From positions 1-64,000 of the IMG/VR virus record IMGVR_UViG_3300035145_003920: a DNA stretch of 64,000 bases; one strand, given 5' to 3'. The position numbers and the translations under genes are program-made. This DNA is from a virus. Numbering within the stretch: the stretch's first letter is position 1; each line of letters opens with the position of its first letter. A model generated the notes under the pieces. It searched no databases, was not told where the DNA came from, and saw only the letters and a program-made list of their open reading frames with translations. Shown in pieces: positions 1 to 64,000 of the stretch.

Positions 1-156
1 GATATTTCTAACCCCATATTCTATAGATAGATCTTGATTTGCATCAACATCGATTTTTTCATATACTACTCCTTCTGTAGTAGATTCCTGAATAATAGGA
101 CCCAATGTTCTACAAGGGGCACACCATGCTGCACTAAAATATAAAATTTTCTTCAT
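1..156 (-). CDS. Thioredoxin, partial (C-terminus beyond window)
   Basis: The first 52 codons are present and run off the window edge. The N-terminus leads straight into the redox motif WCAPC, followed by RTLGPII and then KIDVD, the beta3 strand typical of thioredoxins. A thioredoxin passes electrons from a reductase to disulfides. The likely client here is the phage's own class I ribonucleotide reductase (13491-16196), but that is inferred. The start ATG overlaps the upstream TAA by one base, so translation is probably coupled to the preceding gene. Confidence 0.9.
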   Translation of the reverse strand, partial: MKKILYFSAAWCAPCRTLGPIIQESTTEGVVYEKIDVDANQDLSIEYGVRNI

Positions 157-356
157 TATACTAATTCTTCTATTATACCAATTAACTCACTCAATATAAG
201 AACCCCTACTGCAAACTCCAAGCTATATAGCAAAAGTCCATACCCAACTAATCTGATTCCAGACTTTATAAAACTAATAATTTGATGCCATTTTTGATTA
301 GGCATATGTTCTAAATTGTTTCTATCTATTTCTATTTGATTAAAATTTTGTATCAT
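156..356 (-). CDS. Small membrane protein, unknown function
   Basis: A 66-residue product not recognised as a known family. The N-terminal 30 residues are polar; residues about 35-60 (LVGYGLLLYSLEFAVG and following) are hydrophobic enough for one membrane span. It lies between the tRNA-Ser and thioredoxin genes, and its stop codon overlaps the thioredoxin start by one base. That tight coupling is the main reason to accept it. Confidence 0.6.
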   Translation of the reverse strand: MIQNFNQIEIDRNNLEHMPNQKWHQIISFIKSGIRLVGYGLLLYSLEFAVGVLILSELIGIIEELV

Positions 357-372
357 AACTTTTAAAATTTAG

Positions 373-457
373 CGGAAAGGGAGGGATTCGAACCCCCGGT
401 ACCTTTCAGTACGCTGGTTTTCAAGACCAGTGCATTCGACCACTCTGCCACCTTTCC
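373..457 (-). tRNA. tRNA-Ser (anticodon UGA)
   Basis: An 85-base cloverleaf can be folded on the minus strand. The acceptor stem GGAAAGG pairs with CCTTTCC, with discriminator G. The anticodon stem CTGGT/ACCAG encloses loop CTTGAAA, giving anticodon TGA. A long variable arm with a GTAC/GTAC stem marks it as a class II (Ser) tRNA, and the T arm contains GGTTCGAATCC. The 3' CCA is not encoded. It is the only tRNA seen in the window and reads UCA/UCG/UCU-type Ser codons. Confidence 0.95.
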
Positions 458-464
458 TACCTTA

Positions 465-1259
465 TTAAGCTGCATATTCAGCTAATAATTTCTCTACATG
501 AGATTTTGCTACTTCGTAATCAACTTCTCCAGTTTCATCCTCATATTGTACAGGGTCTTTTCTCCCCAGAGCAATAAAAGCCTCAATCCTCTCAACACTA
601 GAAGCAGACTTATAATCAGAATTTCCTGAAGGATATGGCTTATAAGAAGTATTTGTTCTTTTATAAACCTCATCAAATTCAATACCCAACGTATTAACCA
701 AATTTTCTCCATCCTTTAAAATTCCTAATTTATCTGTGTCAATATAAGGTATAAAAAATCCTACCTTATCAGCATCCCAATTACCAATTTTGAAAGCTTC
801 ATAATCAGCATCTCTAAATTCTTGTCTACAATCAGGATAAATAGCATGATCACCAGCGTGAATACCTAAAGCAATATCACATTCATCACCTGTTTTTTTA
901 GATACAGATAATGCTACAGCTTGAGTTAATGAAGAGAAAATTTTATTTCTGTTAGGTACAACTGTTGCTACCATATTTTCTTCTTCATAATGACCTTCTG
1001 GTACATCTTCTCCACCTTCTACAAGGTTAGAATCTAACAAGTTAACTAAACCATCTAATTTAATTACTTGGTAAGTAACATTTTGACCATTAGCATTTAA
1101 ATAATCCACTAATGATTGAGCTCTTTCAAGTTCCACTCTATGTTTTTGACCGTAATCAAAAGATAAAGCTGTTACATTGTCATACTCAGATAAACATCTA
1201 AGTAATAAAGTAGAGGAGTCCATCCCCCCAGATAAGGACACTACGACATTTTTCGCCAT
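465..1259 (-). CDS. queC: QueC-like 7-cyano-7-deazaguanine synthase, zinc cysteines missing
   Basis: QueC converts 7-carboxy-7-deazaguanine to preQ0 using ATP and ammonia. The PP-loop motif SGGMDSS is at residues 10-16, and the FDYGQKH and VPNRN segments match the family. At 264 residues it is slightly longer than usual. The C-terminal zinc site (Cys, then CGxCxxCxxR) is replaced: the aligned positions are Ser205, Asp215, Ser218 and Ser221, while Arg224 and the following AF are kept. The fold and ATP site are therefore intact without the structural zinc. It lies three genes downstream of a TGT/DpdA-like gene, which points to DNA rather than tRNA modification. Confidence 0.88.
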
Positions 1260-1465
1260 GATTTAAAATAATTAATTAATTTTTGCCAGGTATTATTAAG
1301 CGTATAGGCAAACGCTGATTTTAAATGTGTAAATTTACATTTAAGATAAGATATAGTATAATGATAAATAGCAACTAATCCAAACCCTCCTGTAAGAAGA
1401 GTCCAAATGTTTGGATGCCAGTGCTCTCCACAAAATCCTAATGCATGTTTTATTATTTCTGCCAT
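1241..1465 (-). CDS. Small membrane protein, unknown function
   Basis: A 74-residue product with one probable transmembrane helix (about residues 20-42, IWTLLTGGFGLVAIYHY) followed by a basic, aromatic tail. Its 3' end overlaps the start of the QueC-like gene by 19 bases, and it starts 4 bases after the stop of the gene above it, so it sits inside the modification operon. No family is recognised. A role in that pathway is possible but unsupported. Confidence 0.55.
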   Translation of the reverse strand: MAEIIKHALGFCGEHWHPNIWTLLTGGFGLVAIYHYTISYLKCKFTHLKSAFAYTLNNTWQKLINYFKSWRKMS

Positions 1466-1469
1466 ATTA

Positions 1470-1664
1470 TTAGTTTTCTACAAATTCTACGTCACCGTAA
1501 TCATCAATTGGTTTATCTCTTACTAGGTCCCAATCTGCATTATCTATAACTTCTTGTTGAAGATCTTCATCACCTGTTTTCCACTTTGCTACTTCCTCTT
1601 CTGTTAAGATATATTCTTCCCATCTGAAGTTGCAATAATTTACTGTTCTTGTTAATTTAGCCAT
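1470..1664 (-). CDS. Hypothetical acidic protein
   Basis: A 64-residue soluble, acidic protein of unknown family. It has a run of Asp/Glu at the C-terminus (DDYGDVEFVEN) and two Trp-containing segments. Its start overlaps the end of the TGT-like gene by 8 bases, consistent with translational coupling within one operon. Confidence 0.6.
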   Translation of the reverse strand: MAKLTRTVNYCNFRWEEYILTEEEVAKWKTGDEDLQQEVIDNADWDLVRDKPIDDYGDVEFVEN

Positions 1665-2463
1665 AATGTTCTATTTTTGGTATTCCGTTAATTTCTCTAA
1701 ATAATGTTGTATTATGTAAAATATCCTCATATTGAATATCCATAAATTTAATATCAAAATGATCATTCATATTTGCTTTGGGTTTTGATGTTAAACCACT
1801 TTCAGTATACATTGTACCTTCCAAAGCAGCCATTACTGGATTTGAAGTATCAATTGATTCAATTTGCTTATATCCTCTATACCAACCAAATTCTTGTGGT
1901 ACTGAACAACCCAATAAATGAATTCTATCAAATTTATTAATTTCTCCTGAAGAATATAATCTACTGATAAAACATAATCTACCTAATGCTTTACCTAAAT
2001 CTTTATTTGGATGGGGATGAAGATCATTATACCAGCTAGCACCATAAGATATTGCTAGTTTTTCGTAACCTAATTCTTTTAAATTTCTATAACAACCATA
2101 TGCTGCTCCTTCATTTTCACCTTGTACTACAGCTACTAGGGTTGTATTTTCAGGAAATTTCATTTTTATCCAATACTTAGCTTGAGCATGTGTTTGGGCA
2201 TAATTCATCCATACATCAGGTACTATAAATTCATCTGGTTCTAATTCTTTAATCCAATAATGTAATCTATCCCATTTATATGCTTCTCCTAATTCATGAA
2301 GGGAATTATCCATTATAATATAACGTCCTGATTTTTTAGCATTATAAAAATATTGTTTATACTCTTCATCTATATCTAAAAGATGAGGTAAACAATAATC
2401 ATAATCATTAAATTCAGGAGATGCTGTTAATAAACAGCGAGGTACTTCGTGTGATACTTTCAT
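1657..2463 (-). CDS. dpdA: TGT-superfamily (DpdA-like) DNA guanine transglycosylase
   Basis: This 268-residue protein carries the landmarks of the tRNA-guanine transglycosylase fold. IIMDNSLHELG (Asp52) aligns with the TGT base-binding Asp motif. VPD (Asp83) and VVQGE (113-116) match the base pocket. IHLLGCSVP (181-189) matches the TGT LMGVGxP segment, and Asp205 in ESIDTSNP sits where the catalytic nucleophile is expected. The zinc-binding C-terminus of tRNA TGTs is absent. Compact TGT relatives in phages (DpdA family) exchange guanine in DNA for 7-deazaguanines. With the QueC-like gene 400 bases downstream, insertion of preQ0 or a derivative into phage DNA is the likely role. Substrate specificity is inferred. 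Confidence 0.8.
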   Translation of the reverse strand: MKVSHEVPRCLLTASPEFNDYDYCLPHLLDIDEEYKQYFYNAKKSGRYIIMDNSLHELGEAYKWDRLHYWIKELEPDEFIVPDVWMNYAQTHAQAKYWIKMKFPENTTLVAVVQGENEGAAYGCYRNLKELGYEKLAISYGASWYNDLHPHPNKDLGKALGRLCFISRLYSSGEINKFDRIHLLGCSVPQEFGWYRGYKQIESIDTSNPVMAALEGTMYTESGLTSKPKANMNDHFDIKFMDIQYEDILHNTTLFREINGIPKIEHYG

Positions 2464-2506
2464 ATAACTATACGATACAAAATTGTTTTTAATTTTCCTA
2501 ATTACT

Positions 2507-2650
2507 TTAAATTGTTCTAAATCTCCTTCTACTATTCCAAGTCATTCTTTTTCCCTGACCCATGTATTTTTTAGTTTCAGTTCTATCATTAAATTCATTT
2601 CTAATTGAATTCAATTGTGAGTTGCCATTATTTTGTTTAGTATTTACCAT
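2507..2650 (-). CDS. Small basic protein (47 aa)
   Basis: This is an unlisted short frame of 47 codons. It starts MVNTKQNNGNSQLNS and ends in an Arg-rich tail (WNSRRRFRTI), so the product is strongly basic and could bind nucleic acid. The ATG overlaps the end of the upstream gene by 7 bases, and the frame fills an otherwise empty 180-base gap. No homologue is recognised. Confidence 0.5.
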   Translation of the reverse strand: MVNTKQNNGNSQLNSIRNEFNDRTETKKYMGQGKRMTWNSRRRFRTI

Positions 2651-3144
2651 GTTTTTGCTGGTCGTCCTCTGCGACTTTTTATATGAATTTTATTATAATT
2701 TTCTTCAATTTGATAATATAAATCTAAAATAGTCCCATAACATTTATCAATTTCATCGTATACTTCACCTTTTGTAATACGAAAATTTTTAGTAAATGCT
2801 ACTATAAGATCATTCAATTTCCCACTTTCATCCTTTTCATGATCCTCCCATAATCTTTTTCTTCTTGCACTTAATAATTTAGATTTCTCTAAATATTTTT
2901 GTAAATCAGGAGCACATTCCTCATAAAGATCATTTAACATATATTCACATAATTGTGCTTGTAACGAATAAGGGCCCTGGTCATAATCACCATTCATAAT
3001 TTTGTCCCTAAAATCAGATTTATTGGGTAATGGTTTATTTTTTGCCTCATACCATCTCCACCATCTAAATTGATTATAATTCAATTTTTGGAATTCAGTT
3101 AAACGTTTTTCTATATGAGCTCTACTATGGGCAATCTTGAACAT
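2644..3144 (-). CDS. Hypothetical protein, basic C-terminus
   Basis: A 166-residue soluble protein of unknown family, rich in charged and aromatic residues. The last residues (SRRGRPAKTW) resemble an AT-hook core (RGRP), a minor-groove DNA-binding motif. That suggests, but does not show, DNA association. It is the first gene after a TCGTATATT promoter-like element and leads the operon that contains the TGT-like and QueC-like genes. Confidence 0.65.
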   Translation of the reverse strand: MFKIAHSRAHIEKRLTEFQKLNYNQFRWWRWYEAKNKPLPNKSDFRDKIMNGDYDQGPYSLQAQLCEYMLNDLYEECAPDLQKYLEKSKLLSARRKRLWEDHEKDESGKLNDLIVAFTKNFRITKGEVYDEIDKCYGTILDLYYQIEENYNKIHIKSRRGRPAKTW

Positions 3145-3164
3145 AACCTAACTTTTCAAAACGT

Positions 3165-3175
3165 AAATATACGAC
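3165..3175 (-). promoter_or_regulatory. Candidate early/middle promoter (GTCGTATATTT)
   Basis: The sense-strand element GTCGTATATTT lies 20 bases upstream of the ATG at 3144, in a 58-base gap. Nearly the same element precedes the starts at 20542, 54040 and 55516 at similar distances. It would serve the operon carrying the deazaguanine modification genes. Confidence 0.45.
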
Positions 3176-3202
3176 CTTTATTTCAGTAATCCAAATTTTT
3201 TA

Positions 3203-3820
3203 TTACCAATTATCAGAAATAAGTTTATATTTTATATTGCAATAATTATTAAGTGATGGATATTCTTTTAGAAAAGCCCATTCCAAAAATATTTCTGCAA
3301 ACCAATCAGATCTAATCCCTGGTGGATTACCTGTATCATAATAATGTAAATATTTTCCTATTACATCTATAAACATATCAGGTTTAATTGAAAAAATACA
3401 AGTTGAGATTCCATCATTTCCCCAAGCATGGTATAAAAAATCACCATCTTTACTTTGTTCAATTAATTTTTCATATTCACCTTCTTCTAAAACTACATCA
3501 TAATTAAAATGGTGAACATATTCAAATCCTAAAATTTTAGTAAATGTCATTCCATTTAACATTTGAACAAGATGAGGATACCCATAATCCCAAATTCTTT
3601 TACCTTTATAATTAAGATATCTAGGAGATTTAGCTCTACGATTATCATCTGTGTATAAACTATAATTTACTAGATGTTGAATAGATACAGGAATTGGATA
3701 ATTACCCATGAATATAATAGGTAAATTAGTTTTTTCTTTAAAATTATGTAGAGCTTCCTCTGCTGCCTTAATTTTTTCAGGAGTATTAAGGTGAGAAGTA
3801 ATTAAAATACAACTTTTCAT
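3203..3820 (-). CDS. Putative glycosyltransferase-like protein
   Basis: The 205-residue product begins with a beta strand (SCILITSHL) followed by a helix and another strand (LPIIFMGNY). It later has EYVHHFNYDVVLEEGE, which resembles the DxD region of GT-A glycosyltransferases. DFLYHAWG and WFAEIFLEW add typical acceptor-side segments. The family assignment is tentative. It ends the gene group that starts with the holin/endolysin region and is separated from the nuclease gene by 5 bases. Confidence 0.5.
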   Translation of the reverse strand: MKSCILITSHLNTPEKIKAAEEALHNFKEKTNLPIIFMGNYPIPVSIQHLVNYSLYTDDNRRAKSPRYLNYKGKRIWDYGYPHLVQMLNGMTFTKILGFEYVHHFNYDVVLEEGEYEKLIEQSKDGDFLYHAWGNDGISTCIFSIKPDMFIDVIGKYLHYYDTGNPPGIRSDWFAEIFLEWAFLKEYPSLNNYCNIKYKLISDNW

Positions 3821-3825
3821 ATAAC

Positions 3826-4395
3826 TTATTCTACTAAATAATCAATCCATTTAGTTCCTTTAGTATCGGTATTTGGAAAATAAAAAACATATTTTGTATC
3901 TCCAAATTTTAATATTTTTCTAAACCCAGAAGGAATAGTTGCTCCCCCAGGTACTTTATCTTCTGAAAATTCAACTTCAACTCTAACTTCTACTTCAAAA
4001 AAATTAGCTAAATTTCTTTCAAATCCTTCTAATTCTTTCCAAACTCCTCTATTTAATCCTTCATGTTGTAAAGCTGAATTTAGATAGGTAAATGTTTTAT
4101 ATAATGTTTCTTTATCACAATTAAATGAAGCAGCAGGTGCTAAATGACCTTTATCCCAAATATTATTTTTATAATCATTATTATCTGAGGTATGGATATT
4201 ATCTTCAGTATAAAAATCCATTCCTGTTCTTGATGTTGTTCCTTTAGGACATTGTACTTTATACTCAACCCAAATAGGTTGTTCTTTTTCTTGATCATAT
4301 TGAACAATAAAAATGTCAGTTTCAATTAACTGACTTTGTAAAAGTAAAGGGAGTATAAATAATAAACTAGTAAATTTTTGTTTCATCATCTTCAT
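3826..4395 (-). CDS. Secreted DNA/RNA non-specific endonuclease (NUC family)
   Basis: A hydrophobic signal peptide (residues 7-22, FTSLLFILPLLLQSQ) is followed by a NUC-type nuclease domain. DKGHLAPA (81-88) matches the DRGHxxPA catalytic motif, with His84 as general base. YLNSALQHEGLNRGVW (104-119) supplies the Asn that binds Mg. At 189 residues it is at the small end of the family. It should degrade nucleic acid in the periplasm or outside the cell. The start overlaps the upstream membrane-protein gene by 29 bases; Met3 or Met4 would also serve as start. Confidence 0.85.
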   Translation of the reverse strand: MKMMKQKFTSLLFILPLLLQSQLIETDIFIVQYDQEKEQPIWVEYKVQCPKGTTSRTGMDFYTEDNIHTSDNNDYKNNIWDKGHLAPAASFNCDKETLYKTFTYLNSALQHEGLNRGVWKELEGFERNLANFFEVEVRVEVEFSEDKVPGGATIPSGFRKILKFGDTKYVFYFPNTDTKGTKWIDYLVE

Positions 4396-5581
4396 TTGGT
4401 AAAGAACTTTTTATTTGGTTAATTTCACCTATAATTTTATTTGATCTAAAACTTGATAGTCCTGGTTTTAATTGTGATTCTAAATCTTTAATCATTTTTT
4501 TTGCTGCTATAATTTCGGATTCATCAATTATTCCATCTTCATTTAAATCTAGGATATTTTTTTGTTTTTTTTTGATCTCTTCTATTTTATCTAGATTTTC
4601 CATAAATTCTTTTTGTGTAGTCATTTCTTCAGCATCTTTGACTTTTATCTCATTTATAGGATTTTCTGGTGGGGTTGTACCTCTTGCTTCATCATAAGGT
4701 TTATCCCATAAATTTTCTTTAATATCTTCTTCTACTTCTTCTCCATATAAATTTTGTACGTATTTTTTCCTAGGGTATGCCTTATTAAAAGCAAAGTTAG
4801 CAGCAATTACTAAAGATATTGCTAAAGGATCAAATACAAAAATAATAATAAGTAATAAAATATTAATAATTTTATCCATAGGAGTACCTGTAAGTCCCGA
4901 TAGATACTTAAGGGGACCTAATTCTCCAGCTACTTCGGTGTTATTATCTAGTTCTAATACTTGTAATTGAAATTTTTGTAAACTATCAGCTGCTACTTCT
5001 CTTTTGGATTGTACATTTTTCCTATTTTCTTCTTCAACCGAAATACGATTTTGTGCCAAACGTAACTCAGCCGTACTGATGGTGTTTCGAACGCCTCCAA
5101 CCACACTGGTGTCCTTGATCTGTATAGACTGCGACTTGGCATTACTAAGAGTACTAATATTGTCCAGTATTTGTTGAAGTTCTTTATCATATCTATCTAA
5201 ATCTGTTTGGTAAAAATCTACTTTTTGTTGAATAAACTTTTTTTCGTTTTCAACAATAGTAAGTTCATTAAATGTTTCTTGATAAGCAGCACTTAAAAAT
5301 CCATAAATACCCATGCTAGTAATTAATACAAGTATTGTAGCTGCTATAGTTAAATAAGTTCTAAGGAGTTTATTTATAGTATCCCAATATTGGTATAATA
5401 AAGAAGCAGTAACTAATTTAGCAAATTCTAAAGAACCAGCCATTATAATGACTTCAAATTGAGCTCCAGCAAATAGTTTACTTAAACCATAAACTGAGTA
5501 AAAAGCCGCTGATGCACTTACAGACAATGCTGAAAATGCTATCATAAATGGGAACAATCCTTGTTTGAGATTCTTAAGCAT
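4367..5581 (-). CDS. Membrane protein with coiled coil and EF-hand-like loop
   Basis: The 404-residue product has N-terminal transmembrane helices at about 10-35, 40-65 and 75-100. A periplasmic-type coiled coil follows (about 105-215), then another helix pair (about 235-265, IINILLLIIIFVFDPLAIS) and a cytoplasmic acidic tail. The tail contains DLNEDGIIDESE (345-356), a textbook EF-hand calcium loop. No family with a known job is recognised. The motif TATTTAT lies directly before the start. A role in the envelope during infection is inferred from topology only. Confidence 0.75.
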   Translation of the reverse strand: MLKNLKQGLFPFMIAFSALSVSASAAFYSVYGLSKLFAGAQFEVIIMAGSLEFAKLVTASLLYQYWDTINKLLRTYLTIAATILVLITSMGIYGFLSAAYQETFNELTIVENEKKFIQQKVDFYQTDLDRYDKELQQILDNISTLSNAKSQSIQIKDTSVVGGVRNTISTAELRLAQNRISVEEENRKNVQSKREVAADSLQKFQLQVLELDNNTEVAGELGPLKYLSGLTGTPMDKIINILLLIIIFVFDPLAISLVIAANFAFNKAYPRKKYVQNLYGEEVEEDIKENLWDKPYDEARGTTPPENPINEIKVKDAEEMTTQKEFMENLDKIEEIKKKQKNILDLNEDGIIDESEIIAAKKMIKDLESQLKPGLSSFRSNKIIGEINQIKSSLPNEDDETKIY

Positions 5582-5618
5582 GGTGATAAATATAGGAAGA
5601 AAATAGGACTAAGACAAC

Positions 5619-6038
5619 CTATTTTCTAACACCCTTATGCTTATCAATACGATCTAATAAATCATTTAAAACTTCTGTTTTAATAAAACCAGCCATTGAT
5701 GCATTTTTAAGGGCACTTATTAATTGTAAAACTACAAGAGGCATAACAACGGTTTCACTTAACCATCCAGCCCCAGGGATACTTTTCTCGATTACTAATA
5801 TAACTGTTAATATAATAGTCCAGAAAAATAGGGTTCTAATAATCTTAATTGCTTTATAAGTTTTGAACCCTTCTCTTTTTATACCAGCACAAATGCCAAA
5901 AAAACCATCGGCAAAAATTAATGTTGCTATTGCTAAATACTGTTCTGCATTTTGCATGGTAAGTTCCATAAAATAGGAACATATGAAAGCTAATGTCATA
6001 CTGGCACTGGATAAAATTAATTTTGAAGTGTTCATCAT
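5619..6038 (-). CDS. Putative holin (phage holin 4-1-like)
   Basis: The 139-residue product has three or four hydrophobic helices. ADGFFGICAGIKREGFKTYKAIK recalls the D-x-x-x-G central segment of the toxin-secretion/phage-lysis holin family, given here by key features only: Asp44, the Gly-rich turn and the following basic helix. The C-terminus is charged (DRIDKHKGVRK), as in holins. It is immediately upstream of the putative endolysin with a 4-base gap, the classic lysis arrangement. Confidence 0.7.
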   Translation of the reverse strand: MMNTSKLILSSASMTLAFICSYFMELTMQNAEQYLAIATLIFADGFFGICAGIKREGFKTYKAIKIIRTLFFWTIILTVILVIEKSIPGAGWLSETVVMPLVVLQLISALKNASMAGFIKTEVLNDLLDRIDKHKGVRK

Positions 6039-6042
6039 GAAA

Positions 6043-6684
6043 CTATTCTGATTGTTTATGCGGTTCTAAAGATTCTTGGTAATTTATATCCCCACTTTCA
6101 ATTAATGTGTATGTGAATGAATTACCCCAGACATCTTTAGCATTATTACAAATCTGCATAAATTCTGTAAAATTATCATTAGATGAAATTACTTGACAGC
6201 CTGCAGACCATTTATCTATTTGAGTAGAAGTAGCACCTGTCCACTTAGTTGCTCTATGAATATTAATACCAAATATACCTTCGAAAATTCTATCTGGGTT
6301 ATGATCATATCTTCCATCCCTATTGTTGTCTCTAAATACTTTTACTGGTTTCTTTTGTCTTAAAGCTTCATATTGACCTCTATGTAAACCAATTTCATGT
6401 GAACCTTTATATTGACCTGGTACTAGAATGGCTACACCATCAGGATTTAATAAATTTTGTTCCCAATGTAATCCTGGATCGCAGGTACCTTTATATTCAT
6501 GATAATAATCTGTTCCATCTACTGAATAAGAAACAGTGATCCAATCATCAAATTTATTTGTTACTAATTGGTCTGTACCTGAATTTCTGATTCCTACAAT
6601 ATTTAAATTGTAGTTACCATTTGTATACCAAGTATAACCTAAATGTTCTACTGTTAACCTAATTTTTTCTCTTGTCCAAGCCAT
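6043..6684 (-). CDS. Putative endolysin with YkuD-like His...SxGC motif
   Basis: The 213-residue protein has GINIHRA (His143) followed about 17 residues later by WSAGCQV (Ser160, Cys163). That is the arrangement of the L,D-transpeptidase (YkuD)-type active site HxnSxGC. DNNRDGRYD (119-127) looks like a calcium-binding loop. It has no signal peptide, so export would depend on a holin. The position right after a holin candidate supports a peptidoglycan-acting lysis enzyme. The exact bond attacked cannot be told from sequence. A late-promoter-like TATTTATA lies 15 bases upstream. Confidence 0.65.
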   Translation of the reverse strand: MAWTREKIRLTVEHLGYTWYTNGNYNLNIVGIRNSGTDQLVTNKFDDWITVSYSVDGTDYYHEYKGTCDPGLHWEQNLLNPDGVAILVPGQYKGSHEIGLHRGQYEALRQKKPVKVFRDNNRDGRYDHNPDRIFEGIFGINIHRATKWTGATSTQIDKWSAGCQVISSNDNFTEFMQICNNAKDVWGNSFTYTLIESGDINYQESLEPHKQSE

Positions 6685-6698
6685 TTTTTATAAACTTT

Positions 6699-6714
6699 TT
6701 ATATAAATATTATT
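6699..6714 (-). promoter_or_regulatory. Late-promoter-like element before the endolysin gene
   Basis: The sense strand reads AATAATATTTATATAA, a variant of the AATATTTATAAnAA element that precedes the structural genes. It is about 15 bases upstream of the endolysin ATG and overlaps the end of the preceding small gene. Confidence 0.4.
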
Positions 6715-6961
6715 CTTTTTTACCTTCTAATAGACCTTTTTCGTATTGCATTTCTTTTTCAATATCTATTATTCGGTCTTCTAATTCATTAATTACTTTA
6801 ATTTTTTTATCTAACCTTTCATGTACCATGGTTAGTTCAGCTTTTAATGCTGTAAACTCAGAAAATAAAGTTCCAGCAGTAAAAATCGCAGCCAATAATC
6901 CTACAACTATTGACCAATTATTCGTTAAAAACTTGTTTAGATTCACTTCGTTATTTGGCAC
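6710..6961 (-). CDS. Small membrane-anchored coiled-coil protein
   Basis: The 83-residue product has one transmembrane helix (about 14-33, NNWSIVVGLLAAIFTAG). A charged coiled coil follows (about 38-78, heptads of Leu/Ile/Val with Glu/Lys). This N-in, single-span topology with a periplasmic coil is that of inner-membrane spanins, and it sits between lysis genes. No outer-membrane partner is embedded in it, so the role is only suggested. Confidence 0.65.
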   Translation of the reverse strand: MPNNEVNLNKFLTNNWSIVVGLLAAIFTAGTLFSEFTALKAELTMVHERLDKKIKVINELEDRIIDIEKEMQYEKGLLEGKKE

Positions 6962-6973
6962 TTTATCTTCAAT

Positions 6974-7228
6974 TTACTTTTTATTACCAAAGATCTTGCC
7001 TGCTTCAGCTATACCAAAGCATCCCAAAGTTATAATTAAGAAAGAATCATAAATAAACTCCTGGATTACCAAATCTTTTCCAACAAATCCTGTAATAATA
7101 TCAGCAGCAGCAAATATTACCATTACTGCAAAAGCTGCGAAACCAACAACTGATTTTTCATTGATGTCGTTATCATCTTTAAAAATATTCTTAAAAGCCA
7201 TCCATTTACGGTTTATATAATTAAACAT
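6974..7228 (-). CDS. Small two-span membrane protein (holin-like)
   Basis: The 84-residue product has two hydrophobic helices (about 27-48 and 58-78) separated by a short loop, with charged ends. Its size and topology fit a class II holin, and it lies in the lysis neighbourhood, but no family motif is recognised. The sense element TAATACGTATAACGG at 7263-7277 lies about 35 bases before the ATG and may be a promoter. Confidence 0.65.
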   Translation of the reverse strand: MFNYINRKWMAFKNIFKDDNDINEKSVVGFAAFAVMVIFAAADIITGFVGKDLVIQEFIYDSFLIITLGCFGIAEAGKIFGNKK

Positions 7229-7274
7229 AAATAACTAATTTAATGAAACATGATTTTTTTGTCCGTTATACGTA

Positions 7275-9068
7275 TTAAAACTGGAATTTAGAACCGATAG
7301 TTGCTGACCAAGTTAGCGGAATACCTGGAAGAGTAGTGCCTATTACATTGCCTCCTATATTGAATGTAAATCTTTGGGTTAAATTTATATCAAAATTAGA
7401 ACCTACTATATAAGTTACATGTTCATTCCATACTATTTCTCCTTTTCCTGGTTTTCTTATATCAAAATTATATGATACTGGATTTAAAGCTAATGCTAAC
7501 ATTGGGGAAATTGTAACTTTTTTAGTTGGGAATGGTTTAGTTCCAAATAATACCCCAGAAGGCATTATCATTACTGTATTATCTATATTAATTATTGTAC
7601 CTGAAATTGCATACCCACCTACAAATCCTTTCCAAAAATTATCTTTTTGTCCCATATAAACATTACTTAACCCACCAGAAAGTACTTTAGTACCATAGAT
7701 GTACATAAAGTTAGCACTAATAGATTGTATAAAGTCAATAGAACCTTTTTCATATATAGACCCAAAATATAAATCTTCTTTTTTAGTCTCTGGGTTATAT
7801 AGATAATATTTTACTTCTCTATCATAATTAAACCAAACATTAGATTGAGATAATCCTATACTAAATTGTTCTAGATTATCCCAAATCATAACATTAGCAG
7901 AATAAGTAGTAGCACCTGTGAGAGAGGATTGAGATAAACCAAAGCTAGCTGCTCTACTAAAAGATCCATCTAAAGCTTGTTGGGTAAGTAAATTAGCAGA
8001 TACATTTATAGGATTACGTTTTTTCTTTTCCTCTTTTTCTTCTTCCTCTTCACTATCTTCTTCTTCAGACTCTTCCTCTTCTTCCTCTTCAGATTCTTCT
8101 TCACTTTCTTCTTCTTCACTTTCTTCCTCTTCTGAAGATTCTTCTTCACTTTCTTCAGATTCTTCTTCACTACTTTCTTCTTCTACTTCTTCCTCACTAC
8201 TCTCTTCTTCAGAGCTTTCTTCAGAGCTTTCTTCACTATTTTCATCTTTATTTTCTTCACTTGATGAATCCTCGCCACCTTCTTCTCCTTCACCACCTGA
8301 ATCTCCTCCTTCTTCTCCTGACGAATTATCATCGCCGCCATCTCCATCCCCAGAAGAGTTATCATTATCTGATGAACCATTATCATTATCCGAGGAATTA
8401 TCCCCAGACGTATCGTCACCCCCAGAATTCCCGCTATCGCCAGAATTATCTCCTCCTGAGTCTCCTCCTGAGTCACCGCCTGAAGAATTGCCTGAGTCCC
8501 CTCCTGAATTATTTGATGAGCCTGAGCTTCCACCTGAGTCACCTCCAGAGGAACCTGAATTACCACTGTCTCCTCCTGAATTTCCTGAATTGCTTGATCC
8601 AGAAGAGCTTCCTGTGTTTCCACTGCTACTTCCAGATCCTGTTGATCCTGTATTTCCATTTGTATTTGTATTAGTTGAACCTGTGTTTGTTGAACCAGTA
8701 TTAGTAGCACCAGATGTGGCATTACTAGCTGCGTTAGTAGCATTACTAGTTGCATTACTCGTAGTATTTTGAGTTGTATTATTTGTAGCTGTATTGGTTG
8801 AACATGGAGATAAATTTTGCCACCATGCATAAGTTTCATCTAACCAAGCTTTTAAAGTACCATTTGTATATTCTGCCCAAGTAAATACTTTTACTCGGTT
8901 ATAAAATGCTACTGTTGCAGAACCATTAACAAAATTAGCTGTAACTACTTTAGTTTCATTAGTACACCTATCTACATAAACATTAGTAATAGTTTGGGTT
9001 TGCCCTACTAGAGAGAAACTCCAAAAGAAAATAAGTATGTAAAATAGTTTTCGCACATTAATGATCAA
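7275..9068 (-). CDS. Secreted outer-membrane-barrel-like protein with long acidic repeat
   Basis: The 597-residue product has a signal peptide (7-22, ending VGQ). A small N-terminal domain with two Cys follows (to about 90). Next is a low-complexity linker of about 270 residues, first Asn/Thr/Ser, then Gly/Ser/Asp, then Ser/Glu runs. A C-terminal domain (about 370-597) of alternating aromatic strands ends in Phe (IGSKFQF), as outer-membrane beta-barrels do. Its start overlaps the CsgG-like gene by 11 bases. A surface protein made during infection, or an adhesin carried on the particle, are both possible. The function is unknown. Confidence 0.8.
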   Translation of the reverse strand: MIINVRKLFYILIFFWSFSLVGQTQTITNVYVDRCTNETKVVTANFVNGSATVAFYNRVKVFTWAEYTNGTLKAWLDETYAWWQNLSPCSTNTATNNTTQNTTSNATSNATNAASNATSGATNTGSTNTGSTNTNTNGNTGSTGSGSSSGNTGSSSGSSNSGNSGGDSGNSGSSGGDSGGSSGSSNNSGGDSGNSSGGDSGGDSGGDNSGDSGNSGGDDTSGDNSSDNDNGSSDNDNSSGDGDGGDDNSSGEEGGDSGGEGEEGGEDSSSEENKDENSEESSEESSEEESSEEEVEEESSEEESEESEEESSEEEESEEEESEEESEEEEEEESEEEDSEEEEEKEEKKKRNPINVSANLLTQQALDGSFSRAASFGLSQSSLTGATTYSANVMIWDNLEQFSIGLSQSNVWFNYDREVKYYLYNPETKKEDLYFGSIYEKGSIDFIQSISANFMYIYGTKVLSGGLSNVYMGQKDNFWKGFVGGYAISGTIINIDNTVMIMPSGVLFGTKPFPTKKVTISPMLALALNPVSYNFDIRKPGKGEIVWNEHVTYIVGSNFDINLTQRFTFNIGGNVIGTTLPGIPLTWSATIGSKFQF

Positions 9069-9768
9069 AGATACGCTTACGTATCATTCGTTTAACTACT
9101 TTAGCAACTCCTGTTTCTAAAGCTTTTTTAGTAGCAGTACCAATAGATGATTGATTAAATTTAATTTCTTCTAAGTTTTCATCATTTAATAAAGTCATTT
9201 CTCTAGTAGTAGTTGATTTACCTAATCCTGAACCTGTCATATAAAGTCCAGTTTCAGCATCTACCATTTTAACTTGCAAACCTAATCTTGTAACTAAATT
9301 GCTTTTAACTCCATCTTTTAGACTAATAGATTCATCTTCAGAGATAGAAAAATCATATACTTCTATGTAACAGAAGTAATTAGCAAGCATAATTTTACCT
9401 TTAATGTTTATTTGATTTGCAGTAAATCCTTTTTGAGATGCCTTATATTGAGTAACCATTCTATCTTTGATTTCGTCTTTTGTTTCAACAAATTCAAATC
9501 TGAATGTCTCATCTAAGAATGCTACAGTTATATTGGTTAATCCTAATCCAACTCTATAATCACCTAGTTCCGGATATTGTGATAATACTTCATCACTAAC
9601 ACCAATATTAAGTAATGCTACAGTTACAGGATCGCCGTTGTATTCTGGTATTGACCAAATTGATTCCCTAGATTCAAACCCAGCAGTATAATCTTCGGTT
9701 GTTGTCTTTCCCAGTACTTGCCCAAATGCTACATTTAGCCCAAGTAAAAATACGATAAAATATTTCAT
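9058..9768 (-). CDS. CsgG-like curli-assembly/secretion protein
   Basis: The 236-residue product has a signal peptide (1-17, ending AFGQ). The mature part resembles CsgG: VALLNIGV, then RVGLGLTNITVAFLDE, the FEFVETKDEIKDRM segment (compare the Rxxlxlverxxl region), ANYFCYIEVYDFS, and LVTRLGLQVKMVDAETG as the barrel-forming strands. CsgG forms an outer-membrane export pore and is normally a lipoprotein. Here there is no lipobox Cys. CsgG-like genes are known in T4-like marine phages, though their role is unsettled. It is the central gene of an envelope cluster. Confidence 0.75.
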   Translation of the reverse strand: MKYFIVFLLGLNVAFGQVLGKTTTEDYTAGFESRESIWSIPEYNGDPVTVALLNIGVSDEVLSQYPELGDYRVGLGLTNITVAFLDETFRFEFVETKDEIKDRMVTQYKASQKGFTANQINIKGKIMLANYFCYIEVYDFSISEDESISLKDGVKSNLVTRLGLQVKMVDAETGLYMTGSGLGKSTTTREMTLLNDENLEEIKFNQSSIGTATKKALETGVAKVVKRMIRKRIFDH

Positions 9769-9769
9769 C

Positions 9770-10021
9770 TTATCCTAGTGTGTCGAAAATACCAAAAGTA
9801 GCATTTTCAAATTGAGCTGGGTTTGTAATTAGTTGGAACACTACTGTTAACCATCCAACCCAAAATAATATTATAAGGCTTGTTACCCAAAACCAAATAA
9901 TAAAATCTACTGGATTCTTAGATTTAATAGCATTTTGCCATAGCTCAACCACTGGATAAAAAAAGTATGAAATAAATTGGATTAGCCAAAGATTTTTCGT
10001 ACGTTGTATTATATAATTCAT
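9770..10021 (-). CDS. Small membrane protein
   Basis: Starting at the ATG at 10021 gives 83 residues (MNYIIQRTKNLW...) with two hydrophobic stretches (about 12-25 and 38-64, FIIWFWVTSLIILFWVGWL). The frame extends upstream to 10117. However, that part would cross the inverted repeat at 10079-10104 and adds an atypical Cys/Gly-rich N-terminus, so the internal start is preferred. An A-rich tract precedes it. It ends 2 bases before the CsgG-like gene. Confidence 0.65.
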   Translation of the reverse strand: MNYIIQRTKNLWLIQFISYFFYPVVELWQNAIKSKNPVDFIIWFWVTSLIILFWVGWLTVVFQLITNPAQFENATFGIFDTLG

Positions 10022-10078
10022 GGTTTTTGTTTTAATTGTTATACACTTCACTTTATAATTAATCGATCCGTGAATAGA

Positions 10079-10104
10079 GAAGACCGGGTTGCCGCCTGGT
10101 CTTC
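10079..10104. terminator. 10-bp inverted repeat, possible terminator or processing hairpin
   Basis: GAAGACCGGG and CCTGGTCTTC can pair around the loop TTGCCG. One position is G-U on the plus transcript and A-C on the minus transcript. It lies between the genes ending at 10111 and starting at 10021. No T-run follows on the minus strand, so an intrinsic terminator is not certain. It is GC-rich for this genome and stands out from its surroundings. Confidence 0.45.
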
Positions 10105-10110
10105 CACATT

Positions 10111-10392
10111 CTACCAATCGTATTCTTCTTTTCTTTCTTCTGTTTTAGATTTTTCTTCTTTAGGAGGAAGTACTATAGTCTTAGAAATTACAATTGTATC
10201 TTTAGTGGCTTCAGGTAAATTAATAGTTTGTTCCATTGCTGGTTGTTCTACTACTACTTCTTCTGCTACACCAAATATAGCTTCCATATTGGTTATTACT
10301 AAACCACCTGCAGCGGTAATAATAAGTCCAATTGTTGTAATTACTTGGTTTTTTATTTGACTAAAAAATCCTCCTTGTTTATCTTCACTCAT
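10111..10392 (-). CDS. Small membrane protein with charged tail
   Basis: The 93-residue product has one membrane helix (about 15-40, VITTIGLIITAAGGLVI). A Val/Glu segment and a Lys/Glu-rich tail ending KEEYDW follow. The tail would face the opposite side from the short polar N-terminus. It belongs to no family I recognise. It starts 3 bases after the lipoprotein gene's stop, so it is part of the envelope cluster. Confidence 0.7.
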   Translation of the reverse strand: MSEDKQGGFFSQIKNQVITTIGLIITAAGGLVITNMEAIFGVAEEVVVEQPAMEQTINLPEATKDTIVISKTIVLPPKEEKSKTEERKEEYDW

Positions 10393-10395
10393 TTT

Positions 10396-10773
10396 TTAAA
10401 ATTTAGAAAATACTGTTACTCCTATTACTGTATGATCTTCTTTAGCTAATTCTAATTTATATGAACTTTTTTCTAAAGTATTTACATACACTTTTAATAT
10501 ATTATCACCTTCTTTACCATTAAGTCTTTCTTGAGAAATTAATTCATTAGTCATACTATGTCTAATTTTTACTCTATAAACCCCATCTGAAGGTAATTTA
10601 ACATTCATAGCTACTCTTTCTGATACGATAGCACTAGCTAATTTAACCCCTACCAAATCTTCAATAAATAAAGCTTCTGGTACTTCTTGGTTTTCATCTA
10701 CCACAAGAAAATCGTCATCTTGTGCACATCCTAATACTAAAAATAATAGTAATATTGATAATAATTTTTTCAT
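10396..10773 (-). CDS. Lipoprotein, unknown function
   Basis: The 125-residue precursor has the lipobox LVLGC (Cys16) followed by an acidic AQDDD, so it should be lipidated. The acidic residues right after Cys resemble the surface-export signal of Bacteroidota lipoproteins. The remainder reads as a beta-rich domain (YRVKIRHSM, NILKVYVNTLEKSSYKLEL). That recalls Ig-like or type IX sorting-type folds, without a secure match. It lies between the cohesin-like gene and a membrane protein, 3 bases from each. Confidence 0.75.
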   Translation of the reverse strand: MKKLLSILLLFLVLGCAQDDDFLVVDENQEVPEALFIEDLVGVKLASAIVSERVAMNVKLPSDGVYRVKIRHSMTNELISQERLNGKEGDNILKVYVNTLEKSSYKLELAKEDHTVIGVTVFSKF

Positions 10774-10776
10774 TTT

Positions 10777-12480
10777 TTATTGAATTATAAATTTAACTTT
10801 TTGTCCATCAGCTTTAATTCCTTCTGTTAATTTAAAAGTAATTAACCCTGATGTATTTTGTAATGTTTCATTTGGAGTGAATATTAATTTGTAAGCATTT
10901 CCTGTTTTAATTGATACTTCTCCTGATTGATCTAAAGATCCTATATTTACTTTTGCTTGTTGTTCTTTATGATTTGCAAAATTAGTCATTGTGTTTCCTG
11001 TATCGAAAATTACATTATCTAATTCTAAAATAGTTTCATCATAATTTACGTTAAATTGAGCACCTACTACTCCTTCTTCTTGTAGATTAATAGTAAAATG
11101 TACTTTACCATCTACTAATTCAGAAACAACATCTAAATTACTTTCAATTTCATTTTGCAAAGCCATTGAAGTAACACTCATTCTTGCTTGAGAAGATTGA
11201 GCTGCACCTGTTTGGGCATAAGCACTTCCTTCTGCTGTTGGAACATATCCATGGGAAAAATCAACATCACCTATTAAAGAATGACCAAAACTAAATGCTT
11301 TATCATCATCAGTAGGTTCTATAATAAATTTCTGTCCGAAATAATAATCATCAGTTGATACACCTAATTGTTCTACTCTACCCCAAACATTTTTAGATCC
11401 ATTAGTTGAATTAGTAAACCATTCACTTAATCCTTCTACACCTTGAACATGACCTAAAGCTTGATAAGCATCTTCTGGTGTTATATTTCCTGAGTTATTT
11501 AATTCACCTAACAAATATTGTATTGCATAATCAAATGTATTTTGGTTGCTTGTATCTCCAGGTCCTCCTGCTCCAGTAGCATTACCTTGTTTAAAGATTA
11601 TAAAAGCATCTGATATAGTTAATACATCATCTAACCAAGTAGCTTGATCATTTACTTTAATTTCAAAATAGTATTTTTCATCTACAATTAAATTGCTAGT
11701 AATTACTTGCCCATTTGCATCAAAATTACCTGTTTCAATTGCATCTCCTGTTTTACCATTAACTCCATCAGCAGCATAAATTGCATAAGTAAAATCAGTA
11801 GCATGTTGAGCTTTAGCAGCTGAATTTAATGTTATAGTAACATTACCTGCATTTACTCCACTTACACTAGCTAATGTAATGTTTTCTGTACCCGCATTTA
11901 CATCTAGTAATCCTGAACTAGCACTTATATCTTCAAAGTTAGCAAAGTTAAGATCTGTAACATTATTATAATTAGAATAACCTGTACCCTGTCTATCTTT
12001 TATTTTAAATTTAACATATATCCAAGGAGTAGATAAAGGTAAATCTGAAGCAGACTGTATAATTACTCTACCTACGGACCAATCTGATACTACAGAATAA
12101 GAACTATTTCCTGCATTTAACCATCCTTGTTCATATTGTACATCTAAATCTGATTCAGCTATTGCTACACCAGCATAAGTGTTAATAGGATTAAATCTAT
12201 ATCCATTCCACATATTCCAAGAATTTTGAGCATCTGAAGGTAAACCACTTGTTGGGTTAAATTCATGTGAAACATATTCTAATAGTTTATTGTTCCATTC
12301 AAAGTCAAAATGAACACGATCAGGTGTCATTCCACTTCCATCTACCCCTTCAAATTTTACAGTAATTTCTTGTCCTACTTGAAATCCATTTGAGTCACCA
12401 TCTATATAGCTATGACTTAAATATCCTTGTTGAGAAAAAGCTATAAAAGGTAATATTAATAAAAATAATAATTTTTTCAT
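10777..12480 (-). CDS. Secreted cohesin/dockerin-like modular protein
   Basis: The 567-residue product starts with a signal peptide ending AFSQQ. A cohesin-like beta domain follows (about 25-190: VGQEITVKF, FDFEWNNKLLEYV, WIYVKFKIKD), then a beta domain to about 290. The middle holds dockerin-like duplicated segments (LTISDAFIIFKQ; LNNSGNITPEDAYQAL; IGDVDFSHGYVPTAEG). A second cohesin-like domain is at the C-terminus (about 455-567: GAQFNVNYDETILELDNV). Cohesin-dockerin pairs mediate protein assembly. Its job in a phage, whether virion decoration or host-surface modification, is open. Confidence 0.75.
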   Translation of the reverse strand: MKKLLFLLILPFIAFSQQGYLSHSYIDGDSNGFQVGQEITVKFEGVDGSGMTPDRVHFDFEWNNKLLEYVSHEFNPTSGLPSDAQNSWNMWNGYRFNPINTYAGVAIAESDLDVQYEQGWLNAGNSSYSVVSDWSVGRVIIQSASDLPLSTPWIYVKFKIKDRQGTGYSNYNNVTDLNFANFEDISASSGLLDVNAGTENITLASVSGVNAGNVTITLNSAAKAQHATDFTYAIYAADGVNGKTGDAIETGNFDANGQVITSNLIVDEKYYFEIKVNDQATWLDDVLTISDAFIIFKQGNATGAGGPGDTSNQNTFDYAIQYLLGELNNSGNITPEDAYQALGHVQGVEGLSEWFTNSTNGSKNVWGRVEQLGVSTDDYYFGQKFIIEPTDDDKAFSFGHSLIGDVDFSHGYVPTAEGSAYAQTGAAQSSQARMSVTSMALQNEIESNLDVVSELVDGKVHFTINLQEEGVVGAQFNVNYDETILELDNVIFDTGNTMTNFANHKEQQAKVNIGSLDQSGEVSIKTGNAYKLIFTPNETLQNTSGLITFKLTEGIKADGQKVKFIIQ

Positions 12481-12581
12481 TTTTTTTTATTCATGTGTTT
12501 TGTTAACGATGGGTACATTTCATATCCGATTTTTGTAAGCCAATTGTCAACTTTAATTAGTATTTGTTTTAATTTATTCAT
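12477..12581 (-). CDS. Small basic ORF (34 aa), doubly coupled
   Basis: A 34-codon frame (MNKLKQILIKVDNWL...) fills the gap between two secreted-protein genes. Its ATG overlaps the upstream TGA as ATGA, and its TGA overlaps the downstream ATG in the same way. It is basic (Lys-rich). Exact coupling at both ends argues that it is translated. It may act mainly to carry ribosomes across the junction. Confidence 0.45.
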   Translation of the reverse strand: MNKLKQILIKVDNWLTKIGYEMYPSLTKHMNKKK

Positions 12582-13051
12582 AATTTTAGTTTGTCAATAA
12601 GTTGTTCACATACTTTTTTAAGTGCACTTGACACCCCTGCCTGAGAAAACTTACCTCCATTATCTATTATTAAAGTAGATGTTGAAATTGATTTTGAAGT
12701 GCCTTTAGCATTTACTTCTTTTACTATTTCCCCATCTATAATTAATCTTGCTCCTGCTACAATTTGCGTTATATCTACTTTACGTCCATATACTGCAAAT
12801 TGAGCACTATTCTTTTTAACATCAAAATAAAGTAATTCAACCTTGATACTCTTTGGTGCATTATCATCTAAATAATAGTCTCTATCTTGAACTACTTCTT
12901 CCAATATATTTTTTACACCAAATGCCAGGTTACGGTTACCCGCAAAAGGGCCCATAACAATGTTATTGGTAACTTCTTCTATGCGTATAGTTTCTTGACT
13001 ATACCCATTAATGCCTAGTATTAAGGCAATAATGAAACATGTTAATTTCAT
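12578..13051 (-). CDS. Secreted hypothetical protein in CsgG cluster
   Basis: The 157-residue product has a signal peptide (1-18, ending GYSQ). A mixed alpha/beta domain follows (IKVELLYFDV, AQFAVYGRKVDITQIVAGARLIIDGE) and ends in an amphipathic helix (ALKKVCEQLIDKL). The pattern recalls small periplasmic assembly lipoproteins of the LptE/YajG type, but there is no lipobox and no secure match. It opens the envelope cluster downstream of the terminator at 13139. Confidence 0.7.
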   Translation of the reverse strand: MKLTCFIIALILGINGYSQETIRIEEVTNNIVMGPFAGNRNLAFGVKNILEEVVQDRDYYLDDNAPKSIKVELLYFDVKKNSAQFAVYGRKVDITQIVAGARLIIDGEIVKEVNAKGTSKSISTSTLIIDNGGKFSQAGVSSALKKVCEQLIDKLKL

Positions 13052-13138
13052 ATTTAACTTTTTCGTTAATAAAAAACGTTTTGAGAAACTCTTAGATTGA
13101 AAAACATTGTTGCCGCAATGTTGATCAGTGATACATAT

Positions 13139-13164
13139 AAAAAAAGGGGGTCAAATTGACCCCC
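13139..13164 (-). terminator. Intrinsic terminator
   Basis: On the minus strand GGGGGTCAA and TTGACCCCC form a stem of 7-9 bp with a very short loop, followed at once by seven T. It lies 27 bases after the stop of the 76-residue membrane protein gene. It separates the replication block from the envelope cluster. Confidence 0.9.
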
Positions 13165-13191
13165 TATCATTGTTATTTCGCTTTATTCGCA

Positions 13192-13422
13192 CTATTTTTT
13201 AATAATGTGATATAAAACAAATGCGCCTACTAGACCAAGTAGACCTTCAGCACTTAGTGATCCTAAAATTCCCATAATATTATCAACTACTGAAATTTCT
13301 GGCCAAAAAGGAATATTAACTCCTTTAAATAGTACTTCTAGTACTACTCCTAGTGCAATTAAACTGATACCGATTTTTGTTAAATCATCAGCCCAAGAAC
13401 CAATTTTCTTTAATAAATCCAT
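13192..13422 (-). CDS. Small two-span membrane protein
   Basis: The 76-residue product has two hydrophobic segments (about 15-33, LTKIGISLIALGVVLEVL; about 50-73, IMGILGSLSAEGLLGLVGAFV) and charged ends. Its size and topology resemble small phage holins, but it is linked to the replication genes rather than the endolysin. It is followed by a strong terminator. Function unknown. Confidence 0.7.
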   Translation of the reverse strand: MDLLKKIGSWADDLTKIGISLIALGVVLEVLFKGVNIPFWPEISVVDNIMGILGSLSAEGLLGLVGAFVLYHIIKK

Positions 13423-13490
13423 AATTAAAAGATTAAGTTATACAATAAATAACTTCCGGATTTTTGGCAATTGCGTGAAATAAATATGAA

Positions 13491-15206
13491 CTATCCGTCG
13501 CAAGATACACAATCTGCCATTCTTGAACCAAGATCACCCTTGATAACACTGTCAGTTCTTAGGTAATATAATGTTTTTATCCCAAGCTTCCACGCCTCTA
13601 AATGCACTTGATTTATCCATTTTGGTGAATCATTAGGATCAAATGACAAATTCAAAGATTGAGTTTGGTCAATATATTGCTGCCTTATTGCAGCTTGGCG
13701 CACCAATTCTAATTGATTTATCTCAGGAAACGTTAAAAATAATTCTTTTTCGTCAGGAGTTAATACATTATCTGGTAGATTCATTACTGATCCTCCATCA
13801 GCTAACATTTGATCCCACCATTTATCTTTATCTTCTCCTTTTTCAACTAAAATTGATTGTAATACTTTATTTTTTCTAATAAAAGTACCTTTAGCACCAT
13901 TAAAAGTATAGATATTAGCTGGTAAAGGTTCAATACCTGCTGAAATTCCTCCTGTAATTACTGAATTAGAAACTGTAGGAGCAATTGCTAATAAGTGAGT
14001 ATTTCTCATTCCTGTTCCTCTACACCATAATGGTTCTCCATATTCTACAGCTAAATCCCTAGATGCTTTTTCTGCTTTAGATCTAATATCTGAAAATATA
14101 TTATGAGTATGAGCAGTTGAAGCAATTGAATTAAATGGCAATTTCTTTTGTTGTAAAAATGTATGCCAACCCATTACACCTAAACCTAAAGCTCTACCTT
14201 TAGAAGCATGTTTATGAGTTCTTTTTAATGAATCTCTACCACTAGATTTATCAATAAATTCTTGCATTACACCATCTAAAAACCATGTAGCTAATTCTAC
14301 AGTATCAGTATCTTTCCACTCATCATATTTAGCTAAATTTAAGGATGATAAACAACAAATAAATGAATGTTCCTCATCTGTAAATAAAGTAATTTCAGAA
14401 CAAATATTAGTCATTGTTACATCTAAATTATGTAATCTATAAGCAATAGGATTATCTTTATTAACATTATCCTTATACATTACATAAGGTTCACCTGTTT
14501 CCATTCTTGACTTTAAAATAGTAGCCCAAGTATTCATTGCTTCAGGATCTCTTGTTTCTAACTTACGCATAAATACATCATCTACAACCACACATTGATG
14601 TAAATTTAAACACTGTCTATTAGGATCTCCTTTAGGTCTTCTAATTTGTAAAAATTCATCTATATCTGGGTGGTTAACATCTAAATTTACAGATGCTGCT
14701 CCTCTTCTTACATTACCTTGATTAGTAGCAATAATTGCAGAATCATATATTTTACACCAAGGAACAACACCTTCAGATTTCCCATTACCTGTAATTTCTT
14801 TCCCACGTGGTCTAATGCGGGATACACTAATACCTACACCCCCACCGGATGCTGTTAGCTTCATTAGTTCTGCGTTAGTTAAACCGATTCCACGTATAGA
14901 ATCGGGTGTATCAATACCAAAACATGAAATAGGTAAACCACGATCTGTTCCCATATTTGATAAAACAGGTGATGCTAAACCAACCCAACCATTCCAAAAT
15001 AATCTAAAAAATTTATTTGATAGTTCAGGTTTTTTAAGTCTATTAGCTGCGGCGTTTGCAACTCTTCTATAAGCGGTTTTAACTGTTTCTCCAGGTAATA
15101 AGTATCCTTTAGATACTGTTGCTAAAGAAATTTCATCCATCCACTCAGGATATTGTTTTCCCGGTTCCCAATTTGTATAATCTACTTGTAATGCGTTATT
15201 TTCCAT
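13491..15206 (-). CDS. nrdA: Class I ribonucleotide reductase, large subunit
   Basis: NrdA reduces ribonucleoside diphosphates to deoxy forms. Expected residues are present: Cys95 (PISCFG) and Cys284/285 (ICCLSSLNLA) as the redox pair, Asn267-x-Cys269-x-Glu271 (NICSE) as the active-site triad, Tyr547-Tyr548 in the radical path (LYYLRTDS), and a C-terminal shuttle pair (DCVSCDG). At 571 residues it lacks the N-terminal ATP-cone, so overall dATP inhibition is probably lost, which is common in phage enzymes. It follows nrdB by 3 bases. Confidence 0.97.
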   Translation of the reverse strand: MENNALQVDYTNWEPGKQYPEWMDEISLATVSKGYLLPGETVKTAYRRVANAAANRLKKPELSNKFFRLFWNGWVGLASPVLSNMGTDRGLPISCFGIDTPDSIRGIGLTNAELMKLTASGGGVGISVSRIRPRGKEITGNGKSEGVVPWCKIYDSAIIATNQGNVRRGAASVNLDVNHPDIDEFLQIRRPKGDPNRQCLNLHQCVVVDDVFMRKLETRDPEAMNTWATILKSRMETGEPYVMYKDNVNKDNPIAYRLHNLDVTMTNICSEITLFTDEEHSFICCLSSLNLAKYDEWKDTDTVELATWFLDGVMQEFIDKSSGRDSLKRTHKHASKGRALGLGVMGWHTFLQQKKLPFNSIASTAHTHNIFSDIRSKAEKASRDLAVEYGEPLWCRGTGMRNTHLLAIAPTVSNSVITGGISAGIEPLPANIYTFNGAKGTFIRKNKVLQSILVEKGEDKDKWWDQMLADGGSVMNLPDNVLTPDEKELFLTFPEINQLELVRQAAIRQQYIDQTQSLNLSFDPNDSPKWINQVHLEAWKLGIKTLYYLRTDSVIKGDLGSRMADCVSCDG

Positions 15207-15209
15207 ATT

Positions 15210-16196
15210 TTAAAATAATGATGCTGCGTCCCAATTTTGAACACCTTTACTATAATTTGTTACTCTATTTGCAAAGAAATCTGTATGTTGTTTTCCTGCT
15301 GATAATGAATCAAACCATTTCATTCTTTGTACTGCTTCAGTATCAATCCCATTTACAATAGGACCATATCCTAAATCTCCCATTTTTGTGTTTACTCTAT
15401 GTTTGATAAATGATACTAAATCATATTTTGAACATCCTTCTAAATCACCCATTTCATAAACTTTATCAATAAAATCTAATTCTAATTTTAGGGATAAATG
15501 AGCAGCTTCCTCAATTTGTGCCCTTAATTCTGGTGTATCAAATTCAGGATGTTCTTTTAATAATGTTCTAAATAACCAGCAGCCAGCATTTGAATGTAAT
15601 GATTCATCTCTAATACTCCATTCTACTATTTGTCCAACTCCTTTAAGTAAATTTCTAAGTTTAAAAGATAATAAAACGGCAAATGATGAAAATAAATTTA
15701 CACCTTCTGTAAAAGCTGAAAAGATAGCTAATGATTTAGCTCTTTCATGCCAGTCAGGAGTACCATCATGACTATCTCTTACATTCATAAGAGTTTCAAT
15801 CTTAGCCATTGTTGTTTCATCTTCTAAAAATTCACTAAAATCATCTAATCCTAATTCTTCATTTAATAAAGAATAAGCTTCAGCATGTATCGTTTCAAAA
15901 GCACCAAAAGTAACTGCCATTTTAATTACTTCAGGTTTTCTAAACCAAGAAGTTACTAAAGTAGACCAGTAATCATTTACTACTGTTTCTGTTTGAGCAA
16001 AACCTTTAAGGATGGACCCAATTATATTTTTTTCGGTTTTATTTAAGTTTTGTTTCCAATCATTGACATCTGACATCATAGGCACTTCAGTGTGTAACCA
16101 ATGTGCTTGTTGTTGTTTCATCCAATAATCGTGTGCTTCAGGATACTCGAATGGTTTATAAACGATACGTTCCTGCAATAGAGATTTCTTTGCCAT
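15210..16196 (-). CDS. nrdB: Class I ribonucleotide reductase, small subunit
   Basis: NrdB holds the diiron-tyrosyl radical that NrdA needs. In ETIHAEAY, Glu101 and His104 are iron ligands and Tyr108 is the radical Tyr. Glu70 (QTETVVNDYW) fits the first ligand, and the RDESLH motif supplies the last Glu/His pair. The length of 328 residues is normal. The retained Tyr argues for a standard class Ia/Ib enzyme. It is co-transcribed with nrdA downstream and the helicase upstream. Confidence 0.97.
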   Translation of the reverse strand: MAKKSLLQERIVYKPFEYPEAHDYWMKQQQAHWLHTEVPMMSDVNDWKQNLNKTEKNIIGSILKGFAQTETVVNDYWSTLVTSWFRKPEVIKMAVTFGAFETIHAEAYSLLNEELGLDDFSEFLEDETTMAKIETLMNVRDSHDGTPDWHERAKSLAIFSAFTEGVNLFSSFAVLLSFKLRNLLKGVGQIVEWSIRDESLHSNAGCWLFRTLLKEHPEFDTPELRAQIEEAAHLSLKLELDFIDKVYEMGDLEGCSKYDLVSFIKHRVNTKMGDLGYGPIVNGIDTEAVQRMKWFDSLSAGKQHTDFFANRVTNYSKGVQNWDAASLF

Positions 16197-16218
16197 GTTT
16201 TTAATTTAATGCGTTAAT

Positions 16219-17589
16219 TTATTTTTCTAATTCGAAAAACTTTTTTCTTAATAACTGTTTATCAAAAGTATCAACATCAGTATCAAACTTATTAGATTGA
16301 GATGGTGGAGCGAGTTGTTCATTGTCCTCGCTATCTTGGTAATCAAATACTTCGAAGTGACCTGTTGAAGTATCTGCATTTACAGAAAAAGTGAGACCAT
16401 CCATCCCGTATCTATTTTTCATAATATGATATCTACCAGTATTATTTACTTTATCTTCTTTTTTACGAGAAAGAGACATCGCGAAATCAGAAATCATCAT
16501 CTTATCATATGATCCTGCTGCTTTATCTCCTTCAATTATTTTATCTTGAGCTCCCGCTCTATTTACCTGCGAAACTGACCAAATAGGAATGTCTAGCTGC
16601 CTAGCAAGGCCTTTTGTGCTTGTATAAATATCATCAATTTCGTCCTTACGCTCACGATTTTTCTTTCTTGATGAAAGTAAATCAACGTAATCAATTATAA
16701 CCATATCAGGTTTAATTCCCATTCCTGAGCATTTGTTAATATGAGATTCTATTGTTGAGATAGTCGCACGTCCTGTTGGAAATTCTTTAATTATTAACTG
16801 TCCTGGCAATTGGGGAATTGTTTCTTCTACTTTATCTCTAAATGAATCTATTTTATTAACTGGTACTTTGGTAAAGAAAGCGTCATATCTTTTACCAACA
16901 TAATCTTCTCCTAATTCAAGTGTATAATGAAGTACATTATATCCTAATCTAACAGCATAACCTCCTAAGGCAACAAGAGACCACGATTTACCACCTCCAG
17001 GATTACCAAAGATAAGACCAAAATCTCCGTTTCCAAGTCCACCTTGTAATAAACCATTAATACGTTCCCAAGGTGTTGGTATAGTTGTTCTTGAATTTTC
17101 TCTATACCTTTCTTCAATGTCTTTAATATACTCATGTCCTATATTTTTATCTTGGCCTGCTTTTAAAGCATTATCAATTAAAAAACGAATACCATCAAAA
17201 TCACCTCCTTTAAGTAAATCAACAGAAGACATTAATGCCTTTTTTAATTGTTGATTTCTACAAAAGTTAGTAAATTCTTCTTGTACATATTCTAAATCCT
17301 CATCTGAAGTAACATATGCTTCTTTAAGTTGTTCTTTAATAGATATTTGTAATACTTCATTATCTACTTTTTGTAATTCAACTTTTAATATATCTAATGA
17401 AGGAGTAGTATGATATTTGTCATAATAATTTAAAATTTCTTTAATAGCCCATTTTTGAGCTGGGTTTTCAAAATATTCTTCACTTATAATATCGTGAATG
17501 TTAGTTAAAAATTCTTTATGTGTTAATAAAGAAGATAAAACCTTTATTTGAAATTCGTGTCCGTATTGATTTATACTATTGAGTGTCAA
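16219..17589 (-). CDS. Replicative DNA helicase (DnaB/gp41 family)
   Basis: The 456-residue product has an N-terminal all-helical primase-interaction domain (about 1-150) and a RecA-like ATPase core. Walker A is GNPGGGKSW (195-203). Walker B is VIIDYVDLLSSR, followed by the sensor IWSVSQVNRAG, with an Arg finger region near SLSRKKED. It is the hexameric 5'-3' helicase of the fork, equivalent to T4 gp41. It overlaps the upstream nuclease gene by 4 bases (ATGA-type coupling). Confidence 0.95.
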   Translation of the reverse strand: MTLNSINQYGHEFQIKVLSSLLTHKEFLTNIHDIISEEYFENPAQKWAIKEILNYYDKYHTTPSLDILKVELQKVDNEVLQISIKEQLKEAYVTSDEDLEYVQEEFTNFCRNQQLKKALMSSVDLLKGGDFDGIRFLIDNALKAGQDKNIGHEYIKDIEERYRENSRTTIPTPWERINGLLQGGLGNGDFGLIFGNPGGGKSWSLVALGGYAVRLGYNVLHYTLELGEDYVGKRYDAFFTKVPVNKIDSFRDKVEETIPQLPGQLIIKEFPTGRATISTIESHINKCSGMGIKPDMVIIDYVDLLSSRKKNRERKDEIDDIYTSTKGLARQLDIPIWSVSQVNRAGAQDKIIEGDKAAGSYDKMMISDFAMSLSRKKEDKVNNTGRYHIMKNRYGMDGLTFSVNADTSTGHFEVFDYQDSEDNEQLAPPSQSNKFDTDVDTFDKQLLRKKFFELEK

Positions 17590-18626
17590 TCTTTATAACC
17601 TTTAAATTGTGAAAATATATCTTTTAACCAAATATCTAAATTTCTAATCATTCCCCCTAATTGATCTTCATTATAAAATTGAATAAACATATCAGGATTA
17701 AATTCTGGGAATTCAGAACTGATTACATCATCCAAATATTCATCTTCTCTTTCATCAATCATAGGAGTTCCAAGATCCATAACTTTAAAACTTGTTTCAA
17801 TTCTATCTTGATCTTGAATCACTCTAGAATATACAACATGGTCTTTGAATTTCCTAGTAGAAATTTCAAAAATGTCATCTAATGTTAAATCTCTTTCTTG
17901 TAATTCAGGGAATTTTTTAAATATACCTTTTGCACCTAATCCTTTAACTCCCGGAATATTATCTGAATTATCTCCAAGTAATGTTTTATATAAGATAAAG
18001 TTTTGGGGAGATACACCAAATTTTTCTTTTACTGCTTGAGGTGTATAATATTCTTTTTCCATTGGTCTATATAAAATAATTTTATCAGTAACCAATTGAA
18101 CAAAATCTTTATCAGATGATACAATAAAACATGTAGAATTATGTTTTTTAACTAATTTCTTTGCTAATACAGCTATAATGTCATCAGCTTCTACTTTATC
18201 AATTATAGTAGTTTTAACAGGTAATAATTTTAAATATTGAATTACTCTAACTATTTGGTCTACTTTAGAATCATGTTCTTCTTCTAAATTATCAAATGCA
18301 TCCCAATTAGTAACTCGTTGTAAATTCCTTCCTCCTTTGTATTCGGAGAGCAGGTTCTTCCGGTTGGCAGTCGAACCCGCTCCATCGAATACTACATAAA
18401 CAGAGGTTGGTTGGGTTTGTCTAATCATGGCACCTAAAGAGCGAAAGAATCCACCTAACCCACCAATGTGAACTCCATCAGGATTGACCATATTCATCAT
18501 AGCAAAGTTCCTAAAAAATAGATTTAATCCATCTATTAATAATACTTTATCATGTTTTTTTAATATAGTTTCCTCCCCTTGTTCTTGGACTTCGTCCAAC
18601 AACTTAAATAACTCTTTGTGCTTCAT
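17586..18626 (-). CDS. FEN-type 5'-3' exonuclease/RNase H
   Basis: The 346-residue product has the PIN-like FEN fold. KVLLIDGLNLFFR holds the first metal-binding Asp, YVVFDGAG the second, VEADDIIAVLA and SSDKDFVQLV the further acidic cluster, and GDNSDNIPGVKGLGAKG the helix-hairpin-helix DNA clamp. This matches T4 Rnh, which removes RNA primers and flaps during lagging-strand synthesis. It lies between uvsX and the helicase in a tight operon. Confidence 0.93.
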   Translation of the reverse strand: MKHKELFKLLDEVQEQGEETILKKHDKVLLIDGLNLFFRNFAMMNMVNPDGVHIGGLGGFFRSLGAMIRQTQPTSVYVVFDGAGSTANRKNLLSEYKGGRNLQRVTNWDAFDNLEEEHDSKVDQIVRVIQYLKLLPVKTTIIDKVEADDIIAVLAKKLVKKHNSTCFIVSSDKDFVQLVTDKIILYRPMEKEYYTPQAVKEKFGVSPQNFILYKTLLGDNSDNIPGVKGLGAKGIFKKFPELQERDLTLDDIFEISTRKFKDHVVYSRVIQDQDRIETSFKVMDLGTPMIDEREDEYLDDVISSEFPEFNPDMFIQFYNEDQLGGMIRNLDIWLKDIFSQFKGYKD

Positions 18627-18629
18627 AAT

Positions 18630-19703
18630 TTATTCTGGTTCTTTTTCGAACTGAGAGATATCATTTACTTCTTGATCCTCTTCTACTACTTGGAAATCCA
18701 TCCCACCTAATACTTTAGCCCAATCTTTAGCATGATTAGTTTTGTATTTTTTAAGTTCATTTGGATCATCATTAATAAAACCATGAGGTGTCATTACAAT
18801 TCTACCTCTAGTAGTAACACCATTAATATGATTTTTATCAATTTGTAGATTAGTTCTTTTAGCAAATTCAACTTGCTTACCATCTTTAATTGCTTTAATT
18901 TTAGATGTTCCAGCAGTCATAATATTACCAAATGTAACTACAAATGTTGAATCAAACCACATTGCATAACCTCCTTTATTCATCAACTTAGGTTGACCCA
19001 TTGGAGATTCTGGTTTTAATGTCCAAACTTTATTTACACATACTAATGTATTAGTAAATGGTGAAGATTCCTTTCTCGATAATGTAATCTTTTGATTAAC
19101 ATTATTTCCAAATTGGGTTGACATAGCACCTGCATTCCACTCATTATTATTTTTATTTGATTTAAGTGACATTTCACAAGGTACAGAACCAATACTATCC
19201 CATAAGAATAATAAGTCATAAGGTAAATTACCTTTCTTTTGTTCGTCCATTAAATCTAAGATAAATGCTGCTACGTCTTCAATTGAATTAATAGTTTCTC
19301 TATCAACATAAATAAAATTACCTTCATAATCAATAATTTCACCATTGTCATCTCGAGTAATATTAATATCAAGACCCATCTGAATAGCATGCTCCCAATT
19401 CCACTTCATCTCAGTAATGATGAAGACTGGCAGTACCCCATTATTCTGAGCGGATACTGCAGCTTCAATCATTGCTGTTGTCTTACCAGTGTCAGAATGA
19501 CCTCTAAGTAAAACAATGTGACCCATAGGAATTCCAGGTACGGAAGTAACATCACTAAAGGCCTGTGAAAGGGGAATCCATTCTTGGTCTTTAAATTTGA
19601 TATTCTTATCTAAACCTTTTTTATTTTTAAAGGCATTAAGATCAAATTTAGATTGTATCTCAGCAGACACTGCTGCTGATAATGATTTGCTTTTTCTAGG
19701 CAT
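18630..19703 (-). CDS. uvsX: UvsX-like RecA recombinase
   Basis: The 357-residue product has the RecA-type core: Walker A GHSDTGKTT (about 69-77), Walker B LLFLWDSIGS, and the DNA-binding loop region with EWNAGAMSTQFGNN. The acidic C-terminus (EKEPE) is as in UvsX. It catalyses strand exchange for recombination-dependent replication and repair. It is 2 bases from the gp32-like SSB gene, with which UvsX works. Confidence 0.95.
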   Translation of the reverse strand: MPRKSKSLSAAVSAEIQSKFDLNAFKNKKGLDKNIKFKDQEWIPLSQAFSDVTSVPGIPMGHIVLLRGHSDTGKTTAMIEAAVSAQNNGVLPVFIITEMKWNWEHAIQMGLDINITRDDNGEIIDYEGNFIYVDRETINSIEDVAAFILDLMDEQKKGNLPYDLLFLWDSIGSVPCEMSLKSNKNNNEWNAGAMSTQFGNNVNQKITLSRKESSPFTNTLVCVNKVWTLKPESPMGQPKLMNKGGYAMWFDSTFVVTFGNIMTAGTSKIKAIKDGKQVEFAKRTNLQIDKNHINGVTTRGRIVMTPHGFINDDPNELKKYKTNHAKDWAKVLGGMDFQVVEEDQEVNDISQFEKEPE

Positions 19704-19705
19704 AA

Positions 19706-20542
19706 TTAAAATGGTAAATCGTCAACTTTTTCCTTTTTCTCATCAAACAAACTATCAAATTCATCTGTTTTTGATTGTTTTGCTTTAGAAGTATCTAAAC
19801 TAAAATTCGAGGTCGGCTTATCATCAAATGATTCAGCTGGCTCTGAAACAATATCTCCTTCTTCAGCAGCATCATCAGGTGATAACCACTTTTCTAAAGC
19901 AGACTTCATTTCATCAAACGAATATCTCTTAAATAATTCTTCAGGATTTGGTTGAGTTTTTAACCATTCTTGAACTTTACTAGAATCTTCACTAAGTGCA
20001 GATGTTTTAAGTCTAACTCTTACTGATGACTTATTGTAAGGAGTACCTGTTGACTCTGGTCCTACAGTTTCTACTGTTAAATCTCTACCACCAGATACAT
20101 CTGTGTAATCTCCGATTTCTTCATCTACAGCAAGCGCTAATAGCTCTTCATAAACTTGCTTACCAAATTGCCATAGTCTAACACCTTTATCTTCCTCACC
20201 TCTAACAATTACAGGAGCAAAGATTCTAGTTTTAGCATCAAGCTTTTTAGCTAGAATATAATTTTCCTTATTATACTCTTCTCTAAGTTTTTGAGCAAAT
20301 AAATAAATAGGGTCTTTTTCACCGAAGTTAAGTGGTGAAATCATAACCTTATTTGTAATCCCATAATAGAACTTTAGTTCCTTAAATGGGTTTGAAGAAT
20401 TATACGCTGATGGTACAATCCTTACTTGTTGTTTACCCACAGTTGGTCTCCAGAAAATTGTTGTATAATCTGTTTTTTGACCACTTGAGTTTGATTTTTG
20501 TTGGAGTCCGTCCAACTTCTGTTTAAGTAATGATAAATCCAT
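19706..20542 (-). CDS. Single-stranded DNA-binding protein (gp32-like)
   Basis: The 278-residue product follows the gp32 plan. A basic N-terminus (LLKQKLDGLQQK) is for cooperativity, a core includes QVRIVPS and KELKFYYGI, and an acidic tail ends DDLPF, the usual protein-interaction tip. The zinc-binding Cys/His cluster of T4 gp32 is not present; there is no Cys in the core. It is the first gene after a promoter-like element and leads the replication operon. Confidence 0.92.
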   Translation of the reverse strand: MDLSLLKQKLDGLQQKSNSSGQKTDYTTIFWRPTVGKQQVRIVPSAYNSSNPFKELKFYYGITNKVMISPLNFGEKDPIYLFAQKLREEYNKENYILAKKLDAKTRIFAPVIVRGEEDKGVRLWQFGKQVYEELLALAVDEEIGDYTDVSGGRDLTVETVGPESTGTPYNKSSVRVRLKTSALSEDSSKVQEWLKTQPNPEELFKRYSFDEMKSALEKWLSPDDAAEEGDIVSEPAESFDDKPTSNFSLDTSKAKQSKTDEFDSLFDEKKEKVDDLPF

Positions 20543-20570
20543 AATTTATAACTATTTTTAAATGTAACTC

Positions 20571-20582
20571 TAATATACGAAC
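20571..20582 (-). promoter_or_regulatory. Candidate early/middle promoter (GTTCGTATATTA)
   Basis: The sense strand reads GTTCGTATATTA, 28 bases upstream of the gp32-like ATG, in a 59-base gap. It matches the elements at 3165, 54064 and 55540. It would drive the gp32-uvsX-rnh-helicase-nrd operon. Confidence 0.5.
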
Positions 20583-20601
20583 CAAAATTTGGGGAGCCAA
20601 A

Positions 20602-21069
20602 CTATAGTTCAATAATCTTAAAAATCTTTGTATTTAATTGATTTAGCTCGTTATGTTGAGTAAGTAAGATACAATTTCTGTAGTGTTGCCAATCAATTCT
20701 GAATTTGGTATCAACGACGCCACCATTTAGCTTCTTAATTAACTCATTTAAAGCATTAATCGTATACAAAGTATTTGATTCTTTTTTTCTATGCACCAAT
20801 ATAGTATTCTCAGGTATGGTACTCACGTTAGCTTGTTCAACATTGTAAGTCACAACATATTCTTCTTTACCAACAATCTCTAAAACAAAGAGTTTGTTGT
20901 AAATAATTTCATATTGTGATTTGATATCCTCTATAAGAGTGTCAAGACCTTCTAAATTTGTAAAGGTGCAAAATAATTTATTATTCAAGTCGCTTAAATT
21001 TTGTATGGTTGTTATAACGTCATATTCCGCGTTATACGTATTAAGCTCTCTATCCAAAGTTGTAATCAT
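20602..21069 (-). CDS. Hypothetical protein linked to DNA polymerase
   Basis: The 155-residue product is not recognised. It is mostly helical and acidic in the first half and ends with a strand-helix unit (NQLNTKIFKIIEL). It overlaps the polymerase gene by 20 bases, so the two are probably translated together. A polymerase accessory role is a guess from position only. The 3' end of the frame contains the palindromic TACGTA also found at 7265 and 44575. Confidence 0.7.
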   Translation of the reverse strand: MITTLDRELNTYNAEYDVITTIQNLSDLNNKLFCTFTNLEGLDTLIEDIKSQYEIIYNKLFVLEIVGKEEYVVTYNVEQANVSTIPENTILVHRKKESNTLYTINALNELIKKLNGGVVDTKFRIDWQHYRNCILLTQHNELNQLNTKIFKIIEL

Positions 21070-22318
21070 AACCTTCTATCTCTTTAATATTTAATTTATA
21101 TTTTTTGAAAATATTTCTAATATCTTCTAAAAGTTTGGATTCATTTTCATCAAAATCGAATAAGAATGAATCATATGTATACAACACTAATTTTGTTTTG
21201 TGTTGCTTTAATGTACAAAATATATCCCACAAAATCAACGTATTTAAAGACGTTTCCATATTTTGTAGTATATAATTAAACAGTTTTTGCGGCTTCATAT
21301 TTTCCAATTCATCCTTCGTATATACAAAGTTTGAAATAGGACATTCTACAAACCCCTCACTATTAAATTTTTTCCAGGCTTCATCTATAAATCCTTGAAC
21401 TTTTTGAAAGAACTCAAGATGTCTATAATTTTCGAAAACTCCCCCATAAAGCTGTTTAAAAGTAAGCTCTTTCGATTTTTTGTAATCCACTTTATATAGG
21501 GCAGCAAAATGAGAGTGAATATCACTAGTGGGAAAGCTATAATTAACGAGGCGAGCAGCCAAACTAGGATGGTAAGCAGAGATATCAATTTCCACAAATT
21601 TAGTATTACGAGGAATAAAACTCTTTCTACATCCGTTTTCTTTATTAAGTGCGGCATAATTTACATTTTTAAATTTATTTGATGGTCTTGTTGTAGTTGT
21701 TTTTAAGTTGTACTGAGTGTAAACTCGTTCACCATCAATGGTATGGAAGTATCCTTCGAAGGTAGGAACGTGTACTTGAAGTCCACTTCGCTCGATAGCG
21801 TTGAATACCACGGATACTCTACTGTTATAGAATTCATTATATTTTGTTTTTTCATTATTAATATTATTTTTTAGATCTTCCCAAATCATCTCACACATTT
21901 CATAGTGTTTAACAATTGGGATAATTTTATTTAACTCCGGATTATCACTATGTTGTCTATAATATAATTCATGAGTTGATGTTGTAGGTCGTATATACGT
22001 AGTAGGTGGTATATTGATGTCATAGAGCTCTTTTAGGCAAAAATAATGCAATATCTCCTTTTTATCTCTACAATATAACTTTTCATACTTACTTAGTATT
22101 TCGTTTATACACGTATTTGCTCCATTAAATGTCTCACTATGGTCAACACATAACATAAACCCCTTACTTGCTAGTAATGGCCTAATATACACCAATGACA
22201 CACTATTTTGTGCCGGGTGTATTTTATCGTTAAATGGGATTATTTCAATAAATGCTTCTTTATAACCACTATTGTAAAAACCCTTTAACTGCTCTTCATT
22301 TTCTATAAGCCAGTACAT
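21050..22318 (-). CDS. Divergent family A DNA polymerase
   Basis: The 422-residue product shows the PolA landmarks in order. TTTTRPSNKFKNVN (207-220) aligns with the TGRLSSxxPNLQN segment. GCRKSFIP (229-236) follows. Motif A is EIDISAYHPSLAARL with Asp245, motif B is KELTFKQLYGG (283-293), a Q-helix is LQNMETSLNT, and motif C is LYTYDSFLF with Asp383. Motif C has Tyr-Asp-Ser instead of His-Asp-Glu. The N-terminal 170 residues lack clear exonuclease Asp/Glu motifs. T4 relatives normally use a family B enzyme, and none is seen here. This is the probable replicase. Confidence 0.85.
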   Translation of the reverse strand: MYWLIENEEQLKGFYNSGYKEAFIEIIPFNDKIHPAQNSVSLVYIRPLLASKGFMLCVDHSETFNGANTCINEILSKYEKLYCRDKKEILHYFCLKELYDINIPPTTYIRPTTSTHELYYRQHSDNPELNKIIPIVKHYEMCEMIWEDLKNNINNEKTKYNEFYNSRVSVVFNAIERSGLQVHVPTFEGYFHTIDGERVYTQYNLKTTTTRPSNKFKNVNYAALNKENGCRKSFIPRNTKFVEIDISAYHPSLAARLVNYSFPTSDIHSHFAALYKVDYKKSKELTFKQLYGGVFENYRHLEFFQKVQGFIDEAWKKFNSEGFVECPISNFVYTKDELENMKPQKLFNYILQNMETSLNTLILWDIFCTLKQHKTKLVLYTYDSFLFDFDENESKLLEDIRNIFKKYKLNIKEIEGYDYNFG

Positions 22319-22349
22319 AAAACCTTTTTCGACAATATAAAACCTCTAT

Positions 22350-23006
22350 TTAGCCCCTCCAATATTTATCAAACTTTCCTTTAAATGAGAGTTTGAATCC
22401 ATAAAGTTTTTGTTTTTGTTCACTTAAAGCTACTATTGATTCATTACGGTTGTATACTTCTTCTTTACTACCTTTTAAATTCCATCCAATTTTTATTGGA
22501 ACATATAAATTATAATCAACAGAAGGATCTAAATCTAAAAATAAGCGATATTCTTCAAGTGATACTTCAATAAATTGGCTTTCATTTCCTTTTTTAATAA
22601 AATATCTTTCAAAAATACCTCTGTTATAATCTTCTTCTGTTGGATAGGGAATTGATTTAATTGGAGGTCTAGGTGCATCTCCTCTATCTTTTATTTTTCT
22701 AGAAGCATAATAATCAGCATCTTCAATATACATGTTTACTCCTCTAGGTTCATTATGAGCTACTCTTTTAAAAGAAGATTTGTTATTTTTAGGATTAACT
22801 GTTGGGTTTGATAATTCGGATTCTGATGGTTTAATAACTTCTAATGGTTCGCTATTTTTTTGATTTGGGTTAGTACCTGAATAGAAGCTTCCATCAGCTG
22901 TTTTATAATAAGCACCAATATATTCTTCAAATGGGGTTCTAATATATTTTAATTCACCTCCATTTGTATAAAGATCTGTTACTATTTGATGTTGTGGGTA
23001 ATACAT
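22350..23006 (-). CDS. Putative baseplate/virion protein
   Basis: The 218-residue product has no recognised domain. It has Pro/Asn-rich linkers in the first half, and its last 60 residues (YVPIKIGWNLKG, YGFKLSFKGKFDKYWRG) look like strand-rich particle protein. Its start overlaps the hub gene stop by one base, which places it at the end of the tail operon. A structural role is inferred from that. Confidence 0.65.
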   Translation of the reverse strand: MYYPQHQIVTDLYTNGGELKYIRTPFEEYIGAYYKTADGSFYSGTNPNQKNSEPLEVIKPSESELSNPTVNPKNNKSSFKRVAHNEPRGVNMYIEDADYYASRKIKDRGDAPRPPIKSIPYPTEEDYNRGIFERYFIKKGNESQFIEVSLEEYRLFLDLDPSVDYNLYVPIKIGWNLKGSKEEVYNRNESIVALSEQKQKLYGFKLSFKGKFDKYWRG

Positions 23007-26000
23007 TATATTAATTTTACTTTTCTACCATCATCACCTCTCATATTGGTAATTGCTCCATATTTTGCTGTTGCATTTTCTACTGCTACATTAATATTAA
23101 ATTCTAATCCAAAGTGAACACTATCTACATAACCTGCAAAAGTTCCACCCCAAACTAAACCATTTTGAGTAGCAGCTTTATCAAAACCATGGTTAATCCA
23201 AGGCACGTTATTATCTTTCATTAATGATTTACCTGAAGGGGTATCAACATTCATATCAATACTTGCGTAATAATTATGTCTAGATTTACCAGGATCTGCA
23301 TTTGAAGAATTTACTTTCTGTAGTTCTTTTGATTCTTCAATACTTCTTCCTACATCATTTATCCTTAAAGTATACCCCTTATAATTTTCTTCTAAATAAG
23401 TAAAGAATTTACGGAATGCCGGTTTAGCATCTGGATTTAGGGTTTCTATTACTTTAGAAGAATTTACTGTTACATATATTGTACGATCAAGATGTAAATT
23501 AGCCTTTTTATTTCTAATCCATTGATCTCTTTTCATTTTCCTACTTCTACCTTGGGTACCTTTTGGATTTTCAATTTTAGGATATATTCTAAAAGCTTCA
23601 GCATTAATTTCAGTATTGGATGGAACTTTGTATCCTAATAGTTCTCCTTTTCTAATTTTAATAACTAGTTCTTTTGTGTCATCAGGTTGTGGTCCTCTTT
23701 CATTTTCAGGAAGTAAACCTGTTTGGGTTTTCTGAATTTCACTATAAAGGTTTCCAACATTACCTTTTACTATTTTTTTAGTATTTGGAATTGAAAGAGT
23801 ATCTAAATCTGTTTCCCAAGTATTATCTTGAATTTTATGATCAACTTTTTGTATTAAAAATTTTAATGCTTTTGGATATTGATCAGGAAGAAAAGTATTA
23901 TTGATATTTAATTTATTATAAATTTTTATACCAGAAATTCCTTCTAATGTTATATTAAAACCAACAGGAATAAATCCTATTTGAGAAGAAGGGCTTCTAT
24001 TACTTTTATCTTCAGGATTATCAATATTTGGAGTATCATAAATCTCTTTAGTAATAGTATTTATATAAGTTCTAAATGCTGCTTTTCCTCTAGAAATAAA
24101 ACTTGAATCATATTTAAAGTAATTAGCTTTATTAGGATTAACTTTATATTTTTTTTCTACTAAAACCCAACCTGCACTTTTTCTTTCACCATTTTCTCTT
24201 CTATTAGGTTTCCAAACCCAAGTTTGTACTTTAAGTTCAGTACCCCCACCAAAAGCATCCGCTAGGTAAACGGCATAATTATTATTTTGTTCAGCAGATA
24301 ATTCAGATTGGGAAATTAAATCATCATTTGCTGCTAAATGTCTATCATTTTTTAAAGTTCGATTTACAAATTCCTTAATAGACATATTTCCCCTAATTGA
24401 TTCGTGATGTATGCTTCTATTATCTCTTCCATATTCTGATTTTTCAAAACTTTTAAATCTATTATCTGAAGATTTATCAGTTCCTGAAAATGCAACCCAA
24501 GAAGATTTTTGATTCCATATTTTAGCTAATGCATCTGCTCTTTTTTGTAATTCTTTTTCTTCTTTATCTTCTTTAGTCATATTGTTTTGAGGATCTACAA
24601 TTGCAGGGGAAAATCTATCCCTTAATCCTTCATTCCAATATGAAAAAGCAGTTCCATCTTCAACTTTAGTAGTACTTCCTCCAGCAGTAGTTCCTATACT
24701 AATCATAGATGCTAAATCTGGGGTGATTGAGGTTTTGAATGAAATATCTTTTACAAAATTTGATTCTTTTTTGCTTGAATTATAACCATATACTTCTAAA
24801 TCTACTACCTCAACTTTTGGATCAGCTATATCTTCTAAATATCCCGATATTGGATTTTGATCAATAAAAGTAACAATTTTATCTTCTTTTATAACAGGTT
24901 CAATATGATTAACCCCTCCTAAAGCAGAATTTATACCATCACAAATTCTTTTAAAAAATTTAAATACAGATAACTTTCCATCTGTAGTATTAGCAATTAA
25001 TGATGAAGAAATAAAATCATAATTTAAATAAATATTCATTAACCTACCATAAAGCACACCACTTGGGGTAAAACTAACATAGGATTCTAAATCCTTTTCT
25101 AATGATTCTGGGGTTATAATTCCATTAATTCTAAATCTAGGATTATCTTCTCCTAAATCCCCAAATACAGGTTTAAAAATACAAACTCTAGGATCTAAAG
25201 AAATTTGATTTGGAAAATATGAAACTTTATTAGCAAAAACATCATTCTCAATATCTAATTGAGGTGAAATAAAATCTCCAGTTTTAATACCTGGTATAAG
25301 ATTATTTTGAACAAGTTCTAATAACTCTCCAAAACTCATATAATAAAAATATTTGTTATTGCTTTTTAATGTATTTCTATCTATGGATGTTGTTCTACCT
25401 GATTTTTTAGCCCCTATTGTTGCAGCAGCGTTATATGATGAAAAATATCTACTATCATTTTTAAATAAATCATCTAACCCAATTGTAGAAAAAAGATATC
25501 TACCTAATTTATTATCTTGAGCTGAATTTACTATTGGAGTGTCTATTAAGTTTTTAAAACCTATTAATTGATTATCATCTATAGAAGAGGAAATATCTAC
25601 TTGTATTTCATCTAAATCAACAGCAGATACAGGAATATTAGCTTGTATAGATTCTACTACATCTCCTACAGTAATCAATTTTAAATCAATATCGTAACTG
25701 CCATCTGATCCAAAAGTCCAAGTAAAGTTAACTACTTTTCCAAAAAAGCCATCATAATTTCCATGATATTTTATCCTATATTCTTCTATAGTATTAATCA
25801 TAGATAATTGAGTAGTATCATTAGTATTAAACCAAAGATCTTCTATAATAGTATTTTCTGTTGATTTGAAATTACCATCATTATCAATATACTTATCATT
25901 CCCCCATTCAAGCATCATGGTAAATCCTATCCTTAAATAAAGTAATTCTAAAAGAGCAAATTGATATTTGTTATAAGCTTTAATTTGAACATTAGCTTCT

Positions 26001-26524
26001 CTAATAGATCCCCTATTTAATGATTTTACTGTTACTGAGGTAATCCCAGGCATAGGTTGTTGACCAAAATCAGTTCCACCTAAACCATATACTGAATTAA
26101 AATTCCAAATACTTTTAGTTTTATTATATCCTGATCTAGAGGTATACCCTAATCCTTTTCCTTTTTGAAAATTATCTTCACCATATATAGGATTACCCTC
26201 ATCATCATAACTTTCATTAATTATCTCTCTATTTAAACGTGAGGTACCATTAAATAAAATAGTTTTTTCTGCTAATTCAGTGCCTCTAAATTGATTTACT
26301 AAAGTTGGATCCCCAATAACTCTTGCTAATCTTTCTAAACCACCATCTTCTTTAACAATCTCCATTCCTGAAGCTAACTTAACCCAGGCAGTTTGATTAT
26401 TTAAATATTGGATTTGTTCTGGAGTTCTATCTTGACCATATCCAGAATATTGGTCTTTTTGTCTTTGACCAATTTGTTTGAATACATATTCTTTAAATTC
26501 TTCTCCAACTATGTTTCCAGTCAT
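23006..26524 (-). CDS. Baseplate hub protein with C-terminal M15 peptidase
   Basis: The 1172-residue product appears to fuse hub and cell-wall-cutting functions, as T4 splits between gp27 and gp5. The N-terminal part (VYGLGGTDFGQQPMPG, VKAYNKYQF-like strands) fits a hub. The C-terminus from about 1020 is a peptidase M15/VanY-type domain: SRHNYYASID (His1083, Asp1090), GLVWGGTF, and DSVHFGLEF (His1137) give the zinc ligands. It should cleave peptide stems of peptidoglycan during DNA injection. The following LysM-like gene is 2 bases away. Confidence 0.85.
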   Translation of the reverse strand: MTGNIVGEEFKEYVFKQIGQRQKDQYSGYGQDRTPEQIQYLNNQTAWVKLASGMEIVKEDGGLERLARVIGDPTLVNQFRGTELAEKTILFNGTSRLNREIINESYDDEGNPIYGEDNFQKGKGLGYTSRSGYNKTKSIWNFNSVYGLGGTDFGQQPMPGITSVTVKSLNRGSIREANVQIKAYNKYQFALLELLYLRIGFTMMLEWGNDKYIDNDGNFKSTENTIIEDLWFNTNDTTQLSMINTIEEYRIKYHGNYDGFFGKVVNFTWTFGSDGSYDIDLKLITVGDVVESIQANIPVSAVDLDEIQVDISSSIDDNQLIGFKNLIDTPIVNSAQDNKLGRYLFSTIGLDDLFKNDSRYFSSYNAAATIGAKKSGRTTSIDRNTLKSNNKYFYYMSFGELLELVQNNLIPGIKTGDFISPQLDIENDVFANKVSYFPNQISLDPRVCIFKPVFGDLGEDNPRFRINGIITPESLEKDLESYVSFTPSGVLYGRLMNIYLNYDFISSSLIANTTDGKLSVFKFFKRICDGINSALGGVNHIEPVIKEDKIVTFIDQNPISGYLEDIADPKVEVVDLEVYGYNSSKKESNFVKDISFKTSITPDLASMISIGTTAGGSTTKVEDGTAFSYWNEGLRDRFSPAIVDPQNNMTKEDKEEKELQKRADALAKIWNQKSSWVAFSGTDKSSDNRFKSFEKSEYGRDNRSIHHESIRGNMSIKEFVNRTLKNDRHLAANDDLISQSELSAEQNNNYAVYLADAFGGGTELKVQTWVWKPNRRENGERKSAGWVLVEKKYKVNPNKANYFKYDSSFISRGKAAFRTYINTITKEIYDTPNIDNPEDKSNRSPSSQIGFIPVGFNITLEGISGIKIYNKLNINNTFLPDQYPKALKFLIQKVDHKIQDNTWETDLDTLSIPNTKKIVKGNVGNLYSEIQKTQTGLLPENERGPQPDDTKELVIKIRKGELLGYKVPSNTEINAEAFRIYPKIENPKGTQGRSRKMKRDQWIRNKKANLHLDRTIYVTVNSSKVIETLNPDAKPAFRKFFTYLEENYKGYTLRINDVGRSIEESKELQKVNSSNADPGKSRHNYYASIDMNVDTPSGKSLMKDNNVPWINHGFDKAATQNGLVWGGTFAGYVDSVHFGLEFNINVAVENATAKYGAITNMRGDDGRKVKLI

Positions 26525-26526
26525 AA

Positions 26527-26829
26527 CTATCTTTCATTTAAGGCCTTGAATTGAGAAATTACTGAACCTATATTTTGTGGTATCCTAATTTGTCTGCCTT
26601 CTGGAATATAATAAGAATTTTGGGGTAAATCACTATTTGCTGAAGAAATGATCCACCATAAAGAAGAATCATTATAATATTCTTGGGCTAAGACATCAAA
26701 TCTATCTCCTTGGGTAGTATAAACGTAAATATCTTCAAAAGATAAAGGTATTTCTGGATACTTAGTAGTACCGTAATATTTTTTACCTGTGAGGTCATTT
26801 AATATTTTTATGTCTTGATATCTTCTCAT
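26527..26829 (-). CDS. LysM-like baseplate protein (gp53/gpX type)
   Basis: The 100-residue product contains YTTQGDRFDVLAQEYYND, SLWWIISSAN and IPEGRQIRIPQN. That is the order and spacing of LysM-like tail proteins of the P2 gpX and T4 gp53 kind, which clamp the baseplate or hub. It overlaps its upstream neighbour by 4 bases and precedes the hub gene. Confidence 0.8.
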   Translation of the reverse strand: MRRYQDIKILNDLTGKKYYGTTKYPEIPLSFEDIYVYTTQGDRFDVLAQEYYNDSSLWWIISSANSDLPQNSYYIPEGRQIRIPQNIGSVISQFKALNER

Positions 26830-28976
26830 TTATTAATATAATTTATATCATCATAATTATTATTAAACCCATTATCTAAAGCTATATATCTTTCTTTACC
26901 AAATTTAGTTAGATCACCATTCTTTTTAAAGCTATTTCTTTGAACTTGAGGGGTAAATTCATGTATTGGAATAAAGTTAAATCCTGTTACTTTAATTATA
27001 TGAGGCATTTCTTTTACCGTTTTATCAGATTTAATTTTATTATTTCCTGTTCCTACTGTACTTTCAGGATTTGTTGGTATACCTATTTCCCAAGGTGATT
27101 CTTCAGGAACACCATAAGATAAACTTGTAATAATTCCTGGTTGTTCATATAAGTAACCCCCAACAGTTAAAGTAGCTAAATTGCCTCTCATATATCCTAT
27201 AGTTTTAGAATAATCAGGTGCTAATGTTGAAGCTAAATAATTTAACTTTTGGTACATTGGCATTAATTCTTGTTTAGATTGGGCTGCTACTGTCCAACCT
27301 AACGAAATTTTTCTATCAAATCCATTATATCTGTAGAAATTTTCTCCTCTACCCATGAATTTATCTGAATTCCATTCTGCACTATAATCATCATTCATTG
27401 AATCTAAAAATGCTCTAAAATGAATAAATACTTTTTGTGAAGGATTATCATTTTGAATAATTCCAATTCTAAATTTAACTAAATCATTTTTATCTTTATC
27501 TTGTCTAACTATTCCTGATTTATATAATCTAATAGCATTGACTTTATCTACAGGATCTAATTCTGTTATAGATTTGTCTTTATCTCTTCCTATTTGTTGT
27601 TTACCTATTTGATAATTTCTTGTGTCATTCTTTTTACCTGGGTTTCCTAAACCAACTCTAGTTTCAATATTACTATCAGGATAACTTAAGCTAATAGTGT
27701 TTTTTCTATAATCTTCTGTTATTGTAGGATTTTCTTTACTAGATTGTCTTGCAAGTATATCTTCACTTACATTATAAGAATTTGGAGCTATTAATTTTCC
27801 ATCTGCTCCAAATGCACTTTTCATAACATCTGTTACTTGAGTAACAGGATTATTATTAAATTTTTGTAAATCAAGTTGGTTTTGAAAGGCACTTAAATTT
27901 GCACTTAAATCTTTATTTAAAAACTTACTAAATGGGTTTGGTTTTGGGGCAGAAGATGAATTATTATTTAAAAATTCTAGATATTTAGTAGAAGCTCCTA
28001 TTCTTTTAAATTGATCATTTGTAGTAAGACTTACATATTCTGCATCATTAGTAAATAAATTACGTCCTGTATATGTTGAAGGAGTATATCTGGTATTATA
28101 TTTTCCACTATTAATTGTATCAACATTTAATTGATTTAAAAAGTTATTACCACTAAAATTATTAGAACCAAATTGAATTGGTTTAGATATGTCAATATTA
28201 GTTGGAAAAGAAAAATCAGGGGTTTTAATATCCATACCTCCAGCCCAACTTACTCCTCCTTTTACATAATTTAAATTTGGGTTATTTAAACCTGTTCTTT
28301 GTTTAGATAAAGGTATTCTTGTTTTTCCTATACCTAATATAGCACCAGGTCCTCCTTGATAATTAAAAAGTTCTGTTGCAGATGTTTTTTTATTTACCTT
28401 TTCAGTAGTAAATTGTTTTAATTTACTTTCATAATTAGGATTTGAAGTTATTTCAATATAAGTTGGTTGTCCTAATGGATCTGTAGCACCAAATAATTCA
28501 AATATACCTCCTCCATTTTTTCCAATACCTTTAAATGGATCAATTCCTTGTTTATTTAAATGCAGGCCTATAGAGTTACCAGCGCTCTGTAATAAAGTAG
28601 AGGTCGGTAAGTATATACCGTTATTTAACGCTTTACCTTTGCCATCTGTGGCAACGGACATACGAGATAGTAAATTTTCTTTGGCTATGAATAATGGACC
28701 TCCAATTGATTTAAAATCAAAAAACATTTGAGCTAATCTAGAAACGTCCCTAACTGCTCTACCAGGCATTAAAGTACCGCCTCTTAGTAGAACATCAGGC
28801 CCACCAGATCTATCAACCCCGCTTAAATCCCTATTTGCATCCGCTGAGAATGGTAAATTTGGATTACCAGGTAAGTCTCTAGTAATATATGGTTGGTTAC
28901 TAGATCCTCCCCCTACGCGATCTTTAGTATATCTGAGGCTTTTTAGATTTGTTTTAAAATCAATTAATCCTCCCAT
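26826..28976 (-). CDS. Baseplate/tail-tube initiator-like protein
   Basis: The 716-residue product has a Gly/Pro/Asn-rich N-terminal half. The C-terminal part contains IHFRAFLDSMNDDYSAEWN, KISLGWTVAAQSKQEL, and LTVGGYLYEQPGIITSLSY followed by ESPWEIGI. That segment reads like the tube-initiator or cap proteins (T4 gp48/gp54) that follow the tape measure. The assignment rests mainly on position between tape measure and LysM/hub genes. Confidence 0.6.
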   Translation of the reverse strand: MGGLIDFKTNLKSLRYTKDRVGGGSSNQPYITRDLPGNPNLPFSADANRDLSGVDRSGGPDVLLRGGTLMPGRAVRDVSRLAQMFFDFKSIGGPLFIAKENLLSRMSVATDGKGKALNNGIYLPTSTLLQSAGNSIGLHLNKQGIDPFKGIGKNGGGIFELFGATDPLGQPTYIEITSNPNYESKLKQFTTEKVNKKTSATELFNYQGGPGAILGIGKTRIPLSKQRTGLNNPNLNYVKGGVSWAGGMDIKTPDFSFPTNIDISKPIQFGSNNFSGNNFLNQLNVDTINSGKYNTRYTPSTYTGRNLFTNDAEYVSLTTNDQFKRIGASTKYLEFLNNNSSSAPKPNPFSKFLNKDLSANLSAFQNQLDLQKFNNNPVTQVTDVMKSAFGADGKLIAPNSYNVSEDILARQSSKENPTITEDYRKNTISLSYPDSNIETRVGLGNPGKKNDTRNYQIGKQQIGRDKDKSITELDPVDKVNAIRLYKSGIVRQDKDKNDLVKFRIGIIQNDNPSQKVFIHFRAFLDSMNDDYSAEWNSDKFMGRGENFYRYNGFDRKISLGWTVAAQSKQELMPMYQKLNYLASTLAPDYSKTIGYMRGNLATLTVGGYLYEQPGIITSLSYGVPEESPWEIGIPTNPESTVGTGNNKIKSDKTVKEMPHIIKVTGFNFIPIHEFTPQVQRNSFKKNGDLTKFGKERYIALDNGFNNNYDDINYINK

Positions 28977-28986
28977 TTAAAAAGAT

Positions 28987-29196
28987 TTATTCAGGTAAAT
29001 TGTCCATATATTTAGGTGGAGTTTGTCCATCTAAATCTAATTCCGAAGGTACTGGTTTACCATTTACAGTTGGAATACCATTAATAGAATACTCTTTATG
29101 CAATTTTGAACTTGCAAAATCAGGTACACTAGGAGTGGATCCATCTAAGTTTGTTAAATTTGAACCTTGGTTTAATAATTTATCTTTAAGTCCCAT
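28987..29196 (-). CDS. Small hypothetical tail-operon protein
   Basis: The 69-residue product is hydrophilic and Pro/Asp/Leu-rich (NLTNLDGSTPSVPD, PSELDLDGQTPPKYMDN). It is not recognised. It has its own late-promoter-like element 9 bases upstream and lies between tape-measure and baseplate genes, so expression late in infection is likely. Confidence 0.6.
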   Translation of the reverse strand: MGLKDKLLNQGSNLTNLDGSTPSVPDFASSKLHKEYSINGIPTVNGKPVPSELDLDGQTPPKYMDNLPE

Positions 29197-29205
29197 AATT
29201 TTATT

Positions 29206-29219
29206 TTATTATAAATATT
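29206..29219 (-). promoter_or_regulatory. Late-promoter-like element
   Basis: The sense strand reads AATATTTATAATAA, ending 9 bases before the ATG at 29196. It is identical to copies before the tape-measure and tube genes. Confidence 0.5.
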
Positions 29220-29222
29220 GAA

Positions 29223-31661
29223 TTAAGAAATTTCGTATAAGTTCATAGGAGACATTTCTGGTTTTTTAGAATTTTGTCTAATTAATGTAGATAATAATCT
29301 ATTTGTTTGTTCTCCTACTTTATTATCTTGTTGTGGTATATTAATTGATCCTGCTCCTGCTGAAATAACATCATTACCTCTAAATAAATTTGTACCAGCA
29401 ATTACTGTATCTCTATTATTTAATGATATAGCTCCTTCAGGGCCTAAAAGTACTCTACTTCCATACCCACCACTTGCTCCTTGAGGTTTAGATAATACAT
29501 CATCACCTTTTTCAGATTTGCCTAATAAACTAGCAATTCCTGCTATTGCAGCTCCTGCTGCTATAACACCTAAGGCAGCTTTAAATGGGTTTGCAATAGC
29601 ATAAGCTGCTGCCTGAGCCATAGCACTAGATTTTGATGATGCCGCTGTAAGTCTTAATAATCTATTTAATTTAGCAAACCCAGCTAAACCTTTTATTAAT
29701 TGGGCTCCAAACATTACTGCCATTATACTATTAATAGCAAATGAACTTTCTAAAATTTTACCAATTAAATTAGCAAAATTACCTAGGGGTCCATCTACAA
29801 GATTAACTAAAGTATCCTGCATTTTTGCAATAGCATCATTAAATTTTTCTTGGGTAGATAATGCTTCTACTCTTTTAGCTACTTCTTCACCTTGTTCTGC
29901 TGCTATGGTTTCAAAGTTTTTACCTCTATATTGTTCTAAAAGAAGCATATCACTCATTTGATCAACACTCATTCCTAAAGATTCAGCAAATGCTTCCTGT
30001 TGAATGCGGTTCATATTTGAAAAGTCACTAAAGTCACCCATTTGACTATTAATTTCTTCCATTAATGTAACTTGATCATTATTAAGAGCGGCTAATCTTG
30101 CCCTTTCTAAATTAATATCTCTACCAATTAATAATTCAGCTTGTAATTCACTTGTAATTGAACTTTCAAAATCTAATAATTTACCAGCAATTGAATTCAC
30201 ATCTTGTAAAGTCATTCCTAAAGCTTTAGCTTTTGCTACTGCTTCAGTTAATGCTTCTACTGAACCTTGATTTTGGACTAAGGCATAAGCACCTGCTTTA
30301 CCTACTTCGTCCATTACTTGTTTTATATTTAACTGAACTCCATATTGGGAACTAACTGATTGTGCTATTTCATAAGAAGCTAATTTTTGTTCATCAAAAC
30401 TAGCACCTGTAGCTTCTGCAAATAATTGTAATTGGGCAGCGGATTCTACTGATGCTCCTAATCTTTGGGTAATTTCAGCAAATGTAACAGAATTTTCAAG
30501 ATTTAATTTACCTTGTAATCCTAAAGCTTCATTAAATTGAGCTTGTGCTTCAGCTATTCTTTTAACATTAACAAAGGTTTCTGCGGAAGCATTAGCCATG
30601 TCCCCCATTTCTTGTCTTACATCTAAAGCCTCTTCGTAACTTAAATTTAAATTTTTCTGTAGGTCAACAACTTGTTTGTTTACACTTCCTGCTGCTTTAA
30701 CTAACATTGTAAATATAGCAAGGGGATCGGTTAATCCTTTAGCCATATTAGCTAAAGAACTTGTTATACCTGTAAGTGCTATTTTAGTCCTATTAGCAAA
30801 AGTACCAGCTTTCTCTGCAGCATCGGCATTAAGTTCACCTATTTTTTTCTGAGCTTTTTCTTGTCTTTCTTTTAAGACAGCTATTCTTTCTTCTTTTTCT
30901 GTAACCTCCCTTTGGGTTAAGTTTCCTTTTTCTAGTTCTTGTTGTAAATCTCCAATTTCATCTGAAGTTGATCTAATGATTCTATTTGCAAGAGCATATT
31001 TATGTTTAAATTCGTCACTTTCTTTAACTCCTTTAATAATCTCTCTTGAGAGATCAGCCATTTCTTCTTTAACTTCTCCTAATTTAAAATAAGAAGAAAA
31101 TTGTTTTAACCCAGGAAGATTAGTAATACTATCTAGAAGAGCTCCAGTAGCCCCTAAAGAATCTTCTATAGCTTCAGCTTCTCTTACTGATTCTGCTAAT
31201 TGTTGATTAAAAATAGATTCTAAATTTAAAATTCCAGTTAAATTAGATAATTGGGTTTTATCTAATTGTCCTTGTTCTTTTAATAATTTTAAATTGCTAA
31301 ATTGAATCTTGGCTTTTTCTTGTTCTTTTTTAGCTTGTTTAACAGTAACATTGTAAACACCCTCAGTACTATTATATAAATTTCGAGAGATATTAAATAA
31401 ATCTCTAGTACCCTTTACAATTTGTTGTGTTGTGGATTTTCCTTTAGTTAATTCATTTACTATACCTGAAAAAGAATTATATGTACTTCTGGCTGATACA
31501 TCTATATCATCTATATCATTTTGGATACTGCGAAGAATTCTTTCAGCTGTTTCTAGATTAGTAATATTATCAGTATTGAATATATCAGTTCTTCCTCCTA
31601 AACTATTTAATCGTTTAAGAGCATCTTCAATCTGTTTTAGCTTTTTATCTAGATCAGCCAT
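29223..31661 (-). CDS. Tail tape measure protein
   Basis: The 812-residue product is almost entirely helical, with long coiled coils (1-300). A central hydrophobic region follows (about 580-690: FAINSIMAVMFGAQLIKGLAG, and an Ala/Ile-rich segment), with a Gly-rich end. This pattern, its position after the gp26-like chaperone and before the baseplate genes, and the chaperone frameshift upstream identify it as the tape measure (T4 gp29 equivalent). The hydrophobic part may insert in the host membrane at injection. The key segment runs over 20 residues, so only its start is quoted. Confidence 0.85.
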   Translation of the reverse strand: MADLDKKLKQIEDALKRLNSLGGRTDIFNTDNITNLETAERILRSIQNDIDDIDVSARSTYNSFSGIVNELTKGKSTTQQIVKGTRDLFNISRNLYNSTEGVYNVTVKQAKKEQEKAKIQFSNLKLLKEQGQLDKTQLSNLTGILNLESIFNQQLAESVREAEAIEDSLGATGALLDSITNLPGLKQFSSYFKLGEVKEEMADLSREIIKGVKESDEFKHKYALANRIIRSTSDEIGDLQQELEKGNLTQREVTEKEERIAVLKERQEKAQKKIGELNADAAEKAGTFANRTKIALTGITSSLANMAKGLTDPLAIFTMLVKAAGSVNKQVVDLQKNLNLSYEEALDVRQEMGDMANASAETFVNVKRIAEAQAQFNEALGLQGKLNLENSVTFAEITQRLGASVESAAQLQLFAEATGASFDEQKLASYEIAQSVSSQYGVQLNIKQVMDEVGKAGAYALVQNQGSVEALTEAVAKAKALGMTLQDVNSIAGKLLDFESSITSELQAELLIGRDINLERARLAALNNDQVTLMEEINSQMGDFSDFSNMNRIQQEAFAESLGMSVDQMSDMLLLEQYRGKNFETIAAEQGEEVAKRVEALSTQEKFNDAIAKMQDTLVNLVDGPLGNFANLIGKILESSFAINSIMAVMFGAQLIKGLAGFAKLNRLLRLTAASSKSSAMAQAAAYAIANPFKAALGVIAAGAAIAGIASLLGKSEKGDDVLSKPQGASGGYGSRVLLGPEGAISLNNRDTVIAGTNLFRGNDVISAGAGSINIPQQDNKVGEQTNRLLSTLIRQNSKKPEMSPMNLYEIS

Positions 31662-31670
31662 AAAGGTTGT

Positions 31671-31684
31671 TTATTATAAATATT
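31671..31684 (-). promoter_or_regulatory. Late-promoter-like element before the tape measure
   Basis: The sense strand reads AATATTTATAATAA, 9 bases upstream of the tape-measure ATG. It directly follows the stop of the frameshift extension at 31686. Confidence 0.5.
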
Positions 31685-31685
31685 G

Positions 31686-31961
31686 TTATTTATAACTTGT
31701 TTTACCTTTTGCTCCCTTTAAGAAATCAGGAGCTTGTACTTTGCCATCTTTACCTATTACAGTAACTTGGTCTTTGGAATCTTGTGTTTTTTGATTTTCC
31801 TTAGCTTGTTTAGCATACCACTCTTCTATAAATTTAAAAGTAGCATTTCTAAGCCATACAGGCATATTATAAACAGTTTGATAGTCATATCCACCTTTAC
31901 CATGGAATACTATCTCATGTATTTGTCTAAATAAACCTTTTCTATAAGTTGGCGTCAGGCC
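31686..31961 (-). CDS. Frameshift extension of tail assembly chaperone
   Basis: A second frame continues past the 31942 stop for 91 codons (GLTPTYRKGLFRQIHEI..., then FHGKGGYDYQTVYNMPVWLR and a Lys/Gln-rich tail) to a TAA at 31686. Its only ATG is at 31865, in the middle of the conserved-looking part. The frame joins the gp26-like gene exactly at a U7 run (31962-31968): slipping +1 (or -2) on UUU-UUU gives LSFF then GLTP. The fused product would have about 329 residues. Tail chaperones upstream of tape measures are commonly made this way. A separate protein from ATG 31865 (59 aa) is the alternative. Confidence 0.7.
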   Translation of the reverse strand, partial: GLTPTYRKGLFRQIHEIVFHGKGGYDYQTVYNMPVWLRNATFKFIEEWYAKQAKENQKTQDSKDQVTVIGKDGKVQAPDFLKGAKGKTSYK

Positions 31962-32676
31962 AAAAAAAGCTGAGGTTAATTGGGATGATACGGTCTCTTC
32001 CGTCTGAGCTCCGAAAGGACAAATCCACGTCAGGCATGCACTCTTTGTACTTTTGCCTTAACGCGCGTGAATCCATAGCTAATAAATAATTATCTACAAA
32101 TTCCCCAATGACCTTGGGAGTTCCGTCTCCTTCTACGGAAGTTATAATGGTTTTTAAACGAGTAGAAATTTCTGGAGAGGCATCTGGAGTAATTTTCTTA
32201 ATACCATCTAAATCTTTTTCAATTTTCTTTTCGTCTTTACCGGTTAATAATTTAAATTTTATTTTATTACCTGAATTAGGTAATTCATAATCAAATTCGT
32301 TTGTATGTTTAGGTAAATTATCAAAATCAATCTTAACATTTTCTAACTTTGTTAAATCAATATTTTCTTCTTTACCTGCTATTTTAATAGGATAATTTTT
32401 ACCATATCCTAAAATTCTTGCTGATATAAGTAATGCACTTTTATCTCCTGTTATCATATCATCTAGATCAAACTTAGGGGAAATAATTAGGGAAGATAAT
32501 AGTTTATCTAAAACAGTACCATCTTGAATATAATTTGCATTAGTAAGAATATCCTCTTCTTTAGCAGTCATGTATTTCATTTCTACTATACCACTTGATA
32601 GGGGATGTTCTTCAGGATAAAACCAACCTTTTGAAGGTAATTTAACTTCTTCAGTTGGGAATTTAAAGTCGGGCAT
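31942..32676 (-). CDS. gp26-like baseplate hub/tail assembly chaperone
   Basis: The 244-residue product begins FKFPTEEVKLPSKGWFYPEE and has MKYMTAKEEDILTN. These are hallmarks of the T4-like gp26 family seen in marine myoviruses. It ends INLSFFWPDANL, where FFWPD is the usual C-terminal motif. These proteins help assemble the hub and tape measure. The codons for FF lie on a U7 run that probably allows a frameshift into the next 91 codons. A terminator and the tube gene lie upstream; a weaker TATTTATTA element is at about 32709. Confidence 0.8.
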   Translation of the reverse strand: MPDFKFPTEEVKLPSKGWFYPEEHPLSSGIVEMKYMTAKEEDILTNANYIQDGTVLDKLLSSLIISPKFDLDDMITGDKSALLISARILGYGKNYPIKIAGKEENIDLTKLENVKIDFDNLPKHTNEFDYELPNSGNKIKFKLLTGKDEKKIEKDLDGIKKITPDASPEISTRLKTIITSVEGDGTPKVIGEFVDNYLLAMDSRALRQKYKECMPDVDLSFRSSDGRDRIIPINLSFFWPDANL

Positions 32677-32723
32677 AATCTTTATTTTAATTAAAACGTT
32701 TTGTCAGTAATAAATATTAAGAT

Positions 32724-32749
32724 AAAAAAAAGCTTGACCGAAGCCAAGC
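32724..32749 (-). terminator. Intrinsic terminator with UUCG tetraloop
   Basis: On the minus strand GCTTGGC and GTCAAGC pair (one G-U) around the loop TTCG, then eight T follow. The C(UUCG)G loop is unusually stable. It lies 30 bases after the tail-tube stop, so it probably limits read-through from the highly expressed sheath/tube genes. Confidence 0.9.
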
Positions 32750-32779
32750 AATTTTTCAAAAGTATGAGGGTTGGGTTTT

Positions 32780-33268
32780 TTAGAAGTTTAATACACAATA
32801 ATCTGGTTGTACAGTCATTGTGAGTTCTTGTGCGGCATTTTCTTGATCCCAGTTATAATCACCAAAGTTAGCTTCAGTAATTATAGCACCTTTAATAATC
32901 CATTCAGATACGATATCTCCTACAGGACCTAATACGTTTACAGTTAAGTCTTTTTTATAGAAATCACTGTATCCATCTCTACCTGTTACTGATTCATGGT
33001 GTAATCTTACCCACTCCATTACAGCTTGAGCACCTGATGGTGTAATAGGATCAAATAATGTGAACTGGATTGTATTCCAAACTGTTTTTCCTTTAACATA
33101 ACGTTGAACGTTAATATGATTTAAAGGCACAGTCCCTTGGGTTACAGATACGGCTCCGACACCCTTCATAATGTACGAAGGAAATCCATCAATATAAAGA
33201 ATAAATCTATTCTTTTGTTTTGGCTCAAATGCCGTATAAAAAATTTCGTTAGGATCTAATACTGCCAT
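32780..33268 (-). CDS. Tail tube protein (gp19-like)
   Basis: The 162-residue product fits the T4 gp19/T4-like tube family: KNRFILYIDGFPSYIMKGV, then VPLNHINVQRYVKGKTVWN and IQFTLFDPI, ending ELTMTVQPDYCVLNF. These polymerise into the inner tail tube. It follows the sheath gene, has its own late-promoter-like element, and is followed by a strong terminator. Confidence 0.95.
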   Translation of the reverse strand: MAVLDPNEIFYTAFEPKQKNRFILYIDGFPSYIMKGVGAVSVTQGTVPLNHINVQRYVKGKTVWNTIQFTLFDPITPSGAQAVMEWVRLHHESVTGRDGYSDFYKKDLTVNVLGPVGDIVSEWIIKGAIITEANFGDYNWDQENAAQELTMTVQPDYCVLNF

Positions 33269-33282
33269 TTTATGTTTTTATT

Positions 33283-33296
33283 TTATTATAAATATT
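33283..33296 (-). promoter_or_regulatory. Late-promoter-like element before the tube gene
   Basis: The sense strand reads AATATTTATAATAA, 14 bases upstream of the tube ATG at 33268. Confidence 0.5.
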
Positions 33297-33310
33297 CTAC
33301 TTTTTAATTT

Positions 33311-35566
33311 TTATTCTGGAAATACTGCTCCTGTTGGTAATACATTGAAATCTAGCATAATAAATTCAGCTGTTCTAGTTGGTTGGATATAAATCTGACC
33401 TACTAATTGATTTCTATCAATTACATCTGGAGTATTGTTAGTATCATCCATTACTACTTTAAATGCGTACAATCCTTGTCTTTGTTGTACTGATTCTAAG
33501 TAAGGATTAACTTGACCTAAGAATATATTTCTTGTAGCAATTGTATTTTGTTCAAATACTAAGTTATCAGCTACTTGAGAGATAAAGCTCTTAAGTTGAA
33601 TTAATAATCTTCTTACATTTACTCTATCTAATGCACTAGCTCTTTTCTGTAGTGTTTTCTGACCAAATACTACAACTCCAGTTCCTGGGAATGTAGCAAT
33701 TGGGTTGATATTAGCTTCGTATAATGAATCTCTATTTGTTGTAGTTAATTTTCTTTCTGCTTTAGTTACATTACCAAGAGCACCTCTTGTTAATCCAGCA
33801 GGAGCAAACCAAGCATCACTTGATCTATCAGTAAATGCATATACTCCTGGAATCATTGTTGAAGCAGGTACCCAAACAACTTGTCCAATATTTGGATCAA
33901 CTGTTTGTAACCATGGCCAGTAAGTAGCAGCATATGAACTATCGAATGCAGCAGCATTACCAATCATTGTACCAATGTTTGTTCCGTATCCATCTAAATC
34001 AATTACTGCGATACAATCTTGACGAGTTTCTGCAGTGCTAACTAATAAAGTAACTGCTGTACTGTGATCTGAATTATTTAATCCAGGTGCAGTTAATAAA
34101 TTAAATCTATAATCATCTTTATTTGATAATAATTGGATTGATGCTGTATAATCTAATTGATTTAAACCTTGAACATCACTACCAATTGCATCATAGAATT
34201 TAGCATTTGCTCCAAATAATTTACCTTCACCTCCAGTAAATGAACCTGAAGAAATTAATGGTAAGCTTGCAGTAAATTCTGATTTAGCATCACCTGCATT
34301 ATCAAAATAATCTGGTGTTTTATAATTTACAGCAGATACTCTTACATATTTACTTCTGTTAATATATTCACCTTGAGAACGTACATATGAATCTGTACCA
34401 TCTTCTACGATTGAGTAACTTGTGTTACCAATTACTTTTTCTACGTAATTTGGTGATTTTGGATCTAATGATAAATTAGACCAAGTTTCTAATATTGATT
34501 TGTTTCTATGGCTATCATTTCCTCTTCTAACTAATAAGCTAAATGTACCTGAACCTGTGTTTCTTGAAGCAATTTCCCATCTTACATTATCTACTGAACC
34601 ACTAGCTAAAGCTCCATTTGAGAATGAAGATCCTGAGTTGTTCATCATTTCACCTTCTGATAGAGTAGTTAATACGAAAGGAACTCCGTTAATAACATCT
34701 CCAGCTCCTAAAGCACTATATGATAAATCACTTGCACTTCCAATTTGTCCACCTGCTACACTTAATACTTCTCCAACAGCATATCCACTTCCTCCTGAAA
34801 CTACTGAAGTTGAAGTAACTTCTACAAATAAATCAGAAGATTGTAATGTAACTATTGAAGCTGTATTACCACCAATTATATCTGAACCAATTGTTAATGT
34901 ATCTCCTGCAGCATATCCACTACCTGTAGAAGTTGCTGTGATTGAAGTTACAGCACTTTCAGATACTACTACATTTAATACAGCACCTGTTCCACTACCA
35001 TTTGTACTTGGGGATAAAGAATAAGTATTATCAACAGCGTCTGATGAGTTTGATGAGATTGATGAAGTTAAAGCATCAAGTCCACCTAATAATTTACCAT
35101 TACCATTACTAGTAACAATAGTTAATGAAGCACCTTCTCCACTTAATGAACCAGTTGGAGTAACTGTATAAGAACTAGCTGCTCCTCCTTCTCCTCCGCT
35201 ACCAACGGATAATGAAGCACCAGTATCAAGAACTCCACTTTCTGCTTCGTTGTACATTCTATCTGAAGATGCACCTTGGAATGAACCAGATACAACTCTA
35301 GTTACTAATAACGATTCCCCACCTTGAGAGAAATAATTGTTAGCTGAAATAGACGTTAAATATGTGTATTCAGAAGATCCACTAGTAACTGCTCCACCGA
35401 AAACTGCTTGATATTCACTAAATGAAGTTACTAATGTAGGAATACCAACAGGACCTTTAGCAGCAGGTCCAACGATAGCAGCTCCTGCTTCTACGGGTTG
35501 ACCTTGAATAAAAGATTGGTCGTTTTCGCGAGCCAATACACCAGGTGAGATTAATGTTTCTGCCAT
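33311..35566 (-). CDS. Tail sheath protein (gp18-like), with repeat insertion
   Basis: The 751-residue product begins ETLISPGVLARENDQS and has VGPAAKGPVGIPTLV and FSEYQAVFGG, typical of contractile sheaths. The C-terminus (RRLLIQLKSFISQVADNLVFEQ, VGQIYIQPTRTAEFIMLDF) is the conserved core. About residues 110-300 form an inserted Gly/Ser-rich beta region with two GSGYAxGE/DxL repeats (near 215 and 259). It would form an outer decoration on the sheath. An unusually long AT leader and a late-promoter element precede it. Confidence 0.95.
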   Translation of the reverse strand: MAETLISPGVLARENDQSFIQGQPVEAGAAIVGPAAKGPVGIPTLVTSFSEYQAVFGGAVTSGSSEYTYLTSISANNYFSQGGESLLVTRVVSGSFQGASSDRMYNEAESGVLDTGASLSVGSGGEGGAASSYTVTPTGSLSGEGASLTIVTSNGNGKLLGGLDALTSSISSNSSDAVDNTYSLSPSTNGSGTGAVLNVVVSESAVTSITATSTGSGYAAGDTLTIGSDIIGGNTASIVTLQSSDLFVEVTSTSVVSGGSGYAVGEVLSVAGGQIGSASDLSYSALGAGDVINGVPFVLTTLSEGEMMNNSGSSFSNGALASGSVDNVRWEIASRNTGSGTFSLLVRRGNDSHRNKSILETWSNLSLDPKSPNYVEKVIGNTSYSIVEDGTDSYVRSQGEYINRSKYVRVSAVNYKTPDYFDNAGDAKSEFTASLPLISSGSFTGGEGKLFGANAKFYDAIGSDVQGLNQLDYTASIQLLSNKDDYRFNLLTAPGLNNSDHSTAVTLLVSTAETRQDCIAVIDLDGYGTNIGTMIGNAAAFDSSYAATYWPWLQTVDPNIGQVVWVPASTMIPGVYAFTDRSSDAWFAPAGLTRGALGNVTKAERKLTTTNRDSLYEANINPIATFPGTGVVVFGQKTLQKRASALDRVNVRRLLIQLKSFISQVADNLVFEQNTIATRNIFLGQVNPYLESVQQRQGLYAFKVVMDDTNNTPDVIDRNQLVGQIYIQPTRTAEFIMLDFNVLPTGAVFPE

Positions 35567-35588
35567 TTTATATGTTTAATTTATTTAT

Positions 35589-35603
35589 TTATTTATAAAT
35601 ATT
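35589..35603 (-). promoter_or_regulatory. Late-promoter-like element before the sheath gene
   Basis: The sense strand reads AATATTTATAAATAA, repeated as TAAATAAA further down. It is 22 bases upstream of the sheath ATG. Confidence 0.5.
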
Positions 35604-35621
35604 AAAAAATTCTTTAAAGAA

Positions 35622-35873
35622 CTAAGAGGTTTTTGAACTATCTAAATTTTCTGGTTCAATTGGGGTAATTTCTCCAGTACTCAAGTTTATTTTACCATCT
35701 CCATACTTTTTAGTTAAATCACTACCCAATTCATTTTGCTGTTGCGCCAGCTCTCGATATTGATCAACTAAACCAATTTTTTGTAATTCTAATTCTCCAA
35801 TCGCAAATATAATTTCATTACTTATTTGTTGATTAGATTGTACTTTTTGCAACTCTTCTTTAGACAACTTCAT
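35622..35873 (-). CDS. Small coiled-coil protein between GT and sheath genes
   Basis: The 83-residue product is helical and acidic/Gln-rich (LSKEELQKVQSNQQISNE, KIGLVDQYRELAQQQ-type heptads). It ends in a short strand (INLSTGEITPIEPEN). No family is recognised. Similar short proteins often lie beside sheath genes in marine T4-like phages, so a virion or assembly role is plausible. Its promoter-like element is 8 bases upstream. Confidence 0.65.
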   Translation of the reverse strand: MKLSKEELQKVQSNQQISNEIIFAIGELELQKIGLVDQYRELAQQQNELGSDLTKKYGDGKINLSTGEITPIEPENLDSSKTS

Positions 35874-35881
35874 ACTTTCTT

Positions 35882-35895
35882 TTGTTATAAATATA
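35882..35895 (-). promoter_or_regulatory. Late-promoter-like element
   Basis: The sense strand reads TATATTTATAACAA, 8 bases upstream of the ATG at 35873. Confidence 0.45.
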
Positions 35896-35902
35896 TATAG
35901 GT

Positions 35903-36991
35903 TTATTTAAATTCCAATAGTTTAACTAGTGTTTTGAATACTTTTTGAGGTGTAATTACTTTATGGCAAATATGTTGTAAAGGTGTATTTTTATTTTCAG
36001 GACACCAATTCCAATCTCCTTTATCAAATTGATAATTTTTATTTACCCAACAATTATTACATACAGAATAGTCTTCTACTTTAGTTAAACCTTGTGTAAA
36101 TTCATACCCATAGGGTATAAAATTATTTATCATTAGTGTAGGTTTTCCTACAGCCCAATTAAACCAAGATAACCCTGAACCTAATCCTATAAAATATTCT
36201 GCATGGTATAGGTAGTTATAGGTATTTTCCCAATTTAATTTGGGTTTGTTTATGATATTTTTTTTATTATGGTCTTCATAGGATATATCTACTACTTTAT
36301 ATCCTTTATCATTTAACATTCCTGCTAATTCTTCCCAGTAATTATAAGGCCATTCTTTTAATCCCGCAGTTGAATGTGGTCCTATACAAATGTATTTTTC
36401 TTTTAATGGTCTTTCTTTAGGTTTGAAATCAATACCATGGTTTATTTCTTTATAAGGCAAATTTAATATATCAGTAGCTGCCTGGATTAATGGGATAGTA
36501 TTTGGTTTATTTGGGTGATAAGAACCTTCATCCCATGTATCATTAGTTATAAACCACCCTATTTCAAAACAAGCATAGTAATCTCCACCTTCCCCAGGTT
36601 CAACTAAATTAATATCTTTATATTTAGGTAAATTTTTAAACCATTCATTATGAAAAGTAGATAAAGAAACTTTACATTTATATTTTTTAGCAAATTCAAT
36701 TGCTTGAGGAGCCCATGCTAATGTATCTCCTATTGATTTTGATGATAATGATATTCTAATATGTTTGCCTTTAGGATTAAATTTATGAACTATTTTATTA
36801 TTAACTTTAATTACCCAAGGAGTATGCCATTTTTGACTACATTTACTCCACATATTATTTTGGATATTAGTAGAGTATACAAGTTTATTAGTTTTAGAAT
36901 CAATAAACTCAACAAAATAGTTTTGTTTAACATCCCCTATTACTTCTACTTTAGGAGCATAATCAAAAGAAATTTTTATTTTATTTTTCAT
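35903..36991 (-). CDS. TibC/BAHT-type protein O-heptosyltransferase
   Basis: The 362-residue product matches the bacterial autotransporter heptosyltransferase family. HIRISLSSKSIGDTLAWAP and CKVSLSTFHNEWF belong to its N-terminal Rossmann domain, YICIGPHSTAGLKEWPYNYW to the ADP-heptose-binding domain, and IGLGSGLSWFNWAVGKP to the nucleotide loop. The C-terminal iron finger is present: Cys311-x2-Cys314-x15-Cys330-x11-Cys342. In E. coli TibC the fold attaches heptose to Ser of repeat adhesins. In a tail operon, the acceptor is probably a virion or surface protein. It overlaps the GT4 gene by 11 bases. Confidence 0.85.
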   Translation of the reverse strand: MKNKIKISFDYAPKVEVIGDVKQNYFVEFIDSKTNKLVYSTNIQNNMWSKCSQKWHTPWVIKVNNKIVHKFNPKGKHIRISLSSKSIGDTLAWAPQAIEFAKKYKCKVSLSTFHNEWFKNLPKYKDINLVEPGEGGDYYACFEIGWFITNDTWDEGSYHPNKPNTIPLIQAATDILNLPYKEINHGIDFKPKERPLKEKYICIGPHSTAGLKEWPYNYWEELAGMLNDKGYKVVDISYEDHNKKNIINKPKLNWENTYNYLYHAEYFIGLGSGLSWFNWAVGKPTLMINNFIPYGYEFTQGLTKVEDYSVCNNCWVNKNYQFDKGDWNWCPENKNTPLQHICHKVITPQKVFKTLVKLLEFK

Positions 36992-38060
36992 TTAATAATG
37001 ATTCATAAAATTTAATATGGTTATTAGCAAATTCACTAACTGAATTAGTAATATTTTTAGAATTATATTTAATAGGTGAATGTATTGTTTCTATTAAATT
37101 ATTTTTATCAGTAAATAAATTACCTGTTAATGGTGTAATAAAAGGAGTATATTCATCTCCATAATGATCTAAGTTATAAGCCATTATCTTAATATTATTT
37201 GAAATAGCTTCTTTTAATACTATTGGATTACATTCCCAATTAGAAGTAAATAACATTAAATCTGACATTTTAAAGAAAATATCTGTATCATTTCTTTCTC
37301 CCCAAATTAAAACATTAGGAGGAAATTCTTTCATTAATGGTTCCCAATATTTTTTAAAGTTAGGAGCTTGGTTACCTACAAAATGAAAAATATAAGTGTG
37401 TCCATATTTCTCATATAAGTTTTTTGCTATTTCTAAAGCATATCCTTGATTTTTTCCTGGGGTCCATAATCCTATATTTACTATATGGTATTCACCTTTT
37501 AATAAATAACCTTTTTCAGTTAATATTTCATTCCTTGTTTTAGATGATTGTATAAGAGGATCAATTGGGAATGTAATTAAACTTTTTTTACCTTTTTGGT
37601 CTTTGAAAGTGTTTTCTATATGATGAGGTGTAACACAAGCATATCCATCAGGCTCATGTAATTTTCTTTCTGTAGGATTAAAATAAATATTATGACAAGT
37701 TTCTACTACTTTCCAAGGATGTTTTTTATCATATAATTCTTTTTGCAGCTTAGGATCAAATGAATTACCTGGGTCAAATCCTTCTGGAATTTCTTCTATG
37801 TGGATAATATTAATATCTTTTTCATAACAAAGATTTATAATACCTTTTTGAGCATTTTTATTTCCTAAAAAGCTATAAAAATTTTCTCCTAATAATTTTT
37901 GAATTTGTTTTCTTTGAACAACATAATCATTGCTGTAGCACTTCCATTCAACTACATAAACTTCCCAATCAGTATGTTGTTGTATTGCCTCAATACGTTT
38001 TAATAAAAACGCGGGCATTCCTCCTGTGCTTAAATGTGGTGCTATAAATAAAACTTTCAT
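36981..38060 (-). CDS. GT4-type glycosyltransferase
   Basis: The 359-residue product has the GT-B fold of family 4. MKVLFIAPHLSTGGMPAFL is the N-terminal glycine loop, HIVNIGLWTPGKNQGYALE starts the nucleotide-sugar domain, and the segment with FTSNWECNPIVLKEA matches the conserved E-x7-E motif. It overlaps the heptosyltransferase downstream, so the two may add successive sugars to one target. The genes are more AT-rich than their neighbours, hinting at acquisition. Confidence 0.85.
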   Translation of the reverse strand: MKVLFIAPHLSTGGMPAFLLKRIEAIQQHTDWEVYVVEWKCYSNDYVVQRKQIQKLLGENFYSFLGNKNAQKGIINLCYEKDINIIHIEEIPEGFDPGNSFDPKLQKELYDKKHPWKVVETCHNIYFNPTERKLHEPDGYACVTPHHIENTFKDQKGKKSLITFPIDPLIQSSKTRNEILTEKGYLLKGEYHIVNIGLWTPGKNQGYALEIAKNLYEKYGHTYIFHFVGNQAPNFKKYWEPLMKEFPPNVLIWGERNDTDIFFKMSDLMLFTSNWECNPIVLKEAISNNIKIMAYNLDHYGDEYTPFITPLTGNLFTDKNNLIETIHSPIKYNSKNITNSVSEFANNHIKFYESLLNEK

Positions 38061-38093
38061 TGTATGATAATATAAAAACCCTAATTTAAATTA

Positions 38094-38978
38094 TCACGGA
38101 ACATCATTAATATTCCCTGTTGTTTCTGAGGTAATAGTAATTTTAGATTTTGAATTAAACTTTTTAATTGCATTTAAATCTTTTTGTATTACATCAGGTA
38201 CAATATAACCTCTTAAATTTATATTAAATGTACCTTTTACTAATCTATCTTTATCAGCTGTTATTTCTACTGCTGTTGTAAACTGATCAATACGAGTATT
38301 GAATTTAAATCTTTCAGGATCACCCCAATATGAATCAGAAGCATATTCTACTGCTTCAATTACTTTATTTAATTGTTCCATATAATATGTCTGTATAATA
38401 CAACTATAAGTTATATTAAGATAATCAGGAACAACTACAGCATTAAATTCTTTAGTAGCAATTCTATTATTTAATAAATTAAAATTATTATAAGTATTTT
38501 TCTTATTAAATGCCTTTTGAAATCCTGCATATAAATTAGCATTAGGTGAGTTAGCATCTAATTTATTATATAATGTTCTATCTTTTGCAATAGTATCTCT
38601 TTTAATTACAATAATAGGTAACATTACAGATCCACCTTTATCTCTATAAAATCCATCTCTTTGAAATGATTTCCATCTTTCAGGATTACCGTAGATAATA
38701 GGAACTGATCTTCTTTCACCATTTTGATATACAAATGGTTTTATAACATTATTAAAATAATAAAATACTGCTTCATCAATATCCTTGATACCAACTGAAA
38801 ATTGTTTTGAGGTATCTTTCTTTTGACTAATTTTAGTTGATCTATTAAATTCAATTCCAGTTTGAGATTTATTTGGATTTAAATCTTTATTAGGATTACC
38901 CCTTTTAGTATCAAAAGGCTTAACTAAGCTTTTGCTAATTTCTTCTTGTTTTTTAGGATATGGTTTAAAATTAGGCAT
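38094..38978 (-). CDS. Tail completion/sheath stabiliser-like protein (gp15/gp3 position)
   Basis: The 294-residue product has a Lys/Pro-rich N-terminus and a conserved core. DIDEAVFYYFNNVIKPFVY is followed by VPIIYGNPERWKSFQRDG, YMEQLNKVIEAVEYAS, and VKGTFNINLRGYIVPDV. This recalls the T4-like tail completion/neck proteins that follow gp13 and gp14. It overlaps gp14 by one base. The precise T4 counterpart is inferred from gene order. Confidence 0.7.
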   Translation of the reverse strand: MPNFKPYPKKQEEISKSLVKPFDTKRGNPNKDLNPNKSQTGIEFNRSTKISQKKDTSKQFSVGIKDIDEAVFYYFNNVIKPFVYQNGERRSVPIIYGNPERWKSFQRDGFYRDKGGSVMLPIIVIKRDTIAKDRTLYNKLDANSPNANLYAGFQKAFNKKNTYNNFNLLNNRIATKEFNAVVVPDYLNITYSCIIQTYYMEQLNKVIEAVEYASDSYWGDPERFKFNTRIDQFTTAVEITADKDRLVKGTFNINLRGYIVPDVIQKDLNAIKKFNSKSKITITSETTGNINDVP

Positions 38979-39508
38979 TAAAATCTTTCTTTATAAGGTG
39001 AAATAGCTACTTTATCAGCAGGTATTTTATATGTGTTACAAATAATAGATAAATTAACTCCAAAATCTTCTAATCCAGGATTAAGTGGATTAGGAGTACC
39101 ATCAGAGTTATTATTAGGATATGATGGGTTTTTACCTACAAAATATTCGTTTGCAACTACTGAATCAACACCATAATATGATTTTTGATATAATAAAATA
39201 TCTCCTACTTCTGGTACTACATTAGCATCTACTAAATCATCTCTTAAAAATGCAAATGATATATTTTGAGCAAATCCTACCCCTTCATCTACATCAGGGT
39301 AAGTTGGATCTTGCCTGTTAATAAGACAATTAAATAAGAAAGGACCATCATAATATTTTTCACCTGATGCTTCGCCATACAAATTAACTATAGTTTCCTC
39401 TAGTTTATATTTGTAAAAGGCAGCTTGCTGTGTGATAATATCATGTAATAGCTCCCTATTAAGTCCTCTTATTAAACTCACATCTCGTGAGCGACCAAAC
39501 ATTGCCAT
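38978..39508 (-). CDS. Neck protein (gp14-like)
   Basis: The 176-residue product starts MAMFGRSRDVSLIRGLNRE. It contains YKLEETIVNLYGEASGEKYY and ISFAFLRDDL with VPEVGDILLYQKSYYGVD, the usual strands of T4-like gp14. It caps the head-tail connector. It starts 1 base after the gp13-like gene's stop and overlaps the next gene by one base. Confidence 0.78.
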   Translation of the reverse strand: MAMFGRSRDVSLIRGLNRELLHDIITQQAAFYKYKLEETIVNLYGEASGEKYYDGPFLFNCLINRQDPTYPDVDEGVGFAQNISFAFLRDDLVDANVVPEVGDILLYQKSYYGVDSVVANEYFVGKNPSYPNNNSDGTPNPLNPGLEDFGVNLSIICNTYKIPADKVAISPYKERF

Positions 39509-39509
39509 A

Positions 39510-40655
39510 CTATCCTATATAAATTGTATACGGAACTTGTTTTAATTCCGTTTGTTTAAATTCTGCTTCTTGTGCTCGTCTTTCTAATAATGATTTACGA
39601 GAAGTTTCATCAAAATATCCTCTTAATCTTTCTATTAATGATGCTTTTTCTGCAGTTCCAGCTGTAATTAAATCAGATTGGTTTAATGTTACTTCAGCAT
39701 TTGGAATTGGGATATTACTATATTTACCTCTTACATATCCTAGCATTTCTTTTGCTAATGCTAATGTGTATTCAAATATCCATTGTCTTCCTACACTATT
39801 AATTTGAGCATAAGTAGGATTAGAATAAGGAGTATTAGATACATTGGTAACATCACCTGGACTGTCACTAACACTTCCAGATATTCTTTCTTCTCTTTCA
39901 ATGTATTCAAACCAGTAATTTCTACTACCTGAAGATGGAACTGGGAATATTCTTAATTTATTGTTTTTTAATTCAAAGCTATATTGAGATCTACGAACTT
40001 GATCATTTAATTCAATTGCTTGAATTGCTTGTAAATCAAAATTTAAAGGCATCATCAAGAAGTTAATAGCAGGACTCATACTACCAAATCCAAAACTATC
40101 AAACATATTTTGAGTACCAAATCCAGTTCCTACATAAGGATCATAATATCTTGTAATTGCTGGAGATGCTTGGTAAAATACTCTTTTAACTTCTATACTA
40201 CCAGATATACCTTGATCTAATGCCCATTGTGCTAAGTCATAATCTTGTTGACTTGCTGTCATTACAAATGAACCAGTGTAATGAGGTACATTTCCTCCAC
40301 TACCTGCTTCAGCACCATATTGTTCTGTTAATCTTACAATAGGTTCAAAGTTAGGAGTTATAATACTAGTATTTAAATTACTACCAGTTGATAATCCTTC
40401 TAAAGATAATTGATTATCTCTAATAATATGAGCATACAATTCATTTCCATAAGTAGTTACTGCTTCTTCAAATGCAGTAAAGAAAGAACCTGATTGTAAC
40501 TCGACGTCTACTAATGGATAACCTAATCTTTGAGCACAGAATTTGGCAACTTTAACTGAATCCGATTGGAAATCAGTATCATCGTTATAGAAGCCAAAAG
40601 GGACTGCTGCTGAATCCCAACTAGGGTTACCATCATATATGGGAATATTAGCCAT
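39510..40655 (-). CDS. Neck protein (gp13-like)
   Basis: The 381-residue product has the T4-like neck pattern: VKVAKFCAQRLGYPLVDVEL, FFTAFEEAVTTYGNEL, then IQAIELNDQVRRSQYSFEL with FEYIEREERISG and RQWIFEYTLALAKEMLGYV. It forms the head-completion ring where the tail docks. Two copies of the late-promoter-like element (40665-40678 and 40692-40705) lie upstream, the second within the end of phoH. Confidence 0.82.
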   Translation of the reverse strand: MANIPIYDGNPSWDSAAVPFGFYNDDTDFQSDSVKVAKFCAQRLGYPLVDVELQSGSFFTAFEEAVTTYGNELYAHIIRDNQLSLEGLSTGSNLNTSIITPNFEPIVRLTEQYGAEAGSGGNVPHYTGSFVMTASQQDYDLAQWALDQGISGSIEVKRVFYQASPAITRYYDPYVGTGFGTQNMFDSFGFGSMSPAINFLMMPLNFDLQAIQAIELNDQVRRSQYSFELKNNKLRIFPVPSSGSRNYWFEYIEREERISGSVSDSPGDVTNVSNTPYSNPTYAQINSVGRQWIFEYTLALAKEMLGYVRGKYSNIPIPNAEVTLNQSDLITAGTAEKASLIERLRGYFDETSRKSLLERRAQEAEFKQTELKQVPYTIYIG

Positions 40656-40664
40656 ATTTAAATT

Positions 40665-40678
40665 TTGTTATAAATATT
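40665..40678 (-). promoter_or_regulatory. Late-promoter-like element before the neck gene
   Basis: The sense strand reads AATATTTATAACAA, 10 bases upstream of the ATG at 40655. A second copy, TATATTTATAATAA, is at 40692-40705 inside the last codons of phoH. Confidence 0.5.
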
Positions 40679-40681
40679 AAA

Positions 40682-41419
40682 TTAATTTTTATTATTATAA
40701 ATATAGGAACCTGAGGTAGTTATTGATATACCTTTATCAATAGCATCTTGGTAATACTGTAGTAAGTCTTCTACAATAGGATCTCTATGATTACTGTGTA
40801 AAGTAATAGCTTCTAAGTTTTTAATTTTTCTAGCCGCGGCATATAAAAATTTAAATCCAGATTCAGATTTTTTCTTTAAATCTGTTTGATGTTGGTCTCC
40901 ACAAATCATCATTTTACTTCTTAAACCAATACGAGATGTAATCATTTCCATTTGTTCATGAGTTACGTTTTGTGCTTCATCAACAATGATCATTGATTCT
41001 AGAAATGTTCTACCTCGCATAAATGATACAGGTACAATTTCTATTTTACCATCTTCTATTAGTTTTTCAATTTTAACCTTATCATATAAGGCAAAGAAGT
41101 TTTGATAAATAGGCTGAACCCATGGATCCATTTTTTCTCTTAAATCTCCAGGTAAAAATCCTATTTCTTCTTTTGATACTGTAGGACGTGTAATGATTAT
41201 TTTATCATATTGTCTTCTTAAAAGACCATCTAATGCAACATTACATGCTAAAAGTGTTTTTCCACTTCCAGCCCCACCTGCTAATAAGGTGATTGTATTT
41301 TGGAGTATAACTGCTTTCGCTTCTTTTTGTTCTTCATTAAGTTGTAGTTTGAACTTAATTGGATTCTTTGGAATCCTCTTTGGACGATAAACTTCGTCTG
41401 TGTGCGGTTTTGACGCCAT
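40682..41419 (-). CDS. phoH: PhoH-like ATPase
   Basis: The 245-residue product has the PhoH/P-loop core: LLAGGAGSGKT (45-55, Walker A), KIIITRPTVSKEEIGFLPGD, MIIVDEAQNVTHEQM (Walker B) and MMICGDQHQTDL. PhoH proteins are common in marine phages; they are thought to act on RNA, but the role in infection is not settled. It is the first gene after the capsid terminator. A hydrophobic frame at 41281-41529 overlaps its start. Confidence 0.93.
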   Translation of the reverse strand: MASKPHTDEVYRPKRIPKNPIKFKLQLNEEQKEAKAVILQNTITLLAGGAGSGKTLLACNVALDGLLRRQYDKIIITRPTVSKEEIGFLPGDLREKMDPWVQPIYQNFFALYDKVKIEKLIEDGKIEIVPVSFMRGRTFLESMIIVDEAQNVTHEQMEMITSRIGLRSKMMICGDQHQTDLKKKSESGFKFLYAAARKIKNLEAITLHSNHRDPIVEDLLQYYQDAIDKGISITTSGSYIYNNKN

Positions 41420-41529
41420 AGACTTATTAAATTAGGGGTTATACAAATGATTAAAGCAAACAGTGATAATACGTTAAGATACGGGTAAATTCCAATATAA
41501 GTAGATAATGAGATAAGTATAGTACCCAT
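41281..41529 (-). CDS. Possible small membrane protein overlapping phoH
   Basis: From the ATG at 41529 the frame gives 82 residues: a hydrophobic first half (ILISLSTYIGIYPYLNVLSL and following) and a basic second half read through the phoH start in another frame. A late-promoter-like element (GATATTTATAACCAA, 41541-41554) lies 12 bases upstream. Only the first 36 codons are in unique sequence. It may instead be the phoH leader. Low confidence. Confidence 0.25.
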   Translation of the reverse strand: MGTILISLSTYIGIYPYLNVLSLFALIICITPNLISLWRQNRTQTKFIVQRGFQRIQLSSNYNLMKNKKKRKQLYSKIQSPY

Positions 41530-41540
41530 AAAACGTTGTT

Positions 41541-41554
41541 GGTTATAAATATCC
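41541..41554 (-). promoter_or_regulatory. Late-promoter-like element upstream of phoH
   Basis: The sense strand reads GATATTTATAACCA, about 120 bases before the phoH ATG and 12 bases before the alternative start at 41529. It lies just after the capsid-gene terminator, so it could restart transcription for phoH and the neck genes. Confidence 0.4.
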
Positions 41555-41561
41555 AAAGGAT

Positions 41562-41587
41562 AAAAAAACCCGGTCAAAGACCGGGTT
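41562..41587 (-). terminator. Intrinsic terminator after the major capsid gene
   Basis: On the minus strand AACCCGGTC and GACCGGGTT form a 9-bp stem around TTT, followed by seven T. It lies 29 bases after the capsid-protein stop and matches the need to end the strongest late transcript. Confidence 0.92.
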
Positions 41588-41615
41588 AATTTATTAAGAA
41601 ATGTTTAAATATCTA

Positions 41616-43220
41616 TTAGATAGTATCTAAACCTTCTACTTGGATTAATCCGTAGAATTCTGGTCTTACCATTTTCTTAGCGTATCTAGTTAACAATCCT
41701 TTTCTTGGAGTGAAAGTATCTGGATCGTATACTAGAGGAGTCATGATTAATGGAATATAAGGAGCAAATACAGCACCACTTTCTAAGAATTGAGATCCTC
41801 TAAATCCTAATAGGATTTGATTTTCCTTCATGTAAGGGTTTTTGTATACCTTAATTTTTCCACCACCCATTGCTCCGATCTTTTGTACACCGAATGCATA
41901 AGATGATTTTTCTACATCGCCATCTACGTCAGCACCGAATCCTGGAATAGCTTCGATAATTGTAGATACTTTTGGAGATAATACCATAAAGTTAGCACCA
42001 CCTCTTAAAGTTTTCTGGTGAATTGCGTTACTTAATTTTTGAACTTTAGTTCCTAAAGTTTGGAACCACTGTCCTTGAGTATTATAGAATCCTAAATCAG
42101 TAGCAAAGTTATTTGCAGAAGACAAATACTTGTTATTGATAGCAGACCATACTTCAGTACCACCAGAAGCGTTTTCAATTAACATATCTAAGATTTCTAA
42201 GTCAATTTCTAATGAAATGTACTCACTTAAGATTGAAGTTAATTCAGCTTCAGCGTCTAAAGCGTGGTAAGCGTTAAGATCTTGAGCGAACTCAGGAGTC
42301 CAAACAGCTTTTAGCTTTCTTGTTTTAGCTACGATAGCAGATGATTTCATCTGTACGTTGATTTCAGGGATTGAAATTGAAGCAGAGTTAGAAGCGTTTA
42401 ACGCGTTGTTTCCGTCTTCAAAATCACCTCTTAAGTTATCAAGTGGTTGTAACTGATAAGTTACATCTACGTCTCCACCGTCAGTAATGTTACCACCATC
42501 AACGATGAATACAATATCTCCATCTACATGCTTAGTGAAAGCAGGAATTGATACTACGCTTGAACCTGATACTAATGAGAATCCTCTTACACCATCTAAG
42601 TCAGCGTTAGGTAATGAAGCAGTTTCTACTGAGAATTTCAAGTATGAACCTGAAACTTCGTAGTCTGAATCATAGTTCATATCTGACCAGTCAGCTGATT
42701 GTGAAGTGTGTGTTACAGCTACTGAACCAGTGTTATTGATTGAGTAACCGAATCTTCCCGCTCCGTAAAGACCACCTGAAGTGTCATTTGAAGCGAATCC
42801 TGATACGTCACCGTACATTGACGAACCTTGAGAGAATGGATCCTTATCTGTTCCGTATTGGAAATCTAGATAGAATACAAGACCTGAAGGTAAGTTCATA
42901 GGTTGTACTGAAACGAATTCTTGAGCAGCAATTTGACCAAATACTTTTCTTACTAGTGGAAGAGCTACTCCAGCCCATTGCTCACCAGCGTTACCTGATC
43001 CAAATACTGACCCACCAATAGAGCTACCTCCACCTGTTTGTGAAGACTCTACTACAAGTTGTTTAGCTTGGTTTTCAAGGATAATTCCCATGTTATTTTT
43101 GGAAGTACCACCTAAACCTTCTAATAAACCTGTTTTTTCCCACTTTTCAGCCAATCTAGCAGCGTCGCTTTGTACTGAGTGATATGGGTTTGCACTTTCT
43201 AATAAAGTTTGTAAACTCAT
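41616..43220 (-). CDS. Major capsid protein (gp23-like)
   Basis: The 534-residue product fits T4-like gp23. The N-terminal prohead part (to about 60) includes LEGLGGTSKNNMGIILENQ, whose Leu-x-Glu is a likely protease cut. Then come IAQEFVSVQPMNLPSGLVFY, KAVWTPEFAQDLNAYHALDA, ELTSILSEYISLEIDLEIL and a C-terminal PLVYDPDTFTPRKGLLTRY. It forms the shell after cleavage by the gp21-like protease. Codons are less AT-extreme than neighbours, consistent with high expression. Confidence 0.97.
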   Translation of the reverse strand: MSLQTLLESANPYHSVQSDAARLAEKWEKTGLLEGLGGTSKNNMGIILENQAKQLVVESSQTGGGSSIGGSVFGSGNAGEQWAGVALPLVRKVFGQIAAQEFVSVQPMNLPSGLVFYLDFQYGTDKDPFSQGSSMYGDVSGFASNDTSGGLYGAGRFGYSINNTGSVAVTHTSQSADWSDMNYDSDYEVSGSYLKFSVETASLPNADLDGVRGFSLVSGSSVVSIPAFTKHVDGDIVFIVDGGNITDGGDVDVTYQLQPLDNLRGDFEDGNNALNASNSASISIPEINVQMKSSAIVAKTRKLKAVWTPEFAQDLNAYHALDAEAELTSILSEYISLEIDLEILDMLIENASGGTEVWSAINNKYLSSANNFATDLGFYNTQGQWFQTLGTKVQKLSNAIHQKTLRGGANFMVLSPKVSTIIEAIPGFGADVDGDVEKSSYAFGVQKIGAMGGGKIKVYKNPYMKENQILLGFRGSQFLESGAVFAPYIPLIMTPLVYDPDTFTPRKGLLTRYAKKMVRPEFYGLIQVEGLDTI

Positions 43221-43248
43221 GATTTAAAAGTTTTAAATAGGGTTAAAA

Positions 43249-44478
43249 TTAATTATTTTTAATTATACCAGCTAATTGTTGCATTCTTCTAAATGCATCA
43301 TTTTCAACAATCGGCTGTTTAGCAACTGGAGCAATTCCTGTTGCTTTTGAAGCGCTACCTTTTACTTCATTAATTGATGGCTTAGCTTTTTTAGCTGTAA
43401 TTCCTTCATTTAATGTTTCAAAAATAACTTTAGCTTCTTTTACTGTAGACGCTTTGTCAAATGCTTTAAGCACTTTAACTTTTTTGTCTTCAGTTAAATT
43501 CTTAGACTTAAAGATTTTGTTAGTATAAAGTAGTTTAGCGTTTAATAAGTTAACTTCGTTAAGTTCCTTTCTAAGTTCCTCAACTTCAGCTAAAGCAGTT
43601 TCAAGCTCATTGCTTTCTTCTACTTTTTCTTCATTAACTTCTTCTTCGTTAATTTCTTCTTCCTTTACTTCCTTTTTCTCTTTGTCTTCGTCTTTTTTCT
43701 CCATCATAGGAGCTGCATCATCTTCAAGGTCGATATCCATTTCCATTTCTGACTCTTCGCCATCCATTTCCATTTCTTCTCCCGCTTCTAATTCACCAGC
43801 TTCTACCATGTCCTTAATTACATCCTCAATAAAGCCTTTTAAATCATCTTCAGACATATCTTCTAAATCAATTTCTTCATCTTCCATTTCACCTTCACCT
43901 TCTTCGTCTTCGCCTTCTTCTTCGTTGGCGTCGTCGTCTTCAGCTTCAGTTACTTCTTCCGATTCCTCAATTTCTTCAGATTCTTCGATTTCTTCTGATT
44001 CAGTTACTTCTTCTGATTCTTTAACTTCTTCTTCTTTAACCTCTTCTACTTCGGAAACTTCTTCCTTAGCTTCTTCGATTTCTTCAGATTCAGTTACTTC
44101 TTCATTTTCCGTTACTTCTTCAGTTTCTTCGATTTTATCTTCGTTGATTTCTTCGTCTTCATTAAGTTCTGCAAGTAATTCATCTAAGTTGACTTCTTCA
44201 TCAACTTCTTCAGATTCATTTACTTCTTCATTTTCATCTACGTTTTCTACTTCTTCAGAAACTTCTTCTTTTTTAACATCGTCTTCTTCGTACTTTTTAC
44301 CGTACTCTTCAACTTTGTCATCTTCTTTGTCCATTTCTTCTAGTTTAGCAGCTAACATATCTTTTAAATGAGGTGTAAATGCTTCTTCTAAAGCAGCTTT
44401 AGCGTTTGCTATGGCAGTTTCTTTAACCGCTTTAGCATCAGCAATTGCTTCTTTAAGCAAATCTCTGTTGTTAGACAT
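43249..44478 (-). CDS. Prohead core scaffold (gp22-like)
   Basis: The 409-residue product is very acidic, with long Glu/Val/Ser repeats (about 60-290) forming a coiled coil, between helical ends. The N-terminal helix is LLKEAIADAKAVKETAIA. The C-terminus ends AFRRMQQLAGIIKNN. Scaffold proteins of this type fill the prohead and are degraded by the protease. The QQLAGII motif recurs in the protein at 58253. It lies between the protease and capsid genes as in T4. Confidence 0.88.
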   Translation of the reverse strand: MSNNRDLLKEAIADAKAVKETAIANAKAALEEAFTPHLKDMLAAKLEEMDKEDDKVEEYGKKYEEDDVKKEEVSEEVENVDENEEVNESEEVDEEVNLDELLAELNEDEEINEDKIEETEEVTENEEVTESEEIEEAKEEVSEVEEVKEEEVKESEEVTESEEIEESEEIEESEEVTEAEDDDANEEEGEDEEGEGEMEDEEIDLEDMSEDDLKGFIEDVIKDMVEAGELEAGEEMEMDGEESEMEMDIDLEDDAAPMMEKKDEDKEKKEVKEEEINEEEVNEEKVEESNELETALAEVEELRKELNEVNLLNAKLLYTNKIFKSKNLTEDKKVKVLKAFDKASTVKEAKVIFETLNEGITAKKAKPSINEVKGSASKATGIAPVAKQPIVENDAFRRMQQLAGIIKNN

Positions 44479-44502
44479 AATCGCAAAATTTAAATTTGTG
44501 AA

Positions 44503-44577
44503 ATACGGTTATTAGGAACCGTAATAGGAAAGTTTTACATTTGTTGACACCATATAAGAGATGGTGTATTACGGTTA
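44503..44577 (-). promoter_or_regulatory. Structured leader of the scaffold gene
   Basis: In the 123-base gap before gene 22, three segments compete. AACCGTAATA (sense, 44568-44577) pairs perfectly over 10 bases with TATTACGGTT (44518-44527). The latter can instead pair over 7 bases with AACCGTA (44503-44511). A 7-bp hairpin ACACCAT/ATGGTGT (44548-44568) lies between. TATACGTATA just upstream (44576-44586) may be the promoter. It looks like a two-state leader, not shown to regulate. Confidence 0.45.
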
Positions 44578-44601
44578 TACGTATATGGGGATTCTATAAA
44601 A

Positions 44602-45207
44602 TTAACAAACAGGACAAAATCCTTTAGAACAAAGAATTTCTCTTACAATGTTGTTAACATTAGTATAATCATAGGTAATAGTTTCTTTTCCTTCATTTAA
44701 TGTTTTCATAAATGAACCTGGATTAGAAGGTGTAGAGACAAAATCCCAACATAATAATTCGAAGTCATCTTGTACTTCCATTACATTACCATTTTGTTCT
44801 AATGAACCCATACCACGAGATGAAACACCTACAGTTACACCTGCTTTAATTATTTCTTTTAAAATATTGCCTGATGGGGTAGGTAAAATTTCTATTTTAC
44901 CCATTACGTTATCTCCATCCCACCAATATTCTGAAATTATATGTGATACGTTTTGTAAATTTATAACTGATGATTCTGGGTGGTCTAATTCTCCAATAGC
45001 ACGTCTTTCTTTAATAATTTGGGAATACTTATCCATTTCACGTTCCCATAAATCTCTGGCATAGTATCTACCATTACCATTTTTTACTTCAGCAGTTGCT
45101 AAAATACCCTCAACAAGCAAATTCCCATTCTCTTTATTAACATTTTCAGTTAATTGAATAGGATTTACCTTAAAGGTATGCGTTTCTATTAGTAATTTCT
45201 TACTCAT
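44602..45207 (-). CDS. Prohead protease (gp21-like)
   Basis: The 201-residue product has the S78-type herpes/T4 protease residues: His76 in IGELDHPE, Ser129/130 in VGVSSRGMGS, and a following DDFEL acidic segment. It cleaves capsid and core proteins after L/I-x-E sites. The C-terminus is odd, ending CSKGFCPVC with three Cys. It overlaps the upstream core-protein gene by 8 bases and precedes the scaffold. Confidence 0.93.
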   Translation of the reverse strand: MSKKLLIETHTFKVNPIQLTENVNKENGNLLVEGILATAEVKNGNGRYYARDLWEREMDKYSQIIKERRAIGELDHPESSVINLQNVSHIISEYWWDGDNVMGKIEILPTPSGNILKEIIKAGVTVGVSSRGMGSLEQNGNVMEVQDDFELLCWDFVSTPSNPGSFMKTLNEGKETITYDYTNVNNIVREILCSKGFCPVC

Positions 45208-46087
45208 TTTCTAATTGTACTTCTTCAGTTTCTACTGAATCAACGATTTCGTCTACGATTTCTTCTCTTTGATATTTTTTACCACACATTTTTTCATACA
45301 TTTTTTCCATCTTGCCTTTTTTCTTTTCTAAAAGCTTAATTTCCTTTTGCATGGCTTTCATTTTTTTCTTATCTATTAATTCAGATAAGTTATCATCTTC
45401 AGAAATCATATTAATGCGTTGCATTTTAGTTTCAATAACTTCGTCTAATTTATTTAACTTAGCTTCTAAAGCTACAATTTGAGCTTGTTTATCGATTTCA
45501 GCTAAATCATTATCTAAAGATTCTTTTTTAGCTTTTTTAGCTTTTTTAGGTTTGTCTTCTTTTTTTTCTTCTTCTTCTTCTTTTACAACTTCTGTTGTAC
45601 CACCCATTAAAGATTCTTTAACTACTTCTTTTAATTTATCTGAGTAGCCACTTTCTTTATGTTTACCGGAAACTTCTTCAGATTTCATAGTTTCAGCTCC
45701 TAAACCTTCAATACCGAACATAGCATTGTTCATATAGTATTGGCCATCTTTAGCTAAATTTTTAGATACCATTTCTCTAATTTCATCTAAAGTTTTATCT
45801 GGGTTTTGTTTTGCTTCAAAATAAATACCGTTTAATACTTCTTGACCAATTTGGTTATCTAAATTTTTAACATCTGAATAGTCAAAGTTGCTTTCTGCTA
45901 CTTCTTCTACTTCTTTAGAAGGTTTTTTCTCTACAGCTTTAGCTTCTTCAGCTAAATACTCAGCAAATTTATTTTCAAAATCTGCCTTTGCTGTAGGTTC
46001 AAGGTTATTAATAGGTTTTAAATCAATGTAATTTTCATTGATTAATCCTTTTTTTACTGATTCAAATAATTGTTCTGAGTTTTTCAT
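45200..46087 (-). CDS. Prohead core-like protein
   Basis: The 295-residue product is highly charged, with Lys/Glu runs (about 165-205) and a long coiled coil (about 205-270, LEAKLNKLDEVIETKMQ). It lies directly before the protease, where T4 carries core proteins 67/68. A scaffold or core role and protease processing are inferred; LINEN and VKESL near its ends may be cut sites. Its start overlaps the upstream gene by 4 bases. Confidence 0.68.
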   Translation of the reverse strand: MKNSEQLFESVKKGLINENYIDLKPINNLEPTAKADFENKFAEYLAEEAKAVEKKPSKEVEEVAESNFDYSDVKNLDNQIGQEVLNGIYFEAKQNPDKTLDEIREMVSKNLAKDGQYYMNNAMFGIEGLGAETMKSEEVSGKHKESGYSDKLKEVVKESLMGGTTEVVKEEEEEKKEDKPKKAKKAKKESLDNDLAEIDKQAQIVALEAKLNKLDEVIETKMQRINMISEDDNLSELIDKKKMKAMQKEIKLLEKKKGKMEKMYEKMCGKKYQREEIVDEIVDSVETEEVQLENE

Positions 46088-46329
46088 TCTCCTGGTTTTA
46101 ATAATGTTTCAATGTCGTCTATATAAGCGTTAATTAAATCTGTTCCTTTAACTACAGCATAACTTTTTGGGTTTTCTCTATAGTATTTTATTGTTTCAAT
46201 TTTAGCTTGACGTATTTCTTTTTTAATATTTTCTAAACGAGACTCTATAGTATCAAATGCCATGATTCTTTCTTCATGGAATTTTTTTACTTGGTCCTCT
46301 TCTTGTTCAATCAATTTATACTTATACAT
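46084..46329 (-). CDS. Small prohead core-like protein (gp68 position)
   Basis: The 81-residue helical product begins MYKYKLIEQEEDQVKKF. KYKLIE resembles the KYKLKE of the next gene up and fits an L-x-E protease site. The rest is a coiled coil (IESRLENIKKEIRQAKIE). Its size and place between portal and protease match T4 gp67/68. The function is inferred from position. Confidence 0.6.
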   Translation of the reverse strand: MYKYKLIEQEEDQVKKFHEERIMAFDTIESRLENIKKEIRQAKIETIKYYRENPKSYAVVKGTDLINAYIDDIETLLKPGE

Positions 46330-46330
46330 A

Positions 46331-47203
46331 TTAAAAATTCTTTACTTCTAAACCACTACCTTTTTGAACATAATTACCATTTTTGTCCTTAGGTACTAAT
46401 TTGTATTTGAATTTTGTAACATAATAATTATCTTTTACTCCATCTGGGCCTGCTTTAGGGCCTGGTCCTAATGTTGCCCCAACATTTTCTTTTAATCCTC
46501 CTGGAGTTTTTAATTTTTTTCCTGATTTAGCATCTGTATCATATCCACAAGTACCTTCAGGTAATTTTTTTTGCTTTTTAGGTAATTTAAAAGCATATTT
46601 AGTTAAATAAGAACCTGCTCCAGCTGATGTAGACATTTCTTCTATTTCTGATTCTTTTACTGGTTTTACTCTATCACTAGGGAATCTTTTAACTGTACTA
46701 CCATCAAATCTAACAAATGTTTTATCTCCTTCTACTTTTTCAACTGAACCTGTACCATACATTTTTCCATCTTTATCATAAACATGTACTAAATCAAGAT
46801 GGTCATTAATTCCCTCAGCCATCCTCATTTGTATTCTATCATAAATTTCTGGGTGTTCTTTTCTAATATGGGTTCTAACTTGGTTTCTTATTTGACGGAT
46901 TTGATCATAAAAATCTCTAAATTTAGGATCATCCTTAGATTTTGAAGCAGTTCTTTTAGCTATGTCTACTAGATCATCTAATTCTTCAAACATTTTATCA
47001 TACCCAGGTAATTGTTCTATTCTCCAACTAACTGCACCTGTGGTATCATCAATTTTATAAATGGTAGATTTAGATGTCCCATCTGGACTATAAGATACTT
47101 GGCCAACTTTAAAAGGTTCCCCTTCTTTACGTTCAAGTTCCTTTGCCGCTGCTTCAGGAGAAGCAGTTTTAGACATTTCTTTAAGTTTATACTTGTACTG
47201 CAT
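46331..47203 (-). CDS. Head-associated hypothetical protein
   Basis: The 290-residue product begins MQYKYKLKEMSK, and near its C-terminus has KFKYKLVPKDKNG, the same KYKL core as in the next gene. The middle holds an SH3-like beta segment (DHLDLVHVYDKDGKMYG, VRFDGSTVKRF). The C-terminal part is Lys/Gly-rich. It overlaps the upstream gene by 17 bases. A capsid-interior or core role is inferred from the neighbourhood. Confidence 0.62.
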   Translation of the reverse strand: MQYKYKLKEMSKTASPEAAAKELERKEGEPFKVGQVSYSPDGTSKSTIYKIDDTTGAVSWRIEQLPGYDKMFEELDDLVDIAKRTASKSKDDPKFRDFYDQIRQIRNQVRTHIRKEHPEIYDRIQMRMAEGINDHLDLVHVYDKDGKMYGTGSVEKVEGDKTFVRFDGSTVKRFPSDRVKPVKESEIEEMSTSAGAGSYLTKYAFKLPKKQKKLPEGTCGYDTDAKSGKKLKTPGGLKENVGATLGPGPKAGPDGVKDNYYVTKFKYKLVPKDKNGNYVQKGSGLEVKNF

Positions 47204-48053
47204 TTGCTACTTTAATTTCTTTTACTAGTTCAAAATATTGTAACAAATCAACTAAATTGTCATTAGAAACTTTAGCTGTTTTATTTAATTCAACTAAATA
47301 TTTAGCTACTTCCTGAATTTTAATTTGTGTAGCTTTATCTTTAACATTTTTATTTACTTCAGTTAGTGTTGATTTTAATTCTACTATTTTAGAATTATAA
47401 AAATCTCTTAATCCTGGAGTTGAGTCTACTGAATTAATAAACTCTTTAAGTACTTGTTTTTGTTCTTTAGATAAATTTTCATATTTAGAATTAAATTTTT
47501 CTAAAAGAACTTTATAAGTAAGTATTCTTAAATCTTTATCATATGTTTGAAATTCTTTAAGAACATCCTCTTTAACTACTTCTTCTTTAACTTCTTGTTT
47601 AGTCAAGTGTTCTAATAAAGTAATTTTATTTTCAATTAATTGATTTGAATCACTAGCTTCATCAGCATTATATCCTTCGATTAAGGTGTATAAAGCAGCT
47701 AATTCTTTATAATTTTTAATTTTAGAACCAAAGAAAACATCTAGGTTATAATGTTTTTTGATTTCATTAATTAAATTATATTTTTGTTTTCTTAAAGAAG
47801 CTCTATTAAATTTTTGAGACGATTCTAATATAGTAGAAATTACAATATTAGCTCTTCCTTCATTTAAAACCTTTGATTTTAAAATTGATTCGTATAACTT
47901 ATACTCACGACCTAAGGAAGTTTTTACGAAGTATTCTTTTAATATACTTATTGCTGGAGAGTCCCCTCCTTTTAAAGTATCGGCAGTAATCTGACGCACT
48001 AAAAGCTCAAAAAGGATACCTGTATTCTTGTACTTGGAGTGTTTTATTTTCAT
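47187..48053 (-). CDS. Head-operon hypothetical protein
   Basis: The 288-residue product is all-helical (KIKHSKYKNTGILFELLVRQ, LNEGRANIVISTILESSQ, then a long Lys/Glu/Leu section). It is directly after the portal gene and has its own late-promoter-like element. The family name is unknown to me. It is common in position to T4-like head operons of marine phages. Confidence 0.65.
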   Translation of the reverse strand: MKIKHSKYKNTGILFELLVRQITADTLKGGDSPAISILKEYFVKTSLGREYKLYESILKSKVLNEGRANIVISTILESSQKFNRASLRKQKYNLINEIKKHYNLDVFFGSKIKNYKELAALYTLIEGYNADEASDSNQLIENKITLLEHLTKQEVKEEVVKEDVLKEFQTYDKDLRILTYKVLLEKFNSKYENLSKEQKQVLKEFINSVDSTPGLRDFYNSKIVELKSTLTEVNKNVKDKATQIKIQEVAKYLVELNKTAKVSNDNLVDLLQYFELVKEIKVANAVQV

Positions 48054-48065
48054 TAAAAAATATAT

Positions 48066-48080
48066 TTATTTATAAATATT
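48066..48080 (-). promoter_or_regulatory. Late-promoter-like element
   Basis: The sense strand reads AATATTTATAAATAA, 13 bases upstream of the ATG at 48053, between the portal and the next head gene. Confidence 0.5.
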
Positions 48081-48089
48081 AGAAAAGAT

Positions 48090-49988
48090 TTATTCCTTTA
48101 ATTGTTTTTCATCAAGGAGTGATGTATCATCTTCATTTTGCTCAAAAACTAACTGTTTTTTATTCATTTTCTTAAACATATCTTTGTTCTTTAAAAATGT
48201 AGTTTGAGCAGTTTCCAATGCTAATCCGCTTTTATTTGTATCTGTTCTACTATCTCTTGAATCATTTTTATCAGTATCTTTCATACGTTTAACACCTAAA
48301 CGATCTTTTCCAAAGTTACTATCTTGTTTATTAATATTTGAAATAGAATCTTTAGGTCTTCCTAAATCAGCGTCTTCATTATATCCTGGGGGTACATTAC
48401 CTGGGTCTGAATACATTCTACCCTTACCATATAATGAAGCTAAATCATGAGGAGTACCATATGATTTACCTGTTGCAACAGGATCATTTCCTTCTGCTTC
48501 AATTTGTGTTAATCTAAATGTTCGTTTAGCATCTTCTCTCATTAAATCTCTCATTTCATCATACTGATCTTCTGATAAATGATAAATGTTATCATAAATC
48601 CAATCAGTAGGCATGATTTTTTGTTCTTTTAATGTTTGAGCTAATTCTGTTTTAGATTTTAATAATTCAATTTTTTCTTGTTCAAATATAATTGATGGTG
48701 TTTGCATTGAAATTTCAAAATTAGTCAATGCTTCATCTCTATACCCTTGAGCATATAAGTGAACTAATGCAATTTTATTAAGCTCGGAAACCATAATACG
48801 TTGTAAACGTTCAATAGTACGAGCAAATCTAATATCTTCAGCGGCTAATGTAGCTTTACCTTCTGTAGTTTCATCATATCCTAAAAATGCTTTAGGAATT
48901 TTAAGTGCTGCAAATAATTTATCTCTTAGATATTCAACATCTTGAATACCATCATAATCTAATCCTTTAGTAGTTTCGATTTTTGTTGTAGTATCATTTC
49001 CACGAACGGGGATGTAGAAATCCTCCATCATGTTTTGCATGTTATATTTCATGTTATACTCACCTGTTTTTTGGTCTAAATAAGGAGTACGTTTCATGTT
49101 TGAAATAGTTTTTTGCATAAATGCATCTATTTCATTTGGAGGAATTGATCCAACATTCATATAAAAAATACGTTTTTCAGGAGCACGAGCAATTCTATGA
49201 ATTAACATTGCATCTTCCATTAACGTATATTGTTTAAATAATTTTCTAGCTGGTTCAATATATGAACGACCATAAGGAAGATAATTAGTATCCCCAATTA
49301 ATCTAAAGTGAGCCATTTCATAATTGTCAAAGAAAATACCATTTTCAGTTTGTGATCTATTGTTAGTAGAATACATTCCCGAACTTGGATTTACTAATCC
49401 ATTAGGATCATATCTAAATCTTACATCAGATGGGTTTTCAGCGTTAAATCCTTCTTCTCTACTAATATGGTAAGCAGTATAAGGTATTACATTATAAACA
49501 CCAAATTTTTCTGCTACTTCTAGTTTTAAGAAAAAATCGCCAAATTTAGACATTTGTCTAACCCATGCCCATAAGTTAAATTCAATATTTAATACATCAT
49601 AAAATAAGTTATAAAGTATTTTTTGAATTGCTTCATTATTAGAACGAATAGATAATATTTCACCCATATCATTCTTTAATGTTGATTCATCAGCTATAAT
49701 ATCTAAAGCAGAGGCAATAATTGCATCTTGATCCATTACATCATATTCTGAATATAATTGGGGTCTTAAATATTGGTAATTAAAATTAAATTGAGCCCCA
49801 TATAATGATGATGGGTTTGTAGAATATAAACGATTATATCTGTCAATTAATGAATTAGTTTGTAATTGTCCATTGGTTTGAATAGCACTACTATCTATTA
49901 CTTTAATTTGGTCTCCACCAACGTTTCTAATAATTACGTCAGTTGAAAATAATCTTCTTAATCTACTAAATAAGCCTGTATCTGCCAT
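48090..49988 (-). CDS. Portal protein (gp20-like)
   Basis: The 632-residue product follows gp20. FNFNYQYLRPQLYSEYDVMD is followed by QDAIIASALDIIADESTL and ILSIRSNNEAIQKILYNLF. The crown and wing region has EDAMLIHRIARAPEKRIFYM, and the clip region has YDGIQDVEYLRDKLFAALK. It forms the dodecameric DNA gate and starts prohead assembly. It is 27 bases after the terminase gene. Confidence 0.96.
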   Translation of the reverse strand: MADTGLFSRLRRLFSTDVIIRNVGGDQIKVIDSSAIQTNGQLQTNSLIDRYNRLYSTNPSSLYGAQFNFNYQYLRPQLYSEYDVMDQDAIIASALDIIADESTLKNDMGEILSIRSNNEAIQKILYNLFYDVLNIEFNLWAWVRQMSKFGDFFLKLEVAEKFGVYNVIPYTAYHISREEGFNAENPSDVRFRYDPNGLVNPSSGMYSTNNRSQTENGIFFDNYEMAHFRLIGDTNYLPYGRSYIEPARKLFKQYTLMEDAMLIHRIARAPEKRIFYMNVGSIPPNEIDAFMQKTISNMKRTPYLDQKTGEYNMKYNMQNMMEDFYIPVRGNDTTTKIETTKGLDYDGIQDVEYLRDKLFAALKIPKAFLGYDETTEGKATLAAEDIRFARTIERLQRIMVSELNKIALVHLYAQGYRDEALTNFEISMQTPSIIFEQEKIELLKSKTELAQTLKEQKIMPTDWIYDNIYHLSEDQYDEMRDLMREDAKRTFRLTQIEAEGNDPVATGKSYGTPHDLASLYGKGRMYSDPGNVPPGYNEDADLGRPKDSISNINKQDSNFGKDRLGVKRMKDTDKNDSRDSRTDTNKSGLALETAQTTFLKNKDMFKKMNKKQLVFEQNEDDTSLLDEKQLKE

Positions 49989-50000
49989 AGTATATAGTTA

Positions 50001-50014
50001 TTGTTATAAATATT
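50001..50014 (-). promoter_or_regulatory. Late-promoter-like element before the portal gene
   Basis: The sense strand reads AATATTTATAACAA, 13 bases upstream of the portal ATG at 49988. Confidence 0.5.
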
Positions 50015-50015
50015 A

Positions 50016-51587
50016 CTATAAAAGCCAAGTAATATCTTCTTTATTTCCGTTTTGTGTATCAATATGATAGGGATTATCATTTCCACTAGAGAAATAACCA
50101 CCTTGATACGCTGTTCTATTTACTTTTATATTATTTAAAGCATTTCTTGTAGCATCTAAACCACGTTGTCTTAACTTTAAAGCTGTATCCCTAATATACA
50201 TTGCAATACCAAAAGACATAACTAAATCATCGTTATATCCTGATTGTGCTTCTGCTCTTCCATTACGCCAAATAAATACTTTCATTTCCTCTATCAATCT
50301 TTTGGATTGAATTGTTACTCCTTTATCACTAATGTATTCTTGAAATTTACCTACTACCATAGGTCTAGTCCTAGAAGACATTGTAAAACCAGCTACCATT
50401 TTGGAGTGGTCTTGATACTTATCAAAATACGAATCAGCATTTGGGGAGTCACTCCTTTGTGAATAGTAGAGATTAGGATATTGTCTGTCAATAGCAACTT
50501 GTATAGTTGCCCAACCAATATTAGCATTTTCTATTACTAACATTGCTTCATTATATTCAGTAGCTAAGCCAACTAATAAATGCCCATAATCTTTAGTACC
50601 AATTTGACCTTTATATTCCGCTACTTGTACATTATTAGCAACATCAATTACATGGCATGCTGAATAGTCTTTTCCGTCTCCTCTTGAAACATCCGCTACT
50701 ACAATATAATCTCTAGTATAATCAGGTGATTCCCAAACCCATAAATTTTGATCAGCTCCTCGTTTTTCTAATGGTTCTTTAATATAAGATTTTTCATAAT
50801 ATTCAATATATTCAGGATAAAATACTATATCACCAGAAGTACTAAAATCACAATCACATTCCTGAGCTGCCATTCTAGGATCACCCAATAATTCATCTTG
50901 CCTATCCCTCCATGCTTGGTCTCGTTCTGGGTGAACATACCAAGGTAATTTAATAGGTAAAAATTCATTTTCTGCTGCTTCTGCTCTTGCCCATGTTTGA
51001 TGAAACCAATTACCAGTACCATAAGGAGTAGATAATGCAATACACCCCCCACCAGTTGCTAATGTTTGTTGGGCTGAGGCCCAAATCTCTCCAATATTAT
51101 CAATAAAAGCTGCCTCATCAATTAATAGTAAAGATACTGCTTCTGATCTACCTGCATCTGAACTTGCTGAAGTGGCTTTAATTTGGGATCCATTTCTTAA
51201 TCTTAAAGTTAATTTGTTATTTTCGTCTGCATCTACTTTTAACCATGAAGGTAAATTTTCATACATAAATTTTACCTTTGTAACCATGTTTTTTGCTGTT
51301 TCTTGTTTTGTAGCAATACAAAGAATGTTTTTATCCTTAGCAAATAACATTAACCATAAAGAATAACCAGCAGTTAAAGTAGAAATACCTAACTGTCTAG
51401 ATTTTAAGATAATCGAATAGGGATTATCTCTCATTAATGTTAATACTTTTTCTTGGAATGGATAAAGATTAAATTGAATACGTCCTCTTTGTGGGTGTTG
51501 GATATAACAATATTTACGCATAAAGTGAACTGGGTCTTTAGCGCATCTAAGATATTCCTGACGTATTACTTTTTTTATTTCGGACAT
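50016..51587 (-). CDS. Large terminase subunit (gp17-like)
   Basis: The 523-residue product has the packaging ATPase: Walker A variant KSRQLGIST (62-70), Walker B LLLIDEAAF (153-161) and the coupling motif CIALSTPYGTGNW. The RNase H-like nuclease has VVADVSRGDGKDYSA, LVIENANIG and NDDLVMSFGIAMY as its three acidic motifs. It packages DNA through the portal. It starts after a membrane-protein gene with no gap. No small subunit was identified in the window. Confidence 0.97.
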   Translation of the reverse strand: MSEIKKVIRQEYLRCAKDPVHFMRKYCYIQHPQRGRIQFNLYPFQEKVLTLMRDNPYSIILKSRQLGISTLTAGYSLWLMLFAKDKNILCIATKQETAKNMVTKVKFMYENLPSWLKVDADENNKLTLRLRNGSQIKATSASSDAGRSEAVSLLLIDEAAFIDNIGEIWASAQQTLATGGGCIALSTPYGTGNWFHQTWARAEAAENEFLPIKLPWYVHPERDQAWRDRQDELLGDPRMAAQECDCDFSTSGDIVFYPEYIEYYEKSYIKEPLEKRGADQNLWVWESPDYTRDYIVVADVSRGDGKDYSACHVIDVANNVQVAEYKGQIGTKDYGHLLVGLATEYNEAMLVIENANIGWATIQVAIDRQYPNLYYSQRSDSPNADSYFDKYQDHSKMVAGFTMSSRTRPMVVGKFQEYISDKGVTIQSKRLIEEMKVFIWRNGRAEAQSGYNDDLVMSFGIAMYIRDTALKLRQRGLDATRNALNNIKVNRTAYQGGYFSSGNDNPYHIDTQNGNKEDITWLL

Positions 51588-52028
51588 TTACTTTACTAAT
51601 AATACTGCAGCTACCACACCTACTATACCTGCACCCATAGTTAATTTATTTTTTAATTTTTGCTTTTTTAAATCAGCTTCTAATCTTGCAGTTAATTCTT
51701 TAGATAAAGCTACTTGATTAGCTTGTTGATTAATAATACCTTCATAGTTATTAATCTGCCGTCTTAAATTTGTAACTAAATCAGTTTGTGATAATAATTT
51801 ATTATTAGTTTCAGTCAAAACCAGTTGCATTGTTTCCATTTCAGACCCTAGCCCATCAAATTGGATAAGATCTTTAATTACCAATTTTGCAACAGGTTTA
51901 GTTAATTGAATCTTGGTGCTGTCCTTCGAGGATGTGTCTGTAGCGTTCTGCGAAAAAACGTTCAAGCTCATCATCACCAAAGAAATCAACAGCATCAACT
52001 TTTTGCTTTGTTTCATTTTTGATAACAT
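51588..52028 (-). CDS. Spanin-like secreted coiled-coil protein
   Basis: The 146-residue product has an N-terminal signal-like helix (LMLLISLVMMSLNVFSQ), a coiled coil (about 65-120) and a C-terminal hydrophobic segment (MGAGIVGVVAAVLLV). Its first 44 codons overlap the next gene up in another frame, an arrangement like Rz/Rz1. There is no lipobox Cys, so a classic outer-membrane spanin is not supported. Met5 is an alternative start. Confidence 0.65.
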   Translation of the reverse strand: MLSKMKQSKKLMLLISLVMMSLNVFSQNATDTSSKDSTKIQLTKPVAKLVIKDLIQFDGLGSEMETMQLVLTETNNKLLSQTDLVTNLRRQINNYEGIINQQANQVALSKELTARLEADLKKQKLKNKLTMGAGIVGVVAAVLLVK

Positions 52029-52272
52029 TTATTCTTACGTTAAGTTTATTAATTTTAGCATCATATTCGGCTATTTTAACTTCTAGTAGCTTAGATTCAT
52101 TTACTAATTCATCATTTTCACTGTGGAGAGAATCTACTTTTGCCTCTAATGCTTCTATTTTAGCATTATATTCATTTACATAGTCTTCTCTTTCACCAAA
52201 GAAATGATAGACTAAAATGCATGCTCCTATTATAACGAATAATGGATAATTTTTCTTTAACCATTTAAACAT
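51898..52272 (-). CDS. Membrane-anchored coiled-coil protein (i-spanin-like)
   Basis: The 124-residue product has one N-terminal membrane helix (about 9-26, YPLFVIIGACILVYHFF). A long periplasmic coiled coil follows (30-90: IEALEAKVDSLHSENDEL), then a short polar tail. This topology matches inner-membrane spanins. The downstream frame 51588-52028 starts inside it. It is distant from the holin/endolysin region, so the lysis role is only a suggestion. Confidence 0.65.
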   Translation of the reverse strand: MFKWLKKNYPLFVIIGACILVYHFFGEREDYVNEYNAKIEALEAKVDSLHSENDELVNESKLLEVKIAEYDAKINKLNVRINVIKNETKQKVDAVDFFGDDELERFFAERYRHILEGQHQDSIN

Positions 52273-52278
52273 AACTTA

Positions 52279-52794
52279 TTATTTAACTTGTTTTAACTTC
52301 TCATATTTAGCTTTAGCATCTAAATATTCTGCACTCTGAGATATTTTTTTCATCATCTGTAGTGCCGCTTTTTTAGCTGAATCTCCTTCAGCATCTTTAT
52401 ACATTTCAAGATGTTTTTTTAAATCTTTTTGTAACCTTTTATAATTATTTATTATTTGATCTTGTTTAGAAGCCTTTTTTTCTATTTCAGCATCTCCAGC
52501 AGGTGCATCCTCATCTTCTTCTGTAACTTTAATTATATCATCTTTATCTGCCTGTTTTTTTACTTGGGGTAATTTTTCAAAAGGGGTTTCAATTGTAGCT
52601 TCTTCCATTGATGATTTTAAAACATCTAAAGCATTTTTTAAATCACGAATAGCTTCATCCTGTCCTACATTTCTGTATTTCATGAATCTGCTTACAGCTT
52701 GTTTAGCCATTCTTACTTCTTCAGATGAAGGACTTTCATTTAAAGTGCTTAAAATTTCTTCTTTAATAAAAGTAGTTAATTCTGATTTTTTCAT
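52279..52794 (-). CDS. Helical head/accessory protein with capsid-targeting-like N-terminus
   Basis: The 171-residue product starts KKSELTTFIKEEILSTLNE, an amphipathic helix ending in L-x-E. It resembles the targeting leaders of T4 internal proteins that the prohead protease removes. The rest is a charged helical protein (QDQIINNYKRLQKDLKKHL). Its late-promoter-like element is 12 bases upstream. Packaging inside the head is inferred. Confidence 0.6.
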   Translation of the reverse strand: MKKSELTTFIKEEILSTLNESPSSEEVRMAKQAVSRFMKYRNVGQDEAIRDLKNALDVLKSSMEEATIETPFEKLPQVKKQADKDDIIKVTEEDEDAPAGDAEIEKKASKQDQIINNYKRLQKDLKKHLEMYKDAEGDSAKKAALQMMKKISQSAEYLDAKAKYEKLKQVK

Positions 52795-52805
52795 TATAAT
52801 AGGTT

Positions 52806-52819
52806 TTATTATAAATATG
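52806..52819 (-). promoter_or_regulatory. Late-promoter-like element
   Basis: The sense strand reads CATATTTATAATAA, 12 bases upstream of the ATG at 52794, after the kinase-like gene. It marks the start of the late transcription of the head operon. Confidence 0.5.
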
Positions 52820-53350
52820 TTAGAGGCCAGTAATATTCAATATTTGTTGAATACGTTCATCTGTAGATCCAGATATTTGATTAATATTATTACATAAATG
52901 GCTATATCTTTTAATTAAAGTAGTAATAGTAAAATCAATTATATCTCTATAATGTTCATCAGTTTCTCTTACACCATTATCTTCAATAGCAAGCCCATGA
53001 GGAGAAATATAAAAAATGTGATCATATTCTCTAATAAATTCTTTTGCATAATTTTCAAATGATTCTTTATCACTATGATGAATTGATTTAGCATTTAAAG
53101 TAAAAGCAATAACATCAAATACTGTTCTATCTGTAATAATATCAGGTTGAATTAACTCAGCACAACGTTCTGCTAAAAATACAGTTTGACCTTTCAATGT
53201 AGAATCAGTATTAAGTGGAATACCTTGCTCCATTAAAAACTTAGAACGCTCTGTTCTAAACATATAATCCTTAAATTGCTCTGTTTCTTTTAAAGCATTA
53301 ACTAATGTAGTTTTACCTACACTCATTGTACCACACAAACCTATTTTCAT
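52820..53350 (-). CDS. AAA_28/NadR-type P-loop kinase
   Basis: The 176-residue product begins MKIGLCGTMSVGKTTLVNAL, whose Walker A (GTMSVGKTT, 7-15) starts right after the first strand. PDIITDRTVFDVIAF is the DR-containing acceptor segment, and ISGSTDERIQQI is a C-terminal motif seen in NadR-type nicotinamide-riboside kinases. A small-molecule kinase is likely; the substrate is unknown. It follows the nucleotidyltransferase by one base, so a two-gene NadR-like unit is one reading. Confidence 0.75.
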   Translation of the reverse strand: MKIGLCGTMSVGKTTLVNALKETEQFKDYMFRTERSKFLMEQGIPLNTDSTLKGQTVFLAERCAELIQPDIITDRTVFDVIAFTLNAKSIHHSDKESFENYAKEFIREYDHIFYISPHGLAIEDNGVRETDEHYRDIIDFTITTLIKRYSHLCNNINQISGSTDERIQQILNITGL

Positions 53351-53351
53351 A

Positions 53352-53774
53352 TTATTTTTTTAATAACCAACTACTAGATTGGATTTTATCACCCATTCCA
53401 TCTACCAATTTAATACCTAATTTATTACAAGTCACGCTTTCTGGAATACTTTCATTAGTTTGATCTCCACCATTTGCAAATGTTAAATCCCAATAATCAC
53501 CATACTGATCATATAAGTGTTTTAAAGTTTCATTTTGGGTAGAATCTTTATCTATAGAAAGTAAAGCTAAACCTACACCTTTAATTGATTGAACTATTTT
53601 TAATCTTTCATTTTCAGGCATAAATTCTTTAGATCCTTTTAATTCTCTTTGTAAATCAGAATTAACTATAACAATTAAAAAGTCACCCTCATTAGAAGCA
53701 TTTTCAAATAATTCTAAATGACCAACATGAATTGGATTAAAATAACCAGATACTATAACCGCTTTTCTTTTCAT
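53352..53774 (-). CDS. HldE-C/cytidylyltransferase-like nucleotidyltransferase
   Basis: The 140-residue product has the nucleotidyltransferase fold. AVIVSGYFNPIHVGHLELF contains the HxGH site (His16, His19), and NSDLQRELKGSKEFM then FANGGDQTN match the ADP-heptose adenylyltransferase (RfaE domain II) type. It ends KIQSSSWLLKK, like the family's SSxxI tail. It would charge a sugar or related phosphate with a nucleotide. The TibC-like enzyme at 35903 uses ADP-heptose, so a link is possible. Confidence 0.75.
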   Translation of the reverse strand: MKRKAVIVSGYFNPIHVGHLELFENASNEGDFLIVIVNSDLQRELKGSKEFMPENERLKIVQSIKGVGLALLSIDKDSTQNETLKHLYDQYGDYWDLTFANGGDQTNESIPESVTCNKLGIKLVDGMGDKIQSSSWLLKK

Positions 53775-54040
53775 TAATTTCTGTAGTCAGATAACTTATT
53801 TTTCATTGATTGGTTTTTATAAAAAGGAACACCTTCTCTTTGTCTTCTTAATTCACTCCAATCTTCTTTTGTTTTTTGAATTCCATAAAGATAATATTCA
53901 GCTTTTCTTTCATTTCCTTCTGGAATTAAAGCTGGACCTTCCCAATTATGTAATTTTCCATCCCATACATAAGCAACAGTTCCATCTGCTTTTTTTAATC
54001 TTCTTGATTGTGGGAATTTTTGACCTGATTCTATACTCAT
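53774..54040 (-). CDS. Hypothetical protein with phage-conserved WDGKLHNWEGPA motif
   Basis: The 88-residue product has FPQSRRLKKADGTVAYVWD, then GKLHNWEGPALIPEG and AEYYLYGIQKTKEDW. This resembles short antitoxin-like or MORN-like repeats found in phage hypothetical proteins. The stop overlaps the start of the nucleotidyltransferase gene by one base. A TCGTATATT element lies 24 bases upstream. Function unknown. Confidence 0.65.
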   Translation of the reverse strand: MSIESGQKFPQSRRLKKADGTVAYVWDGKLHNWEGPALIPEGNERKAEYYLYGIQKTKEDWSELRRQREGVPFYKNQSMKNKLSDYRN

Positions 54041-55371
54041 ACTTTTTCTAATTTAGTTTGGTTAAATATACGACTTTTTTTACTGTTCTCCAAAATTTTC
54101 TCGGCAACAAGTGTACCTTGGGATCCTGATACTGTAATACCTCTAGCACTTAAAGCATCACCTACAAAATGAACATTTGGAAATTTAGTTAAAGATAAAT
54201 TATCATAATTAACTAATGGTTCAGGTGAAAGATACTTTACTTCAGGAACATAAATACCCCAATCATCTTTAAGTGTAGGGAATACTTTTTTCATATCCTC
54301 AATAAAATCATAAACATAACCAAAATATGGTTGCATTGCTTTAGATATTTCATGTAGTGTATCTACTTTAACTGCTGATACATCTATACCTTCAGATGTT
54401 GTAGATGGTTCTCTACTTGGACTATAATATAAACCAGTACCATTTTTCTGTAGTTTATTTACTACTTCTCTAGACCAATCAAATGGTTTTTCAATACCTC
54501 TAACTTCCATTAGAATACCAAAATTAGTCATATCATTTCGGAACGACTCATCTTTTTTAGCGTGTCCATTATAACTGTGGTCGCCATAAGTTTCCTCAAC
54601 TGCAACGTAGGCAGCATTGTTATTAGTACAGAAACTCCTGAGCGATACTCCTTTATCTTCATATTTTCTATATAATTTAAAATCATAAGAAACATCAATT
54701 AATTTTTGGAAATGTTTTTGGGGTGCTTCAAATCTAACCCCAATTTGGACTGGTTTGGGTTCAGTAGGCAAATCATATTTTTCAGCTAATTGCTTCCCAA
54801 AATCAATACCTGATTTACCTACACCAAAAATAAGTGTATCATAAAGCATTGTATAATTATCTGTATAAACTTCTTGTTTATCAAAATCAATATCTATTAC
54901 TTTTTCTTCCCATCTAAAATTAACACCATTATCAACTAAAAAGTCATACCAATTTTTACCTATTTCATGTAAATAATCTGTACCAACGTGCCATACTGGG
55001 AATAAACGTAATCCAAAATATGGTTTAATAAAATCGGGCTCAGCTACAGGGTTAGAGCATTGCACTTCTTCTGGTTTAGGGTGGAATCGTTTGAAATTTT
55101 CAATCACCTGATCCATCAACTCCATTGCTTTTTCATCACCCGTATACTTAGAAAGATGACCACCAATAGCAGTGTGGTAGGTTAGTTTACCATCGCTCCA
55201 GCCCCCTGCACCGAGGAATCCCGTCATTACTTCTTCATAAGGTCTTCTATATGGGTCTTTACCCATATCAATGATAGTAATTTTACCATCAAAGTTATTA
55301 TCTATTAATTTAGTAGCGGCATTTACACCTGCTACTCCTGCTCCTACAATTACTACGTTTTTACTCGCCAT
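54037..55371 (-). CDS. FAD-dependent dehydrogenase (COG2509-like)
   Basis: The 444-residue product has an N-terminal FAD-binding Rossmann motif, VVIVGAGVAGVNAATKL. The COG2509 signature GGWSDGKLTYHTAIGG lies near residue 55. The C-terminus has HFVGDALSARGITVSGSQG, the second FAD-contact region. The substrate is unknown. Such an enzyme is unusual in a phage and probably a host-derived metabolic gene. It overlaps its small upstream gene by 11 bases. Confidence 0.8.
   Translation of the reverse strand: MASKNVVIVGAGVAGVNAATKLIDNNFDGKITIIDMGKDPYRRPYEEVMTGFLGAGGWSDGKLTYHTAIGGHLSKYTGDEKAMELMDQVIENFKRFHPKPEEVQCSNPVAEPDFIKPYFGLRLFPVWHVGTDYLHEIGKNWYDFLVDNGVNFRWEEKVIDIDFDKQEVYTDNYTMLYDTLIFGVGKSGIDFGKQLAEKYDLPTEPKPVQIGVRFEAPQKHFQKLIDVSYDFKLYRKYEDKGVSLRSFCTNNNAAYVAVEETYGDHSYNGHAKKDESFRNDMTNFGILMEVRGIEKPFDWSREVVNKLQKNGTGLYYSPSREPSTTSEGIDVSAVKVDTLHEISKAMQPYFGYVYDFIEDMKKVFPTLKDDWGIYVPEVKYLSPEPLVNYDNLSLTKFPNVHFVGDALSARGITVSGSQGTLVAEKILENSKKSRIFNQTKLEKV
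54064..54074 (-). promoter_or_regulatory. Candidate early/middle promoter inside the flavoprotein gene
   Basis: The sense strand reads GTCGTATATTT within the last codons of the flavoprotein, 24 bases upstream of the ATG at 54040. It is the same sequence as at 3165. Confidence 0.4.
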
Positions 55372-55516
55372 AAAATCTATTTAGTGTATTATACATTCCT
55401 GCTACTCCAAAACTAGCACCATGTTTTTTGTTTTGTTCTAAAAAAAACATCATTAATCTTTGAAATGAATTACCTTCACTTTTTCTTACTAAGTAGAATT
55501 CTTTATCTATATTCAT
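55361..55516 (-). CDS. Small hypothetical protein (51 aa)
   Basis: This unlisted 51-codon frame (MNIDKEFYLVRKSEGNSFQ..., ending NTLNRFYGE) fills the gap before the flavoprotein gene and overlaps its start by 11 bases. It is preceded by a terminator and by the TCGTATATT element 24 bases before the ATG, so it is the first gene of that operon. No family is recognised. Confidence 0.6.
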   Translation of the reverse strand: MNIDKEFYLVRKSEGNSFQRLMMFFLEQNKKHGASFGVAGMYNTLNRFYGE

Positions 55517-55539
55517 CTATACTTTTATTTTTAACACAT

Positions 55540-55551
55540 TAATATACGAAA
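55540..55551 (-). promoter_or_regulatory. Candidate early/middle promoter (TTTCGTATATTA)
   Basis: The sense strand reads TTTCGTATATTA, 24 bases upstream of the ATG at 55516 and right after a terminator hairpin. It matches the gp32 promoter candidate. Confidence 0.5.
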
Positions 55552-55553
55552 CT

Positions 55554-55581
55554 AAAATGTGGCCTCCAAACGGAGGCCACA
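55554..55581 (-). terminator. Intrinsic terminator
   Basis: TGTGGCCTCC and GGAGGCCACA form a 10-bp GC-rich stem around a 4-base loop; on the minus strand TTTT follows. It lies 67 bases after the stop of the gene at 55649 and ends the upstream accessory operon before a new promoter. Confidence 0.85.
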
Positions 55582-55648
55582 GATCTCTTTATTCTTTTCT
55601 TTCTCTTTCGAGCGGATAGGCTATGAATCTATCCTATAAATTTTTATT

Positions 55649-55861
55649 TTAACTTTCCATCCACTTAACGATAATGCCTTCTCTAAACATATCCCAGTTA
55701 TCTTTGGAAATCATTTCTTTATCTAATAATCTATTAGCTGCTAATTTACTTTGAGCTACTATTTCTGATTCTGTTAATCCAATAAATAGATCAGAATAAT
55801 ATTCAAAAAATGCTTTACCATTCCCATGAGCATCTAATATTGGGCTAATTTCAAACGCCAT
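55649..55861 (-). CDS. Small hypothetical protein
   Basis: The 70-residue product is soluble and mostly helical (GKAFFEYYSDLFIGLTESE, then RLLDKEMISKDNWDMFREG). No family is recognised. It lies 12 bases after the Cys-rich micropeptide and before a terminator. Confidence 0.6.
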   Translation of the reverse strand: MAFEISPILDAHGNGKAFFEYYSDLFIGLTESEIVAQSKLAANRLLDKEMISKDNWDMFREGIIVKWMES

Positions 55862-55873
55862 AATTAAATATTT

Positions 55874-55939
55874 TTAGCAATTACAGCATGTACAATCACA
55901 TGATGTTCCGCAATTACATACTTTACAATTACATTTCAT
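55874..55939 (-). CDS. Cys-rich micropeptide (21 aa, metallothionein-like)
   Basis: The frame encodes 21 residues with 9 Cys, in pairs C-x-C, C-x-x-C and CC (MKCNCKVCNC at the start, CTCCNC at the end). Such density is typical of metal-binding peptides. The ATG overlaps the cupin stop by 11 bases, and the frame ends in TAA 13 bases before the next gene. It was found by reading the gap and is too short for the usual gene finders. Metal binding is inferred from composition. Confidence 0.6.
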   Translation of the reverse strand: MKCNCKVCNCGTSCDCTCCNC

Positions 55940-56195
55940 TTATTCTAATTTTTAGATCAGTTGTACCTTTTAATACACGGTGAATTTCACCTTTAGTTAT
56001 AAATATTGTTTCACCTTCTTTCATTGCTCGAGGTAACATATTATCTCGTTGGATACACCATCCTTCGCCTTCAAGAATTTCTATTGTTCTATCTTCATCA
56101 TCTTGATGCCAAACCAATTCCATTGGATCAACATCTTTAGAAAATGTTCTTATATTACCCTTATCAAGATAAGGATTTATTTTGTTTTCCCCCAT
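55929..56195 (-). CDS. Small cupin-fold protein
   Basis: The 88-residue product has a single cupin barrel. VWHQDDEDRTIEILEGEGW supplies His and Glu of the first motif, and EGETIFITKGEIHRVLKG the second motif with its His. Small stand-alone cupins occur in marine phages, with unknown substrates. It overlaps the gene above by 19 bases and the Cys-rich micropeptide below. Confidence 0.8.
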   Translation of the reverse strand: MGENKINPYLDKGNIRTFSKDVDPMELVWHQDDEDRTIEILEGEGWCIQRDNMLPRAMKEGETIFITKGEIHRVLKGTTDLKIRINEM

Positions 56196-56593
56196 GATTT
56201 ACCTTTTCCTTTATCCTTACATTTTGAAGGTGTAGGTCTACAAGATGGGTATTTTGCTCTTTTTTCTCCTTTTTTTCTACCGCAGGCTTTATATTTCATT
56301 TTACCTGTTTTAGAATCTTTTCTACCTGTATTACAATCAACCCAACCACCTTCTTTACCTGAAGGACCAGAACGTTTAAACCATTTGTGTAAAGATTCTT
56401 TTTCTTTTTCACTTAAAGTTTGAACGTGTTCTTTTACTCCTTTCCAAATGTCTCCTTTACGACATCTGACTACAGCTCCTGATTTATAAGCTGATGGTTT
56501 TTTAAATTTGCGGTCAGCAATACGAAGACATCTATCTCGTTTTTTCTTTTTTTCATTTAAAACGTTATGTATTGCTTCTCTAACTCTTTCCAT
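56177..56593 (-). CDS. Basic Cys-containing virion-type protein
   Basis: The 138-residue product is rich in Lys, Gly and Cys. Its C-terminal domain (WFKRSGPSGKEGGWVDCN, KACGRKKGEKRAKYPSCRP) matches a small domain widespread in large-virus and T4-like virion proteins (DUF5872-like, from memory). The N-terminus ends an amphipathic helix at VLNE, a possible prohead-protease site. It overlaps the upstream gene by one base. Confidence 0.65.
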   Translation of the reverse strand: MERVREAIHNVLNEKKKKRDRCLRIADRKFKKPSAYKSGAVVRCRKGDIWKGVKEHVQTLSEKEKESLHKWFKRSGPSGKEGGWVDCNTGRKDSKTGKMKYKACGRKKGEKRAKYPSCRPTPSKCKDKGKGKSWGKTK

Positions 56594-57195
56594 TACCAGA
56601 AGGTATTCATATTTGCTCCTAAACCTAATGCACTAGCATATCTTGGTAGTCTACAAGACCAGTAAGATGGTTTAGTTCTATCATTTTTTTCTTTACATCT
56701 ATGTCTTTTAGCAAAAGCATTTCTTGCTTTAGAATTTCGAATTTTTGCTCTTAATCCGCCTGAACCAAATGATACTTTTTTAATTCTTTTAGTTTTAGGA
56801 TCCCTTACATAAACATAATATGCTTTAGAACCACCTCTTTTAGGTTTACCTAGTGGTGGATCTTTTTTCTTTTTCTTAGCTTTTTTCTTTTCATCTAACA
56901 TAGGTAAATCTAAAGGTACACTTTCACCTTCATATACTCCAAATTCACCTAAATGGGTTTTAATTAAACCTTCATCTTCTTCACACAAATTAATTACATT
57001 TCTAGAATATAATTTTCTAGCTTCTTTAATTAAGGATAAATGTTTGTCTGAACCAATACGATATACTGTTTCAAATAAAGGAAGTTCATTATCTATATGA
57101 TATTGTAGACCTTCAGATAATAAAGATTTTACTTTACTTTCTGTTAACAAAGGTCCCGTTATTTTATTTTCACAATTACAGCTCATTATCCCCAA
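56593..57195 (-). CDS. Basic head-associated hypothetical protein
   Basis: The 200-residue product begins with a short Cys-containing segment and a helix ending KSLLSEGLQ (a possible cleavage site). The middle is Lys-rich. The conserved C-terminus is NSKARNAFAKRHRCKEKND, then PSYWSCRLPRYASALGLG. This region recurs in marine T4-like virion proteins. It overlaps the downstream gene by one base and the upstream gene by 10 bases. Confidence 0.65.
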   Translation of the reverse strand: MGIMSCNCENKITGPLLTESKVKSLLSEGLQYHIDNELPLFETVYRIGSDKHLSLIKEARKLYSRNVINLCEEDEGLIKTHLGEFGVYEGESVPLDLPMLDEKKKAKKKKKDPPLGKPKRGGSKAYYVYVRDPKTKRIKKVSFGSGGLRAKIRNSKARNAFAKRHRCKEKNDRTKPSYWSCRLPRYASALGLGANMNTFW

Positions 57196-58253
57196 ATTTT
57201 ATCAAAGTCTATTACAATTGCACTTTGTTTAACTACAAAGTCATTTAATAATTCATCACTTTCTAATTTACTAAAGTCTATTTGGAAGAATTTCATATTA
57301 CCATCTGATTTAACATTTACTAAGTGATTTCCATCCCCAGGTTTTCTAGTTAATTTTGGTTCTAATAATTTAATAGCCATTGACATTGCCATACCTCTAG
57401 GATCTTCATCATCACCTATTGATAATTGTCTATAAACTCTATCAGCATTATCTTTAATGCTTTTAAATAAAGGATAATTATTAACTAATTCAGTACTATT
57501 ATCAATTATGCTTTTAAATTCTTTTACTTTAGCCATTGCTTCTATAAGCTCACTTCCTTTAAAATTAGTTGGATTAACTGTATTAGAAACTTCTTCCCCA
57601 TCTCCAAATACAGTAGCTAAAGCATTAAATCCAAAAATAACAGCAAGTAAAGATAAATTTTCTTTATCATCTCCAAATCTACCTAAACCATGTTTTCCTT
57701 TATGAGATTTCCAAGATTTAACCTCTACTCCTTGATCATCAAAAAATAAATCTGGATCATCACCATCTCTACCTTCTTTTACATTTGCACTATCTGAAAA
57801 ATGGTATAACCAGTATAAGGCAATTTCTCCATTTCCTACTCCTAATGAACCAGCACTTCCAATAGGTTCACCTACTTTAGGTGGTTTAACAGGATATAAT
57901 TTATCAAACATTTCCTGGTCTTCTGAAGCTACACTAACTGAGAATGTATTTTGTTGGTAAGGATATTTTTTCTTAGGTCTGGGGATTGGTTTACCTTCCC
58001 AATCACTTCCATATAAGGCATTTCTTATAGTATCATTATAAACTTGAGACCCACCTTGAGGATCATCTTTTTTTTCTTGTTTAATATCTAAAACTTCTTT
58101 ATCATCAGCTATTTCAACATCTTCTTCAGCTTCAGTTAGATAACTATTGATAATATTTTCAAGAAGAGTTCTATCTTCTTTATTATCCATATCAGGATAT
58201 CCTTTTGGGAATTTCCAACTATGTTCTTTTAATATTTTATCAAATACATCCAT
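57186..58253 (-). CDS. Putative PD-(D/E)XK nuclease-like virion protein
   Basis: The 355-residue product begins with two short helices and NSYLTEAEED (a possible protease site). Its central domain has GEIALYWLYHFSDS, then DDPDLFFDDQGVEVKSWK, in which Asp and E-V-K fit the PD-(D/E)XK nuclease core. GKHGLGRFG follows. A nuclease packaged in the head would be notable. The call is tentative because only the core motif is visible. Confidence 0.55.
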   Translation of the reverse strand: MDVFDKILKEHSWKFPKGYPDMDNKEDRTLLENIINSYLTEAEEDVEIADDKEVLDIKQEKKDDPQGGSQVYNDTIRNALYGSDWEGKPIPRPKKKYPYQQNTFSVSVASEDQEMFDKLYPVKPPKVGEPIGSAGSLGVGNGEIALYWLYHFSDSANVKEGRDGDDPDLFFDDQGVEVKSWKSHKGKHGLGRFGDDKENLSLLAVIFGFNALATVFGDGEEVSNTVNPTNFKGSELIEAMAKVKEFKSIIDNSTELVNNYPLFKSIKDNADRVYRQLSIGDDEDPRGMAMSMAIKLLEPKLTRKPGDGNHLVNVKSDGNMKFFQIDFSKLESDELLNDFVVKQSAIVIDFDKIWG

Positions 58254-58921
58254 TATTTATACTTATTGTAAAATGCAATAACAGCTTGTGAAAATTGAGA
58301 TGATTCAACAAAATCAGGATTAACTTGTTTGATATTATCTACCATAGCATCTAAAAGTTGACCCATTTTATCTCTAGTATTAATCATTTTAAAATTAGAT
58401 TTTTGATCATCTAAATCTTTATCTATAATTCTAACAGAACTAGCTACTTCACCTTCTCCTCCTTGTTGTTCTTGTTCTATAATACCTGCTAATTGTTGAA
58501 ATCTTGTTTTCATATTAATATTTTCTTGTATTCCTGTAACAGTTCTATTGTTGTGTTTATCTTTTAAAAAATCTACTAACCTTTGATTCATATTAAAATC
58601 ATCTTCTAATTCTTTATCATCAGGTTCATTTTCAAATGTAGCAGCTAAATCTTTTAAAAAAGTATTTTCTACACTATCATCTACTATTGCTTCTACATCA
58701 TCATCAATATCTAATTTATCTAACCAAGTTTGACTTTTTTTTTCATCTGGTTTTCTAAAAGCAACTTGCAATACATCATATACACTTTTAGCTACTCCCA
58801 TTCCCGGGATGTTACCTATAATGGCATTAACTACAGCATCATTAATTTCACCACCCTTTTTTGCTCCTTTAATGTACTGGATGGTTTTTTTTAAATCTCC
58901 ATATGTTTTAATATCTGCCAT
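58253..58921 (-). CDS. Head-associated protein with QQLAGII motif
   Basis: The 222-residue product is acidic and helical (YGDLKKTIQYIKGAKKGGE, then a Gly-rich loop and coiled segments). It carries MKTRFQQLAGIIEQE at about 135-149, nearly the same as RRMQQLAGIIKNN at the scaffold C-terminus. That motif probably marks prohead interaction. Its stop overlaps the next gene's start by one base. Confidence 0.6.
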   Translation of the reverse strand: MADIKTYGDLKKTIQYIKGAKKGGEINDAVVNAIIGNIPGMGVAKSVYDVLQVAFRKPDEKKSQTWLDKLDIDDDVEAIVDDSVENTFLKDLAATFENEPDDKELEDDFNMNQRLVDFLKDKHNNRTVTGIQENINMKTRFQQLAGIIEQEQQGGEGEVASSVRIIDKDLDDQKSNFKMINTRDKMGQLLDAMVDNIKQVNPDFVESSQFSQAVIAFYNKYK

Positions 58922-58926
58922 TTATT

Positions 58927-59367
58927 TTAAGCTTCTGCTGGTACTTCTTCATCATCTGTATCTGGTTCTACCATTTCATTTTCACCTTCAACTGATGCTC
59001 CACTTGCAGGACCATAGGTTAATATACGAGAAATAGCTTTGGCAGCCATTTCTTCTTCATCTAAATTTAATAAATAATATTTTTTACCTGATACTTGAGC
59101 AATCCAACTTCTAGGATCAAATATAAGAACAAAATTTTGCCCATTTAATAAATTAATTCTAAAAGTTGAAGGACGAGGAGCTACCCAATCTACTGATTCA
59201 AGAAATTTGTCAAAATCAACAGTAAGTAAATCTATGATAACTGCTTTAAGTTCAGGGAATTTAACTAATTCATCATATGCTACAGCAGCATCATCTCCTT
59301 TAATTTTATCTTTGTATACTTGTTTAGCAAGTAATTTTATTTTCTCTTTTAATTCCGAAGCTGTCAT
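58927..59367 (-). CDS. Hypothetical structural-operon protein
   Basis: The 146-residue product is a compact alpha/beta protein (FPELKAVIIDLLTVDFDKF, then TFRINLLNGQNFVLIFDPRSW and GKKYYLLNLDEEEM) with an acidic C-terminal tail. No family is recognised. It overlaps the 914-residue gene upstream by one base. Confidence 0.65.
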   Translation of the reverse strand: MTASELKEKIKLLAKQVYKDKIKGDDAAVAYDELVKFPELKAVIIDLLTVDFDKFLESVDWVAPRPSTFRINLLNGQNFVLIFDPRSWIAQVSGKKYYLLNLDEEEMAAKAISRILTYGPASGASVEGENEMVEPDTDDEEVPAEA

Positions 59368-62111
59368 TATTTGTCATTTTGTTTAGATAAATAAGCTGCT
59401 ACAGCCATTTTACGTCTTTTTTCTTGAGATTTACCTTTAAATTGAGGTGCATCTGAATCTTTAAAGTCTTCAATATGTTTTTCTACTGATGATCTTTTGG
59501 TAAGTTTTTCTTTCATTACCTCTTTAACGTGTTTTTGGATAAGGTGTTTTAAAGGTAACTCAAATTTTGTATCAGCATCTACTTCAATTTTTTCTTCATC
59601 TATAGTACCTGATGTTGGTCCTCTTTTAGCATAAAAAGATTGTTGAGCATCTGCTTCTCTACTTAAACCACCCATTACATGATCAACTGCGTCTTTTAAT
59701 CCTTTAGCTGAAATAGGAGTGGGTGAATAATTACCATCTACCATATAAGCATCCATTCCTGCTCTAGCTAATCTGCTTGTTTCTTTCATCCCTGCTTTAA
59801 TAGCCTCTTTTTGATCAATTTGGTAACCACCCATTTGTCTAATTGAGAATTTATTGGTATCATCATCATAATCAAATATTACATATTGATCCTTACCAGA
59901 TGGTTCTCTTTTAACTATATAACTATTATCGCTGTGAAAATGATTGTCTAAAATATATTCTTCTTTAAAGTAAATAAGTAATTCCTTACCATCCATTGCC
60001 TCGTTTAAAGAACTTTTAACAACTTTAATTAAATTAGGATAGCGTTTAGCAAAATCTAATGCTTGACTATAATCTCCGTCAAATACTACATTATTAAGCT
60101 CTGTACCTTTTGTATAAGATGTTTGATCAGCTCCTGCTTTAAGTTCAGCATCAGTATACCATTCATTTTTGTCATCAGATAATTCTCCTGATTCAACATT
60201 GAAATACACTACTGGTGGTAAAAGTTCTACTGAATATTGTTGTTGGGAAGTTGTGTCGCCTTTTTCGTTTTTCATAATAATTTTGGCAACATCTTCTATA
60301 GATTGAGCATTATCTAAAATATCGAAAACATAGCTTCCTCCACCACTTTCATTATCATAAGTAGTATAACGGCTAATTTTGTCTTTGATTGCATCAGCAT
60401 CTCTACCAGAGGCAGATGACCATTGTTTCCAAAGAGGCACTATTGCTTTAATCTTATCTTTAATTGAAAGTTCACCTTCGGGGTAGCGAGGAGTATTAGC
60501 TTCGTCTAAGTAATCTTTCTCAGCTCTTCTTCGTTGCATGTAGTCTGTAGGAGTAGTATCATCATCAAATTTTAGATTAGAAATTGCATCAGCATAATCT
60601 ACCATTTTTCCACTATCAACAAACTCAACTTTCCATTCTGTTTCAGGTCCATGCATATGAACTACTACAGCTCTACCAGCGTAAGTAGCAGGTTTCATTT
60701 CTGTAGGATCCATTTCTTCATTTACTCCAGAGGCAACATCTTTTATTTTATCAACATGGCCTTTTAAATAATGTACTTTATCAGCATCAATACCTAAATC
60801 TCTAGATAAATTAATAATTACAGATCGTAATCCTTCTGCTGCTTTAATATGTTTATCATCTGCTTTTTTAGAATTAAGAACATCTTTTTCTAATTTGAAT
60901 AATTGATCATGTCTATAAGTCCATTCACCTAATTCTTCAGCTGTTTTACCACTATCTAATAATTCTTTTCTTAAAGCTTCAGCACCTGGGCAAATATCAA
61001 AATGTTTAGGTTCAGTATGAGCACTATAATTTACTTCATTTAGCATAGCATCAATTTTATCTACCTTTTCTTCGCCATCTAAATAATGCTTAGCTTTAAC
61101 TATATAATCTCTTGCTTTGATAATTTTACCTTGCCACCAATGTGGAAAATCTACTTCTCCTTGGTCATCATAATTATCCATCATTTTATATAGTTCAGCT
61201 GCGTATTTAGCTATTCTATATAAATCTTTTTTAAGCATACGAGGTTCATTATCTTGATGTCCTACATCTAGATCTTCTTGCATGTAATCTTCATCTTCAT
61301 CTTCATCATATGAATCATAGAAATCATCTTCTTCATCATAATCATCTTCTTCTTCATCTTCATATTCAGAATCAAAATCAAACATTTCTCTTCCTAATTC
61401 ATCATATTGATCTTCAGGAATACCTTCAATATAACTAAGTACTAATTCAGCAACTTCATCAAGCATTTTTTCATATACTTCATCTCTGTATTCACCTACT
61501 ACTGCATCAAATAATGCTTCTAATTTTCTTTGTTCTTCTCTATTTATTTGAGATGAATTAACTAAAAATGAATGAGCAGGTCCTGCGGTTTCAGTTCCAT
61601 ATCCTTCCCAAAATCTATCACCATCATTGTACCATCTATAAACTAATCTATTCATAGCTCTAAGCATTTCACCTTCAACAGATTTAGAAGGTCCACTACT
61701 TGGAACTAATTTATCCCACAATGCTTCATTTCTTGATTTTAAGGGCTCCTGTAGGAATTCTTTAATGAGATTTTCGGTTTTAATATCTTGTTTAATTTTA
61801 ACAGGGTGCATTTTACCACTGCCTTTTGGGAATTCAAATTCTTTTTTACCTGCATCTCTAGCAGCGTCAGCAGCTAAGACAAAAGGAGATGCCTCTTTAA
61901 CAGTAAGAGCATCTTTAATCATTGATTTAAGATTTTCTAAGTTCATTTTTTCAACTTTTTTCTTGGCCTGTTTAGTGGCAATTCCATACATAACCTTTTC
62001 AGCATCCCCACCGTATTTTTTAACTAGAGCTTGTTTGTTCTTTAACAAACCTTTTAGAGCGATTTTTCTTTGCTCTAGTTCGTTTTCGGTGAGTTTGCGC
62101 TCGTTTAACAT
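59367..62111 (-). CDS. Large acidic virion/core-like protein
   Basis: The 914-residue product is highly charged, with Asp/Glu-rich segments (about 235-285) and many short helices. Two N-terminal pieces ([34 protein letters not shown]) end in L-x-E-like sites. No enzymatic motif was seen. Its length, acidity and position next to head proteins suggest a packaged or core protein. It is 1 base after the upstream gene. Confidence 0.65.
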
Positions 62112-62112
62112 C

Positions 62113-62793
62113 TTATCTTTCTACTACGTGTGATCTTGTAAAGAAAGTAATTGAGTTACCGATTTGGTCGGCTAATTTTTCATCTCCAATAGCTACAGCT
62201 TTATCATAAGCTACTTTTAAGCTATTCTGAATGTCTTGTTCATCTGAGGATAAACCTGCAGGAGCAGAAGGAGCAGGGGCTTCAACATCAGCTTCAACTT
62301 CATCTTCTACTTCTACCTCAGCATCATCTGGTTCAATCTCATCAGCTGCATCATCGATTTCATCTTCATCTTCATTAAGTAATGAAATAATATCTTCTTT
62401 AATTTTAGCTTTAAGTTCAGACACTTTCATTTTAGATGAAGGAACTTCTTCTTGAATTTCTTCTTCAGTTACTTCTTCAGTAACTTTTTCTTCATTTAAT
62501 GTTTCAAAAAATCCTTCAATTCTATCCATTAGGGCATTTGCTTTTACCACATCAGTTTCTCCTCCTCCTGCACCTAGTCCCAATTTTTCGTACATTGCTA
62601 CTAGCATATCCCCAATATAATCTAATTCTTCATCAGAAAAGACTTCTGTTGGATGTGGACGGTTTTCATTTATTTTATCTTCAGCTAAATTTTCATCAAC
62701 TTCCTGAGATTCAGTGATTAATTTATTCTCTTCAACTTCTTTTTGAAGTAAAGGATTATTCTTTAAATATTCTTGATAATTAAAATCGCTCAT
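62113..62793 (-). CDS. Acidic head/core-like protein
   Basis: The 226-residue product starts [19 protein letters not shown]. Its middle is very acidic (about 105-175, with [12 protein letters not shown] and Asp/Glu runs). It ends [26 protein letters not shown] and FFETLNEEK include possible protease sites. No family name is known. It has its own late-promoter-like element. Confidence 0.62.
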
Positions 62794-62806
62794 TATAGTA
62801 TATTTT

Positions 62807-62820
62807 TATTTATAAATATT
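62807..62820 (-). promoter_or_regulatory. Late-promoter-like element
   Basis: The sense strand reads AATATTTATAAATA, 13 bases upstream of the ATG at 62793 and straight after the lipoprotein gene. Confidence 0.5.
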
Positions 62821-63454
62821 AGTTCCTTCTGTTAATGTTACCTCTTCCTGAACTAGATGTGGAATTATTACTAGTAGGAGGTGGGGTAAAATTACTACCT
62901 TTTGAGATATTAGGTCTACTAATTGAAGGACGTGTATTTATATTATTATTATTTGGTTGTCTTAAGTAAATTCTATTATTATTATTACCTCTAGGAGGGT
63001 TTATGTTTATATTGTTATTTACATTATTATTAGAATTATTATTATTTCTTACTCCATTAGGGGTTACAATAATATTATTACTTCCTCTTCTACCATTAAC
63101 ATAAACTCTAGGTTTTTGAGGTTTAATAGGTAATTCTAAACTGTAATTATATACTGGTGGTTTATAGTAAAAATCTCTATAATACCATGAATTTGGTCTA
63201 TATAAACTATTCCATCCATACCCATAATAAGGATAATTCCAATATCCCCAATTTAAATTAGAATTAAATCTATAATTATCAAATACAGTATTATAATTAT
63301 ATTTTTGGAATTGTTTAATAGGAACAGCTAAAGTATCACCTGTTGCAGTAATAGTTAATACTTTAGTAATTTTAACTTTAGGAGTAGTGCTAACCTGGTA
63401 AACACCACAACTTGTTAGACTTAATGCTAACAGTAATGTTATTATATATCTCAT
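62819..63454 (-). CDS. Asn-rich lipoprotein
   Basis: The 211-residue precursor has the lipobox LTSC (Cys16). A beta-rich section (KVKITKVLTITATGD) is followed by a Tyr/Trp-rich stretch (NWGYWNYPYYGYGW), and the last 90 residues are dominated by Asn with Arg, Pro and Ser. It should be a lipid-anchored envelope protein. A role in exclusion or surface change is conceivable but unsupported. It lies among head-type genes, which is odd for a lipoprotein. Confidence 0.75.
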   Translation of the reverse strand: MRYIITLLLALSLTSCGVYQVSTTPKVKITKVLTITATGDTLAVPIKQFQKYNYNTVFDNYRFNSNLNWGYWNYPYYGYGWNSLYRPNSWYYRDFYYKPPVYNYSLELPIKPQKPRVYVNGRRGSNNIIVTPNGVRNNNNSNNNVNNNININPPRGNNNNRIYLRQPNNNNINTRPSISRPNISKGSNFTPPPTSNNSTSSSGRGNINRRN

Positions 63455-63458
63455 ATTT

Positions 63459-63860
63459 TTAGTCTCCTGGAAAGTAACCTGGAGATTTTCTCCAACTATC
63501 TAGAGCAGCTCCTTTGGCTTTAATATAAGAATCTTTATCATCTCTAAATTTATCATCTAGAATTTGAATTCTTTCCCAGGGTGATGCTGCTTCAACATCA
63601 ATTTTAATAGTTACATTTCCATATTTATCTTTAATACCTTCTTTCCAATTTTCAAGGTCATTTCCACTTTGAACACTTCTATAGGAATCATCTGGGTTAG
63701 GAAAATTTAAGCCAAACATAGGAATTTTACCAAACATAGACTTTACTACATTAAAAGTTAATTGGTCTAGTTTCATAGTTGCTTGTTTTGGACCCATTCT
63801 TCCGTCTACTTCATCTAAGTAACGTTTTTTGTTCCAATTGTGTACATCAAAATTGCTCAT
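63459..63860 (-). CDS. Hypothetical protein
   Basis: The 133-residue product is soluble (FDVHNWNKKRYLDEVDG, then VVKSMFGKIPMFGLNF and AASPWERIQILDDKF). No family is recognised. It has a late-promoter-like element 10 bases upstream and is 4 bases before the lipoprotein gene. Confidence 0.6.
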   Translation of the reverse strand: MSNFDVHNWNKKRYLDEVDGRMGPKQATMKLDQLTFNVVKSMFGKIPMFGLNFPNPDDSYRSVQSGNDLENWKEGIKDKYGNVTIKIDVEAASPWERIQILDDKFRDDKDSYIKAKGAALDSWRKSPGYFPGD

Positions 63861-63870
63861 AATAATATGT

Positions 63871-63884
63871 TTATTATAAATATA
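63871..63884 (-). promoter_or_regulatory. Late-promoter-like element
   Basis: The sense strand reads TATATTTATAATAA, 10 bases upstream of the ATG at 63860. Confidence 0.5.
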
Positions 63885-63890
63885 TAATTT

Positions 63891-64000
63891 TTACTGTTTA
63901 AGTGATTCTAAATATTCTACAACTTCTTTAGTAGATTTTTTAATTTCTTCTTTATTATGTTTTCCTCTCCACTTTTCAACATCTCCGTCTTCTGAAATAA
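63891..64000 (-). CDS. Partial hypothetical protein (C-terminus only)
   Basis: The last 35 codons of a gene that begins beyond the window edge are visible, ending in TAA: SEDGDVEKWRGKHNKEEI and then an Lys/Glu helix ending YLESLKQ. It is charged and helical. Nothing more can be said from this fragment. Confidence 0.6.
   Translation of the reverse strand, partial: ISEDGDVEKWRGKHNKEEIKKSTKEVVEYLESLKQ

Follow-up and report, generated by a model that had tools for sequence, protein, structure and literature searches.

The window analysed here, 64,000 nt in length, is part of a 77,467-bp IMG/VR record of a marine T4-like myovirus that encodes homologues of portal gp20, terminase, gp32, sheath and tube. 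By capsid protein, its closest isolates are the Flavobacterium phages immuto (56%) and Microcystis phage Mel-JY01 (50%). The tail operon of the window runs from an adaptor homologue through two conserved ORFs to a GT4-type glycosyltransferase gene, a BAHT-like glycosyltransferase gene, an 83-aa ORF, the sheath and the tube (Table 1). The two enzyme genes overlap, as the earlier note on this DNA had stated, by 11 nt on the minus strand, and the Ser/Gly-rich insertion that it had described in the next structural protein is recovered by alignment of the sheath. Its placement of the pair between neck and sheath genes holds in outline: sheath and tube lie downstream and an adaptor homologue lies upstream, but the 83-aa ORF intervenes before the sheath, and the two ORFs beside the GT4 gene have no convincing family match, "neck" being a name taken from position only. 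Elsewhere in the window, positions 23006-26524 (-) encode a 1172-aa tail-region protein with a Peptidase_M15_4 domain at its C-terminus.

Table 1. Features of the tail-operon locus, in window coordinates.
Feature	Coordinates	Strand	Evidence or remark
BAHT-like (TibC-fold) glycosyltransferase, thumb-less variant, 362 aa	35903..36991	-	TIGR04414, PDB TibC, AlphaFold model
Iron-finger segment (predicted), codons C311 to C342 (CxxC-x15-C-x11-C)	35966..36061	-	Alignment to TibC
Asp89 codon, equivalent of TibC catalytic base Asp110	36725..36727	-	
GT4-type glycosyltransferase, 359 aa	36981..38060	-	Pfam PF00534 (Glycos_transf_1) 4e-9
83-aa ORF, right border of island	35622..35873	-	Beside sheath with or without island
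Tail sheath with Ser/Gly-rich insert (about residues 108-292)	33311..35566	-	phrog_23 1.7e-76, Pfam sheath domains
Tail tube protein	32780..33268	-	phrog_4542 5.5e-24
Conserved ORF "neckA" (named from position), left border of island	38094..38978	-	
Head-tail adaptor-like protein	39510..40655	-	phrog_211 3.7e-10

The BAHT-like ORF is matched by the NCBIfam model TIGR04414 (193.7 bits, E = 4.7e-57), and its best solved relative by sequence is TibC (PDB 4rap; E = 1.1e-29, or 1.8e-71 with a profile). The AlphaFold model of the enzyme (pLDDT 91.8) matches the same structure in Foldseek (8e-28, TM 0.86/0.81) and displays the fold of TibC, with an N-terminal beta-barrel and a GT-B catalytic domain. 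Scores of this order exclude a family match by chance, and the enzyme is very likely a member of the TibC/BAHT-fold family, and the profile match to BAHT, whose absence would have counted against the earlier proposal, is in place. The four cysteines of TibC constitute a ferric site, and roles have been assigned to its residues Asp110, Thr226, Lys230 and Trp305 (Yao et al. 2014, PMC4358343). In the phage enzyme, the cysteine spacing C311-x2-C314-x15-C330-x11-C342 is exactly as had been claimed and aligns with TibC Cys339/342/358/370, forming the predicted iron finger, whereas D89, T208, K212 and W276 are, by alignment, the equivalents of the four active-site residues. These residues and the four cysteines are invariant across 38 aligned phage relatives, and the dN/dS of the gene (0.19-0.28) indicates purifying selection. 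Judged by the residues kept, the active site is intact.

The attribution of the full BAHT plan to this protein nevertheless proved too strong: fold, cysteines and active-site residues conform to it, but the thumb and the equivalent of Arg286 are missing. The stretch that holds the thumb comprises 23 residues versus 33 in canonical bacterial BAHTs (ten short); the beta-hairpin thumb with its two hydrophobic tip residues is absent, and the model shows no hairpin. Arg286 of TibC, which contacts adenine, corresponds to Thr257, and this position is non-Arg in every phage sequence of the alignment but one. Because, in addition, the TIGR04414 score lies below the equivalog cut-off of 200 bits, we regard the enzyme as a thumb-less BAHT-like variant rather than a strict BAHT, although it may still work like one. 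Both activity and dodecamer formation of TibC depend on the tip of the thumb (PMC4358343). Structure prediction recovers the TibC fold but no thumb hairpin for the dodecamer contacts considered in the earlier note; with the thumb missing, such contacts are not supported, and its loss would predict a smaller assembly, perhaps a back-to-back dimer. No autotransporter acceptor is encoded near the enzyme, and models of heptose-target repeats had no match in ten large proteins of the window. In a tree of 81 sequences, the canonical enzymes stand apart from most of the thumb-less ones; 39 phage sequences and one MAG contig form a single clade (100/97), outside which two more phage BAHT lineages are placed. 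Two contigs assigned to Winogradskyella and bacterium MAGs (L171, L170) contain genes for phage sheath/tube or for a near-identical phage BAHT and are probably phage contigs in bacterial bins.

Relatives of the BAHT-like enzyme are encoded in at least 595 viral stretches. Among the close relatives of the window phage, occupation of the site flanked by the left conserved ORF and the 83-aa ORF follows an all-or-nothing pattern, with the enzyme present in 30 distinct loci and a bare junction, mostly of 40-60 nt up to the 83-aa ORF, in 30 others. Comparison of the window with locus L003 revealed 94-99% protein identity for the flanking genes versus 71-83% for GT4, BAHT, the 83-aa ORF and the sheath, a divergence that suggests exchange of the island, although it is not unique to the island, given that two tail genes further on differ even more. 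The Flavobacterium immuto phages, which are close isolated relatives, carry neither BAHT nor Gly-Ser/Thr-Ser repeats. More distant phages often encode GT4 and BAHT as a single fused polypeptide, and the extra domains of such fusions include FkbM methyltransferase, GT25, a DXD-type GT and PIG-L. The phage BAHT domains of "Glycosyltransferase Aah/TibC" from an uncultured Caudovirales phage (UniProt A0A6J5SVC1) and of the Mel-JY01 protein WWT39291, which carries an FkbM methyltransferase annotation, are 36-39% identical to the window enzyme; unlike it, both belong to larger fusion proteins, and their annotation is automatic only.

The genomic context in relatives bears on the donor sugar. In two of them (L090, L097), three overlapping genes behind BAHT, in the same island, encode an HldE-like adenylyltransferase, a HAD protein and an HldE-like kinase; a cupin is added to the HldE-like genes behind BAHT at the same site in L277 and L282, and the same pairing of HldE-like enzymes recurs near the terminase in a separate BAHT lineage (L312, L315). 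The kinase, which is shorter than HldA, has TIGR02198 as its best family (120 bits, followed by full-length HldE with 81 and ribokinase with 52), and the adenylyltransferase matches TIGR02199 (109 bits), all HldE-like proteins of the relatives scoring below the respective equivalog cut-offs of 345 and 181.5. The best PDB match of the kinase, both by sequence and by fold, is HldA. The presence of these genes beside BAHT suggests that the donor is ADP-heptose or something closely analogous, and heptose is likely to be the sugar transferred. The HldE-like pair is absent from the 77-kb record of the window phage, which may be a fragment. Cassettes of HldE-like kinase, adenylyltransferase, HAD protein and cupin also occur in many phages without BAHT nearby (viral contigs L262-L300). 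A TIGR02199 match within the window (53352-53774, 45 bits) was considered as an ADP-heptose gene and dropped because its neighbour is an AAA_28 ORF, the two looking like a split NadR-type pair; the adjacent AAA_28 kinase-like and cytidylyltransferase-like ORFs at 52820-53774 (-) are probably such a pair, acting in NAD salvage.

A protein glycosyltransferase using a nucleotide sugar other than ADP-heptose is unlikely, though this is the alternative that survives best. It would account for the replacement, in the window and in all phage sequences but one, of the arginine with which TibC reads adenine N1, and for the lack of any HldE-like match in Mel-JY01; it would also fit hosts, cyanobacteria for example, that may lack ADP-heptose. 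Yet in two separate lineages the genes for the HldE-like kinase and adenylyltransferase lie next to BAHT or overlap it, and the equivalents of TibC Thr226, Lys230 and Trp305 are retained, both of which count against such a donor.

As for the acceptor, three relatives with this tail operon (G072, G073, G075) encode (Gly-Ser/Thr-Ser)n proteins within the island, on the stretch from the left conserved ORF to BAHT; the largest of these extend to 2744 aa and 510 triplets. Their PHROGs label is tail-fibre-like, with matches helped by composition. In a scan of flanking regions, many other phage BAHTs proved to have collagen-like (Gly-Ser/Thr-Ser)n proteins in their vicinity, and outside the clade of the window phage the repeat is present in 19 of 20 long BAHT-positive records, taken as whole records. 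The 77-kb record that holds the window has no such array, and neither do 15 other BAHT-positive records from the clade of this phage; all of these records may be fragments. The repeat occurs in four of eight BAHT-positive versus none of 26 BAHT-negative records selected by adenylyltransferase (p = 0.0015), and BAHT in 17 of 37 repeat-selected versus none of 21 Gly-Pro-Thr-selected phage records (p = 1.5e-4), with the reservation that these p values ignore phylogeny and that several contigs or records are near-copies. The Gly-Ser/Thr-Ser fibre repeats are thus fairly likely to serve as the acceptor in relatives. In bacteria, secreted-looking GTSGTSG proteins are encoded near thumb-less homologues at 8 of 15 loci versus 1 of 24 for homologues of canonical length, and that single locus is a phage contig. 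Thumb-less homologues beside small secreted-looking GTSGTSG proteins are found in Methylococcaceae and other Gammaproteobacteria (L173, L181, L186, L188), a pairing that we propose as the bacterial counterpart of the putative phage one. In Mel-JY01, a long Gly-Ser/Thr-Ser ORF (L161:2-2398, +) lies opposite an annotated minus-strand CDS.

We favour, with a probability of roughly 0.6, the view that the two genes make up a phage-encoded cassette for protein O-glycosylation, lodged in the late tail operon as an exchangeable island and directing heptose to fibre-like virion repeats. Against this view weigh the absence of both the repeat array and the HldE-like pair from the record of the window phage, the Thr in place of Arg286 and the sub-threshold scores of the HldE-like proteins. 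We infer the donor sugar, the acceptor, the presence of the modification on virions and its benefit as follows. The thumb-less BAHT-type enzyme would most likely use ADP-heptose to place heptose on Ser/Thr of a structural protein of the phage, after which GT4 would extend this sugar or add another. In relatives, the acceptor would most likely be the collagen-like (Gly-Ser/Thr-Ser)n fibre-like protein encoded beside the enzyme, and some phages would bring their own HldE-like kinase and adenylyltransferase for the donor. The modification might benefit the phage by, for instance, altering adsorption, giving protection or allowing escape from binding. Glycosylation of the particle, which the earlier note had suggested, is likely to be the role of the pair, a conclusion strengthened by the linkage of ADP-heptose genes and repeat proteins to the enzyme in relatives.

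Were the enzymes instead to act on the host, modifying its LPS or a surface protein or glycan, they could block superinfection or change the phage receptor. GT9 heptosyltransferases such as WaaC are indeed more distant relatives, and phage GTs are generally known to alter host surface sugars, as PMC12619734 also notes. We consider this rather improbable: the gene sits in a structural operon, the fold is that of TibC, which modifies proteins (TM 0.86, compared with about 0.5 to WaaC), and the linkage is to repeat structural proteins. Quite improbable, in turn, is the reading suggested by the earlier note, in which the enzyme heptosylates serines of the Ser/Gly-rich insert that the neighbouring sheath carries. 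The near-adjacent position of the gene and the Ser-rich composition of the insert would fit such a role, and BAHT lies beside sheath genes, in another orientation, in some distant phages as well (L032, L035, L037). Across 56 distinct sheaths, however, insert and enzyme vary independently (p = 0.36): the insert is present in 20 and absent in 9 of the enzyme-positive cases, and present in 22 and absent in 5 of the enzyme-negative ones. Even among close relatives, L086 and L088 possess the insert without BAHT, whereas L129 and L139 possess BAHT without the insert. Because the insert is equally frequent without the enzyme, its role as the acceptor is not supported. Finally, that half of the close relatives lack the island might suggest a passenger pair without a role in the particle and on its way to decay, which is hardly credible given the dN/dS values, the invariance of catalytic and cysteine residues and the occurrence of the enzyme in hundreds of viral contigs.

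A few bacterial adhesins are known to be O-heptosylated. Bacillus BclA is a glycosylated collagen-like protein with Gly-Pro-Thr repeats; the phage proteins resemble it in having a G-x-y repeat with hydroxyl residues as the putative carrier of dense O-glycans, but their repeat is Gly-Ser/Thr-Ser, the enzymes are others, and the phage records with Gly-Pro-Thr repeats lack BAHT. Glycosylation of mycobacteriophages reportedly involves enzymes and sugars unrelated to the BAHT pair. There, phage-encoded GTs reportedly modify capsid or tail proteins of the virion (Freeman et al. 2023, cited in PMC12619734), a similar arrangement in another host group. TibC and AAH (Yao et al. 2014, PMC4358343) share with the phage enzyme the beta-barrel, the GT-B domain, the active-site residues and the four-Cys iron finger; unlike them, it has the shortened thumb region and the Arg286 substitution, and its gene lies without an autotransporter in a tail operon beside GT4, with relatives often fused to other GTs. 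In the literature library searched, nothing relevant was returned on phage BAHT, phage ADP-heptose or glycosylated phage sheath, nor any functional study of the annotated phage Aah/TibC and Mel-JY01 proteins.

Hundreds of phage contigs encode this kind of enzyme; a candidate acceptor is often its neighbour, and genes for making the donor are sometimes located next to it as well. Such arrangements suggest that many phages coat their own fibres with sugar. We give even odds to the broader proposition that heptosylated, collagen-like (Gly-Ser/Thr-Ser)n fibres are the product of a system widespread among phages, in which a thumb-less BAHT subfamily would act on the phages' own repeats, some phages having their own ADP-heptose supply, from one exchangeable tail-operon island, the same pairing being applied to secreted-looking proteins of some bacteria. 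If this is true, sugar-coated fibres would change adsorption, stability and recognition in many environmental phages, and repeat protein, enzyme and donor would make a simple system for reconstitution in laboratory E. coli.

Two candidate acceptors encoded in the record of the window phage itself deserve mention. Outside the window, at the end of the record (G000:76239-77465, equivalent to L163:12239-13465, minus strand), lies the gene of a protein made of STTTTFNTS units (64% Ser+Thr) and cut by the record end, with glycan genes, among them a GT25, as neighbours and methyltransferase and PhyH genes nearby; it is a possible acceptor of this phage. As a general partner of the enzyme it was rejected, having no match in 51 other records, and one partial copy and one weak relative were found in viral contigs, in a search limited by low-complexity filters. 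The second candidate acceptor is encoded within the window, at 7275-9068 (-). Its product has a signal-peptide-like start, continues with a long low-complexity stretch, first of Asn/Thr/Ser/Gly and then of Ser/Glu, and ends in an outer-membrane-like C-terminus. This secreted-looking layout is odd for a phage; a similar ORF is present in record G002.
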